From Polytrichum commune (lineage: Eukaryota; Streptophyta; Polytrichopsida; Polytrichales; Polytrichaceae), in NCBI GenBank assembly GCA_950295325.1, contig OX485806.1, positions 43,581,169 through 43,645,168 on the forward strand: 64,000 bases of DNA, in the 5' to 3' direction. Positions within the stretch are counted from its first letter, which is position 1, and every line of letters begins with the position of its first letter. Below, piece by piece: positions 1 to 64,000 of this stretch. The notes under the pieces were generated by a model that did not search any database, had not been told where the DNA came from, and worked only from the letters and a program-made list of their open reading frames with translations. The position numbers were made by a program, and so were the translations under genes.

Positions 1-430
1 CTCCATCTTGGATCAACATCCGCCAATGGCAAAGTGACTCGCCCGCGTATACACCTCAAAAGGTTTGGCAAACTCCGCAAGCTTGAGCACGGGCGGCAAA
101 GACAACTTGCTCTTAAGCTCCCCAATGGCTTGGTGGCACGGCTCATCCCACTTTTGGGATAGCCATTTCTTGCACAAGCCGGACAAGGTTCGACAACCAT
201 GGAGCTTAATGCTCTCATAAACAATGGTCATCCATCTTGGATCAACATCCGCCAATGATAAAGTCCTTCGTCTCCATGTGCATCTCAAAATGCTTATGAA
301 AACCCGGAAACTTAACCACATCTTGTGAAGGGAACTTGCTCTTGAGCTTCCAAAAGACTTGGTGACAAGGCTCATCCCACTCTTGGGATAGCCATTTCCT
401 CAATAAGTTGAATAAGGTCCTAGCAACCTT
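1..430. repeat. Tandem ~230-bp duplication
   Basis: The stretch beginning CATCTTGGATCAACATCC near position 5 recurs from about 234, followed in both copies by similar text ending in GGGATAGCCATTTC (about 156 and 385). Two diverged head-to-tail copies lie in the RNase H side of the left-edge fossil. Confidence 0.7.
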
Positions 431-1229
431 AAAACAAATCTAGAATGAAGTGGTGGTAGTAGTTGGCTAGGCCAACCAATGACCTAAGTCTTTTTTAAGT
501 CAAGGGCCAATTCTCCTCTTGGATTGCCTTGACATTCTTCATGTTTGTCCACCAACTTCCTTTGTCACCACATGCCTCAAGAACTCAATTTCTTCTTGAG
601 CAAAGTTGCAATTCACTCCTTGGCGGTAACATTTTGAGCAACACATTGGTGTATACATCCTTGTATGTCACCAACATCCCACAAGTATGGTTTGGGGGAG
701 GCCCATATTTCCTAGCCTCCCCATGAGTTCCTTGGAGTTGCTCCAATTGAACCACGACCATTATGTTTACCATTTTTCATTTGGTCCATTAAGACCAAAT
801 TCAACTTGGGTCCTCCTACCATAGGAGTCCTTGTCAATTTGAACCTCAATTCTTTGCCATTATGACACATCATAATGCACGGCAAGCACACCGGCTTGCA
901 CCTCACATCTATCATGTGAGTTTCAAAGAAGGCGGCCTTCACAATGACATGCATTTCATCTATTTCACATGGTGTGAAATTTTGACAAAATTCCAATGTC
1001 CCACATTGAAAGGTTACATGCATTGCGGCCTCCTTTGTCTCATGCGGTTCGCCCTTTCCAAACCGCACCTTGGTGGGCTTCACCACTCTACCAATCGGCA
1101 AACCCCAACTCCCTTGTGAGCTTTGGGGTCATGAAAGAATGCCTTAAGTCTTTGTCAACCCATGAGACAAGTCTCCCATTCATTTGAGCCTCAAGGTACA
1201 AAATACTTGGCCTCGGCTTAAGGCTACTA

Positions 1230-1565
1230 GCCTTGGCCACAAAGCCATCGTCCAACATTTGGTCCTCGGCAACTTGGCTTGGCTTGGTCCGCAAAGCCAA
1301 TTTTAAACATTTCGTCCGCAGGACAAATTGGTTTGGTGCCACAAAACAAATTTCTAATAATTTGTCCGCAAAACAAACATGTTTTGCCTTGGTAGCACAA
1401 AGCCACCTTCCCACACTCCGTCCGCGGCACGAACATGAATTGCCTTGGTAGGACAAACCCACCTCCCGACATTCCGTCCGCGGCACAAGTATGATTTGCT
1501 TTGGAAGCATAAAGCCACCTTTCAACATTCCGTCCGCGGCACCAACATGTTTTGCCTAAGTAAAA
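1230..1565. repeat. Imperfect ~66-bp tandem repeat in the gypsy fossil
   Basis: A unit containing CATTCCGTCCGCGGCAC followed by a segment like TGCCTTGGTAGCACAAAGCC recurs about four to five times with divergence. It lies in the gag-side part of the left-edge fossil. Confidence 0.65.
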
Positions 1566-2207
1566 TGGACCAAACAATTTGCACTCATTTCTTTGGGACC
1601 TACTTTGGCTAAAACCACTTGTGGTGATGCGCCGCCAAACTTCTCTTTGGGACCATCGGCTTCAATGCTCTTGCAAACTTGATGGTCCCCACCATGTCCT
1701 CAAGAAGCCTTGGGGACTTAAACAAGGCATCCACCACCGGTTTTTAAAACCCCACCTAAAAGGATGCATTTCTTAGAAAACTCGTCCGTTTTAGGTGTAT
1801 CCTTCATTTGTGCGTTTGAATAGCGCACATAGGCCTTAAGAGGCCCCGGGTGCCTCATTAGCACCAAATTCATTCCAACATCAATACCTTCCAAGCATTT
1901 CGAATTGGAATTTCAATCCAACATTAATGCCCTCCAAGGTTTTGGATGCTTTCGATATTCTAGACCCAAATGTTTTTTTCAGGTTTGCGGGAGCCCTTTT
2001 CAAAGCACTCCTCCATTTTCCTTACCAAATCCACCCTCATGCCCACCATTGTCATTAGAACCAATGGTATGGTCAAATTCCACTTGCACATGATCCTTGT
2101 TCCAATTTGAGCCTCACAACCTTTTGGAAACCCCGGGCTCACCATCATAACCCGCATTTTTGATACCCATGTTTCCCTCAAAGTGCGAGCTCAAAACTTG
2201 GAACCCT

Positions 2208-2220
2208 GCTCTGATACCAA
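2208..2220 (-). other. Primer-binding site, initiator tRNA-Met type
   Basis: On the minus strand TGGTATCAGAGCA directly follows the LTR end. This is complementary to the 3' end of plant initiator tRNA-Met and is common in plant LTR elements. It fixes the orientation of the left-edge fossil. Confidence 0.8.
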
Positions 2221-2221
2221 G

Positions 2222-3195
2222 TGTCGCAACCCTTGCTAGCCCCCCTTGACAATCTTGCCAATTTTCAATTCTAGCAAAGGTTACGAGCGCTAACCATTCG
2301 CATTCCGCCATGCTAATGGTTAGCTCCTCCTACCCCGGACCTTATAGTTCATAGGAGGGAACCAACCCTCCTACTTTGCTTTCGGGACTCACCCCTTAAT
2401 CGGTAACCCATTTCTTGGATGTGGACTTCCATCCATGGAAGTCCAATCCTATGTTGATCATCGCGTTGCCGGAGCAACACTACAACAACCCGAACCATAC
2501 TAGGCAACTATGGCCTCACATTGGGCCAATGCCCATGGAGGCCGTGCCGTTTGGCCTCGGGTGGGTGAGGCCACACCACCTCACCCATATAAGCCTCTAG
2601 GACTTCACACGGGGCCCTTACCCCACCGTCAACCAACCTCTTGTCTCTCTACCAAGAGTTGGGGCCAAGTGGACACTTTACTTTAGCCGTTGGGCCTAGA
2701 AGCCCCCAGCAGCTTCAGACCATCATAACTTCCTTTTATGATGTCTGATTCTAATAACCAACCACTCCATTGTCATCTACGCTTCACGTACATGCTGATG
2801 GACTCCTCACTTGCCCCATTCAGGCAAATATTGAGGAAGTTATGCCTGTTTGAACCTTGGCAGTCCCGGGAATCACTCCCAGGCACTGCTGTACCAGGGC
2901 GCTGTCCCGGGACAGCGCCCCACTCAAATGGCCATAACTCCTAGCTTACACCTCCGATTGAGGTGTTCTTGAGCTTACTAGAATCACCACGCCATGAGCT
3001 ACGCATAACTCATGGCCTTCCCCTTGTGCCTCCTAGTCTTCGTGGGTGGGAGGCGTTCCCAACGCCCGGGGCCCTCACCCACATTAGGATCACTTGGGCC
3101 CTCTCACCAACGGCGCCACAAGTCCCGGGTGTCACTCCGGGGTCCCCCTTGTGCCCATGGTGTTTTGGGCACTCTTCATGGAGAGGTGCGCGACA
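2222..3195 (-). repeat. LTR of the left-edge gypsy fossil
   Basis: The segment starts TGTCGCAACC and ends GGTGCGCGACA on the plus strand, giving a perfect 6-bp terminal inverted repeat TGTCGC/GCGACA of the TG...CA type. Immediately left of it lies the reverse complement of TTGGTATCAGAGCA, the usual initiator tRNA-Met primer-binding site, so 2222 is the inner end of a 5' LTR read on the minus strand. The outer end at 3195 rests only on the inverted repeat. Confidence 0.65.
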
Positions 3196-5879
3196 GGTGA
3201 AGTATGAATCAATGGTTCTTTGGTGAGATTCATGTGCATGAACAACTTGCAAATATTTCTCAATCTGCACCAACTAACCCACATACTTGGACACATCACA
3301 TGAACGTGATTCCATGTACCTTCTAATGGTACCAAAACTAGATTGCAAGTCACTATAAGATGGAATGGGTTCCACCTCACACTCCTCTCCCTCACAAAGA
3401 ACTGGATGTGTAGTTTTTATCATCCATATTATGATTGTATTTCATTCGTTAACATTTATAGAGTCAAATTTACAAAGAAAAGAGTACCATTTTGTTAACA
3501 GTTAACACGTTTAACATTTATAGTGTGCAATATGTGGGGAGTAGAAGAAAGTTAACATTTAGAAAGGGTTAACACTTATAGGTGTAACACTTATAGAGGG
3601 TGGACTGTATGTGGAGAATTTTTTTTAAGAGACCTCCTTCGTGTTTACTTCAAATAGTAAATGTTTTTAATTTACAGTAATATGTACTATATTACACGTG
3701 TTTGGATATTGAATTGGTGACGTCATACTGATGTAAGCCCTAATGTTGTATTTTATAAAAATATTTCTATGTTTCAAAAATCTATAAGTGTTATGAATGG
3801 GGAAATGTTGGCCTATTTCCACGGTAATAGAGTACCTAACCCTTAAAAGTTTCTAAAAATAGTTCGATGTTTTCATTCAATCCCACGGTTATAGGTGCAT
3901 TTTTCCTCTCAATTCATGTCTCAAATTGAGTCCTCCGCTCTCCGCTCTCCGCTCGCATATTAACTTTCCCCAGCGGAGAGCGGGAGGAAGCTCTGCTACG
4001 GAAGGAAGTTTTGTGCATAGGGCTCTTTCTCTCTGGCACATGTGACCCGGGCACGGTGGCTATTGAATGCGTTCCCAAAGGAGGAAGATACAAGGGGAGA
4101 GTTAAGTGATTATGATGGTGGTAGTCATATAGGATGCGGTGGAAAACAAACAGTGCACATGATGTGTAGGGAAGCGAAGCGGCGCAAGGTGGTTGCCGCA
4201 ACTTCGAGTGAGAAGACCTCAAAATCGGCAAGGTTGCAGATCCAAGTGGTAGGTGTGTGGGCTGGAGGAGATGCCTGGATATCAGGGCTATCGGAAGTCC
4301 TCGGTGGCGAGGGCACGAGAATGGTGAGGGTTTGACTGGAAGGTAAGAATGAATAGAGAGGGTTTCTTCCTGGATGCCACGACAGTGTGCATCACGGCGA
4401 CACCTATCATCGTTGGTCTTGCAGAACGACATTGCCATGGGTGTGAAGCTGGATGGTAAAGCAAAACACATCAGGAGGCTGGGTTGCAGTAATAGCATCA
4501 AAGAGGTTATCGCGCCTACGGGCAACAGCCAGGAGGAATCTCGATGAAGGTGGAGAGGTGGGAGATGTAGGAATGCTGGTGAGAGCTCACGTGCTTCGAC
4601 CCTGACCGCAGTGGTGAGATTTGGCAATGGTGACTGGTGTTAGGGAGGTTAAACAGGTGATTAGTGGGAGGTGCTGTCCGATTTTCAACATGCGGAGCGA
4701 CAAATCATGAAGCGCAGTCGGGCTTGGAGATGTTCTTGATGGTTGTGTTCCGAGGATTGGGAGGGGATGCTCAAGTCCTCATAAAGTCGGAGTTCCTTCG
4801 TGAAGCCATCGGTGAAGTCCGTAAACAAAAGATAAAATAAATAAATAAAAACATTAAAGTAAAACGAACATCGGGTTTGGAATGCCTGTCGATATGGTTG
4901 TTCCACCCTTCCAAGAGCATAGTTCGAGTGAGCACACAAGGGCCAATCTGCATGAGCCAGGCAAGTTGGTTTGAAGAGGTCGAATTCATATTAATATTTC
5001 CAGGCGCTGGTGGTGGAGTAATGCCAATGCATACGAGGTCTACTAAGCCGAGTTAGGTGGGGATCTTAAGGAGTCGGACGGCGTTCAGTAAGGAAACCAG
5101 TTGCATGAAGAGGAGCGTGGTGTGAAAGAAATGGGTGGTGGACTGGCTTCTGGCAAGAAATGGGAAGAGCAGCGACTGACGCCTAGCAAGGACTCATCAG
5201 GGTGTAAGGTAACTACTGGGTGTTCCACGATTCGAACACCAACGTGGAGAAAGAGGGAGAGAGAGACTTCCAAATCAATGGGTCATTTGAGCAATTCAGT
5301 GACCACCGGATGGTGTCAGGCGGCAACAACTGGGAATTCGGGGAGCTCCCGCTCTCATGCTTGACCTCGGAGTTAGGACAGAGGCACGCACGGGTCTTAT
5401 GCTGGCAGGATGGGAGGCTACTCTGAGGACACACGGGGCGAGCGGTTGCAGCTCCGGATGGAGTTGTGTGCGGAGATGAGGGCATAGGTAGGAAGTCGCA
5501 AACAATGTACAACTGAGTAATGATTGTGGTTTTTCTTCTAGCACATGCGGGAAATGGGTGATCATAATTCACAAAGGAGAGAAGATGAGTCTGTGATACA
5601 TGGACTTGGAAATGGTCGGCCCGGAAGTGGGAAAGGTAGGTTGTGGCAGCTTGCTTGTTTTGCTTACTAGGTGCAACCTCTTAGGATCAAGGTGCATGGT
5701 GGAAGGCTGCCATCAGCGCAACACCATGGTTACATCGTGAGTACTCATCGAAGGGAATTGTTGGGTAGCTGAGTCATGCTAAGGGTGAATTGCTAATCAT
5801 GAAAATTGAAGTGAGGCTTAAACAAAAGTGCTAGGACTTGATGGGTAGAGGTAGGATGATTAAACCTTGGGAGGAGAGG
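3196..5879. other. Unassigned intergenic DNA between two gypsy elements
   Basis: No gene is recognised. From 3440 to 3610 an AT-rich part repeats the words GTTAACATTTATAG and AACACTTATAG several times. From about 3950 to 5880 the plus strand is GA-rich without a convincing reading frame. The longest open stretch, on the minus strand at 3914-4627 (237 codons), is rich in Ser, Pro, His and Leu and matches nothing I know; it looks like a by-product of the base bias. Confidence 0.5.
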
Positions 5880-6580
5880 TGTGAGCCCAAAAGGGTGCCC
5901 ACATTTAGTCTTAGACCCTTGAAACGTTAGTTGATGCACTTTGAAGTAGCATGTTACTTCACAAAAATATAAAAAGAGTGAAATGTTAGTCTTAGAAGTA
6001 CCATGTTGTAAGAGGCTAGGATGTGAGTTGTTATTGTGTTTTTACCTTCGGAAGGATTTGAGTGAATGAGGATAGGTAAGGAGAACTTGGATTGAGTAGT
6101 TAGTGAGTAGGCTAGTACAAATGGATGGAGACAACCAAAGTGACTCAAGAGGCAAGTGCATTCGAATTGGCATGAATGGAGGATCACATGGAGCGCACAA
6201 GTGGACCACCTCATCATAGCCACTTAATGGGGAAGGCCCAAGGAAGAATGCAAGGTGGAGGATAAGCAAATTCTCAAAGCACCAATCAAATCACGAGTTA
6301 AGCATCGTGGTTTGAATTAAGTGGTGAGCGACGATTTGGGAAAGTAAGGGGAGAAAGTTATGGCGGCGGAAAGCGAAGGAGGCTAAGTTTGGGTTGAAGC
6401 ATCCCAAGTTTGGTAAAGTGTGGTAGGTAGAAAGCCAAGGCTAGTTAAATGTTCGAATTAGGATCCTTGTTGATCATTTGAGGGAGGAAGGCTTAGAAGA
6501 TAGGATTGGCGCCTACTAAGTAGGAGGAAATCTCAAGGGCTTATCGTGAGCCTTGAGGGTGCTCACCCCCTCAAGCTTAC

Positions 6581-6587
6581 TATATAA
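6581..6587 (+). promoter_or_regulatory. TATA box of the LTR promoter
   Basis: TATATAA, preceded by CTCAAGCTTAC and followed by a pyrimidine-rich stretch, lies about 700 bp into the LTR; the same word is in the 3' LTR near 15492. It is a plausible Pol II TATA box for the element transcript. The start site itself is not determined. Confidence 0.55.
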
Positions 6588-7080
6588 TCCCTCATTCTTC
6601 CCTCTCTTTCCTTTGTGCTCCAAGGCACCCCACGAGTTATAAGTGTGGGTGTGGGAAGCCATATTGGAGCACATGTGTGTGCTTAGTTTTTAGTTTGAGA
6701 GCCAAGGCTTGTTAGCCTTGAAGAGGGCTTGACCTCTTGGTAGAATTAGTGTTGACGTGAAGGATTTTAAAGTTAATTCATGATTCCAATTTGTGGTACT
6801 TAAAGTTCATGTTTTGAATACACGTGGTTGCAAGTTCCATGTTTAAGAGTTGAGCACTTGATGTTGTGATGAGTGCAAAAATATACTTGTGTGGATTAGT
6901 TAGTCTTAGTGAAGTTAGGAAATTCTCTCTCCCCCTCTCCTCTCTAGGATTTTAGGATTTTAGGATTAGAGAAGAATTGTGTGATTAGAAAGGGGTTGTT
7001 AGTAGAATTAGGGAAATTAGGTAGGAAGATTAGTTAAGGGCTTGAATAATTAGTGAGGTAGTTGGGGATTACAACTACAA

Positions 7081-7360
7081 AGTTGTGGGTTCATGAAGGA
7101 GCTGGGTTTATGAAGGAGCTGGGTTTGTTTAGTTAGAAAGTAAAGAGCTGGGTTTATGAAGGACCTGGGTTTGTTTATTTAGAAGCTAAGGAGCTGGGTT
7201 TATGAAGGAGCTGGGTTTATGAAGGAGCTGGGTTTGTTTAGTTAGAAGCTAAGGAGCTGGGTTCATGAAGGAGCTGGGTTTATGAAGGAGCTGGGTTTGT
7301 TTAGTTAGAAGCTAAGAAGCTGGGTTTATGAAGGAGCTGGGTTTATGAAGGAGCTAGTTA
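7081..7360 (+). repeat. Nested tandem repeat inside the 5' LTR
   Basis: The 17-18-bp word GAAGGAGCTGGGTTTAT recurs about ten times, grouped into units of about 60-70 bp that end TTTGTTTAGTTAGAAGCTAA. The 3' LTR has only about two to three copies of the short word, so the array length differs between the two LTRs of one element. Confidence 0.85.
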
Positions 7361-7498
7361 AATCCAAGACCACTTGAAGGGTGAACCTTGCACTATGGAC
7401 TCATCCAAGTCCAAATCCAATACCGCGGAGGAATGTGAGCCCAAACCCACTACTCGGACTACGGACGCTTAAGGGTGGGGGGTTTGGCCTCACATAAT

Positions 7499-7516
7499 TG
7501 GTGCGTCCGCCGGGAG
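7499..7516 (+). other. Primer-binding site copy 1 (tRNA-Gly)
   Basis: TGGTGCGTCCGCCGGGAG begins four bases after the LTR end and is complementary to the last 18 nt of tRNA-Gly(UCC) with CCA. It continues without a break into the complement of the rest of the tRNA. Confidence 0.9.
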
Positions 7517-7573
7517 TCGAACCCGGGTCTATTGCTTGGAAGGCAATTATCCTAACCGTTGGACTACAGACGC
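7499..7573 (-). tRNA. Full-length tRNA-Gly(UCC) copy, retro-inserted at the primer-binding site
   Basis: Read on the minus strand, this 75-nt segment is a complete tRNA including the CCA end. The acceptor stem is GCGTCTG with CGGACGC (one T-G wobble). The anticodon arm is ATTGC-CTTCCAA-GCAAT, giving anticodon UCC (Gly). The T arm is CCGGG-TTCGACT-CCCGG, with a B-box-like GGTTCGACTCC. Its 3' 18 nt are the complement of the element's primer-binding site TGGTGCGTCCGCCGGGAG at 7499-7516, directly after the 5' LTR. The encoded CCA and the position show it was copied from a mature tRNA primer and is not an ordinary host tRNA gene. The internal A and B boxes look intact, so antisense Pol III transcription is possible but unproven. 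Confidence 0.92.
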
Positions 7574-7621
7574 TTAAGGGTGGGGGGTTTGGCCTCACAT
7601 AATTGGTGCGTCCGCCGGGAG
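7574..7621 (+). repeat. Second copy of the LTR tail plus primer-binding site
   Basis: Directly after the tRNA copy, the last 26 bases of the LTR (TTAAGGGTGG...CCTCACA, 7574-7599) are repeated, then TAAT, then a second primer-binding site (7604-7621) that leads into the normal leader. The order is therefore LTR, site 1, tRNA, LTR tail, site 2, leader. Confidence 0.95.
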
Positions 7622-8489
7622 CGAAGCGGAAGGTAGTTACAAGACTTGGAGGCGACTAGGAAAAATTGGAGACACAAACTTGAGAGAAGGGAAGGAGCAC
7701 CCGAAACTCGGTAAGTATTCTCTCTTTGGGTTACATTTGAATTCATTGTATTTCAACTATTCCTTGGAATGAATTGCATTGTCAATTACGCAAATTCATT
7801 TTTGAGGAAGGAGCGCGGCGAAGGTGCGTCCTCAACCTTTTTGGGGATTTGCTAAGAACTTAAAAGGAACCTATAACCGAGTAGCTCATTAAAACATTAG
7901 AGGGTAAATTCACCTTAGGACATTGAACTTTGACACTCACCTCGGGGTGAGTCTCAAAGTTTTGGGAGTTGTCATTTCATGCTGTAGATTAAATTAATAT
8001 TTCACAAAGTTTATGGTGTTGTTACATTGAGTCACGATTGAGGGGAGTGCTAACTCACAGGGGGATGCGATTGCTCAAGGTATGTTTATTTCTTCAAAGT
8101 GAACTCATTAACTAATTAAGGAATGCCTTTTGTACTCGTGATTGTTGTTATCCGTTGTAGAGGGTAATTCCCGAATTGTGGATGGTGTGAGAAGTTGAAG
8201 GGTGAAGCCTCGACTTTTAACATAATCTACTCGGAAGGTCACCCCCTCACAATCGGTATTGTGGTGAGTGTTAATTTGCGGGAAGGTGCGGAGGTGATGC
8301 TCCGACTTAACCAAAAAATTAACATGAACATGCCTATCCCCTATTGGGATTCTTTCACCTAAGTGGGCTTGCAGGTTCTTTTCCTCACCTCCTAAAAAAA
8401 TTATAACCACACCAAGACAAGTGAAAATATTAAGAGGGGAATTGCTAGGATTATGTGTGGTCAAGTGAGGGTCGATCGATTCTTATGGA
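7622..8489 (+). other. Leader (5' untranslated region) of the gypsy element
   Basis: About 870 bp lie between the second primer-binding site and the first gag codon. No coding signal is recognised. Packaging or dimer signals are expected here in such elements, but I cannot point to one. Confidence 0.6.
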
Positions 8490-11400
8490 ATGCAAGGTAG
8501 GACTCGCTCACAAAAACCAAGTTTGATAGTAGGACTAGAGAAATCTACTCGAAAGAGGCGGTCCTCTAAAATCAGTGATAGATTAGAACAAGATAATGTT
8601 AGAATAGAGAGTTGTTTGAACGTCGAACCTAGGACTAGGTCAATTCTAGACACCTTAGAACTTGGAGCTCAACTTGAAGAGGAGATCACTCCCTCCAAAT
8701 TGAGTGGTGAAACTTCTTCGGAAAATTACACACTTAGAGAAGAATTCCCGGTAGAAGTTGATAGGGGATTGTTGAATAGTTCACCGGTCACCATGGCCGA
8801 GGAACGGGGGATGGATCCACCACCCATACCCCCAATTCCGCCCATACCTCCTATACCTCCAATAGACCCATTGGTTAGGCCAAGAGGCCTACCAATTGTG
8901 GTTCCACAAAATTTAGCGGCGATGGATATGCCATCTCATCTCCCTAAATTTTATGGGACCAAGGATGAAGACCCCTCTCGGCACATGGAACGGTATATCG
9001 AACGGTTGGCTAGCTTCCTCATAACCGACCCGGGTTATTAGTTAGTGTGGTTTCCTACCACTCTAGAGGGGGAAGCCTATGAATGGTATCGGGATCATGC
9101 CGAGGGACATTTTAGGAGATGGGAACAATTACAAAGGGAGTTTCTTAACGAATTTAGGCCGGAAGTGGGTCAAAGTACCGCATTAAGGGCATTGTCGTCA
9201 TTGAAGCAAGGAAGGGAGGAAGAAATTTCGGCTTACATTAGGAGGTTTGATTTAGTGTGCACTAGATTTGTGGGTACCATGCTCAACGACGACACGCTAA
9301 AGCAATTTTTCATTCAAGGGTTTTTTAAGTCCGGAACTATTAGGGGTGTTCTAGAAAGGAATCCCTTGACCTTGGCGGATGCCAAGCGTGCGGCTAGAGA
9401 TATTGAAAACTTGGATAAAGATCACGAAAGGCTATGGAGAAGGGAGGATGAATTGATCCCACAATTCATCCCCATACGCCCTAGGGTGGTAGCGGTAGAA
9501 CCCGCTAAGTATGAGAACCAAATTCCATATGCCATTGTGGACACCGGTCCCCGACCTTTAGCGGTTAGGGAACCGGCACCTCTTTTGGCACTACCGGCCC
9601 CTAGAACGGATCCACACTTGGAGGAGGTTGAGAGAAGACTAGGTGCTAGCCAACTAGGATTCCAAGAGGCTATGATAAAACAAATGCAAAGCCTCACGGA
9701 TCAAATGTCATTAATGATCCGAAGTCAACAACCGGGGCCTCCACCCCCGGTTGAGTCGGGTAGGCATTCTTCCGGATTATGGTGTGTCCAATGTGGCCAA
9801 CCGGGCCACACGCGTCAATTTTGTAGAAGTGGACAAAACCGTGACCAAAGAGGAAACGGTAACCCACCTCAACAAAATCAACGAGGTCAAGCGCCACCTC
9901 ACTATGGAAATGGAAGCAATAGAGGACCACAACCTAGAGGGCAAGGTGGCCAAAATTTAGAGAAGAAGGAATTTCATCCCTTTTGTGGAAGGTGGCACGC
10001 TCAAGGACAATGTTGGTCCGAAGGTCAAGAGTTTAATTGTAGCAATTGTGGAGGAAGTCATCCCTCGGATACGTGTCGACAACCGGACAAAATAATTAAT
10101 GTCCCTTACCCGGTGGCTAATCCACAACAACAAGCAAGGGATAATATGCGAGGTGCTAGGCCACAAGGAGTACCGGCCAATGAACTTAGGCCACCTAACT
10201 TATACTATGACCATAGTAATGCTAGGCAAACTTTTCATCCACCGGCGGGCTTGCAAACTACAACCGGTTACATTCCAATACAAAATAGACAAGGAGTTCC
10301 ACCTAATGGTAGTAACGGGAGACAAGCGCCTCCAACGGATCCGGGACCATCTAACTCCCAAGATGTTAGGTTCATGGATGGAGTGTTGGAGGCCACATGT
10401 GATGACATGCTTCCTCTCCCAACGAGAATTGGAGAGGAGCAAAGTCAATGGCCTCCTCACACCAATGCTATTACATATGAGTTAGTGAAGGGTAAGGGTG
10501 TGGTTGAAGAAGCACCTGCACTAGCGGTAACTACTAGGGCTAGGAGAGGGGATGCCCCGTTGGAGGTAGGAATGGGAGAGCAAGGAAATTACTCTTCGGA
10601 TGAAGAGATTAATCTCTCCGAGTTGGATAGGGTAGCTAGAAGAGCTACTAAGGATGTGGAGAGGGAAAATATAATTTTACAAGATAGGGAGAGGACTAAT
10701 GCGGTACATGACTTGGATAATAGCGATGTGGGTGAATGGGAAGGACCGGGGGTTCCCGTAGACGAATTCGACGTAGTGGGTAATTCTAAGGTGGAAAGAT
10801 CTACCGGGTACGACTTGTGGGCGGACCTTAGTACACTCAAGGCGGATATTACTTTCGGCCAACTATTGGAAATTTCACCCACGGCAAGGAAAACATTAAA
10901 GGAGGGAATGCCGGTACACAAGAGGATGAGGAAGGTGAAAGCTAAAATAGCCGCTAGGATCCAATCACAAGGTGGAAGAGACGTGAAAGCTATAGAAATA
11001 GAAGTTGTTATAGTAGATAAGGTGGTTCCTAATGTGCTAGTCGACGGAGGGAGTAGTCTAAATATACTACCGGAGGATACTATGAAAAAATTGGGACTTG
11101 GACTCACGGGGCCTTCACCTTTGGTCATAAATATGGCAAATCAAAGTTCGACTACGCCTTTGGGGATGATCAAGGATTGTAGAATGACTACGGGAGGTGA
11201 GGAGTACTTGGTCACCTTCCATGTCATTAAAATGCACTCCAACAAGGACACCTTCCCCATTTTGCTAGGTAGGCCTTGGTTGCGGATGGCGAATGCTATG
11301 GTCAATTGGGGTGGACCTAAACCATCCATCACTTATGGTCCGGAGGGTAATAGGGTCATAGTGTCCATTGGTTCATTAGAAGGATGGATGAAGAAGGAGA

Positions 11401-14400
11401 TGTATTTGCCATTGGAGAAGGAAATTGATGACTTAAACGAGAATGAGATTGGCAAGGCATTGGTGGGAGTCGTCCATCCCGAAGGTCAAAGGGTTGTTAT
11501 AGATTCGGGCTCGGGAAGTCTAGGTCCTAATTTTTACAATTATGGGGATAATGGGGATTATGCCCAATGGCTAAGGGAGTACCCCGAGTCCGAGGTTGAT
11601 GTAATGGTTACATTTCACCAAGTAGGCTTAGGGAGTGAATTTCCTAGTGTTAGTTTAGGAGAGGGCTCATTGTTGGAGCCATGTGAGGTGCTCACCGAGG
11701 AAGAGTGGATTAGCGGTGGGTTAACACCTTGGGTAGATGACGTGGAAGAGGGTGAGGTTAGTTTAATTCATGTAGATGGGACTCAAGAGGAGGATGTGAT
11801 TATTGAGTCATCGAAATTGGAGGAGCCTTTACATTTCAAGACCACGTCTACGGGGATAGTTGTAGGTCAAGATGTGAAAGATTACCCCAATGTGCCTTCC
11901 GATTGGTATCGGAACAAAGAGGAGCAAGCACATGTGTCGGAAGCGGATTGGCGGTACGTGGATGTGAAATTAAAGAATGGAAAAACCCGACAAATGAAGA
12001 TGGGCTCCAAATTGGGGGAGAAAGAGGTTAGGGAGTATAGCAATTTGGTGGATGAGTTTAGTGATACTTTTGCATGGTCCTACGATGAGCTTAAGGGAAT
12101 TCCTAGGGAAATGGTAGAGCACCGGATTCCTTTAATTCCGGGGGCGAGGCCAATTAGACAAAAGGAGAGGAGGATGAATCCTCAATTGCAATTGTTGGTG
12201 AAAGCGGAATTGGAAAGGTTATTGAAGGCCGGGTTTATCAAGCCGGTGGAAATCACGGATTGGGTTTCTCCTATGGTCTTAGTAAAGAAAAAAAATGGGA
12301 AATTAAGGGTTTGTGTCGACTATAGGAAATTGAATTCGTGCACACAAAAGGATCACTTCCCCTTACCTTTTATCACCTTGTTGCTTGAGGAGGTTGGAGG
12401 TCATTCGCGATATACCTTTATGGATGGGTATGCGGGTTATAATCAAATTTCCATAGCCTTCCAAGATATCCATAAAACGGCTTTTACTACACCTTGGGGT
12501 ACTTTTGTGTGGGTAGTGATGCCATTTGGGTTATGTAATGCCCCGGCTACTTTCCAACGATTAGTAATGTATATCTTCACCGACTTGTTGTTCAAATCCA
12601 TGACCGTCTTTGTGGACGATTTTAGCACACAAAGTAATGTGGATGATCACCTACATTGTGTTAGGGAGGCATTGGTTAGGTGTAGGAAGATGAGGTTAGC
12701 ATTGAACCCGGATAAGACATTTTTGGGAGTGAATAAGGGAGTGTTGTTGGGTTATGTTGTTAGTGAGAAAGGTAGAGAACCCGATCCGGATAAGATTGCG
12801 GCCATAAGCGACTTGGCAACTCCAACCAATTCCAAGGGGATCTCTAAGTTATTAGGACATGTGGGATGGTACCGGGAACTTATTCCTAATTTTTCAAAGA
12901 TAGCGGTGCCCATTACACATTTGCTCAAAAAGGATGTCAAATTCGAGTGGACGGATGCTTGTCAAAAAGCCTTTGAGGAATTGCGGGATAGGTTGAGCAC
13001 CTATCCGGTGTTGATACCACCCAATTGGGGTAAACCTTTTCACGTCTATTGTGATGCTAGTGATGTGGCAATAGGGAGTGCGCTTTGTCAAGCAACGGGA
13101 GAAAAAGAGAAGGATCAACCTATAGCTTATGCGAGTAAGCAATTGACCCCCGCCGAAAGAAACTACTCTACAACGGAGAGGGAGTGCCTAGCCATGGTGT
13201 TTTCCGTTAAAAAGTTTAGACATTACCTCATGTGCAACCCGGTTGTATTTTTTGTTGACCACATGGCTATCAAGTATCTAATTAACAAGGCGGAGTTAAG
13301 TGGTAGGTTAGCTAGGTGGGTTTTGTTATTAGAAGAATTCGACTACACGGTGGAATATAAACCGGGTCGTATGCATTTACAAGCGGACCACTTGTCTAGG
13401 TTGTCGGAGGAGATAGGAAAAAATCCGGTAAATGATATGTTAGTAGATGATAGCCTCTTTGTGGTCACTTCTACACCGGAGTGGTATGCGGGCATAGTGG
13501 AATTTCTAACAACCCACAAGTTGCCCAAAGAGTGGACAAAAGAAGAGAGAAGGAAGGTGAGGGTAAATAGTAGGCAATTTGTTGTAGTGGGCCATAGGTT
13601 GTTTAGAAGGGGGTCCGATGGTATTTTACGACGATGCGTGTCAAAAACGGAGGTTGAAGCGATTTTAATCGCTTGCCACGATAGCGCTTGCGGCGGTCAC
13701 TTCTCGGGTCAACTCACCGGGCAAAAAATACTTAGAGCGGGCTACTTTTGGCCTACACTATTTAAGGACGCCCATGACTATGTAAGGAAATGCGACGCTT
13801 GCCAACGGTATGCCCGAGACGACCTTAGAATGGAGATGCCTTTACATGTATCATTACCCTTAATTCCTTTCGAAAAATGGGGCATCGACTATGTGGGTGA
13901 GGTCCATCCCCAATCTTCAAAAGGAATGAAATATATTGTGGTGGCAACCGAGTACCTCACCAAGTGGGCGGAAGCCAAAGCGGTGAAGACCGACACGGCG
14001 GAACACGCGGCAACATTTATGTACGAAAACATAATTTCGCGGTTCGGGGTGCCGAAGATCCTAGTAAGCGATAGGGGTACTCACTTTTTGAATGACTTGA
14101 TTCGAGAGATGACAGAGAAATTTAAAATTGATCACCGGAAGACTACTCCCTACCACCCACAAACCAATGGACAAACGGAAAGGGTTAACGGAATTTTGGT
14201 GAGTATACTACGCAAGACGGTTATAGACTCGAAGCGGGATTGGGATACGAAACTAACGGCGGCACTTTGGGCATACCGTACAACCTATAAGGTAACTACG
14301 CGTGCTACACCATTTTCCTTAGTCTATGGTCTTGAAGCGACACTACCAATCGAATATGAAGTCGAGTCACTTAGGGTGGCCGTGAGTACGAGACTTACCG

Positions 14401-14729
14401 AAAGTCAATCCTTACGAAATCGACTAACCGATTTGGAAGCACTTGACGAAGGGAGGAGAATGGCGGCTCAACATATTGAGGCAATCCAAAGAAGGAGAAA
14501 GATTACTTTCGACAAACGACATAAGAGAAGGGCCCTAACACCGGGAATGATGGTCATGATTCAAGACGCACGAAAGCTTGAATTTCCGGCGAAATTCAAT
14601 GCGGTATGGTTAGGACCTTACCTTGTCTATGAGGTCTTTCCTAATAATTCAATTCAATTGGAAACGTTGAATGGTGAGCTCTTTCCTACCCGTACATCGG
14701 GAAGTAGATGTAAGGAGTACCGAGCTTGA
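8490..14729 (+). CDS. gag-pol: gag-pol region of the young gypsy element (fossil copy)
   Basis: One reading direction carries all Ty3/gypsy parts. Gag has a Pro-rich N-terminal segment (repeated PPIPPIPP), a core with the retrotransposon-gag signature around WYRDHAEGHFRRWEQ, and two CCHC-type knuckles (CVQCGQPGHTRQFC and CSNCGGSHPSDTC). The protease region has VDGGSSLNIL. Reverse transcriptase has VDYRKLNS and the catalytic block VFVDDF. RNase H has VYCDASDVAIGSAL. Integrase has an HHCC-type region ending CDACQR and a catalytic core with GIDYVGE and SDRGTHF. The order protease-RT-RNase H-integrase defines Ty3/gypsy. The region looks nearly whole, with about one interruption. Start at 8490 is the first ATG after the leader that opens gag. 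Confidence 0.9.
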
Positions 14730-14790
14730 CTAGGCAACTTACCCTTGGAGCAAGAGATGTTTGGATTCATCCCCCGATGGTCGCCAATTA

Positions 14791-16448
14791 TGTGAGCCCA
14801 AAAGGGTGCCCACATTTAGTCTTAGACCCTTGAAACGTTAGTTGATGCACTTTGAAGTAGCATGTTACTTCACAAAAATATAAAAAGAGTGAAATGTTAG
14901 TCTTAGAAGTACCATGTTGTAAGAGGCTAGGATGTGAGTTGTTATTGTGTTTTTACCTTCGGAAGGATTTGAGTGAATGAGGATAGGTAAGGAGAACTTG
15001 GATTGAGTAGTTAGTGAGTAGGCTAGTACAAATGGATGGAGACAACCAAAGTGACTCAAGAGGCAAGTGCATTCGAATTGGCATGAATGGAGGATCACAT
15101 GGAGCGCACAAGTGGACCACCTCATCATGGCCACTTAATGGGGGAGGCCCAAGGAAGAATGCAAGGTGGAGGATAAGCAAATTCTCAAAGCACCAATCAA
15201 ATCACGAGTTAAGCATCGTGGTTTGAATTAAGTGGTGAGCGACGATTTGGGAAAGTAAGGGGAGAAAGTTATGGCGGCGGAAAGCGAAGGAGGCTAAGTT
15301 TGGGTTGAAGCATCCCAAGTTTGGTAAAGTGTGGTAGGTAGAAAGCCAAGGCTAGTTAAATGTTCGAATTAGGATCCTTGTTGATCATTTGAGGGAGGAA
15401 GGCTTAGAAGATAGGATTGGCGCCTACTAAGTAGGAGGAAATCTCAAGGGCTTATCGTGAGCCTTGAGGGTGCTCACCCCCTCAAGCTTACTATATAATC
15501 CCTCATTCTTCCCTCACTCATCCTCTCTTTCCTTTGTGCTCCAAGGCACCCCACGAGTTATAAGTGTGGGTGTGGGAAGCCATATTGGAGCACATGTGTG
15601 TGCTTAGTTTTTAGTTTGAGAGCCAAGGCTTGTTAGCCTTGAAGAGGGCTTGACCTCTTGGTAGAATTAGTGTTGACGTGAAGGATTTTAAAGTTAATTC
15701 ATGATTCCAATTTGTGGTACTTAAAGTTCATGTTTTGAATACACGTGGTTGCAAGTTCCATGTTTAAGAGTTGAGCACTTGATGTTGTGATGAGTGCAAA
15801 AATATACTTGTGTGGATTAGTTAGTCTTAGTGAAGTTAGGAAATTCTCTCTCCCCCTCTCCTCTCTAGGATTTTAGGATTTTAGGATTAGAGAAGAATTG
15901 TGTGATTAGAAAGGGGTTGTTAGTAGAATTAGGGAAATTAGGTAGGAAGATTAGTTAAGGGCTTGAATAATTAGTGAGGTAGTTGGGGATTACAACTACA
16001 AAGTTGTGGGTTCATGAAGGAGCTGGGTTTATAAAGGAGCTAGGTTTATGTAATTAGAAAGTAAAGAGATGGGTTCATGAAGGAGCTTAGTAGATAGCCT
16101 ACCTAATTAGCTCATAGACAAGTAGTTAGTTACATTATGCTAGTTAGTGTTATGTGTGGCTTTCACAAGTAAATGTATTTGAGATTGACTATAGAGAATA
16201 GTGTTTTTTTTAACACTTGCATCCTCTCTTTAAAAATAAACCACGTGCACAACTTAATGGAGAATGTGGAGCACTCTCGCGATGGCAAGACAAAGGAAGC
16301 AAAGACCAAAGTTAAATCCAAGACCACTTGAAGGGTGAACCTTGCACTATGGACTCATCCAAGTCCAAATCCAATACCGCGGAGGAATGTGAGCCCAAAC
16401 CCACTACTCGGACTACGGACGCTTAAGGGTGGGGGGTTTGGCCTCACA
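14791..16448 (+). repeat. 3' LTR of the young gypsy element
   Basis: A 1658-bp LTR, nearly identical to the 5' LTR over its first ~1.2 kb and its last ~130 bp. Between these it has a short version of the GAAGGAGCTGGG repeat followed by about 230 bp (from about AGTAGATAGCC to AAGACCAAAG) that the 5' LTR lacks. Confidence 0.93.
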
Positions 16449-18599
16449 GGGGTCATGGTTGTGGCGGCTGGGGCCTCCCCAAATGGCATCCGCTCTAGCC
16501 CTAGTCGCATGTATTCAGTCAAATATGGTTACATGCATCTAATATAGGCAATTTCATCCAAGTTCTATGATTTTTGAGATGTTTATGGCAAGTTCATTCG
16601 ATTAAAAGTACCAGAGAAATTGGGAATTGTTTTTGGATTTCGCTATATGACCTTAAAATGTGCCTAAGAAAAGTGGGGGAACTTTGGTCAGAGTGGTGAC
16701 CCTAACAGTTACAGGGGAGCTCCAATATAAGTCTCAAAAGGTTATAATGTTATTTTAAGACATCACCCAACAACTATAAGTCATTGAGTGCTTCATCTTA
16801 TGCCAAGGATATTGTAGTTTCTATGTCATATTCAATGGGTCTCAACCAAAGTAGGATTGACACGTGGCAAAAGTATAGGGATTCCATTAGGAGATTTTGG
16901 TGGATTACAGATCAGTCTATGGTACTCTACTTGCGCATCAAAGCTCCATGCATTTACACTGATACATGGCAATCATCAAACCAACCACCAACCGGAAATA
17001 TTATACCATATTGGCTCCTCCCATGTTCATGTTTTCCCCCATGATGTAAACGGTCAGCAAGAATTCAATCAAATGTCATGTGTATCGAAGGCCAATCCCC
17101 TAATGACAATCCCCCTTTCTCCCCACACAGTTTGCTCATAGTCCAATTGAATGAATTTATATACTACAATGACATATTCTCCTCTACAATGCTCTACGCA
17201 TGTAACATGCAAAGTACAATTTCTAAAAACCCATAACTTGTTTGGAACACCCTTCCCTATGTTGATTACTACCACATGCATATGTTGTGTCATCCACTCA
17301 CCATCCATTGACCACCTTTTTGATATTGGCATACCCTAGGCAGCTATTAAAAGATAGGCAATGTACCATGCCCCTCTTGCGGTTGAGATCTCGAGAATGT
17401 AACCTCGGGGGCTTCACTGAATTTAAAAAATAGGGTCTAATATATTCATTGGGGCACCCAGTTTGTAGTTTCATGCACAACCATAGCAACCCATGTGGGA
17501 GGAATTCCTTAATACTTAAGTGTCTAAGAGGCCAATACGGGCCTCTCGATGCACAAAATCATGTATTTGAGGTATAATGAATATGTGCAGTTAGCTAGGT
17601 TGCATTTGCGAATAGGTTGCCTCTTTGTCCATGCTAATTACTTTGGGTCAAAATTAGCTAGCTTAAACCAACTCATACCTTTGATTATTCCTTTGTATCA
17701 TTCGCAAATGTAAGATCTTTATTTGTTTATTTTGTTATTCTGGTAATAAATATGCAAAATAGTTTGGAATAATGGTTTATTACTATGGGGCAATCTAATG
17801 TCACATGTTTGTGTTACTACGCACATCCTTCTTTTAGCTAAATGTGTCAAAGGTGATCCCATTTAAGACCAATCCATTCTCCAAGTACACTGTGTAAATT
17901 GGTTGAACATTTGAGAGCATGTGGATGCAAATACATACTTGATATTTTGGTCATCAATGTGAACACATGAATGAGTTTTTTCTTTTGTCCTTGACATGGA
18001 ATCACGTATTGAATAAAATTCAACCCATAACTGAAGAAATTATACGATTTCAGGCTTAGCAAGGCTCACAGAAATTGTGTATATATGTTGTATATTGAAC
18101 CCGAGCATCCTTTAAGGGATAAGGGTGCACGGGTTATTTTGATAACTTTTGCGTGTATATTGATTTTAACTAGGTGGTACGGGTGTGAGATAAAGTAGTT
18201 CTCACATAGGATAAGTACCTCATATGTTAGCTATCTCTCCTAACTAAGCAACGCAGGCACGATGTAACTAATTTGAGTGGCTACATACTCTAACCGGAGC
18301 CTTAACCGGGATGAGTGGCTAGCCCCAATGAAGGTGGACCTGTAGCATACATAATAAATATCATAATGCTACCATGCTTCTTCCTGTCTCGTTTCCATGG
18401 ACTTGTAAATAAATATACTATGCAGTTTAGCACAAGAAGATTGGAAATGTAAGCGTCTTCTAGGGCATGCCATCATGTTCACATAACTCGCAAGCAAGCC
18501 GGTGATAGAAGCACTTGGCCGATATCAATTGCGCCATGTCACCTTGACCAATTTCCCCTTTAGTCCTTGGTCTCCTTAGTGAGGTGGACCGACAAAAGC
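16449..18599. other. AT-rich intergenic DNA without recognised genes
   Basis: I see no coding region, RNA gene or clear transposon end in this stretch. All open frames are short and none has family features. Confidence 0.5.
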
Positions 18600-19330
18600 C
18601 TGAGTTGCCAAACGTGACCACCATCATAGGGAACACTAGTATGCAAGAGAGTTCCCATAAAGTAGCTCAAAGAGGGAGGGAACCGTGGGTGTAATCCTTC
18701 TTCGCGAAAAACAACATTCTATTAAGAGTTGAACTCCCTACATATGATGTTTAGTGTCACTTACTATTTGGAGTTACATAAAGCTAATTATTCTTGTTAT
18801 TGATGTGATAACTTTTTAACAAGTAAAGATGTGGTTGTTTTTTAAATGTCCAAACAACCATTTTGATATCGGTTGGCAAAATTTGAGATGCACAGTAAAA
18901 AGAAATAGGATTGAGTGATTTCAAGTAGTGTGTGACATCAAATACAATGTTCAATGTAGGTTGTCATTTGTCAAAACTTATAGTGAGAATCGGGGGACAT
19001 TTTTTAATCTTCTTTTGTGATTTCAAAAACTGTGTAAGAAATTTAGAACCAAAAATATGGCATTTCCATGTGACATGTCATTCTTAATTGTGAATCGGCC
19101 TATGCATGGTTAGGTTGGCCAGCCCGATCTAGTAAGACAAGTTCGAAAGCATATTCTTAATAGTCCAAAACAACTCTTTGAGTATGGTAATCTAAGTATA
19201 GATACACATTGGGTGATTCTATGCATAAGATCCCAAACTTATGTTTTTAGCTCCCACACTGGGAGTTTTGTGGCAAGCCCATGCCTAAACTTGGCAAATA
19301 ATTGTGCTATAGTGAAACGTTTGGCCACTT
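18600..19330 (+). repeat. Copy of a dispersed unknown repeat (family also at 52.5-55.3 kb)
   Basis: Two blocks, about 18640-18760 (GGAACCGTGGGTGTAATCCT and on) and about 19090-19330 (AACTCTTTGAGTATGGTAAT and on), match the tandem repeat at 52480-55270 in the same order. The middle has diverged. Its nature is unknown; it has no recognised coding capacity. Confidence 0.6.
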
Positions 19331-19976
19331 CATGATTGATTGCCATTTTTGGAGTTGGGGCACACTAGTATGCAATAGAGTTCCCACAAGTAACAACGAT
19401 AAAGCCTCTTGGCAGTTGAGAGTCGCAATCCATCTAACGCGAGGTTATGTAGCACAACCAGTACTAGATAGGGTGCCATCATTCGCAATTGAGGTCCACC
19501 CAGAAAGGAATTTTTTAATCCTTTGAATCTTGGCGGCAACATTGACCACCTGATTGGGGAGGATCTGAGTGCCCTGAGGTGGACCTTTACGTGGCAAAAG
19601 TAGGTGCCCAGCATATAGCCCCGGTACGTGCATGAGGAAGTTATCATAACAAGAAGCATTGTATGACATCAAAACCTTTCAACATGTTCCTTTCATCCAG
19701 CTCCTGTATATACAACTACGAAGAATAGATAACTCCCAAGTTTCATAACAGAAGGATTTCACGAGCAAAGCAGATGCTAGTAGGTAATCAGAAGGATACG
19801 ATGCTCACCTTCATGAACAACCATCTGTAGAGGTTGTCTTGTAATCTGCGAGTACCTCACTCTTCATATCAGTCTGAGGCATGTTTGACAGAAATCTGTG
19901 GCCTTCACCTTGAGCAATTGTCATGAAATATTATATGCACAGAAAACATGTGAATCTATGCACATTGATATGCTTG
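19331..19976. other. Intergenic DNA without recognised features
   Basis: No gene or repeat end is recognised. Confidence 0.4.
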
Positions 19977-20992
19977 AAAGATGTTTACCCGGATATTTAC
20001 TTGTTTAAGTGGGTGATGTAGCTGCAGGTGTAAGTGAGGTCCGCAAGATTGGATGAGTAAGGAGCAAACATTCGAAGCTCGATCCAGCTTGTTGGCCATA
20101 TCGCTCGTCAAAGCCTGCGGGTATGCCTCTCTGCGGCTGCGACTATAACCATTTGACAGATACTGTGGTCAGTGCATACTGCTGATAGTCCCGCCGTCCA
20201 AGATGCTGCCAATTACTTCGGTTTTGATTGATGACTTGCTGTGTATGCAGTGACAGCATGTGAGTGGAATTGCTTGTATATCCAGAGAGTTGTTTGTGTG
20301 TATTATCATAGCATGTTGAATCAACAATAGTTTCATATTGAAGTCAGGCTCAAAAGAGTTTGTTTTGGTTAGAATTGATGTTTAGTCACTTCCAGGACTC
20401 TGCATCCCAAATATGAGAATTTTGCGAAGCCCAGTTTATGGGGTCGCTCTCTGGTCTGGACGGATGGGTAACAAACAGTGAAGTTCTTCTTCAGCTAGCA
20501 CAACAGGAATAAAGATGTTTACCCGGATATTTACTTGTTTAAGTAGGTGATGTAGCTGCAGGTGTAAGTGAGGCCCGCAAGATTGGATGAGTATGGAGCA
20601 AACAGGTCATAAAGCTCGATCCAGCTTGTTGGCCATATCGCTCGTCAAAGCCTGCAGGTATGCCTCTCTACAACTACGACTGTAACCATTTGACAGATAC
20701 TGTGGTCAGTGCATACTACTGATATATAGTCCCACCGTCCAAGATGCTGCCAATTACTTCAGGTTTGATTGATGACTTGCTGTGTATGCAGCGACAGCAT
20801 GTGAGTGGAATTGCCTGTATATCCAGAGAGTTGTTTGTGTGTATTATCATAGCATGTTGAATCAACAATAGTTTCATATTGAAGTCAGGCTCAAAAGAGT
20901 TTGTTTTGGTTAGAATTGATGTTTAGTCACTTCCAGGACTCTGCATCCCAAATATGAGAATTTTGCAAAGCCCAGTTTATGGGGTCACTCTC
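19977..20992 (+). repeat. Tandem duplication of a ~480-bp segment
   Basis: Copy 1 (about 19977-20451) and copy 2 (20511-20992) both start AAAGATGTTTACCCGGATAT and end near TTTATGGGGTC[GA]CTCTC. They differ at a small number of sites, by eye about 95% identical. A ~60-bp unique spacer separates them. No reading frame is kept. It lies upstream of the phosphatase exon and the HECT gene. Confidence 0.9.
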
Positions 20993-22262
20993 CTTGATCC
21001 CACCCCGTGAATTGTCAGTGGTATATGCCAAGGTTCATAGTTGAGGATGGACACCGTTTCTCAACACGTGGGTTACAATGAGAACGAGCTATGTGCGGTA
21101 ATCATATACAATCCTCAGGTGAAGTCAACTTTGACGTTCACCAATTTCTGCATCTGAATTTGTGCTCAATCTGCTACCATGATTTGTGCAGACACTTTGG
21201 GTGCTACGATCGGAAGTGACGAGGGAAACAACCCAGACCGTATGCTAGGCCTCTTAAGCGATCACTTAGGGGGAAAGGGAGTAATCGAGTGAGGACATCC
21301 AGGCAGTGTGCTTGGAAGCAGCCATCCTTTGCGTGTGCATCCTCATCACCAGCAGGCTTTTTTGGGGACAAGTAAGTTACTGTTCATTAGTATGCATCTT
21401 GAATGTTGGGAGAGGACAGGAGTGACATACACCAATCGGCAAGGAGGTTAGCAAATGTACCCTGACTTGGCATTTATTTCCAGTATTCCCAAATGAGCCT
21501 GCTCTGTTGTGCTTAAGTGAAGGCCTTTCCACGCTTCAGGTTGTCATTAGCTATTCGAGTCCAGGGTGATTCACGGCTATTCGATGTAACCAGTGGAAAT
21601 TGGACAACAAGGAAATTGGACTATATGCTCAAAATATAATAACCAGTGTAGGCTTCAAAGTCAGCATAGTCGGAGGGTTGTATGGTACTAGAACATGGGC
21701 AGGAGAAACTTGACATTTGAGGGCTAAGATATGGGCCGTGAATATTATGGCCTTAGTCTGAATCTGCACACAATCTTGCACAAAGTGCATATTTCATATC
21801 CTAGGTGGTGCCAGTAATCATTTAAGACCCACATTAGGTGAGAAACCAAGATGCGACATCCCCGAACTCAAAAGTTATAGTATCCTCCACCAGCTACAAT
21901 TGAACGATATTGAAATGCACTTACTATCGATTCATAATCTCCATGCTAGGAAGAGGAGTGCTCTGGATTTGTGTTCTAAACTTAATAGACATACTACGTT
22001 CTAGAACATACTGACCACTTTAGAAAAGGTGTCCGTTCTAGGCCTCTCTGGCATTCCCAGATATGCCAACTACACAAACGCCCTTCATCCTCACAGGACA
22101 TTATAGTGTAGGGTCAACTCACTCTATTCTGATGTTGTTCCATGATCACAATATTAGATATTGTGATCCCACCCTCGTGTTCCGGGGGGTTGTTTTTGCT
22201 AAGGGCAAGTTGCTGAAATGGCAATATTCTTATTGTGGATCCTGATGTTTGCTCAGGTGCAG
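20993..22262. other. Intergenic DNA upstream of the phosphatase exon
   Basis: I searched for further phosphatase or Kelch exons and saw none. An acceptor-like end (GATGTTTGCTCAGGTGCAG) closes the stretch. Confidence 0.4.
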
Positions 22263-22341
22263 TGACTATCTTTCCTTGGGAGATTACGTTGATAGAGGGC
22301 AACATAGTTTGGAGACTACACCTCTGCTACTAGCTCTGAAG
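22263..22341 (+). pseudogene. Isolated exon of a Kelch-type Ser/Thr phosphatase (BSL/PPKL)
   Basis: A 79-nt segment reads DYLSLGDYVDRGQHSLETT followed by PLLLALK. This is the metal-binding GDxVDRG block of PPP phosphatases; the RGQHSLET wording is that of plant PPKL/BSU1-like enzymes and not of PP1 or PP2A. It is bounded by a splice acceptor (GTGCAG) and a donor (GAAG/GTATG), so intron edges came along. The block before (GDLHGQ) and the next one (RGNHE) are not found nearby, so it cannot encode a phosphatase. Compared with the family block YLFLGDY..LETITLL there are three changes, including F to S. It is probably a captured or left-over gene piece. Confidence 0.85.
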
Positions 22342-22578
22342 GTATGTTGTCTCAAATTCAATGAATATGGGTGTTTTTTGTTGAAGTGTTGGTGGCAGCC
22401 AGTGTTGATTTCTTCGGTTATGGAGTGGAGTTCTTGGGCTCTCCCTTTCGTGGTAGCCGCACATGCTTGGGTCTACATGGTCACACATTCTGTCCATTGC
22501 AATTTTTGGCCATCCGACAGTAAATGGCACGTTTTAGGGTCACCCAATTAGAGCGTCGAGCTCAATACTGATTGTAGG

Positions 22579-25500
22579 ATGGTCGTAATGAGCAGGTCAA
22601 TGGGACCCGGGACTTCGCCACGCGGACGGTTGCGGCGAGACCGCCAAGGGGCTCCCCCATCAATGACACAGCCTGGAGGTGTGGGCCCTTCCATTGGAAG
22701 GCGGACCAATAACCCACAACCGCCACCAACTGGGAGGGATGCGAGACGACTGGATGGAGCTGCCATGCTCATTCCGCTCATGGGGAGCACTCAGGCGTTT
22801 CCGTTGGGCACACCGCCCCCTCCCCACCCGTTGGTGGATTGCGCAGAATTGGTCAACGACGCCGCTTTCTTGGACCAGTATGGGGCGAGGACGCCAGTTC
22901 TTCGGAATATTATGCGGACGCCGCCACGAGCGAGGCAGAATATCGTGAGGAGAGTGTTCGGGGTGCCCGAGCGTATGGAGAGTGTATGCGTGGAGGGGGA
23001 AGAACATATGGTGGTGAGGTTGCTGACCGATGAACCCCTCCAAGTGAAAGCTGACCAAGCACTTCCATGGGCACCTTTTTTGATTGACCCGAGCCCATTT
23101 CCACCTGGCTCAGCGCAAAGGGTTGTGGCAGAGGGCGCTGCTACGAAGTACGGTGCTCCCCGGCTTGCAGACATTGGGGGATTCTTCTACCACGTTGTCC
23201 CAAGGCGAAGAGCGGTAATAACCTTAAGCCATGAGCCCTTGAAAGTCTAAAATGTTTGATGTGCTTGATATGCTTGCACTTGAAATCATTATGCTTGATA
23301 TGCTCTAAATTATGTGTGTGTCATCCATGCAGGTGGGAGCAATTGGTTGCGCAGATTTTGCGAAGCCTTTTGTCTTGCCAACGGGGTCGACATTCAAGGA
23401 TATTGGGGGACGAGCCAACGTGGTGGCAGTGGTCTACGTGCCCGATCCTATTGGGCAACTCATGCCTGCGCAGGTGTCCAGCTACGCCACACACATAGGG
23501 CGCATCTACTCATTGAAGCTGCCGCTACGACCTGGCATTGCCACCGGCCCCAACTTGAACTGGGAGTTTGGGAATGCATCATCGACCCCCAGCCCACAGT
23601 TGATGGACGGAACCAGTAGTCAGAAAGGTTCCGACGACGACTATGAAACTATGAGCACATACCCAACGGGACCAAACCTTACCGCCTTCGACCCCAAATT
23701 CACACACCCCTTTTCAGCTGAGGGCGGTGGCAGCCTTCGTAGGACCGCGAGACGCAGGGCGACGGTAAGTACATTCTCATTGTCGGCACACCACGACACG
23801 GCTTCTTCCACAACTCGGTCCCAAGCTGGCAATGTATGGGCCTCCGAAGCCCGCATCGTGGACCCCCAAGATGTATCACTATATTCGTTAATTTGAGACT
23901 TTCTCTTGTCTCAAATTAATATATGAACCACAACAGCATGGTGTAATGTTTGGGTCGTCCTACCTAAATCATCTTGATATGAGTTCTTAATTGGGTTCTT
24001 GATATGAACACCCGCTTCAAAGTATTTGCATCTTACAACATTCTCCAATATTTGTGTGATTTTATCCATGTTCTTATATTTGTAACTGTCTCAAAATGCC
24101 GAAAAAGTCCAAAATTAACGAATATAGTGATATGTGATGAGCGTCGCATTAGGACAAGTCAGGGCTCATGAAAATGGCTCATCGGAGGACTTGGGCTCCG
24201 CTCATGTGCTGTATGCAACATCCCCACGGTCGAACGGCATGCAATCACCCGCGAACCGCTCAGCTGAATCTTCCCCGTTCAATGCTCAGCGCAGTCCACA
24301 TTCCGATGGAGCAGACAGAGCTGCCCAGGCTCTGCAAGAGGCGGAGGACGCCTTCATGGCAGCCGACTTGAAATATGACATGGCACGCGAAGCCCAAGAC
24401 TGGGACGAACTTGATCTTAATGAGCCAGTCGATGTAAGCTCAACCCTACACCCCAACACTTGGTATATACGATCCGCAGCATCGTATAATTGTAGTGCAA
24501 ATTCAGTTGTGCTTATTATGATTTAGGCGTCCAATTTTCATTCTAGTTGCGGGGCTGATCCTAGACCAAATACTAGGTGGAGACTGAATGGTTGTTGATT
24601 GTCATCCGTGGCAGGGATCGGCCGCGCATGTGGTGGATGATGAGACGATGGCGGTTGAGGCTTCCCAAAAACGATTTTGGAAAGCCTTCGATGCAGAGCT
24701 CGGGCTTAGCTCTGAGGACACCAAGTTGGGGCGGACACTAGCAACACTTGGTCGGAGGCGCGGCAGCTGCATGGGCCTCACGCCAACGATGATCAACAAT
24801 GAAGTGGCTGCTCTCCGAGAGTGCTCCTCAATGTGTGCCTACAACACGGAGTTTATTGTTGCAGCATTCAATGCCATTGCCAAACCAGATTGGTGGGTGT
24901 GGGATGTTTTGGAAAAGTGTTTCCCTGATGAGGAGGATGTGACAGTGTGGTCCGCGGAGGCACTTTGTTCTAAACTAGGCAATAGACTCTCTGGCACAGT
25001 TGGGGACATGGCTTCAATGGAGGCTGTGGTGGATCGCCTCCATATGTGGAGGAAAGTGAAATCGAATAGCGGGGCATTCAAAAAGGAGAGCGACTATTTG
25101 GTAGCATACAGGAATCGCAACGAAGCTTGGAATTTTTACCGATTATGCGCAATCCGCTTCGATACTCTGGGTGACTATCGGGACGGACTACGGACCCTGT
25201 CAACCGTACCCCTAATGGTAAGTAGGACACGCAGTAACGTTTTTGGAAAGTCATAGGTCATGTTTATGAATTTTTGGTATGTTATTGTTGCATACCTAAC
25301 AACATGCCAGTCCTTTCCAGATACTTATATGTGGGGGAACTTGGGCACGTGGGCCAGGTTCACGCAGGAGAGGAGTTGCGAGCATTGAGGGAATACTTCA
25401 CAACAGCTCAAAGAAAGGGGGGTGTCATGCTGCCATTTTATGTGGAGTACACAATTGGAGATGAAGGCTTCGACGTGAACGAGTCGGGAACCGTAGATTG

Positions 25501-27443
25501 CGGGGGGCCAACAAAGCGCATGTTGTCCAACGCATGGTTCCAATATTGGGATAACGTAGGGGTGAGTTCCACTTGGCAACTTTTGGCATTCACATTGCGC
25601 ATGAATTTGCATTTCATTACAATTTTCAAATGTATATATTCAACAGGCATTATTTCCATTGAATTGCTCATAGCCTTTGAGTTACATGAATTACTCATAT
25701 TGCATGAGTGCACATGCCTCCCTTGAATGCATTTTCAGCCTCACACATGAGAGGAATTTTGTATCTTGAACATCTGCCATGGCTATGGTGAACTAGATAG
25801 CATTGGTTATTTCCTTAAGGTTGCAAATGAATTCCATGTAATGGGTTCATATTACGTCTACTTCAAACCAATTCACCTAAAGTCCATAGATAGCATATTG
25901 GGGTCTTTGCTGATTCATGTTTAGATCAATATATCAATGGAAGTCTACTCGTTGACACTCTTTTATGGGTACATTTGCCTTACAAATGTCTGACGCAATT
26001 ATGTGACTTTATTGTCCACATGTGCATGAAAAATAGTGAACCACTGAGATGAAGTAGTTCGGATCTACTAATTCAGGAACTGCGCCTGCATCCCTGTTAT
26101 GTACTTCTAGGTTGCACTTCATCCAAAATGTTATCCTACCTCCGAGGATGCACCAATATAATTTCTGCATCTCAATTCTGTTGACATTAATGTCTATTGA
26201 GCAAGTGCGATGAACTGTGTAGGGTATTGAACTATGTAGGATCAGCATGACTCTGAAATCTTAAACATTGTATACTAATTCCCAGACTATGCAAATTTAG
26301 CTATACCTGCTGAATGAATGGTGTCCCTCGCAAGCGAGAAGTCATAGACAGCAACGAGAAGTTAATTGCCTAATAAATTGGACCATTTCGTGTGCAGATA
26401 TGGATGGACATATTTTCTAGGGCCGAGCAGGGACACGCGCTGCACTTGCGGCCACCCAAAAACGGCCGCCTAACGTCCCAGACACGCACGGAGTTAATGT
26501 TTGTGGGGTGGTTTATGTTCATGTTGATGCAGCACGGAGTGCGTGTGAGCAGGCCGTTTATCAAAGCTACAATGGCGTTTGCGTGTGGCAGCAACCCTGC
26601 GAGCCCAGATGACCCGACGCTGAGCTCATGGGATGCGGATTTCATTGCGTACAAGCCGGCAGTAGATAGTGCATTTAAGTTACTCATGGTAGGTGACATA
26701 GATTCACAGCGAAGTGCATGCGCGTCGGTGACAGTGCAGGACTGCCCCGATTTGGCATGGGCCATTATGGACTTGGAGCCCGGGCCTGGATTTGTGGAGG
26801 CCGTAGAGGCATTGAGGAAGCGTAATGTGTATAAATGGTTGTTCCAGGACTGTGCAGTGGCAGGTGAGGCTTTGCACACAGGATTCACGTTGTGCATCGA
26901 CAACATTGTGGAGACGCAAGACCTGCCACTTCTCCAGAAGAAGAGGATCTTGTTGACTAAAGAAAAATTCCGGGCCTCTCCACAATTCTTTGAGCCCGTG
27001 TTTGGTGCGGATATGGGGTTGAATGTGGAAGACTTCTTGGGCACTTGCACGTACGTCGACATAAAGAAGGCCATGCAAGTAAGTATATTCGCAACACAAA
27101 GCTTTTTTTCTCATTTGATTATCTTGTATTAATTACACGCGGAAGGACCCCATGCTGACACATCCCGAATTGTCTCCTTGAAATGCAGTCACGATTTGAG
27201 GCATGCGTGCGAGGCTTACCCATGGTCGAGCTCCAGAACCTCCTCTTTTTCATCACCGACTCTCGGTACTTCACTTATGCGGCGATACGCATTGTTGGAA
27301 AGCCCAATTGGTCACAAGAGAAGTTGCCCACATCCGCGACATGTTTCAACACTCTATACATGCCTCTCTACGAGAATGAGGCACTGATGGCGCGGAAGTT
27401 GAGCATGGCGACGGCAAACTGCGAGGGGTACGGGCTCATCTGA
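22579..27443 (+). CDS. HECT-domain E3 ubiquitin ligase-like gene, seven exons
   Basis: Proposed exons: 22579-23214, 23333-23764, 24290-24433, 24615-25217, 25358-25561, 26398-27078, 27189-27443; about 984 residues. All joins fall between codons. The last three exons form a HECT domain: YTIGDEGFDVNESG..DCGGPT (N-lobe), ELMFVGWFMFMLMQHGVRVS, and a C-lobe ending SATCFNTLYMPLYENEALMA with the catalytic Cys at 27342-27344 and the usual end NCEGYGLI. HECT ligases take ubiquitin from E2 onto this Cys and pass it to substrates. The first ~600 residues are not recognised: exon 1 starts Arg/Pro-rich, exon 3 is acidic and probably helical. The exon 5 acceptor is uncertain: the best-looking site (TCCTTTCCAG/, exon from 25321) would shift frame, the in-frame one (25358) is weak. 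So either my model or the gene is slightly off. It is not one of the usual UPL types by its N-terminal part. Confidence 0.8.
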
Positions 27444-29515
27444 TTCACTCTATTATGTCGATTCGTAATACATGTAGAGCAAAGGAGAGTGTCTTATGAT
27501 CGAGGTATGTTTTGGATTAGAAGTTATGTCTCCAAATGAGGACTGTGGAATGTTTATTGGAAAGCAGTGGGTTTATTTTTTTGAACTTTCGAATAGATGT
27601 TGGGTGAGGATTGGCATGGGCTTCTTTTATAGCAATGTAGGCCAAGTGTCATTATGTAAAATGCAAATATCAAATCTTTTCCTAATAGGCCAAAACGCTC
27701 AAAATTTTCATCCAGTCCAATCCTGGAAGTATATTCACAGTCCACTCACATTCTGTCTTCGACTTGTGTGTTCAAGATACGTGTTGGAAGGTTGTTCGTG
27801 TGCTTAGCTCCCTGAGGCTGTGTCAAAGCGCACATCTCTTCAAACTGTCCATAGTAATTTGGGCTAAATTCCTTCTTACCCAAAGGTAAATACCTGAATA
27901 CCGAAAAAATTTGCAGGACAAAGAGGATGAAGTTTTGCACTGCAGAAAGTCACATAAAGAGTTCCTTCACGTGACATGTAACCTTGTGAATGATAGGTTT
28001 GCTAGAGGATGAGGATGAAATCAATGAGGTTTCTTCTGGTAACTCATGTTTGTACTTTGCGCATTGAGTTTGTAATCGTGCACTCTTTTTCTGCATACCT
28101 GGGTCCTGGAGTCCACCAGGATACAAACGGCCCAGTTGCACTCAGTTCCCCCATCCCTGTATTGGACACTACACACTACAAAGGGTGACAGATGAGCACA
28201 TTGTTTCTTGCAGATGCTGATCCTCTTGCTTTTGTGTGAAGTTACATTGAGCTGGCTCAGAGACAATTCTGTATGCAAACATATCAAATGTAAGGAAGTA
28301 CTGAAAAAACACATGACCTTGTTATTTGATGACCTGTGAACTCTACTTGACCTAGTAGACCTTATTGAATCGAGGGCACACTTTCAGCCTGAGGTGTACA
28401 ATGATGATACACCTGGTTCTTGATTTCTTCACTGTTGTCGCCTATCATTTAAGAATATTTCTACCTTCATATGTGCAGATAAAATTGAGGCCACTTACAT
28501 GTCAACTTACTACCCCATGATTAAGCACAAGAATCATGTTTAGAAAATAGGCAGAGGAAAAGAGTGCAAAGCGTCCAATGTTCTCCTCAGATGCCAAAGC
28601 CCAACCTCCAATCAGTGAGCATTGAACCAGTTTATGAAGTACAAAAGCCAGCTTCTAAAGACCATTGCATGACAGCTCCATTACTCTGGCTCATACAAGA
28701 CATAAAAGACATTAAACATGTCTACAACAATCATCATTGCTTGAATCAAATTTGTAACACAAATTGGACCTAAACGTCACAACACCTTATTGGACCCACA
28801 AGAACAATGTGTTAGATACATATATGACACTCTTAAACGACAAGTGCAGTTGGCAATGCCAAGAACCATCATTTCATTTTACAAAACAATATTAACTGTA
28901 CATTGTACACCCATATTCAGTACACAAGGGAGCATGTACACAGAAAGGTTATAAATATTTAAGTCTCTCGCTACTATCATTGGATAAGTGTCCGGCATCC
29001 TCCAGTATGAGACTGCAAGATCTACTAATCGTTGTCTATGATCCTATTGCAACCATCATTAAGTCCTGTTATGGACAAACCATAAATTTCTGAGCACCAA
29101 CTGCTTCTGAAGGCCTGCCAGAGTCGAGCACTACATGTCAGCACCATAACCGTTATGGAAGCTACATGTCCTTCTCCAAAGAAAAGGTGTGAATCAACCA
29201 GCACAGACAGCAACTCAAATGTATGGTAGATTGAGAGGAAAAGTAAATACCTGAATACCAGGCACTTCAGCAAATTAGCCATTTCTGAAAGCTGTCCTCT
29301 GTCTCAGCATCACATGCTAAAAATTTACTCTGCACACAAGGCCACCAGTAAACAACTAAGGCCCCAATCACAATGGAAATATTGAAATTAGAATGTGTAA
29401 ATAACACACAATTGAAGGTATTCCCATGTTTTGTGACACTTACCAATTGCTGAAAGTGAAAAGAACATACGACTTCACCAGCCAAGTCCTTCCATGTTGA
29501 GCAGCCTCTGATTGA
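27444..29515. other. Spacer between two converging genes
   Basis: About 2 kb between the stop of the HECT gene (+) and the stop of the CofD/VPS8 locus (-). No coding region is recognised; 3' ends of both transcripts would lie here. Confidence 0.5.
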
Positions 29516-31384
29516 TCACCTTCGTGCAACAACTGAAGTCCTCTGTGTAGGCCTACTTCGTGAAGTGCTACTGCTGTTGGTAATAGGAGCACTACGAGGG
29601 CGATGTTTTCGAGGTGGTGCCAGATGAAGCTCCAGTGATGGTCCAAGAACTGAGAGACTCTCACCATCCTGCAGCTGCTTCAGCACTTCCAGCTGAAAAA
29701 TAACAAGAAACACAAGATTGAGAATTACAGGATACTCTCCAAAGTAAGATACTTCATTTCAATTCAAAATAACACTCTCTGAAGGTCTACCCAGATACGA
29801 AGACAGCCTTGATTGAGATGACTTGAATCAACCCACTTGATAGTTGGCCGCTTAAAATTGCAAAATCAAACATACTCGCAATCACATGGAATGGAAACAT
29901 TCATCTGAAGATCACCCATACCCGAGAGACTGTCACAGAGCTGTAATAACTTGTGTTTGCTGTGCCTCGCAAATATGTCGCAAGTTTGGATTGCCCTGGA
30001 GCATCATTTCCTACTTCTGTTTCAGACCCTCTGCCTTTGCTAATAGCCTTCTTTGCAAGGGAGGAAAATGAACTTGATTTCACCTTCAGTGAGCAGATAG
30101 GGCAGCCAGACTCTTCTCTAGAGGGTCCATTACCATCTATACAGGTGATGTGTGCAGCATGCCCACAGTGAAAAATGCTGAAACCATATGAAGCAACAAT
30201 GGCAGTCCCTGTGTCTTTGTAACCTGCTTTTCCTTTGGGCAGATTGTGAGAATTAGATCCCAAGGCAGCGCTTGTATGACCTTTATTGGTGTCATCATCA
30301 AGTCCAAGTCTGCAGATACAGCAGGTGTAAGCCAGAGCAGCATAGCTGTGTGTACAGCCCCTCCGAAGAGAGGTGATATTGTAGAACGTGTCCTCCTCAA
30401 TTATCCGTTTTGCAGTCCCCTGCACCGCCCACAAAATTATAAGATGATTCACCTAAATTGACACTCTATGATAGGCAAGGCAATTAAGGATGGCATTATC
30501 AGGTAAAAGGTACAAAAGATGCGGTTGAATAGAATACCAGTATGGTACGCTCGTATCCATAAACACTGAGCATATTAAGGATTGTTGGTCTGAAATCCCC
30601 AAATGGATGGGTACCATGATCTGCCAAAATTTTGTCCATGATATAATGCAGAGGCACATAACCCATCATGCCATCTATAATGTTCTCCATAATCAGCACA
30701 AAAACCTTCTTCAAAATTGCACCTGCAGCAAAAATGTCCAGATGGAAATTGTCCAATGAGTTACATAAGCATTGCAATCTCAAATTGCAGATGATACTTG
30801 ATCACGTGATCGCATAGCCCAATACAGAGTACATGCAAGTTCTTTGCCTGGCACCCACAACTTGCAACATTACCAGCAAAAATGCTGTCAAGATCTAATA
30901 CCGAATTGCTGTGTGAAAGAAAAAGCACCTTTGGCATCCCTACTAGCCACCTTCCCCTGAGCTATTGATTTCTTTCTAGTAGCTCTCCTCCGTCCAGCAT
31001 GTTTTGAACCTTGCCTCCTGTGACTTATGGAATCATACACATCCCCATGCTTGGTGTCTGCTTTCATAGACCGACCTGAAGGCTCCACAACCCTGTAGAA
31101 GAAGTGAGGATAGAGGGGAGCACAGGTCAGACTTATATCACTAGCACTGAGTTGATCGAGATGAACATCCCAAGAATGAGGATAAGTTCATCTGCAAATT
31201 AAGACTTTCCAGAACGACCTCTTCAATTATACTTGGAACAGATTAGTAATCAGTAACAAGTCAAAATCCCACACCAGTCAAGAAGGCGAAACCACAGGGA
31301 TATAGACTCCTGTGGTTCAAGTCGTTGAGTGTTACGTTGACATAGGGCCACACCCACTGCAACAGCCAATTTGACAGCAGCTAC
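29516..31384 (-). CDS. VPS8: C-terminal exons of VPS8 (CORVET subunit), RING finger
   Basis: Five exons match the plant VPS8 C-terminus in order. They read ALCQRNTQRLEPQES then SLWFRLLD (31384-31275); a basic linker (31092-30929); GMMGYVPLHYIMDKILADHG then FGDFRPTILNMLSVYGYER (30722-30538); AKRIIEEDTFYNITSL, then the RING ligands CCIC, CGHAAHITC and CPIC (30419-29922); and a tail with LELHLAPPRK (29692-29516). VPS8 acts with VPS3 and the class C core in tethering endosomes. The full protein is near 1900 residues, so this is only the last fifth. Reading frame and splice sites are intact across all five exons, which argues against long decay. Homology is certain from the word order; function of this short copy is not. 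Confidence 0.85.
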
Positions 31385-32704
31385 CTGCACATGGCATGCT
31401 TTCAAAAATAAATAAAACAGTAGACATCTCCTTGATTACCGATCTTCCTATAAGCAATACTTCAATAGCGGCTGTAAGAAATTTCAAATTTATGTTTGAA
31501 GCAGACACAGAACACAAAAACTTATAAAGACCCGTTCAGGTCCATAACAGATCTTTAGGAATAGTACTTCTACTTTCAGATAGCCTTGTAATCTTAGCAA
31601 GTACTGTTCAAAATAAGCATTAAGATCCAATTTGTAAAGTCCAAGGTACAAACCTCAGGGATATTCATGAACCACGCATCATCTTTCAAGGGATCTTGTG
31701 CTACACTGTTTGCAAAGGTGGAGACAGAAAGCTCCAATGCTTGTTGACATTTGTGGGATGCTCCTATGATTGTGGGATGAATCTGCAGGAAGTTCTCGGT
31801 CTCTGCTAAACCGATCAAGACCATCATCCATGAGACTGAAGCTTGTTAGAGTTGCTGTTAAATGATTCCCATTCAATTCAACAGCAATTGGTTGCCCTTC
31901 AAAATTTACCACCACTTCATCTGCCTACCCCTGTTTAGCTAGGTTGAAAGACCAGTAAAAAGGAGATTCAAACCCCACTGCAATGTGCAATGCAGTCTGG
32001 GGTCTCAGATCTCGAATCTCAAATATCCAAGGCTTCAAGAATAAGTTGAATCTTCTCTCACACAAATGCTGAATTACTCTGCATCTACTGGGATGTGAAT
32101 TTCATTTAGAGTGAGGGACAGTATCCAACATGCAATTCATCATTTTGCAATCTTGTGTTTCACCACTTCATCTGCCTGGCCCTATTATAGCTAGGCTCAA
32201 AAAGGGGCAAGAAAAAGTTACAAACCCACTATGTAGTCTGGGGTCTCTTAAATCTAAAACCTGAATTGCTTCTAAGAATATCCATCCAAGGCTTCAAGGT
32301 TGAGATAAATCCTCCTTTTCACGCACAAATTGCTGAAATTCTCTGCTGAAATGCAAAATTTGGGAAGTGATAAATTTAATTTAGGGTTGAGGAGAGTGAT
32401 CACCCAGAACACGCACGATCTCTGCAGTGCTTCCACCATCATCCGACACAGGAAGAACATGCGCCACGCGTGTGGTCAGCTTCTTCAGTTCCTCCACCAC
32501 ACCGTTGAACGCCGTCCCACCTGCATTGAATTCAAACCGAAACACCAAGCAAGCAGCCAGACGTCAAAACCTCTCCTAAAAAAATTCCATGTTGCAATTC
32601 CAATGCAGTCTCCCGAGATCCGCTCAAAAACCCCCCAAATTCCTCTCACCTGGTAACACTAGGATGGAGGAGCCATGAGTGTCCATTGACATTGAAACCG
32701 CCAT
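29516..32704 (-). CDS. Candidate chimeric gene: CofD-like start joined to VPS8 RING end
   Basis: Eight minus-strand exons can be placed: 32704-32650, 32520-32404, 31835-31654, 31384-31275, 31092-30929, 30722-30538, 30419-29922, 29692-29516. Every join keeps phase (1,1,0,2,1,0,0) with GT/AG borders, giving 1488 nt, 495 residues, open from ATG to TGA. Exons 1-2 encode the N-terminus of a CofD/YvcK-like protein. Exons 4-8, and probably 3, encode the C-terminal part of VPS8, the Rab5-effector-side subunit of the CORVET endosomal tethering complex, ending with a RING-type zinc finger. The missing middles of both proteins are absent from the window. It may be a real fused gene or two gene pieces side by side; only transcripts can tell. 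The exon 3 acceptor (CTTCAG/TCTCATGG) is the weakest choice. Confidence 0.6.
31911..32404. repeat. Diverged ~230-bp tandem duplication in an intron of the chimeric locus
   Basis: Copy 1 (about 31911-32125) and copy 2 (about 32162-32404) share the order ACCACTTCATCTGCCT, TAGCTAGG, GTCTGGGGTCTC, CCAAGGCTTCAAG and TGAATT/TGAAAT..CTCTGC. The left edge of each copy, read on the minus strand, offers an acceptor-like GGCAG. The duplication separates the CofD-like exons from the VPS8-like exons. Confidence 0.75.
32404..32704 (-). CDS. First two exons of a CofD/YvcK-like protein
   Basis: Exon 1 (32704-32650) starts MAVSMSMDTHGSSILVLPG; exon 2 (32520-32404) continues GTAFNGVVEELKKLTTRVAH, then VLPVSDDGGSTAEIVRVL. 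The GGTAFN loop and the DDGGST motif are the nucleotide/substrate-binding signatures of the CofD (2-phospho-L-lactate transferase)/YvcK family, and the wording is that of the conserved plant member. The family block that should follow, (G)GPAVGDIRSRCLRLSD, is not found downstream, so at most ~57 residues of a much longer protein remain. The two exons join in phase 1. Confidence 0.85.
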
Positions 32705-33007
32705 CCTCACGGAGCAAGCAAAACACATCTGAAACACTCCCAAAATCCACATTGGCCATCCGAAGCATTCAAACCAATCCAATCCCACCACCCGTTCTTA
32801 ACTGCTAACCTCGCCGAGGGGTTCAAGCACCAAATGACCCGTTAGCTCTCCCTCGCGCTTTTTTTCACCGGGCAGGCCCATGAAGCCCGTCCGGCACGGC
32901 AACCTGCAGTGGCCGGTCTGTCACCTGTGGCACACCTGCAGTAGCCAGTTTCCTGCCCGTCAACACGTACGCCGTACTTTTTCCAGGCTACAGCAGCCAC
33001 CGCGAGG
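32705..33007. other. Region upstream of the CofD-like start
   Basis: Presumed promoter and 5' leader side of the minus-strand chimeric locus. I cannot point to a TATA box. It becomes GC-rich toward the minisatellite at 33008. Confidence 0.4.
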
Positions 33008-33147
33008 CTGCAACCGCGAGGGCGGTACTGCAACCACCAGCGCGAGGCTGCAACCGCGAGGGCGGTTCTGCAACCGCGAGGGCGGTTCTGCAACCGCGAG
33101 GGCGGTTCTGCAACCGCGAGGGCGGTTCTGCAACCGCGAGGGCGACG
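33008..33147. repeat. GC-rich 20-bp minisatellite
   Basis: The 20-bp unit CTGCAACCGCGAGGGCGGTT recurs about seven times, perfectly in the middle and with changes at the ends. Long open frames on both strands across it are by-products of the 20-bp period cycling through three frames. It sits about 300-450 bp upstream of the CofD-like start codon. Confidence 0.92.
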
Positions 33148-34239
33148 GTGCGGCCGCGAACGCGAGGCTGCGGCCGCGATCACCACGGCGCCGCGGCGAC
33201 AGTAGCGGCTACGAAGGCGAGCCCGCTGTGCATATTGTATTCCATACGTACTTGCCGGCCCCAGGAAGTTGTTTGGCGGGGCCAGGTCTTGTACAGCCGG
33301 TGCCGTGTACGCGTTGGAGCCCGGTAGGAGCCGTTGGGAGGCGCGCTGCAGGAGACCCAACGGACTTGCGGTGTTTCTTGCGCCTGATTGAAGATGCTCT
33401 AAGCAATCTATGTAGAGTTGATAGATGTAAAGTAATGAAACTCATCTTGGGATGCTTTCCTCCTAAATCCCTATGCGTGCTTAGGCTGTGAGTCTTTGCT
33501 TCTTTGCAATGAAAGTCCTTCGTTTGCATAAAAAAGGTAAATAACTCTTATTTTGTTATTTTCTTTACTATGACACCTGTTCTTAAGTGGTATGGGGTTT
33601 GGTGTAACGAACACCAAACGGTTGTATCTAAAAGAGATTGGATTGCATGCTCAAAATATGACAACTATCCTAACTCAATAATTAATATAATTGGAGGTCC
33701 ATAAAACCTACATGACAATTCAATGAACACAAAAATCTTCACATCGATGATGAATAAGATATTCACACAAATATCATAAATTACGAGGAAAGGGTTTACA
33801 ACCCTGATTTGGATCTGCTAACCATCTCATATTAATCACGTGTTTTATATCCTAGGAGAACTGGGCTAGTGGGGGGGGAAATAACCATTTAAGACCCACC
33901 TACCTCAATCAAATTCCAATTAATCTCAAACTTCAGCCCATTGTGGAGGATCTATACCCTACTAACTTACCAGGTCCCTAATTTAGTTGCACCTCTAGAC
34001 CCCCCCCCCCTCCTACAAGTGGTACACTAGCCCTAGCCTACCCTAAATCCTATCCTACCAGTGGGTCCCATCCACACCCATTGAATTTCCATTGTTCACT
34101 CAGCAGCCTGGCCCGACTTGCAATTCCCAGATTATTTTAAACAGGCAGCCATGTGTCATTCTACTTACATCTATAGTTGTAAACCGTGAGAAGAATAATA
34201 CTATTTTTGACCTTGCACTCTATTCTTGCTCCTTAACCC
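33148..34239. other. Intergenic DNA
   Basis: GC-rich to about 33350, then AT-rich with a T/A-rich end near 33530 that resembles a transcript 3' end (GCAATGAAAG followed by CATAAAAAAGG). No gene is recognised. Confidence 0.4.
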
Positions 34240-35280
34240 CAGGGTTAATTTTTGCACCCGTCACAGCCCGTCACATGTCAAATTTCCGTCGAATTTTACC
34301 ACAACTCGTCACAAGACAGAAAAATGTAAAACTGAATCTGTCAAAAGACATAAAGCTTTTAAAATGCCCGTCAAATGACAGGACCCGGTCTGAGATGACC
34401 TGTCACAGATTTAACTTTACAAGTTCCCTACATTCATCTTCTAATCATCTTAAATTCCCAACAGGCATTCATTCATGCTAGGGCTCCCGTAAAGCACGAT
34501 AGAAGCCGCCACGACAAGTTAAACATTGTTTCATAGACAACAACTTATCAGCCTTATCTGTTGAGGTTTGCTTCTCTCAGCTCGTCAAGTTGGGATCTGT
34601 TGAGTACCCGAGGTATGTTCTTATGCATTTTTCGTAGCGTATCTGCGGTTGCCATAATGTCCTGCAATGTTGTCTCTTTGAGAAGCTCGCACATCACTTA
34701 ACGTAGAGCAGTAGACTCAGTGGAGGACCAATTGGCCCAATCTCACAAGATTATGGCAGAAGGTGCTTGTAATACCATCGAGTATTGCAATATGCGAGAG
34801 GGGATTTTCAAAGCAAAATTTGGTGAAGAGTGCATTGCGTTCTCGACTTCGATTGAATACATTGGACGCGTTAATGCGCGTATCTCTATGTGGCATAGAT
34901 GTGGGAGATATAGATTGGTTAGCTGTTATGCAAGAATGGAGAAATATGCGAGATAGACGTATTCTAGCATTGGATTGAGTGATCCCAATTTTTTTGGGTT
35001 GAGGTTGTGGATAGTGGACATTTACATATAAATGTTTTTGATATAAGAGTTTATTGGTATTTTAGTACAAGAATTTATGATGTATTGCAAAGGGACTTCA
35101 TTCTTTGAATACATGTTGAAGTTTACTTTGTAAATGAGCATTAAATAAATTCAACCCGTCAAATGAGAATTTTGCCCGTCAAAAAACTGGTTTATATTGG
35201 ATGAACCCGTCACAAAAACAAGTCAAGAAATTACAGCCCGTCACAAGATAGATGGGACCCCTTGTCAAAAATTACCACTG
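34240..35280 (+). mobile_element. Internally deleted hAT DNA transposon with intact ends
   Basis: The left end CAGGGTTAATTTTTG and the right end (reverse complement CAGTGGTAATTTTTG) form ~15-bp terminal inverted repeats with two mismatches. They are flanked on both sides by the identical 8-bp duplication CTTAACCC (34232-34239 and 35281-35288), the hAT target length. Both ends carry many subterminal CCGTCAC/CCGTCAA words, the kind of sites hAT transposases bind. The centre encodes only the hAT C-terminal dimerisation segment. At 1041 bp it lacks the catalytic region and would depend on another element. Intact duplications suggest it is not ancient. Confidence 0.93.
34763..34978 (+). pseudogene. 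hAT transposase C-terminal (dimerisation) fragment
   Basis: The frame reads ICERGFSKQNLVKSALRSRL, then NTLDALMRVSLCGIDV and WRNMRDRRILALD with a stop. ERGFS..NL.KS.LRSRL..L.ALMRVSL is the signature of the hAT dimerisation domain. The N-terminal BED finger and the RNase H-like core are absent, so it cannot act as a transposase on its own. Confidence 0.93.
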
Positions 35281-35759
35281 CTTAACCCATGAGTTTTATA
35301 ATTCCCTCATGCATGTGTTGCCTTTATCCACATCTCTCTCTTTCTCTCTCTCTGCATCCAATTCGAAATGTGCAATGATTTTTATTTTCAAGTTTTGAAG
35401 AGAGGAGCATTGGCTACAATTATTGGAGAAACAAAGCCACTTATGGATGATTACACAATATGTCATCCATATTTATGCACACTCATCCAAAATCTGACGA
35501 TCTTATCCAAGTTGTATTAGTTAAAGGGATATCCTTGGCCATTTCATCCACAAAAATCATGGGAAAACACTTTTATTTATATTTATATTTTTAGAATAGC
35601 AAATCATCAACAAATAGTTGAATTAAATATCACTAGAATTGCATGAGAAAAAGAAAATCAAGAAAGATAGCTACCATCACCTTCGATAAGGAGTGTAAGT
35701 AGTATGGAACAACTTACAAATATTTGATAGTTATGCCATAGTATCTTTTATGGTGGCTA
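35281..35759. other. AT-rich intergenic DNA
   Basis: Contains a short (TC)n stretch near 35335-35352. Nothing else is recognised. Confidence 0.4.
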
Positions 35760-36110
35760 TGTACACTCTAAACTCCGTAATATCAACCCCCTTGATGTCA
35801 CTCTCTATATTATATCTCAAAACCCTAGGGAACGGATGTTTTCAATTTGAATATCTCCTTGTTGTCACATTTCCCTCTCATATATCATGAATTATGACAT
35901 TAAAATAACCACCAAAGAAATTAAACCACATGTTCGCACACATCACATTGTCTTCGTTGTAATTATTGCCATATTGACTTTGTGTTATTCCATAATATCA
36001 TATGCTACACCAATTCCTTTTTATCACTCATCCACGTCAACACTACATAACTCCTTAATATCATGTGCACTTTGGATTGCCACAAGTGTGATATTACAAA
36101 GACTAGGGTG
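35760..36110 (+). repeat. Direct repeat copy 1 (~340 bp)
   Basis: Shares with 37285-37615 an ordered series of words: AGGGAACGGATGT, ACCACATGTTCGCACACAT / ACCACACATTCGCACACAT, TTGACTTTGTGTTATT and ATGTGCACTTTGG, ending GTGTGATATTA. By eye about 75% identical. Unknown family. Confidence 0.75.
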
Positions 36111-37284
36111 TACCATGCTTTGGTCATCATGGGCACCTTCTCATCTCTCTAGCATGTTCTTAAATAAACATGTAAATGAATGAATGTGAATTCCATAGTT
36201 TTCGACACACGTGTTGGCTCTATAACACACTACAAAACTGGGAATTCATGGTAAGGTACATGGTTACTCTTTTTTACTAACCCATTTCTCTTAGGATATG
36301 CAACACACAATTCATTAAGATGGTTAGCAAATCCAAAATGAGGCCGCATCCACTTTCTTCGTAATTTTCAAAACTCGTATGGTTATCTTAATTCAATATC
36401 AAGATCCGCATGCTCATCAAATGGTCATATATGCCTCCCCCTCGAATTACTACGATTATCAAATTTTGAGCATACATTTTTGTTTTATTTTATTTTATTT
36501 AGTAAAAAAAATAAACACGTCCTTGTGGTATTGTTTTTGGAGTCACATCAAACCACCTACCATCAAATGAAGGTGTCCTAATAAGAAAAACAACCAAATA
36601 TGAGTTGTCTACTTAGCTCAACCTAAAGTATAGCATGCAAATGATTGTTTGTAAACTACTGTATTATAACAATGACATCAAAGATATTTGATTGGTTCGA
36701 TGGGCTTCAATTGATGGAATGAATTGGCCTTGAACATGCATGGGGGATGTTTTTACTAGAACCCCTTTATCCACGATACATGAGTTTAAATAGACATCAC
36801 AAACCCTGAGCCATGTCGTGCAAGCCATTCAAGCTGCATACATGCATTGACTTATACGATAACTAAACATGGTATATGGTGTGGAAATCTACTTGGAACT
36901 ATGTGGTGTTATAAATATTTTACAAGGATATTAATATTTTGCTAACATTGGACAAGTATCCAACGAGAAGCAAGATAATTCAAAAGAAAACACATTTGAA
37001 AATGCATTGAGTAAAAAGGTTGTAACATCCCATAACTCCGGACTTCAAAACATGATGTTTTACATATTCATTGTAGTTTGTAGCACTCAACCTCGCAACT
37101 CATGTGAGGTCAATCCTTCGAGGTAGACAATTCAACCATGGTTATTTCCATGACTTTAGACCCCACCTTCCAAAAGGAAAGCATTGAGCCATATGCTGTA
37201 TCATGGATATGAGGCGAACCATAAACACAACTCGGGCTTCATGGTGCATAGCGCATAGCGCATAGCTTGGGTGAATGGGCTTTA
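36111..37284. other. AT-rich DNA between two direct repeats
   Basis: No gene recognised. It may be part of a larger decayed element with the repeats at its ends, but I see no TG/CA ends or primer-binding site. Confidence 0.35.
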
Positions 37285-37615
37285 CACCCTAACTTCCATA
37301 ATGTCACTCCTTCTCTTATATCCCAAAACCGTAGGGAACGGATGTGCTTAGTTCAAATCTCCCTCATTGTTATCATATTTTCCTCCTCATAGATCAAGGT
37401 TTTTGACACTAAAAGAATCCACCAAAGAATTCAAACCACACATTCGCACACATTATACTATCATCATTATCAATATTATCATTATTGCAATGTTGACTTT
37501 GTGTTATTTCATAATGTCACATGGTACATTAATGATCTATTATCATGCATCCATGTTAACACTCCAAAACTCCTTAGTATTATGTGCACTTTGGTTGCCA
37601 CATGTGTGATATTAA
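37285..37615 (+). repeat. Direct repeat copy 2 (~330 bp)
   Basis: Second copy of the repeat at 35760-36110, same orientation, about 1.2 kb further on. Confidence 0.75.
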
Positions 37616-38528
37616 GGAAGTTATAGTGTAGTAAAAACAAACAGCCACATAGGTCACTTCATTCCAACTAACTTTCAATGAACCAATTCTTTAAATAACC
37701 AACAAGCAAGCTATAGAATAACTACTTTGTTTTTACCTTCCAAATGAATGACTTCACCTACACTCATCAATTTAGCTTGGACTTCATGGTGTCTACATAA
37801 ACTCAATCACCATGGGATGAAAAAGTGTAGTAAAAACAAGAAAACATTAGAACTGTGAGGCTCTGTCCTTCACTAAGAAAGACTACAACTTTAGTTGTCC
37901 ACTTTGCTCATGCGAAGTCTATGGCTATTTATTATACCTATAACCAAACCTTTTTTGGATTTTGTGCACCTTCTTCTCAAATGTGGGTCAAGGACTAAAG
38001 CTACTCATTTATCACCCAATTTTTTAAAAATAATTAATTAACAATTGCCACAATAACTACAATTAACTAATTTTTTTTCAAAACATTTTAGGAAGCAACT
38101 ATAATTAACTAAATTTGTATACCTATAGTTAACATCCACACTAAATAAATTGGACCAAAAATAGCAAGATCAAGTAATGTCCAAGTGTGAACACAAAGTG
38201 GTTAGGAAATTTGCTCTTGAAACATAGAAGTCGATGCATAGTCTTTGTTCTACAGACCGAGTCAACAAACCCTTCATTGGATCAAGGATCATTGCATTAC
38301 TCAACCCTTTGTTGGTAGTCCATGGGACAATTTGGGCGAACCAACCCATACACTCATTCCTTGTTGGATGCCTAAACCCTGGCCTCCAAGGAAACAATGT
38401 ACTAGTTGTTTCGGCCCAACCTCCACGGGACTAGGTACTTGTCAAGCATTATGCATCTTTTGTTTTGTATTTGCCCTCAAATCCTCCAACTTATTCAAAT
38501 ATGGTACTAAACCCATCACCATCAAAAA
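37616..38528. other. Intergenic DNA
   Basis: No recognised gene or element. The stretch 38200-38460 is less AT-rich, with no family match. Confidence 0.35.
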
Positions 38529-39770
38529 ACGTGAAGTTCCCCCCCACAAACTTTTTTGGGGAGGAATATTCAGGCAACCACCCGTCCAGAAAATCAAGAT
38601 TTTATGGACCCAACCAAAAATTGCTGCCCGCCCGCCCGACTTCGAAAAAACCATTGCCCTTGCATTTTTGAAAGCCACTTATCCACAACCCCCATATTGA
38701 GTGCACTTTGTCTTCAAGGTCCTAAATCCAATATATATGCTCACTTTCATTGAACATAAAAAAAAATGATTGGGATTTCATTTTCAAAGTGAAACCGCCA
38801 ATAAAGCATGTAGTTAACTTGGAAGTCAAAAATATTACAAAATCCTCATTAGCACTGAGGTTGTAATTTTTATGACTTACCATTGAAAGGGTCTTTGCCA
38901 TTCTAAAATGGAACTAAAATTACTGATCTATTTTTTATAGTTTTATAATATTTTAGTTAATACCTTCTACTATCACAAAGTTTTCATACGCATTGAAACT
39001 AATTAAGTGTGATTGAATGTAACTAAGTCTAATCAATTCTGGTCAATCCTGATTAATTTTAAATAAGCCCAAATATTTCAGAAAACATGCTTACCAAATT
39101 AATTAATCCCAATTAATTATAAGATGTACTTACTGGAATAAATCATGATTGGAATTAACTCCAGTAAATATAATTCATAGATAATTAAGCTTAATTAATT
39201 TGGTAAGCATATTTTTCTGATTTAATTGGTCTTAATTAGTATTAATCAGAATTAATTAGACCTAGTTACATTCAATCATACTTAATTAGTTTAAAAGCAT
39301 ATGAATACTTTGTGAAAGTACAAGGTATTAACTAGGCTATAATATTTAATATATAAAAAAATATGTCACTAAATTTAGTTCCATTTTAGAATGACAAAGA
39401 CCCTTTCAATGGTAAGTCACAAAAATTATAACCTCAGTGCTAATGAGGATTTTGTAATATTTTTGACTTCCAAGTTAATTACATGCTTTATTGACGAATT
39501 CACTTTGAAAATGAAATCTTATTCGATTGCTTACTTACTCAATGAAAGTGAACATATATATTGGATTTAGGACCTTGAAGATAAAGTGCATTCCATATGG
39601 GATTTATGGATAAGTGGCCTTCAAAAATGCAAGGATAATGGTTTTTCCGAAGTCGGGCGGATGGACAACAATTTTCAGTTGGGTCCAAAAAATATTGATT
39701 TTCTGGATAGACGACTGCCCTTGCCCGAATATTCCCTCCCCCAAAATGTTTGTGAGGGGGAACTTAACGT
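38529..39770. repeat. 1.24-kb near-perfect inverted repeat (hairpin/foldback element)
   Basis: The left arm begins ACGTGAAGTTCCCCCCCACA (38529) and the right arm ends TGTGAGGGGGAACTTAACGT (39770). The arms remain complementary right to the centre near 39150, where ACTGGA...TCCAGT closes on a loop of roughly 25 bp. Arms are about 600 bp each with scattered mismatches. Similar peptides read from both arms (MAFKNARxMVF.KSGG) only reflect the mirror symmetry. I see no matching target duplication. It could be a foldback/MITE-like element or an inverted duplication; its RNA would form a long double-stranded hairpin. Confidence 0.92.
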
Positions 39771-40679
39771 CCTCCACCACGATCTGCCCCCAACATAGAG
39801 AGGTCCACCAAGTGGGAAGCAACCTACTTAAGTTACACCATTTTAGCGAGCCAATAGCATGTGCAAAACAGCAACACTGATTGGTCTCAAAAATATTTCC
39901 TCATTTGGTACCAGCGGACCCTACTACACTTTGCAACATTTAACTTTTGAACGTTACTCTTGTATTAGGGTGCATCACTTAACTACACTAAATACAATTA
40001 CACTGTGTTTACAATTAGTATTGAGCAAGACAATCAGAATTGGTGACACTAAATGTTAACCCAACATTATTTGTCATTCCTTCTCTTTTTTTTTGGGGGG
40101 GGGGGGTTATAGATTTGCAATTTTGCAACTACTATCTCTTATCAAGTGATTTTTTTATCCAAATTTCAATCATCCATGACAATATTTCATCACAAATTGC
40201 TAACAAGAGAAGGTAGGGTTTTGGCCAATGGATGAACTCATATATCATCCATGACAATATTTGTTCACTTATTCATAAGAAACATCATCCGCAACCATAG
40301 TAACATAACATATCACATGACATTTATAGAGCTCAACTACTTCCATTTGTTTTTAGGGTTGATTGTATCGTAGTGACTTAGAGCGTCGTCCAAATTAAGG
40401 TGATTAAACTATCTTATCTCCTTGTCATTTGTTTTTGTCTTTTGTTTTTGTCTTCCTTTGGTTATGAAGATGGCTTCTTTTGCTACATTGACAGGTATCT
40501 TAGTTCTTATTTTAGAAGCTCCTCTTCCTTGTGTACATCATGATGGATTTTTAAGTCTAACTTAATAGTCCTTTTGTTGTGATGAACTATTCTCTTGGTG
40601 ATATATCTTCAAGTACTCCCTTGCACTTTAATGGTCATACTTATTTGTTGGTTGTATCAACATCTTTTGAGGGTCGGAA
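39771..40679. other. AT-rich intergenic DNA
   Basis: Includes a T9/G10 homopolymer run near 40087-40106. No gene is recognised. Confidence 0.4.
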
Positions 40680-40985
40680 CCCTTCATGTACTGAATTTGT
40701 TTTTTAGCTTAAGTGATACTACTTAAGATCATTACAACTTTTTTTGTGTATCACAATTCTTCATGTGCCATAGTTGTATTTTAACTCAAATGTTACTTCT
40801 TAGTACTGATCTAGATCATGATAACTTCTCTTTGTATGTTGTAGTGTTGCATCTCTTCATGTACCGCGATCATCTTTTGGCTCGAGTAGTACTACTTAGT
40901 ATTGATCTAGATCAAGACAACCTCTCCTTGTGTATCGTGGTGTTGCAACTCTTCATGTGCTGCAATTGTTTTTTTGTTTTGTTTT
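40680..40985 (+). repeat. Three-copy ~105-bp tandem repeat
   Basis: A unit containing CTTCATGT(A/G)C, ACTACTTAGTATTGATCTAG, ATCAAGACAAC and TGTGTATCGTGGTGTTGCA recurs about three times with divergence. Confidence 0.75.
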
Positions 40986-41796
40986 GTCCGAGACTTCCTT
41001 GTATTAATAGAAGTCTTCTCTTACTTGATGGCTTAATCTCCTCTCAATTTGTATTGGAATTTGATTTTTAAGTCAAGTGTTACTTCAATCTCTTGTGATA
41101 GGAATGAGTAACTAAGTAACTTTAAGTAACCTTGTTTGTTGTTGTAGACCCAAGTAGCTCTAGTAGACTAAGTGTCTCTTGTCATTGTAGAGTTAAATAA
41201 ACAATCAATAACTTAATTTCAAAAACCCATGTAGATATCAAGTTTCAAATGTTCATGTAGGTATCAAGTTTCAAGTATCAAATCTCCAAATGACAAGTTC
41301 TTTTCCTCCTTCGAATATCTAGTTAACTTTCCACCAAGTAGTTTATTGGCTAAATAACAAGTTCTTCTTCCTACGTAAATAGTTAATTTTCCCCAAATAG
41401 CTAAGTAGTCAAGTAACCAAGTACTCAAGAACAATCTTTTTTCTTCTCTTCCAAGTAGCTAGTCAATTTTTCCTCCAAGTAATCGAGTTGCTAAGTAACC
41501 ACGTAGTCAAGTATCTAAGAAAATCTTTTAAAAGTAACCAAGTAACTAGTCATATATCCTTCGCCTCCATGCATACATATATCCAACTAACAAAGTGTAT
41601 TTTCCCTCTTTGTCGTCAAGTAACAAATATCCTTTGCCTCCACATAGACAAATATCTAAGTAACAAAGTAATCTTTTCCAATCATTTTTTTTACTTTCTT
41701 TTCTAACCTCTTATTTGTAGCTCTTCATTATCAAAATTTTCTTCCAATAAAGCATAGGTGACAATCAATTTCATAATCATTAGGTTGTTGTTGAAT
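40986..41796. other. Low-complexity AAGTA(A/G)-rich DNA
   Basis: Between about 41100 and 41680 the words AAGTAAC, CAAGTA and TAGTCAAGTAACC recur irregularly. No gene is recognised. Confidence 0.5.
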
Positions 41797-42927
41797 GTGA
41801 GCCCAATATGGTGCCCACATGTGTTCTTAACACCAAAAAATTATAGAAGACCTCAGTGTTGTGGTTACTTGTGTTGTCAAAGTGATAACAAACGTGAGGC
41901 ATTAGAGTTTGGACGTGATTTTAAGTTGTTGGATTTAGTTGAGTTAAGTGTAGGATCGAGGCATTCAAATTGAAAAGATAAAGAAAGAACAAGTGATTAG
42001 TTAGTTAAGTTTTAGTTAGCATTTGAGCGCTTGAGTGATTTTGACTTGAATTATGGTTGGTTGTGAGTTGAGATATGGGTTGTTTTAGGCTTAGGAATTG
42101 TTTATTTCAGGGTGTGTTCACGGCCAGTGTGGGTTGCCTTCGTCTGGAGATGAAGGAGGGCTCATGGCCTCACCGGGAACCTAGAGATTTCCGGGAGGAG
42201 GAGAGGCGGCACCGGAGGGGTCTGGGCAAGGGGGCTTTGGTTTTGACAGAGGCAGGCACTCTGGATATGGCGAAGAAAGGAGCCTCTCGGGCGGCGAAGC
42301 CGTGTGGGGATTTTTGGGCATGGGTGTAGCTTGAATGGACCTTGGGTTTCTAATTCGGAGTCAGCTCCTAGCAGTTGAATGAGCCGCAGTCACAAACATG
42401 AATTATATGGCCAGTGACACAAGCGGCCATTGAACTGGTTGCGGCGGTAGAAGAAGTAACCATGTTGGCCGAGGCCGCTTGGATTGCACACATTGAGCAC
42501 ATAAAGGGGAAGCTGCAAAGATGTGCGAACTGGAAGTGGTTGCTCACCCAGTGAGGGAGAGGCATTTGGACAATGACATGCCGAATCCAAAGGTGAATCC
42601 TGGCTAGGACCTGGCAGCATTGCGGTGCTACTGAACGCTCTGTCCGTTGAACACTGAGGTTCAAGGATCACGGCTGGTTCCACTGCCATTTAGGGGAGAG
42701 TCATGGAATGCGGGAGGATTGGAGATGGTGGTGTGACGGAAGCATCTGAATGCCGACCAGCGAGAGCAGCATGAGCATCAAAAGGCCAAACTAGGCGTTC
42801 AGGTGGAATGTTGGTTTTTTTTCATGCGGTGTTGAGAATTCCAGAGCATGAATGCGGAAGGGACTTACAATCATGTTGGTCATACCAACACGGTGTCACT
42901 GAGGAGGCCTGAGGAGGAGGCATCACA
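41796..42927 (+). repeat. Possible degenerate LTR related to the gypsy family at 5.9 kb
   Basis: It starts TGTGAGCCCAATATGGTGCC followed by CACATG, nearly the same as the start of the young gypsy LTR and of the solo LTR at 52.6 kb. A possible end is CATCACATAATTG near 42921, resembling the LTR-end/leader junction CCTCACATAATTG. The interior does not align by eye to the other LTRs. The start is convincing; the end is a guess. Confidence 0.4.
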
Positions 42928-45203
42928 TAATTGAGTTTGGGTGGCCGAAGGAAGACGACTGAGGCATCTGAAGTGGGAGAACTTTCAGGGCGCAGGGCAA
43001 TGAGGATTGAGCAACTGAATGAGGCGACTACTCTGGAACTGGCTGGGAACCTGGTTGATTACTACTGCTGCAATTAGATAGCCAGGGAGTGAAGCTTCCA
43101 GGCCGGTAGATTGAGGCACCTAGTGGCAACCGAACAACTGGGGCTACGTGACGTTTCTTACACACAACGACCAGTAAGGAGGCTTAACAAAAGGATTATT
43201 TCAGTTGACAGTGCAGACCAACATTGCGGGAGAGTGGTGAGATGGCTCGGAGTATACAAATGATTAATCAGTGCCCCTACTAATGGATTAGTAATACTAG
43301 GTGAAATAACGCTAATTAGGACATTGAGTAGTGAATTAATTAGTTAGCTTGAAGTAGGGAGGGAATGAGCCTCACCCAGTGTGTGACTTGGTGTTGGCAT
43401 TGACCCAAAGATCTTGATAGTCTATTGTGGTAGGGTTTAGGATTCTGGTAGTGGTGTGGTGGAGATGTGACAATTGATTTCCTTGCACTGATCACAAGAG
43501 CAAAAAATATTTCTCAATATTACGGCCATGTGATGTTTAAATAAAGGTTTTGTGTTCAATGTTAAAGTTGGAAAGCATTGAAAGTTGGACTTCAAGGCCA
43601 AGGAAATTAAGTGAGTGCATGTGAGCCATAAGTTCTCACCCGGATTATGACACACAAGGGTGGGAGTTTAAGGCTGACATTGAACATTTTCTTATCATGT
43701 GGAGAAGATTTTCTCTCCACATGGGTAACAACGTCTTTATCAACCTTCTTCTTCCTTATCAATTCTGGAGGAAGCATCTTTGCTTCATCATCTCAAAACT
43801 TGTCATTTTCACTTCATCTCCCAATTCTTATTTATAAGGAATTTTTTTCTTCATAATAGCCTTCCAACACAATATCATTAATGTGGAATCACAATCATAC
43901 GAGCTTCAATCTATTTGAAGCAAAACTACAACAATTGTATATGGGTCATAGCTATAAATAATTACAATATATTTTTAACACAATTATATTAGATGTTTAT
44001 AGGTCTCAACTAAAGAATATTATAGTCTAGTTAATTTACTATTTCTTATAGTGCATAATAACTTTAGTTAGTCTTTTGGTTAGAGTTTCAATGATATCAA
44101 AGCATCATTTTTTCTCACATTCAAGGGGAAATAATTAGTGTAGGATGAGGATTATTTCCAATTATCTTTCATTCAAGGTTTTGAAATTCTTCTCATTATC
44201 TTCAAAATATATAATTTATTATTATTTGACTTCTTAGATATTGTGAGATTGATTGCATCATTTATACTTAGTAATAGTCAATTATATTGCAAGTAGTTGA
44301 AAAACATATTTATAATTGAAACGTTTTGGTTCTTAATTATATATCAATATATGAAGTAGCTCGCTTTGTGTTAAGAGACCTATGGTGATGGAATTAAAAT
44401 ATGGAAAAGTAGGTGAGAGGTAAGTGGTAGAGTGACAATGTTTCTTATGCCAATTGCATGCTTCACTCTCTCACTCATTTTGTTCTCTCTATGATAACCT
44501 CGGTAATACTTACACATGTGGCTTCCCAATTTTGTAAGAACCTCTCAAGTATCAAATCTTATTTTCTTGCTTACCAATGCTATAATCAATTTCTATCCCA
44601 AGTAACTTCTTCCATTTATGCATGTATTCACACCTCATGTGAGTGCCTATAATGAACTCTCACACAATTTATCTTTCTTCCACTTATACAAATATTCTCA
44701 TCTCATGTGAGTTTCTATACATATCACTCTTCAAGTAATAAGATATCTCTCAATTACAACCTCTTTAACTCGATGGTGTCTACGCTAACAATCACTTTGC
44801 CTCTACCTTGAATAGCTATGGAAAAAGGTCAAGCTTGAAGCTCTTTGCATTCAAAATGATAAAGGTATAAAGGACCTAGTTCTTGTACCCAACATTCAAG
44901 ATTCCTTAATCTTGATGCAAGACTTCTCAAAATAGCATAAAGATGTATAATTGTTCTCTGGCCTACTTCACTGGATACAAGGTATGACCTAAAAAGACTA
45001 GGATATAATGAAGGTGTAAGGATTGATGAATGTGGGTGCGTAGCACTTTGATTCCCACAACCATTAACCTTATCCCTATTCCTATTCTTCTAGCTTCCCA
45101 GTTTCCATGTCCACCCATCGTGGCAACTTGCAAGTTACTATTTTAGACAATATTGAGTCTAATTATGAAAAATAATTTTGCTTTAAGACGACCTCTGCCT
45201 TCC
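42928..45203. other. Unassigned DNA, GA-rich then AT-rich
   Basis: GA-rich on the plus strand to about 43400, AT-rich after. If the LTR at 45222 is real, the right part could be the decayed inside of that minus-strand element, but I recognise no gag or pol words. Confidence 0.35.
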
Positions 45204-46142
45204 CCGGTAGCGGCGCCATAATGTAGTTAGGTTTTTGCTATGACTGAAATAACCAAAACCCAAGGTACAGACTCTCAAGGAAGGCTTTACTAGTGTCTAT
45301 TACATGCATTTGTCAAATTATAGTTCATTAATTAGACAATGGAGTTGCTATATTCATTCTAAAACATCACTTATCCATCTTTTACTCTCCTTTCTCTCAA
45401 GGTTTCCTCTCACCGTTTCTCATTTAGTGGGGTATGTGTGTCAGTTTCTATAGTATCCATCTCGTCATGAGATTGTAGAACAATAATCTTTCGAGAACAA
45501 TAGTCTTTGAGTGTCACAATTGTCTTTGGTAACCATTGGCCAATGCATCTTCAATCACAATAATTCCTTCATTAATTGGTCAATGTTAATTCCAATACAA
45601 GACAAATTGTTTATTCCTTAATTCCAATATTTAATCATTACACACAACTTATGCAACTAACAACAATTATTAGGGTCAAACTATAGTTTTAGTTGCCCTG
45701 CACAACCTGCAACAACAACGACAAGGGTAACACACAAGACAATAGTTGATCTGATTAGCTTGCACTACGTACTCAAAGATCTTGTCTCTAGACTATTTAA
45801 TCATATAAAATTCTTAATTAAGCCTAGGACAACTTATGCCTAAATGTCCTTGATAATCCAAAGTTCATCATATCTTAAGTTCATTTAATCCCTCTTAACT
45901 CTTCAAGTCCCACCACTAATCAACTGATCAGAAGTGATTTCTCATCACTTCGGTTGATCAGGGAACTCTCACTAATCTGACTTGACACACTTTACTTCTA
46001 TTAGCCTAGAGTTTTTACTTTCACTATAGTCACACTCGGTTGAACAATTTCCTCTTTCTTCTTCCACTGTCTCTCACAGGCTTAACTATAATCAATCGGT
46101 TCATATACAAACTGACATTTGGCCTTTCAACGTCCTCTCTCA

Positions 46143-46189
<47 letters not shown>

Positions 46190-46411
46190 GGCTAACGGGC
46201 TGCAGCGAAAAACTTACAAGCTGCCCGGGGGAAAAAAACGAGTACTATAAGCACAGTCCGTGTATAACCCAGACGGCACTTCTGACTCTCCCCTATCCGC
46301 GTGTGGACTCTAACACGGAGCCTTATGCCTGATATACCTGCTTAGATAGACTGCTGCAATACAGTGAAGGTAGTTCGAAGTGACTTCTGGAAAGCTGGGA
46401 TTACAACTACA
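45204..46411 (-). mobile_element. LTR and primer-binding site of a minus-strand LTR retrotransposon relic
   Basis: On the minus strand TGGCGCCGCTACCGGGGA (near 45202-45219) matches the tRNA-Asp type primer-binding site of plant LTR elements (TGGCGCCGTTGCCGGGGA) at 16 of 18 bases. Next to it an LTR would begin at 45222 with TGTAGTTAGG. A matching inverted end AACTACA occurs at 46405-46411, giving a possible 1190-bp LTR that includes a (CT)n run. The element is otherwise unrecognisable and broken. The primer site is the solid part; the LTR outer end is tentative. Confidence 0.5.
46146..46184. repeat. (CT)n microsatellite
   Basis: An uninterrupted run of about 19 CT dinucleotides. Confidence 0.95.
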
Positions 46412-48443
46412 GAGTACTACTGCAGTGGTGTTGCAAACTGTTCTTTACAGTAGAGTGTGTAATTGTAGCTAGCCGACTCACAGGAGTTTCTGGTCTAAGA
46501 ACTACGATTCATCCGGATCTGATTCCCAAAAAGTAACATCAAGATGAACAAGAAGTGCTCATCTCAAGAAGAATTCAAGGTGTTGATACAGGATTTGTTA
46601 TATGTAACTACACTCGAAGAAGGATATGACTACTTGGGATAATCTACTATCCACTTAAATCATTTCTTGATTTAGGAGTGTGCATGATATTATTCCTTGC
46701 TTTGCAATTGAAAGATATAAAGTATATTGAATTGTACTTATTTCCGAGGAGGAAGTATTGCCTTGTTGACATCGATAACAAGTAAGAGGATCCGCCTACA
46801 CCTGTTGTACGCTCTACTAACTTATTTTTTGGTAATGTTGGGGAGCATGGGCACAGGTGAGGACCTCTTCTACGAGTGCGGTGCACCATCCGAAGAAATT
46901 TGTCCATCCATCACAATTCTTTCTAGAAATTGTTCTAGAAATCTCTATTTGATACCCAGAAAATTGATGATGGGTTCTATCTTTCTTGATAATGACACTC
47001 CAAATAAACACTCTACAAACTGTTTACCACCTGTTTTTGGGTCTGATATAAGACTTTCAGGTGAAATAATCACAGTATAATCACTCAGTTACTGCGGAGA
47101 GTTTCTATTGCAGATTCTTGCTAATAATCTTCTTTCCAAACAACAGAACTGTTTACTGTAAAAGTTCGGTCACTTGAAGAAGAAGTCAGCGAGTCTTTGC
47201 AGAATGACAGAAACTATAAAGAGACAGAGATGAAGGAAAAACTGAACGGGTTATGTTGCTCAAGACTAGGTGTACCATGTTCTTACTGAACAATCACGAA
47301 ATAGTCTTCAGAATAAATTGTTGAAGACATTAAATATGTGATAAGTTTGCAAGCGTCTTAAGGGTTACTGGACGTAACAAATTATTACAACAAGAATTGT
47401 CTCAGTATCTATATTCTCCTGGTTGAAGTACTAACCATGTGAGAGATATTCAGATAGGAGAGATTTGTTGGATTCGGTTAATCTTAACAGTTGCCTTTTC
47501 TTTTTTACTCTCTGAAAAAATGTGTAAAGAAAAGGGTACATTATTTGTACTGATTGTACAAATAATATGAGTATACCCAAGCACTACTGATTGGATCAAA
47601 CAATCTTGAACAAAACTGGCCAGACAGATTTGAATATAGAAGACTTTTTCACTAAGCAGACTTGAGAACCACGTGAGGTTTCATTACTCTGTGTGGCTTA
47701 TTGCATATTAGCTATACACAGTGTGGAAAAATATTTGCCTGTGAATTGAAAAGCTCGTGGGAAACTGGTAGCCTGGGGGTAATATCCTAAGGCCTGAAAC
47801 TGGTCACATACATGGCTCAGTAGAAATGTGAAATGACTCGTAGATGATGTTCTGAATACTGAACAGGAGTCACTACAAGTGTTTACTTAACAGAGGATAT
47901 ATACACGTTGACATACATAACATTATACTAAGAGATTATCAAGACCCTGGATAGGGGTGTATGTTGTCATTTACTATACTTAACTTGACTCTACAATAGG
48001 TTTGACACTACCTATTGTGACACAAGTCTAATCAAGACAAGATTAGTCAGCTCTCTACTACCAGGTAAGAGTTTCATTCTCTTGCTTGTAGAGGCATCGA
48101 CCCACCAGACAAGCGGGAGGGGCCAAGGGAGCTCTGGAGACGAGACGAGGATGGCCAACGGCCGTGTAAACGGGACCAGTGAAGATGAAGAGGCAGAGCT
48201 GGCAGCAACCGGTGCAAACGGGACCGGCGAGGCGAGGCCGGTTGGGAAGCGAACAACCAGCGGGAGCGACAGATCCGGGACTCCGAGAGCGAATGGGAAC
48301 AGGGCCAACTCGGGTGCTGAAGAGGCACAAGCCGACCCCCCTTTTTTAACATGTGGGTAATTGAACAGAGGATGGTGATAATCCAACTAGGTGATACGAA
48401 GGGATATGTAAGTACGAAGGACATCTTAGGCAATATAGATTTA
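46412..48443. other. Unassigned DNA with a GC-rich island
   Basis: 46412-48000 shows no recognised gene. A segment near 47610-47670 reads weakly like the end of a copia-type polyprotein but is too short to call. From 48090 to 48345 the plus strand is GC-rich and open for 92 codons (Gly, Ala, Ser, Glu, Arg-rich, low complexity); no family is recognised. Confidence 0.35.
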
Positions 48444-48976
48444 GGGCTGCTTTACACCTAGAGGCCGGGCCAATTTCCCTTGAGGCCGATTGCACAAAAT
48501 TCCAGCCTTTTTTGGGTTGGAGGCCGGCCTCTACTACACATTATAATAAGATTATACCGGGGGCCAATTTTCCCATATGTAAAGGCCCTCGGGCCAAGAA
48601 GCCAAGCTGATTCAAAAAAATTAGCCTAATCCAACGGATGTAGCATAATCTAAGATAGAGCCTTTAGATTCCACATAATCCAATGGATCTAGTTCACTTT
48701 AAAAAATTATACTTTATTTAAGAAGATTTTTTTAGTGGAATATGACATTGGCCTCTAGGCCAAGAATTGGCCTTCCATTTTGGGTGCACCCAATTCAACG
48801 AGCTCGGGCCGTGTCATAACATACATTTTTTAATTTAAAAAATCATACCACCAAATCGGCCCGGCCTCTAGATGTAAAGGGGTTGGGGCCGATTTGAGCC
48901 TTTTGACCAATCACAAATGAGGATTTCAAGCCTCTTACACAACAAATTGGCCCGGCCTCTAAGTGTAAAGCGGCCC
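48444..48976. mobile_element. Tourist-like MITE (PIF/Harbinger type)
   Basis: A 533-bp element with ~33-bp terminal inverted repeats: left GGGCTGCTTTACACCTAGAG then GCCGGGCCAATTT; the right end is its complement with about two changes (GGGCCGCTTTACACTTAGAG). It is flanked on both sides by TTA (48441-48443 and 48977-48979), the PIF/Harbinger target. The GGG start fits Tourist elements. No coding capacity. It would be moved by a Harbinger transposase. Confidence 0.92.
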
Positions 48977-49169
48977 TTAGAAACTTTGAATTAAGACTTT
49001 GAAACCAAGCTATTATTATATATAATTCTAAATTTAGCTGCAACTGACATTTATTAAAATCTTACAAAACATAGATGTGGAAGACTATATAAGAGGCCAA
49101 CTTAAGGGCCATAATACACATCATTTTGCCCGAAGATCATACGTGAGTGTCCAATCTCCCGAGCATTGC

Positions 49170-49345
49170 ATTTGAAGTCAAATCGGCACCCTTGGTGCAT
49201 TAGAGCATCAGAGTCAAAATCGGCACTCTCGGTGCATTAGAGCATTAGATATCAAATCAGCACCCTCGGTGCATTAGAGCATTAAAGTTCAAATCGGCAC
49301 CCTCGGTGCATTAGAGTCCAAATCGGCACCTTCGGTGCGTTAGGG
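49170..49345 (+). repeat. ~38-bp tandem repeat, about five copies
   Basis: Units AAATCGGCACCCTCGGTGCA followed by TTAGAGCATTA and a short variable tail recur about five times. A TATA-like ACTATATAAGAGGCC lies 95 bp upstream, so this could be in a decayed LTR or leader. Confidence 0.85.
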
Positions 49346-52300
49346 ATCGATACGACAACCGTGAGGCAATCGGACTTTCTTACAAGCACTATGGCGCGTG
49401 ACACCTTAGGACACGGCCTACCCACATCGTCTTAAAGAGGATGAAGTTTCTAAGCGGGAAGACCAAGACTTACTTCAAAAATTACAGCCTAAGGAAGTTA
49501 AGGAGTTCTAAGCGGTCGATGGCCTAGACGACCTAAGGGTGAAATTTATGATTTTTGCTTAGGTGAGGAAACTTTGGGAAATTATGGATTAAGACCCAAG
49601 TGAATCTTCGCAAGGGATTGTATTACCCACTCGAGGATTGAAGTGAAGGATGGAGGTAAGTACCCATATGCTTTGCTGATTTGAGAATTGAAGTTAAAAA
49701 CAACCCCACCGAAATGACCCACTTTGGTGATTGGATAGAAAAGGGGCCGCCAAGAGGGCTCATTCATCATCACCTTAGACGAGCACTAGGGAGATGTTTC
49801 ACACACTAGTCCGAGAAAGCTTAAGGTAATGAAGAGAGAATAACTTTGGGATTTGCCTTTATTACCAAATATTCCATCTTAAGATACCTTTCTTGGAGTA
49901 TGGATAAATATTGTCCCGGCACCTTTGGAGATTGAGTCCACACACAAACTTGATGACGTGCACTTGAGGCTAGTAGAGTTAGGAGAATTCCATGACATCA
50001 AGTATGTCCAACTTAAGGGAATTTATAATTGCAAGGAACATGCTTGCCTCGTAATAAGTGCTTAGGCAAGGATCCTCAAATGAATATTGGAGAAACTAGA
50101 GAACTCTCATGAGTTCCATTTAGTGTGAGAGTATGCTTGAAGCTATAAACTCTCTTAAGGGAACATTCTTGGGATAATTGAGAATAAGGAAAATTTTAAT
50201 CATCCAAACCATGAAAGATAGTGTATATAAGAAGGGTTTTCCCCTTAAGAACACTTAACCTTGATATTAGGATTTAGGGGAACATAACCTTGAAAACTTA
50301 GGGCACTTTCTCCTCAGAGATTCATTAAGAGGAAACATCATATTAGGAACACTATGCATCATACCACCTTCAAGTTTGGAAATGTGTAAACATGCTAATT
50401 TGGATAAGTGTAGTGTCTGTGTAAACCGGTCAGCAGCGGGTTACTCCGTCTAAGGCTGAGGGTTGAAGGTGACCTCGACATTGCCTCTTACCTGCTCAGA
50501 TGTTGTTCCTCCCGAGGTGTTGTAGACTATGGTTCCAACTATGTTCTTTCTCATCAATCCTTCCATCGCTTTGCGCCAATAGTTTAAGCTTTCACGCTTT
50601 CTCTATTTCAGTTAACCTTCTAAGGTCTCTCTTTCTCTATTGTTGAACTTCAATAGAGACTTATTGCTCAGACCATTGTGATACAATATTCAATCCCCGG
50701 CAACAATAGTCGTTGTTCCTGATTTCCACTCTGGTTCCTTGTACATTCTCGTTTTCTCAACTCTCATTCAGTTTCATGTATCCTATTCCTTTGTCTGATT
50801 TGTATCCTCTCTAAGTTTCACATTATTGTTTCTAATTTGACCCATCTTATTTTCATTTGATGGTTCAAGTTTAGGCAATTGTGGTCTCATTGATGGTCAT
50901 TAGTTCATCACACCACTCCTCTCAATTCAGTCTCGCGCTTTATCTTGCTCAATTATGCTTACAAACTCTAACTCTATCAATTACAACTTCAACAATGGAC
51001 AATAGTGCACAATCCACATCACTCTTCAACATCATAAAATATTTCAACCCACTTTGGCCATTCAATATACTCAAAATCCAAAATAACTATATGCTTCAGT
51101 AGAAAACAATGTCCCGCAATCACTACGGTGATTACCAAGTTTACTCAAAAAATAGTTTAACAATTATCCTCTCACAATCTCTGTGTCGAGGGAGATACGT
51201 CTATGATTCAACAATGCGCTCAATATTAATCAAGAAATGTATGTTAGTCTCCCTTTCGCCAGCCCTCTTAGCTTGGCGGGGAAGACAATAATTGCTATAA
51301 CCAACTATGGGCGCCTTAGCCCATGCTAATAGTTATAACTACCTTCCTAACCTATGGTTAATTTATTTTCATCTACTAGATGTTGTTTCATCCAGTTACC
51401 ATCTATTTGTCTATAGTTTAACCATTTGGCCAAAAATTTGGCTCACATCTCTCGTAGCCTATTGTCTTGTGATATAAAGTGTGTATACTCCAATCCTAAC
51501 TATATATGGAGCAAGAAATGGCGCCTAACATGTGTCTCTCTCTTAGATTACTACATTTTATTTATTGAGGAAGATAAAAAAATGCCTACTAAAATTTTAA
51601 ATGGGAGCACATATCATGCATCTCCAAAATGTGGTAGATTGTTCTTAAAATCTTCCTATGCATTAACAAGGTATTCAGAATTTTATTCGGAATTGTCAAT
51701 AACTCATTTCTTGGCCTCCATTTTCTTCCACCTCCCATTCCCTTTACCTAGGTGGCCTCTAAATGGCTCTAGGTTACAAAATAAAAAACGGACCTCACCT
51801 ATCCTAGATGGCTCATTAATTATGGAAGTGGCTCACTATTTTGTTGGAGTGGCTTACTAATCTTAAGTGGTTTCGAATCCCATGGACGCGGCTTACTAGT
51901 CCTAAGTGGCCCATTATTATTCCTTCTATGTTTCTACCCAACAATATCTAATACCCTTAAGGTATCCTTGTTTATAACCGCTTTGATGGGCGGATGATGC
52001 TTGGTTTGATGGACAATTAATGTCCAACCCCCCAGATCCTTGGACATTATAGATTTTTCCGGTACCCAAGGCAGACCAAGGCTTGCCCTGCTATGATCGG
52101 TGAGAACCGGCAGTTAGTTGCAGATGAACCGGTTGAGTTTGAGGAATAACGGTTGAAGTTCCAGACTTCAGGAGAATTACTGATGACTTTCAAAGAATTT
52201 ATGGAATATACCAAAAATTAATATAGAAAAACCGAAGGATGTTAACATGTGACCGGTTGGACTTGCAAACACTAGGATCTCAACTGATTATGCCCAAAAA

Positions 52301-52479
52301 TCTCCCCGATCACTGTTGCCCTGCCCTCGTGGTTTCTTGCCATGTTTCTTCAATGGCTCATTGTCACCCTCGGTGGCTCATTGTTCCCTTGTTGCGTGTG
52401 GTTTGGCAGAATCTCTTCTAGCTGCTTTATTTTGGTGCTTCCCAGATTTGTTATTATGGCAATGTTTAAGGCTCATTTT
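49346..52479. other. Unassigned intergenic DNA
   Basis: No gene, RNA or complete element recognised in about 3.1 kb. A short imperfect palindrome lies near 51290-51340 (ATAACCAACTATGGGC with GCCCATGCTAATAGTTATA). Confidence 0.4.
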
Positions 52480-52567
52480 GTTGTTAACAACACTAAATAT
52501 AATATTTAGTGTACTTAGTATTAGATTGTCAATAAAGTCTCTCAAAGAATGATGAAATCGTGGGTTT

Positions 52568-54444
52568 TGTGAGGCCAAACCCACCACCCTTAAGCGTCCT
52601 AGTCCGGGTGGTGGTTTTGAGAATCACATTTACTTCATAACACCGTAATGTGAATTGCCATGTAGCTCCCATGTCCAAGTACCCACTTCATCTTAACTCA
52701 ACTTGCTTTATTATTGTGAGCCTCTTGGCTCGTGGTAGAGTTCGATTTCTCAAGGGTCCAACCCGCGGCCTTGGCCACGCATGCCCTTAGAGAAATTCCC
52801 CTTACACCCCTAGTTTTGGCTTCCTTTGTTTTGCCATCACCGGAGTCCTTAACATTACCCATCAACTCGTGTACTTAATTCAGTAAAGAGAGAAGTAACA
52901 AGCGTTCAAAAACGCTATTATCTCTTCCCAATGGTGGGTACACTTGTTCACACAAAACCACACGCACGATGCCACTCTAATGAGCTTACTTACTCGTCTA
53001 TCTAATGCCTTACTTAAGCTATCTTCTAAATGCCCTTTAGAGCTTAACACTTCATTTGTTGGGCAACAACCCGATCACCCTTTAAATGGCTCCTCCTATT
53101 AACCAAGTTAATCCTAGTTTAGTTGATGCAGCTCCCACTAGCCCTCGGCTGTTGGGCAATCTCGGTGAACAGTAGAGCTGGTTAGCCCTCAGCTGCTGGG
53201 CAGTCTCGGTGAACAGTAGAGCTGGTTAGCCCTCGGCTGCTGGGCAATCTCCGTGAACAGTAGAGCTGGTTAGCCCTCAACTGCTGGGCAGTCTCGGTGA
53301 ACAGTATAGCTGGTTAGCCCTCGGCTGCTGGGCAATCTCCGTGAACAGTAGAGCTGGTTAGCCCTCGGCTGCTAGGCAGTCTCAGTGAACAGTGGAGCTT
53401 GGTTAGCCCTCGGCTGCTGGGCAGTCTTCGTGAACAATAGAGTTGGTTAGCCCCCGGCTGTTGGGTAGTCTCCGTGAATAGTAGAGTTGGTTAGCCCTCG
53501 GCTGCTGGGCAGTCTCCGTGAACAATAGAGTTGGTTAGCCCCCGGCTGCTAGGCAGTATCCATGAACAGTGGAGGTTGGTTAGCCCTCGGCTGCTGGGCA
53601 GTCTCCGTGAACAGTAGAGCTGGTTAGCCCCCGGCTGCTGGGCAGTCTCAGTGAATAGTGGAGCTTGGTTAGCCCTCGGCTGCTGGGCAGTCTCCGTGAA
53701 CAGTAGAGTTGGTTAGCCCCCGGCTGCTAAGCCTTGGACCAGCCCCTTCCACTAACTATTTAGGCCCTAAGTACTCAACTCATCCCAAGATTACAAGGCC
53801 AAATAGGCTAAGCTAAGTGTAAACTAAATTAACTACAAGCATCTAACATCTAAAAACTAATGATTAATGAACTAGTGCCCACTTGACTAACTTGCCTTTG
53901 GGCTAAATCCTAAACTACATGCACTCTCTAACCAAGCCTTGGCACACACTTCTACCTAAGTTCCTACACACCTCCACACTCAAGAGGGTGGAGGAGTTAA
54001 CAACCTTGAAGAGAGAAAAGAGAGAGGAAAAATGAAAGAGGGAAGCCTTAAGTAGCAAGGAGAGAGAGAGGGCATGAGGTAAGGATAGGGTGAGAGGATT
54101 AGAGCCCCCAATCACAACCTCTTAACCTTCCCCTTCTAAGTAGGGACTAATCCCCATCCACAAAGCCTATCCCTTCCTAAACCAACAAGGTGGATCCTAA
54201 TGTGGGCATTTAACCCGCGGAGCTCACCTTGCCTCACCTTACTCCATACTCACCTAGTCAAGGCATCCCCTTATTGAACTTAAACCTTGAAACAATCACA
54301 CAACACCACCTAATGTCTAAACTTAAATCCAAACCACACTTCACTCTTTTTATATGTTTGTGAATAATCATAACACGTCAAAGTCAAACCAAAATTGGTT
54401 TCGAAGAGTTAATCACCACATGTGGGCACCATTTTGGGCTCACA
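52568..54444 (-). mobile_element. Solo LTR of a gypsy family related to the 5.9-kb element
   Basis: The 1877-bp segment, read on the minus strand, starts TGTGAGCCCAAAATGGTGCC and ends GGGTTTGGCCTCACA. It is flanked by a perfect 5-bp target duplication GGTTT (52563-52567 and 54445-54449), so it is a complete solo LTR left by LTR-LTR recombination. It shares with the young element the start, an inner word ATATAAAAAGAGTGAA near the start, and the end block GGACTAGGACGCTTAAGG. The rest differs, so it is a sister family. It inserted into copy A of the local tandem repeat. Confidence 0.95.
53137..53740. repeat. 44-45-bp minisatellite, about 13.5 copies, inside the solo LTR
   Basis: The unit TTAGCCCTCGGCTGCTGGGC followed by AGTCTCCGTGAACAGTAGAG and a CTGG end recurs about 13.5 times, with 0-5 differences per copy. 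Copies 6, 10 and 12 have one extra base. Confidence 0.95.
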
Positions 54445-55270
54445 GGTTTAATCCTTCTTTGAGAGAATTTTCTATCAAGAATTTGTTAGCCCGTCATGTG
54501 TTTAGGGCTACTTTGAAATCTAGGTAAAACTCATAGGACCTTTTCTTGGCATCCCAAAACGTTTGAGGAAAGTTTGAGATCTAAAATTTTGTCCATGGGA
54601 ACCACTATCCTAAATCCTAAAATATCTTATGCAAAGCTAATTTGGCCCACTAATTCTAGTTGGACAAACAAGAAAGATGTTCCATAATAACCCAACACCA
54701 CTCTTTGAGTATGGTAATCTGAACATAGAAAAAAAAATTGGTTAACTTTATGCTTAAGCTCCCAACATCGCGTTTTAGCCAACTTCAATACGAGTTTGAT
54801 TCTGAAACTTCACACAACACTCTAATGTTTAGAGCTATTTATAAAGTCCTTGAAAGAGGGCTGAAACCATGGGTTTGGTCATTCTTTGAGAAAACATTCT
54901 ACTAAGAGCCTGATAGTTCATTGTGTATTGGAGCCTATTTTGAAGGCTAGGTGAAAATTTTGGGACATCCTTTTTCCACCTCTCAAACTTTGAGAGAATT
55001 TCAAGAACATAAAATAGGGCATGCTTATGGGACCCGCTATCCTAAATCCCATATCGGCCTATGTAGGCTAGCTTGGTCAACCCATCCTAGTAGGACAAGC
55101 TAGAAAACACATTTTAATAGCCCAACACCACTCCTTGTGTATTGTGATTTGAGTATTAAGGAAACTTGGATAACTTTGTGTTAATTCTCATAAATTCAGG
55201 GTTTGGAACTAAACCCATGGTTTCATCTCCTTTATTTTACACAAAACTCTAATGTTATGTCAATTCATTC

Positions 55271-55479
55271 CAATGTTACATCAAATCCTTCCATACTTAA
55301 AGATGGGATGCTTCATGTCATTTTGGGAGTCAACAAAGTATAACAATATATAATATTTCTATAATATATGGTTGCGGTCTCACCTTCCCAGTGGATGAGT
55401 CTATGATACTGTAATGAAATGAAATTGATTTTAAAGTTTGGGAAGCCGAAAAGGCTAATGGGATTGAAAGTACATTATG
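55271..55479. other. AT-rich spacer before the LINE relic
   Basis: Nothing recognised. Confidence 0.4.
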
Positions 55480-57890
55480 ATGGTCTCAAACCAATCAATT
55501 CTATACAGTGGGGGAGTGTGGTAGCCTCCGTGAGGTATAGGCTAATGTTAACTTGTTGGTCTAAATGAAAAAAATGATTTGAAGCAATCGGAACTATGTT
55601 CTTAAATAGTGATGGAAACTTATCTAATGGGGTTGTATAGGGGACATTCCAACACAACATGTGCCTCATTTTCAATTGCATTCTTGGAGCAAAAGTGGCA
55701 TAGTCTAGTATCTCTAGAGATAGGGATAATAGTCCATGCCAATTTGAATGGCAAGTCTATGGTGTGAGGTGTGGTAGGCAAAAATGATCTTGCATTGTGG
55801 TGGAGTCAATGGATGATTCAAGTACAATTCATATCCATTATTAAAAAAAATCCTTAGGGTGGAGGTATTCTAGTTTCGTCCCATAAAATAGAAAGAATTC
55901 CACTATTTAGCCAAAAAGACCACCTTGATATCAACATATGTTATTTTTGATGTGGTTTGGTTGTCATGGGTTTCCGTGTGAGACATCATATGCATCTTCA
56001 TGCCCATTCCAAAGACTTTTCAATGAGAATTTTTGAAGTTGCCTCCCAAAAAATTTGTGCCATATGTGAAAGTAGGAAGCCCTAAAGCCTTGAATATGTG
56101 AGATTAGAGTTCCCAACATGTGACACCAACTACAACTTCTTTCCTTAAAGTTCCCATCAAGACTTTCATACATGCAATTCTTTGCTTTTAACTAAGTGGC
56201 TCAAATTAGCCATGTAACTTAAAATCAATCCCAAGGTATTTGTATATACTAGTGATCTCAATTTGGTCTTTATCTAGGTAAAATGCCTTCTTGTTTAATT
56301 TCCTTTTGTTGCAGCCAAAATTCATGACTTTAGTCTTAGCTAGATTGACTTCAAATCTAAAACAATGATAAACTCATATATTGTGTTCAAAACTCTTTGC
56401 AGGCTTGTGTTTGTTCTAGAGAATAGAACAACATTGTCAACATTAAGAAGATTGGCAACCAATGTGTTAAATAATCACATAGAATCCCTGATAATTTGTC
56501 CAAATATATTTAAAAAACATCAATAGTGTTCGGGAGAAGGGAGATCTTTGTTAAACACCAATGTAGGACATTACTTCATCATGTGTGTCACCATTAATTT
56601 GAACCTTTGCGTAAAATGTGGTATTACACAATTTTTATAGTATGTTGCAAGTGACGTGGTACCCTTAATCTTTGGAGGCGTTCCCAAAGTTTGTCACACG
56701 GGATTGTGTCAATTTTTTTTTTCTTTTGAAATTGATAGAGCAAGAATAAAGACATTGACCTACACATATCTTTTGTTTGATTAAAGCATGTAGTGTAAGG
56801 ATGTGGTCCAAAGTAGACTTACCTTCCTTGAAACATGTTTGTCCTCTTGCCCCAACCCCTTTGAATTTTGCCTATCGACTAATTTTTTTCTTCTAAAATA
56901 AAGCCATAAAGCTTGCCAAAGATTGTTCCGAGAATTATGGTCTTATTATTCTCTAGGGTGCATGTTTCACTAACTTTGAAGATCATTTGAATGATGTTGA
57001 TAGTCCATGAATGATGTTTTTGGTTTTGGTTTTTTTTTTGGGGGGGAGGGGGAGTTGTTGTTGTTGTTGTTGTTGTTTACTATTTTGTGGCGTAAGTTGG
57101 TGTAGTAAACCCTAAACCTTTTTACTTTTGAGTAGGAAATGAAGATCCTTTTTATTTGCACTTCAAGTGAGAGTTTATTGGGCAAATCATCACATGGTAC
57201 TTTTTGAAAGCCATTATGTACATTTTGTCAAAGTGACTAGAGTATAGCACCATATGGAAGTTTTTCCGGGCCTCCTGGTAATCATAATCAAACCATGTGT
57301 TGGATGATCTACCATGTTGATTGCCACCTAGTTTTTTAGAGAAAAATGGTTGAGTTGTGTGTCGTATAAAGTGTAATCATGCCTAAGCATGGTCTTCCAA
57401 TGAGTAGGTTTCGCCTTTTTGGGATTGGAAATGAGAACATGTACTTGACTAGATGGGGTTGGAGCCCTCAAACTTACATTATTACCTATTGTTAAGGAAA
57501 GAGGGCCATGGTTTGAGCGAGGTTGTTTATTACATGTGGAAGAATTGGAAATAGAATTGTGAAAGGAGTGGGATCAACTAAGAGACAATCAACTACACTA
57601 GACCCATCCATACTAGAGAAACAAGTGAAACTTTGACATTGCTTATCCAATCCATTCAGAATCACAAGATTGAAGGAGGACAATTTTATTTATTAGTAAT
57701 TGACCAAATGCCTTGTAATGACCATTGTCATTGGATTCTCTCAAATAATGGGGTCTAAAAACCTCCAAGAGATTGATGCATTTTTGTCAAGATGGAGGTC
57801 TTGTCCTTGGTGAAAACTAGTTTGAGCATTAGAATTACCTACTAGAGAAACTTCTCCTAAAGATTGATAATAAACATACCCATAATAAAA
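55480..57890 (-). mobile_element. Decayed LINE (endonuclease and reverse transcriptase)
   Basis: On the minus strand, spread over all three frames, the order of a plant LINE ORF2 is visible. Endonuclease end: LVGNSNAQT (near 57840) and SSFNLVILNGLDK then SFTCFSSMDGSSVVDCLLVD (57530-57680). Pre-RT: NTWFDYDYQEARKNF (about 57270). RT: ENNKTIILGTIFGKLYGFIL (56900), CFKEGKSTLDHILTLHALIK (56830), FDTIPCDKLWERLQRL (56680), VDNVVLFSRTNTSLQRVLNT (56420) where the catalytic A-D-D is VDN, then TKVMNFGCNKRKLNKKAF and YKYLGIDF (56240-56340). Finger: RLCHFCSKNAIENEAHVVLE then CPLYN (55625-55705). There are many frame changes and stops and no catalytic pair, so it is dead. About 2.4 kb remain and the 5' side is lost. 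No poly-A tail is seen at the 3' side. Confidence 0.9.
57050..57078. repeat. (GTT)n microsatellite inside the LINE relic
   Basis: About seven to eight GTT units follow a G-rich run. Confidence 0.85.
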
Positions 57891-57944
57891 GTGTAAAGAT
57901 ATGTTTTTATAGATTTGTAGCTTTTAAAGCCAAAGGGTGGAAAA

Positions 57945-58050
57945 TAACATATACCTATATACCTATACATATATACATACCTATATATATCTATATATAT
58001 ACCTACATATATATCTATATCTATATATATGTGTGTGTGTGTGTGTGGGG
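57945..58050. repeat. TA/CTATA and GT compound microsatellite
   Basis: Irregular TATACCTATACATA-type words change into ATATATCTATAT and end in about nine GT units. Confidence 0.9.
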
Positions 58051-61000
58051 GGAAAGACCTTTACCCTTATGAATCTTAATGTATTAATGTGTGTCCATGT
58101 GAAAAAAAGGGAGATGTGAGACCCATATGTAGATAGATGTATTAATAAATATAACAATACCCCCATGTTTTCAAGTACTAATGCATGAATGGATGTTGCC
58201 AAATCCATATCGTGCGGTAGAAAAATGACTATAACCCAATTTTTTTGCTATAAATATTCCATCTTTCTCCTAGGTTTCTACTAAGAATATTAGATCTAAA
58301 GTTGGATAAAAACTTGCTATCAGAAGTAATATGCATATAATAACCTCTACAATTGTAGGAAATATGCGATGTGGGGCACAAATTATGAGGTTGAGGTTTG
58401 TCCCTTGATATTGCTTCAATTAATCTGGTTTGTGTTTCTTGTTGCATGACCAATTTTTTCATCCGTCCTCAAGTACTACTATCCCTCCCCCTATAATATT
58501 GGCTAATTTATTTTTGACATTGTTTGGCAAAAGATTTATGTTGAATTGGTGTTCTATCCTCATCAAATCCCATTTGTGTGCATGCGAGTTTTTTGTAGTC
58601 TCTCAAGTAGTTTGTTTTTGTCTCCTAGTTGATGCATTTGAATTAATTGGGCGGGGTCTAGTTAGATTGACTTTTCCAACCCTTTAGGCTTTCAAGATAT
58701 GTGAAACCCCGCCAAACTTGTGTTATAAAAATCCTTTGGTGAGTTGGAGGGTGTTTTCATGTTCACATTCTTTCATTCTGGTCAATTTAAAATGTAAGCT
58801 CCGTTTTCCCTTTCCAATATCTCATGTACATGTTGTGTTGTTTCATCATGAAAAGAACATGCTTAGCCATTATATTGGGGGTTCGATGCCCATGTGGTAG
58901 CCTATTTCTCATGGGTTTCTAAATGCTTTTGTGGTACAACTATATTGCTTTTGAGCTTTGAGATGTGATGGGATTGGACAAGTGTTATGATACTTAGCTA
59001 TCATGAAGGATAATTCAAAATCAGAGATGTGGCAAGTCTAATTCCTTCATATGAATATGAAGTGTACCGATGGTATGCATTGTTGTTCGGATAAAAGTTT
59101 TTTTTTGTGAATCTCATGCATTTGTTCTAGCAGTTTCATGCATTATTCTAGAGTTTGTATAATGCCTTTTAGACTATTGATTTCACTAGAAAGTGAGGTG
59201 GTGAACTCAATCAATTTATTTGCTGTGAGTGTGTCATCCTTCTTCTTATCCAAAATTTCCAAGGCATGTGAATTTTCGAAGAGTTCAGTGATATGAAAAG
59301 CTTCAAAGTTGTGTGACTTCCATGAAGAGACTTAACCTCCGATCATATTTTTCCACATTTTACACCACATGTGAGATAATTACATGTTGCATTGCCATCT
59401 ACATGTGCTACATATTATCTTATAAAACTCATCAATGGTTGTTTGAAAATCTTTTTGAATTTATGGAGAGATTTTTCTTGAATATTATGCTCAAATCGGA
59501 TTTTCTTATAGAATTTTTTTAAGAAATGCCTATTGTATCCCATTGAATAATAAGCAACAAGAAACTTTAGCCCATACTTAGACATGATGTGATAAGCATT
59601 CTCCATAACAAGTAAAATTTGTGATAGTAGTTACCTTTAATAGGATCATTGTGATTCCATTTACAAAATTGGGCAGCAACCATATTCGATGTGTATGTTT
59701 GACAAATTTCATTTGACATTCAACTTCAAATATGAAGTGCTACGTGACATTCTCAAAAACAAAAAGGAATGTCAATTGACATCTACATTTTCTTCAAGAA
59801 TGTCTCAACGTCACATGCATAGTAGTATTTCCTCATGTGTCAATTGATGCATGGTTTTTTTCTTCACAAGTCACACTACATGTCAAATTCTAACTTATGT
59901 GTGCCCATTGACGTGCATTTTTTGTGTGTCAAAAGTCAAAAACACACACTACCCATAATTATTCCCTTGGGTATTCTGAGAGGAGACATGACGTAGGGGA
60001 CCTCGGTAGGGAGGGGATTTGAATGCATGCATTGTGTTTGCCTTGAAATACAATAGTTTAAAAAATTAGGGCCACTTGACACACAAGCCAAGGGTTCTGA
60101 CTATATAATGGGAAGGCCCTTGAATCTCACTCAAAGGCCGTACCATGGGTGTTGGAATAACCATTTTGTGTAGTCACGGGCTATGTTCGGGGAAAACCGA
60201 CGGATAGTTCATTATCAGCCGATGGATTTCCCCTCATGGCCGGTCCAAATTTCCAACCATCGGATGGCAATCTGACTGTAATTTCAATCCTCTGGTAATT
60301 AGCCGATGGACCAAAAAATGTCCCGGAAATGTAGCCGATTTTTCTTGTGAGTTACTGGATTTCAACCGGAAGCATCCAGAGCGCTATTTGTCTGGGACAT
60401 TTGATGATGCACTTGAGGAAGTACCCTAAACCGTAAACTCTTCAAATTTAAAGTTTTGAACATGCCTTTCTTTTCACTTATTCAAGATTTTGTACTAAGA
60501 AATTATTTCTAATAAATTTTCATACATTTTTTAAACAATTAGTGCCGATATGAATTCCATTTAATCGAATATTGGCCAATGAAAATATGAAAATATAGGC
60601 AATTGGCCGATTGATTTTACAAAAGACCATCTCTGGCCAATGTAAATTGGGAAAAATCCGACCCTTTGTAGCAACTACCGGCAATTAGCCACTAAGGCTT
60701 CAAAAACTTCCCGAACTCTGGTCACGGGCCCTCGACTATAATATGTTGAAGTGAGAATGGACCATGTTGAGGAACCAATACATATTTTATTGGTTGAAAA
60801 ATAGGGCAACCCTACTTCATTTGTTATATATTTTCATTATTTATTTTTATCTTATTTGTAGTTTGATATTGGTGAGGAAGGAAAGAATAATATGGTGGAT
60901 CATCTTGAGAAAAGAAGAAAGATTCTTGTTACATTGGCTTTATATCGGTGTCTAATATGATTGTGCCAATGCTTGATGTGCAAGCATTGGCACTCAATGG

Positions 61001-61129
61001 AGAATTAAAGAATGCCTTGTTTTTTAGCATTTGCTTTGAGACTATGAACATTAGCAATAGTAGGGTATAAGCATTTGAGAGAAATGTAAGGTTCACCCAT
61101 AGATTATTATAGGGGATTTTCACAAAAAA
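58051..61129. other. AT-rich intergenic DNA
   Basis: No gene recognised in about 3 kb. Between 59700 and 59950 the word TGTCAA(A/T)T(T/G) and variants recur, like a subterminal repeat zone of a decayed DNA transposon. At 60066 TTAGGGCCACTTGACAC resembles a Harbinger end but no partner end was found. Confidence 0.4.
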
Positions 61130-61960
61130 TGTTCAAACAAAGAACTCGTGTATATCATAATACATTCAAAATTCTTTACAAGAGGTTATGTCAGTATTTG
61201 CAAAGGAAAAACATATGTATGAAAAAGGCAATTTCAATTGAGATCAAAGTTGCAATGTCATTATAAAGGCTTGGGACTAGAAACACCTAAACCCTAGGAG
61301 AGGTGGTCAAAAGTAAAATTTAGATATTGTGAGAAAAATTTATAAATTGGCAAAAAATTATTTGCAACGCATTTTTGTGCACTTTCCAAGTGTATCTTAG
61401 TTTAGGACTTTAGCATAAAAATTTGATGCACTTCATGGGATTCCTCATATTATTGGAGTAATAGATGAATCTAACATTTTAATTCTTGCACATGTAATTA
61501 AAATAGAATATCATTGTTATTGGGAGTCATTTCACTTGATCTTAATACAAGGTATTGTTGATAGGAAAAATATTTGTTAGAATCACAAATTAAGATGGGC
61601 AAGAAGCATGCCCAATTAAGTATTATTTGAATTAACAAAATTTGGAAAAAATTGCATAAAATAAAAATTCTTGCTTTTGAAATTGATCGGAGATTGTATA
61701 TTTAGTGTGGTTATGAATTTACAACTCACTCAAAGGTTGTTCAAAGGATTTAAGAGGTTATAAATTCAACTGGAATTTTGTTCTAAGTGTGACTTGCATG
61801 TGCATAGAACGTGTTTTTTTTATTCTAAGAGAAGATGGAAAATTATTATGAGAAAGACTGATGTACCTTTATGACATATGAGTAATAAAGTTGCTACATG
61901 TATTTTGCTACACAATATGTGTAAAATTAGCAAGAGAAAAATAATAAGAAATAGATATAA
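61130..61960 (+). pseudogene. Decayed PIF/Harbinger transposase
   Basis: The plus strand, across several frames, shows HARBI1/DDE_4-like blocks in order. These are FDALHGIPHIIGVIDESNIL (61420-61485; the first catalytic Asp is in GVID), YHCYWESFHLILIQGIVDRK (61512-61570; second Asp in IVD), RWARSMPN where the family has GxPGSxHD (about 61590), RRWKIIMRKTDVPL (61830) and NKVATCILLHNMCKISKRK (61885-61940), matching the family end ...ACxVLHNxC. Stops, frame changes and loss of the third region show it is dead. The element ends were not found. It belongs to the superfamily that would have moved the MITE at 48.4 kb. Confidence 0.85.
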
Positions 61961-64000
61961 AAGTATAAAGATAATTGTAAAAAATAGGAAATAGGTTGAT
62001 AAGAGAAGAACAAAAAATGAGGGTTGAAATGGCAGCTATAGGTGAGATAAGAGATTTTTTTAAGTACCAAAAAGTTTCCGGAAAATTGTGAAGAAATTGA
62101 AAAAAATATTGAAATGTTTTTATAAAAGAAAATAAAAAAGATGAAATTTTATTTCTAGAGGCTATAAAAATGTATGAAGCAATAGCCAAATAGTTATGAC
62201 AATTGAAGAATTGGAAATAACCAAACACATTATTTAAAGACATAGACACTAAATATGACTCAAGTATATTATTGCAATTTCTATATTAATGCTATCATAT
62301 GAGCACCCATATTCTTCAATAAATTTTTTGTAATTTTTATTTTTATTTTAAAGTATAATTCTCCCCCAAAAAATCCCTCCAACTTGTCTTTAATTTTTAA
62401 TTTTTTTTGTCTTTCACAGTACTTGAAGGTGGATTTTTCTTTATGTGAATTATGTTACCTATCTTGATTGCATTGATATTGATTGTCTTCTTAAACACTT
62501 GATTGACCACACTTGCACATTATTTATTCCACATTAATCTGCTTCATATATTGACTTTCACGTGTATCATGAATTGTAAATTTATTTGAATCTTTGTCAT
62601 TTTTTAATCAATTATAATTATATTGTATTTTTCTTTATAAAAAAACCACGTCCTTTCAAAATTGCACAAATTTGAAATCATATGAGCATGACATTTAATT
62701 TAAACATTTAATTTTCTCACATTCAACCATTGCAAATTACAATAGACATATATTGGATCAAATACAATGTATCTCAAAATCAAAGCAAAGGCCTTTTAAT
62801 GAACCCAACCTTAATATGACCTTTTGTGTTTTGTACATCCTCAATTCAAACAAACTATAGTATAATTTGTTTTCTTGTTGACTTTAAAATTTTCTTCCAT
62901 CTCACCACGGATGGCAATACGGATTTCAATCTCATAATTTGCCCATTTAATAGGGACATCGTCTCCATCATTTGAATTGCCAAATTCAATTGCATCATTC
63001 TTTGTGTTTTTCTTGGGTGTTCGTTTTTATTTTGAAATTGGTGTTGTATTTTTTTCTTTACAAGGTCTTCTTCTTTTGTGGTAGTCACTTCCATTTTTCC
63101 TCTTATGAGCGCATCACCACAACCTTCAAAATTTGGTGGCATTTACAATCCAATTATTTATAAAAAAACAATTTATCATAAAATAACAAAAAATGATCAA
63201 ATTATTTCTTGTCAACAAGGGTATATGCAGTCTAAATTGTGGTTGATTCCATGTTATCCAAGCATAATTATGGCTTTATTGTTGGGTTTCAAAATCATTG
63301 CCGTCCTATGAGAAACATGCCCTTTAGAAGAAATATCCATGAAAAATGAATTCGATAAAAAAACGTTCATTCTAAACATACATACTAATAAGCTCCAAAA
63401 ACTTGGAATTGTAGGTAGTTGGGAGAGACAACCATTTGTCATGTCTTTAATTATATGTCTTGGAAAAGTTATTTCTATATGAAATATATTAAATAAATTA
63501 TAACAACCAATGATAGTTGTTTGATTGTCATGGTCTATCGAAATTTGTGTTAGGCCTACTTCTTCAAGGTAGATATGACGCAAATTCTGGCATATTGTCA
63601 GCCATTGTGGTACATATTTTTGGTCCAGGAGTAGACATTTTTGAATTTTGGCAAAATATGAACTCAAATTGTAAATGAGAATGCCAAGTGAACATTGAAA
63701 TAGTAGATTAGTGATTAGTTAACACAAATGAGTAAAAGGAGACTCATTTTACGTAGTTAAGTCCAATCTCAGAGTTGAAGAGTCATTTGGGTAGGACTAT
63801 AGTCATGTGAATATGTTGAAGAGACTCTTGAGATCAAGCTATGGAGAGATGTGGCAGTTGGGTGAGTTGGTTCATGAGATATAGATCAGGAAGAGGGGAG
63901 AGGAGAGTTGAGCTCCTCTCGGGAAGAGAGCCTCTTCCGCTTCCATAGTTTTCTACACCCTTAGCGTGGTTACTCGATCCGGGTGTGAAGCCCTTTTTAT
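61961..64000. other. AT-rich DNA; possible remains of a second Harbinger ORF
   Basis: Two minus-strand open stretches, 62855-63142 (Lys/Glu/Met-rich) and 63254-63667 (137 codons), match nothing I know. Harbinger elements carry a second, DNA-binding ORF, so the first could be its remnant, but no Myb/trihelix pattern is clear. From 63690 on the DNA is less AT-rich with no recognised gene. Confidence 0.3.

Follow-up and report, generated by a model that had tools for sequence, protein, structure and literature searches.

The window (the whole stretch of 64,000 nucleotides of Polytrichum commune DNA analysed here) comes from an assembly of 407.8 Mb in 64 contigs. It contains a Ty3/gypsy-type LTR retrotransposon, as its TG...CA LTRs, the order of its coding domains and the primer-binding site (PBS) beside its 5' LTR establish. 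At the border between the 5' LTR and the leader of this element, we found a complete tRNA-Gly(UCC) in antisense orientation, flanked by two copies of the PBS. The features discussed below are these:

5880..7494, plus strand: 5' LTR (TGTGAG...CTCACA), array-type variant, from its repeat with the 3' LTR; limits backed by a related solo LTR
7434..7494, plus strand: hairpin at the end of U5, spanning 61 nt and with 17 nt in its loop (predicted fold, -29.8 kcal/mol with 9 flanking nt)
7456..7468, plus strand: U5 13-mer, part of the hairpin loop and a complement of tRNA-Gly nucleotides 1-13 (13/13 with the C6-G67 type described below)
7495..7498, plus strand: TAAT spacer 1, the same in most siblings read
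7499..7516, plus strand: primer-binding site 1, which pairs with the 18 tRNA nucleotides 3' of A58
7517..7573, plus strand: remaining 57 nt of the tRNA complement, A58 through nucleotide 1 (ARAGORN, Rfam, comparison with tRNA genes)
7499..7573, minus strand: complete antisense tRNA-Gly(UCC) with CCA, 75 nt (ARAGORN; Rfam, 70.8 bits)
7574..7599, plus strand: second copy of the last 26 LTR bases (sequence repeat)
7600..7603, plus strand: TAAT spacer 2 (sequence repeat)
7604..7621, plus strand: primer-binding site 2, joined to the normal leader (CGAAGCGG, which adjoins the sole PBS in the siblings read)
8469..9041, plus strand: open frame of 190 codons that ends in one stop; the main frame follows it in the same phase
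9042..14729, plus strand: gag-protease-RT-RNase H-integrase frame, 1895 codons (Pfam)
14791..16448, plus strand: 3' LTR, full-type variant, without the insert (repeat with the 5' LTR)
52568..54444, minus strand: solo LTR, diverged, sharing the hairpin tail (GGACTAGGACGC loop) and flanked by the target-site duplication AAACC (repeat, 5-bp duplication, fold)

Pfam domains in the 1895-codon frame follow the Ty3/gypsy order of gag, protease, RT, RNase H and integrase, with the protease match (23.9 bits) slightly below its cut-off of 24.3. The 190-codon frame at 8469-9041, which a single in-frame stop separates from the gag-pol frame at 9042-14729, has no Pfam match. When a piece of the RT was compared with proteins, the named organism with the highest identity among the best 120 matches listed was Marchantia polymorpha (88% over 56% of the query), which by itself points to a liverwort or another bryophyte as the probable host. 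The collections viral_contigs and genome_contigs yielded no relatives of this piece. The PBS pattern matched 2 contigs in viral_contigs, in neither of which ARAGORN detected a tRNA, and the U5-tail pattern matched 3. By eye, there is no obvious polypurine tract at 14740-14790, just before the 3' LTR; this interval carries CCAATTATGTGAG, an inverted repeat of CTCACATAATTGG at the border of the 5' LTR and the PBS.

The element has no target-site duplication (its flanks are AGAGG and GGGGT); in the excerpted text of PMC6317226, the duplication is 5 bp in 93.4% of plant elements. Its two LTRs also belong to different subtypes. Markers for these subtypes placed 19 of 27 siblings in the full type and 7 in the array type, and one in neither. 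A tandem array lies within the 5' LTR of the main element and likewise within the diverged solo LTR (53139-53732). We considered whether the array differences between the two LTRs could be errors of the same plus strand, and rejected this, as both subtypes occur among the 27 siblings and a chimaera is the simpler explanation. The presence of two LTR subtypes together with the missing target-site duplication indicates that a DNA-level rearrangement probably occurred here. The insert-bearing copy is thus probably a recombinant of two elements, in which case the insert would trace back to the element that supplied its 5' half.

The insert can be read directly from the repeats that surround it. 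Positions 7469-7516 and 7574-7621 are identical over 48 nt, and on the downstream side the two units part immediately (TCGAACCC after the first and CGAAGCGG after the second). On the upstream side, the adjoining 13 nt (7456-7468 and 7561-7573) differ by one base. The net insertion is 105 bp, and the whole structure spans 7456-7621. Between the two units, the tRNA complement consists of the 18-nt PBS and the other 57 nt, and it ends at tRNA nucleotide 1. ARAGORN called tRNA-Gly(TCC) at 7499-7573 on the minus strand, and the Rfam covariance model RF00005 matched there with 70.8 bits (E 1.8e-13), its sole match at the gathering threshold in the window. The first-pass annotation, made from the sequence alone, had described the order LTR, PBS, rest of the tRNA, 26-base LTR tail, PBS and leader, a whole tRNA-Gly(UCC) reaching its very 5' end, and an exact duplication of LTR tail plus PBS. 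All three descriptions agree with these results; the limits that it gave (7485-7621) are too narrow. Just downstream, leader positions 7622-7625 (CGAA) equal the tRNA complement minus position 58, possibly by chance and possibly through an old skip over a modified A58. We take A58 in the primer tRNA to follow conventional tRNA numbering.

The same annotation had also noted an antisense tRNA with A and B boxes and an encoded CCA. These are present, the boxes because the inserted tRNA is whole. The 100 nt displayed behind the antisense tRNA, on its own strand, contain no stretch of four T, and so transcription by pol III is unsupported.

To place the insert among the tRNA genes of the genome, we used the 75-nt tRNA as a query. 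All 25 candidates were scored: besides the window there were 19 full-length and 5 partial matches, and only the window reached nucleotide 75. Twelve loci were returned, one of them the window itself, and the 11 tRNA genes read at the others fall into three types, which we name by their bases at 6 and 67 in standard numbering (sequence positions 6 and 66): six are C6-G67, four are U6-A67 and one is U6-G67. None of the 11 encodes CCA. The insert has U6 and G67, and matches the U6-G67 gene at 72/72 positions and the C6 type at 71/72. The U5 13-mer, GGACTACGGACGC, is the exact complement of the first 13 nucleotides of the C6 type, and the 3' end of the C6-G67 type fits the PBS as well. The earlier report of a 13-base match with one mismatch therefore holds for the insert against U5, and the mismatch vanishes (13/13) when U5 is compared with the C6-G67 tRNA. 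We set aside the view of this base as a plain mismatch once the C6 and U6 gene types had appeared; given these types, either the genes truly differ at this base and the incoming strand retained its own version, or a G at a CpG mutated to A afterwards. PBS 1 has the complement of G67, which speaks against direct read-through of a U6-A67 primer and leaves the one U6-G67 gene, or a C6-G67 primer followed by a CpG transition, as candidates. In four loci (L077, L081, L082 and L083), tRNA-Gly(UCC) genes are closely followed by tRNA-Asn on the same strand, and L083 has three such pairs in a row.

We next asked if the insert occurs elsewhere in the genome. A pattern for its junction had 995 matches within 3 mismatches, of which one, the window, was exact (backwards-pattern control, 0 and 1). 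The four matches that have just one mismatch (L047-L050) are ends of LTRs in which one U5 base has changed, with other sequence behind them. We fetched 30 of the 995, and the 29 besides the window are all plain LTR tails of the element's family, which suggests that most of the 995 are probably LTR tails too. LTR-PBS junctions numbered 433 within 3 mismatches, two of them in the window (backwards-pattern control, 0 and 0). From the approximately 431 others, we read 41 distinct siblings, namely 39 other scored matches (40 of 1479 candidates were scored) together with L064 and L073. Every one of the 41 has a single PBS followed by the leader, and none has the insert. The PBS is canonical in 38, a single-base variant in one (L034) and the A67 version in two. 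The search for further copies of the insert that the first-pass annotation had proposed thus returned the junction of the window as the only exact one.

Several other observations concern the family at large. The PBS of L064 and L073 fits the A67 tRNA-Gly type, which could reflect either a primer switch or CpG decay. Two pairs of LTR-PBS junctions lie 9,419 bp apart on the same strand (G000:C1:73670047/73679466 and G000:C2:4797818/4807237), a spacing that suggests tandem elements sharing an LTR. Finally, L101 has a relative LTR near 1536 on the minus strand, and the leader behind it has a PBS that appears to be mostly deleted (TGGGAG remains).

The U5 13-mer lies in the loop of a predicted hairpin at the LTR terminus. 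A 70-nt piece that includes 9 flanking nt folds at -29.8 kcal/mol (z -2.8; 4 of 200 shuffles as good), and a 55-nt piece alone gives z -1.6 (12 of 200 as good). The same form is predicted for diverged tails, among them the solo LTR (z -3.3 for 70 nt), L065 (z -2.5) and L074 (z -5.3), and further tails of this form are found in L091, L097 and L099. We collected 14 distinct tails in the same orientation and aligned seven, one per diverged kind. In all seven, the loop keeps GGACTA and GACGC, while the stem varies, with C-G, U-A or A-U at pair 16-48 and A-U or C-G at pair 17-47. Among the seven unaligned tails, the loop core is kept in four and has one change in three (L089, L094 and the second tail in L099). 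A shuffle control attained the covariation score in 51 of 500 trials with a four-tail alignment and in 12 of 500 with seven tails. For the seven tails, shuffles equalled the double changes in 12 of 500 trials when counted as cells (4), and in 169 of 500 when counted as pairs (2).

The match of the loop to the tRNA was assessed in two ways. From base composition, and post hoc, a match to the complement of the tRNA 5' end with at most one mismatch is expected 4e-4 times per LTR, and the exact 13-mer for the C6 type 8e-6 times. In hybridisation predictions with tRNA nucleotides 1-25, the U5 loop was the best site in the LTR, at -26.2 kcal/mol, and the next separate site followed at -16.3; none of 30 mononucleotide-shuffled LTRs attained -26.2 with the same nucleotides, the best reaching -20.7. 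With nucleotides 1-57, the U5 site was again first (-27.6), with sites in the LTR array close to it (-25.0). In six of the seven aligned tails, the tRNA match is short by one base (a 12-nt version), and the relative LTR in L097 is followed by a 15-nt match to a tRNA-Gly PBS. These relatives have, as the element does at 13/13, a conserved sequence outside the PBS that is complementary to the same tRNA. A relative with a different primer, in which the loop might have changed along with it, was not found. Altogether, the microhomology at the insert junction is probably no accident: it is part of a conserved hairpin loop and was probably there before the insertion event.

How did the insert arise? 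The best-supported account, which the first-pass annotation had already offered, is read-through of the primer followed by a microhomology-mediated transfer back into the LTR tail: the copied tRNA includes its CCA and ends at nucleotide 1, and 41 of 41 siblings lack the insert. We put the probability that a single aberrant reverse-transcription event made the insert at roughly 80%. In such an event, plus-strand strong-stop DNA would first copy U3-R-U5-TAAT and continue into the tRNA-Gly(UCC) primer, which would not yet have left the minus strand. Rather than halting after 18 nt at A58, synthesis would run on to tRNA nucleotide 1. Because the new 3' end would carry the sequence of the U5 hairpin loop, it could anneal to a minus-strand copy of U5, on the same template or on a second one, and be extended across the 26-base LTR end, TAAT and the PBS. 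The leader would then be joined by the ordinary PBS transfer, unless the minus strand had already run on into U5; the event would accordingly have involved one transfer, with a minus strand extended past the PBS, or two. That RT was the maker, how many transfers took place, and that A58 lacked its modification or was bypassed are parts of this account that we infer.

The antisense tRNA is in phase with U5-TAAT-PBS and continuous with it, past A58 to nucleotide 1, which points to plus-strand synthesis on the primer tRNA. Counting against such an event is the U6-G67 form of the insert, for which one of the 11 genes read is an exact match; a C6 primer would need a later G-to-A change at a CpG. 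Since both junctions of the insert lie within sequence shared with tRNA genes (about 15 and 13 nt), repair synthesis through a tRNA gene would give the same product. Here, a broken element end would pair with a tRNA-Gly gene at the PBS, copy it to the 5' end and return to U5 of a sister or neighbouring copy. Possible donors exist (19 full-length tRNA-Gly(UCC) matches besides the window, one of them 72/72), and the insert-bearing copy is chimaeric and has no target-site duplication. This route needs two switches, of about 15 and 13 nt, between unlinked loci, whereas in the particle the primer, U5 and PBS are already together. No tRNA-gene flank remains at the insert, although homologous switches would leave none either. 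We consider such a DNA-level template switch unlikely. An assembly or sequencing artefact is very improbable: the assembly is contiguous, the exact junction is found nowhere else in it, and the edges of the insert fall at biologically meaningful points. Least probable of all is that tandem PBS copies and an antisense tRNA are a selected architecture that serves the element. Both PBS copies are intact, but the insert is absent from all 41 siblings, its exact junction occurs once in the genome, and no other of the 25 tRNA matches extends to nucleotide 75.

If a reverse-transcription event made the insert, why was an acceptor available in U5? We propose a second contact with the primer, in which the U5 loop binds tRNA nucleotides 1-13; this proposal has moderate support, and would explain why the acceptor existed. 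As the 3' strand of the tRNA annealed to the PBS, nucleotides 1-13 would be freed and could pair with the U5 loop. A broader version, to which we give slightly less than even odds, is that the whole clade uses a two-part primer site, in which the 3' 18 nt of tRNA-Gly are bound by the PBS and nucleotides 1-13 by the U5 loop, 30 nt upstream. Because such a loop copies the complement of the tRNA 5' end, a plus strand that had read through the primer would meet a ready acceptor in U5, and the insert in the window would be the product of a predictable error. Only a little less credible is the alternative that the U5 13-mer is no primer contact, and is either a relic of an older tRNA copy or kept for some other purpose, such as recognition by integrase or in packaging. 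Shared descent of related tails could account for the conservation of the loop, the hairpin stem carries the LTR terminus, and most relatives are short by one base of the 13-mer match. Against this alternative, the 13-mer complements the exact 5' end of the tRNA type that the PBS also fits, and the loop core is invariant in the seven aligned tails while stem columns vary.

Parts of the proposed event have counterparts in known systems, which we compared on the basis of excerpts of the papers cited. In HIV-1, m1A58 sets the stop of plus-strand strong-stop synthesis, and on unmodified tRNA synthesis proceeds to the tRNA 5' end, giving a product called P1 (PMC13191261). P1 resembles what we propose here, in that RT reads the primer tRNA beyond A58 and reaches its 5' end. 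As described in that excerpt, however, P1 is a cDNA that is not counted among active templates (PMC13191261), whereas the copy in the window was apparently completed, transferred and inherited in a plant genome.

Ty1 and Ty3 of yeast are likewise LTR retrotransposons, and have a bipartite PBS (PMC5371799, PMC4974528, PMC7472051). In the excerpts of these papers, T and D arms supply the extra contacts and the Ty1 primer has an unpaired 5' end, whereas the candidate contact here is nucleotides 1-13. Primer sequence is not passed on in Ty3, and Ty1 and Ty3 are described as thereby unlike retroviruses (PMC5371799, PMC4974528, PMC7472051). In the window, by contrast, the tRNA was copied, which suggests a more retrovirus-like step in this lineage, at least once. 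The U5 stem-loop of HIV also provides a primer contact outside the PBS. In the excerpts, HIV makes its contacts with the anticodon region and an avian virus pairs U5 with the T loop, but none of the contacts described involves the 5' acceptor strand.

The Helenus and Cassandra TRIMs, as the excerpted text of PMC10886601 presents them, also carry the sequence of a small RNA in an LTR element. Their tRNA-like (Helenus) and 5S-like (Cassandra) sequences lie inside the LTRs of short, non-autonomous families, for which SINE insertion has been proposed (PMC10886601). The insert in the window instead lies outside the LTR, is antisense, derives from the element's own primer and exists in one copy. We rejected identity with a Helenus TRIM, as the insert is outside the LTR, the 3' LTR lacks it and the element is coding. 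Helenus is nevertheless the nearest tRNA-bearing LTR group in the literature searched, differing in the place and proposed origin of its tRNA sequence (PMC10886601). Among the literature listed, which was available as excerpts, there is no report of an LTR element with its complete primer tRNA enclosed by two PBS copies, or of a U5 loop pairing with tRNA nucleotides 1-13.

If our reading is correct, the insert would provide evidence, at the level of sequence, for primer copying by a plant Ty3/gypsy element in the course of plus-strand synthesis, unlike yeast Ty1 and Ty3 as portrayed in the excerpts above. It would also be an inherited record of A58 bypass, preserved at one exact junction in a genome with 433 LTR-PBS junctions. 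A conserved U5 loop that matches the tRNA 5' end makes primer selection in plant elements testable with simple mutants. Were this copy transcribed and primed from its inner PBS, the whole antisense tRNA would join the LTR, and LTRs could then acquire tRNA sequence through primer read-through, with no SINE involved.
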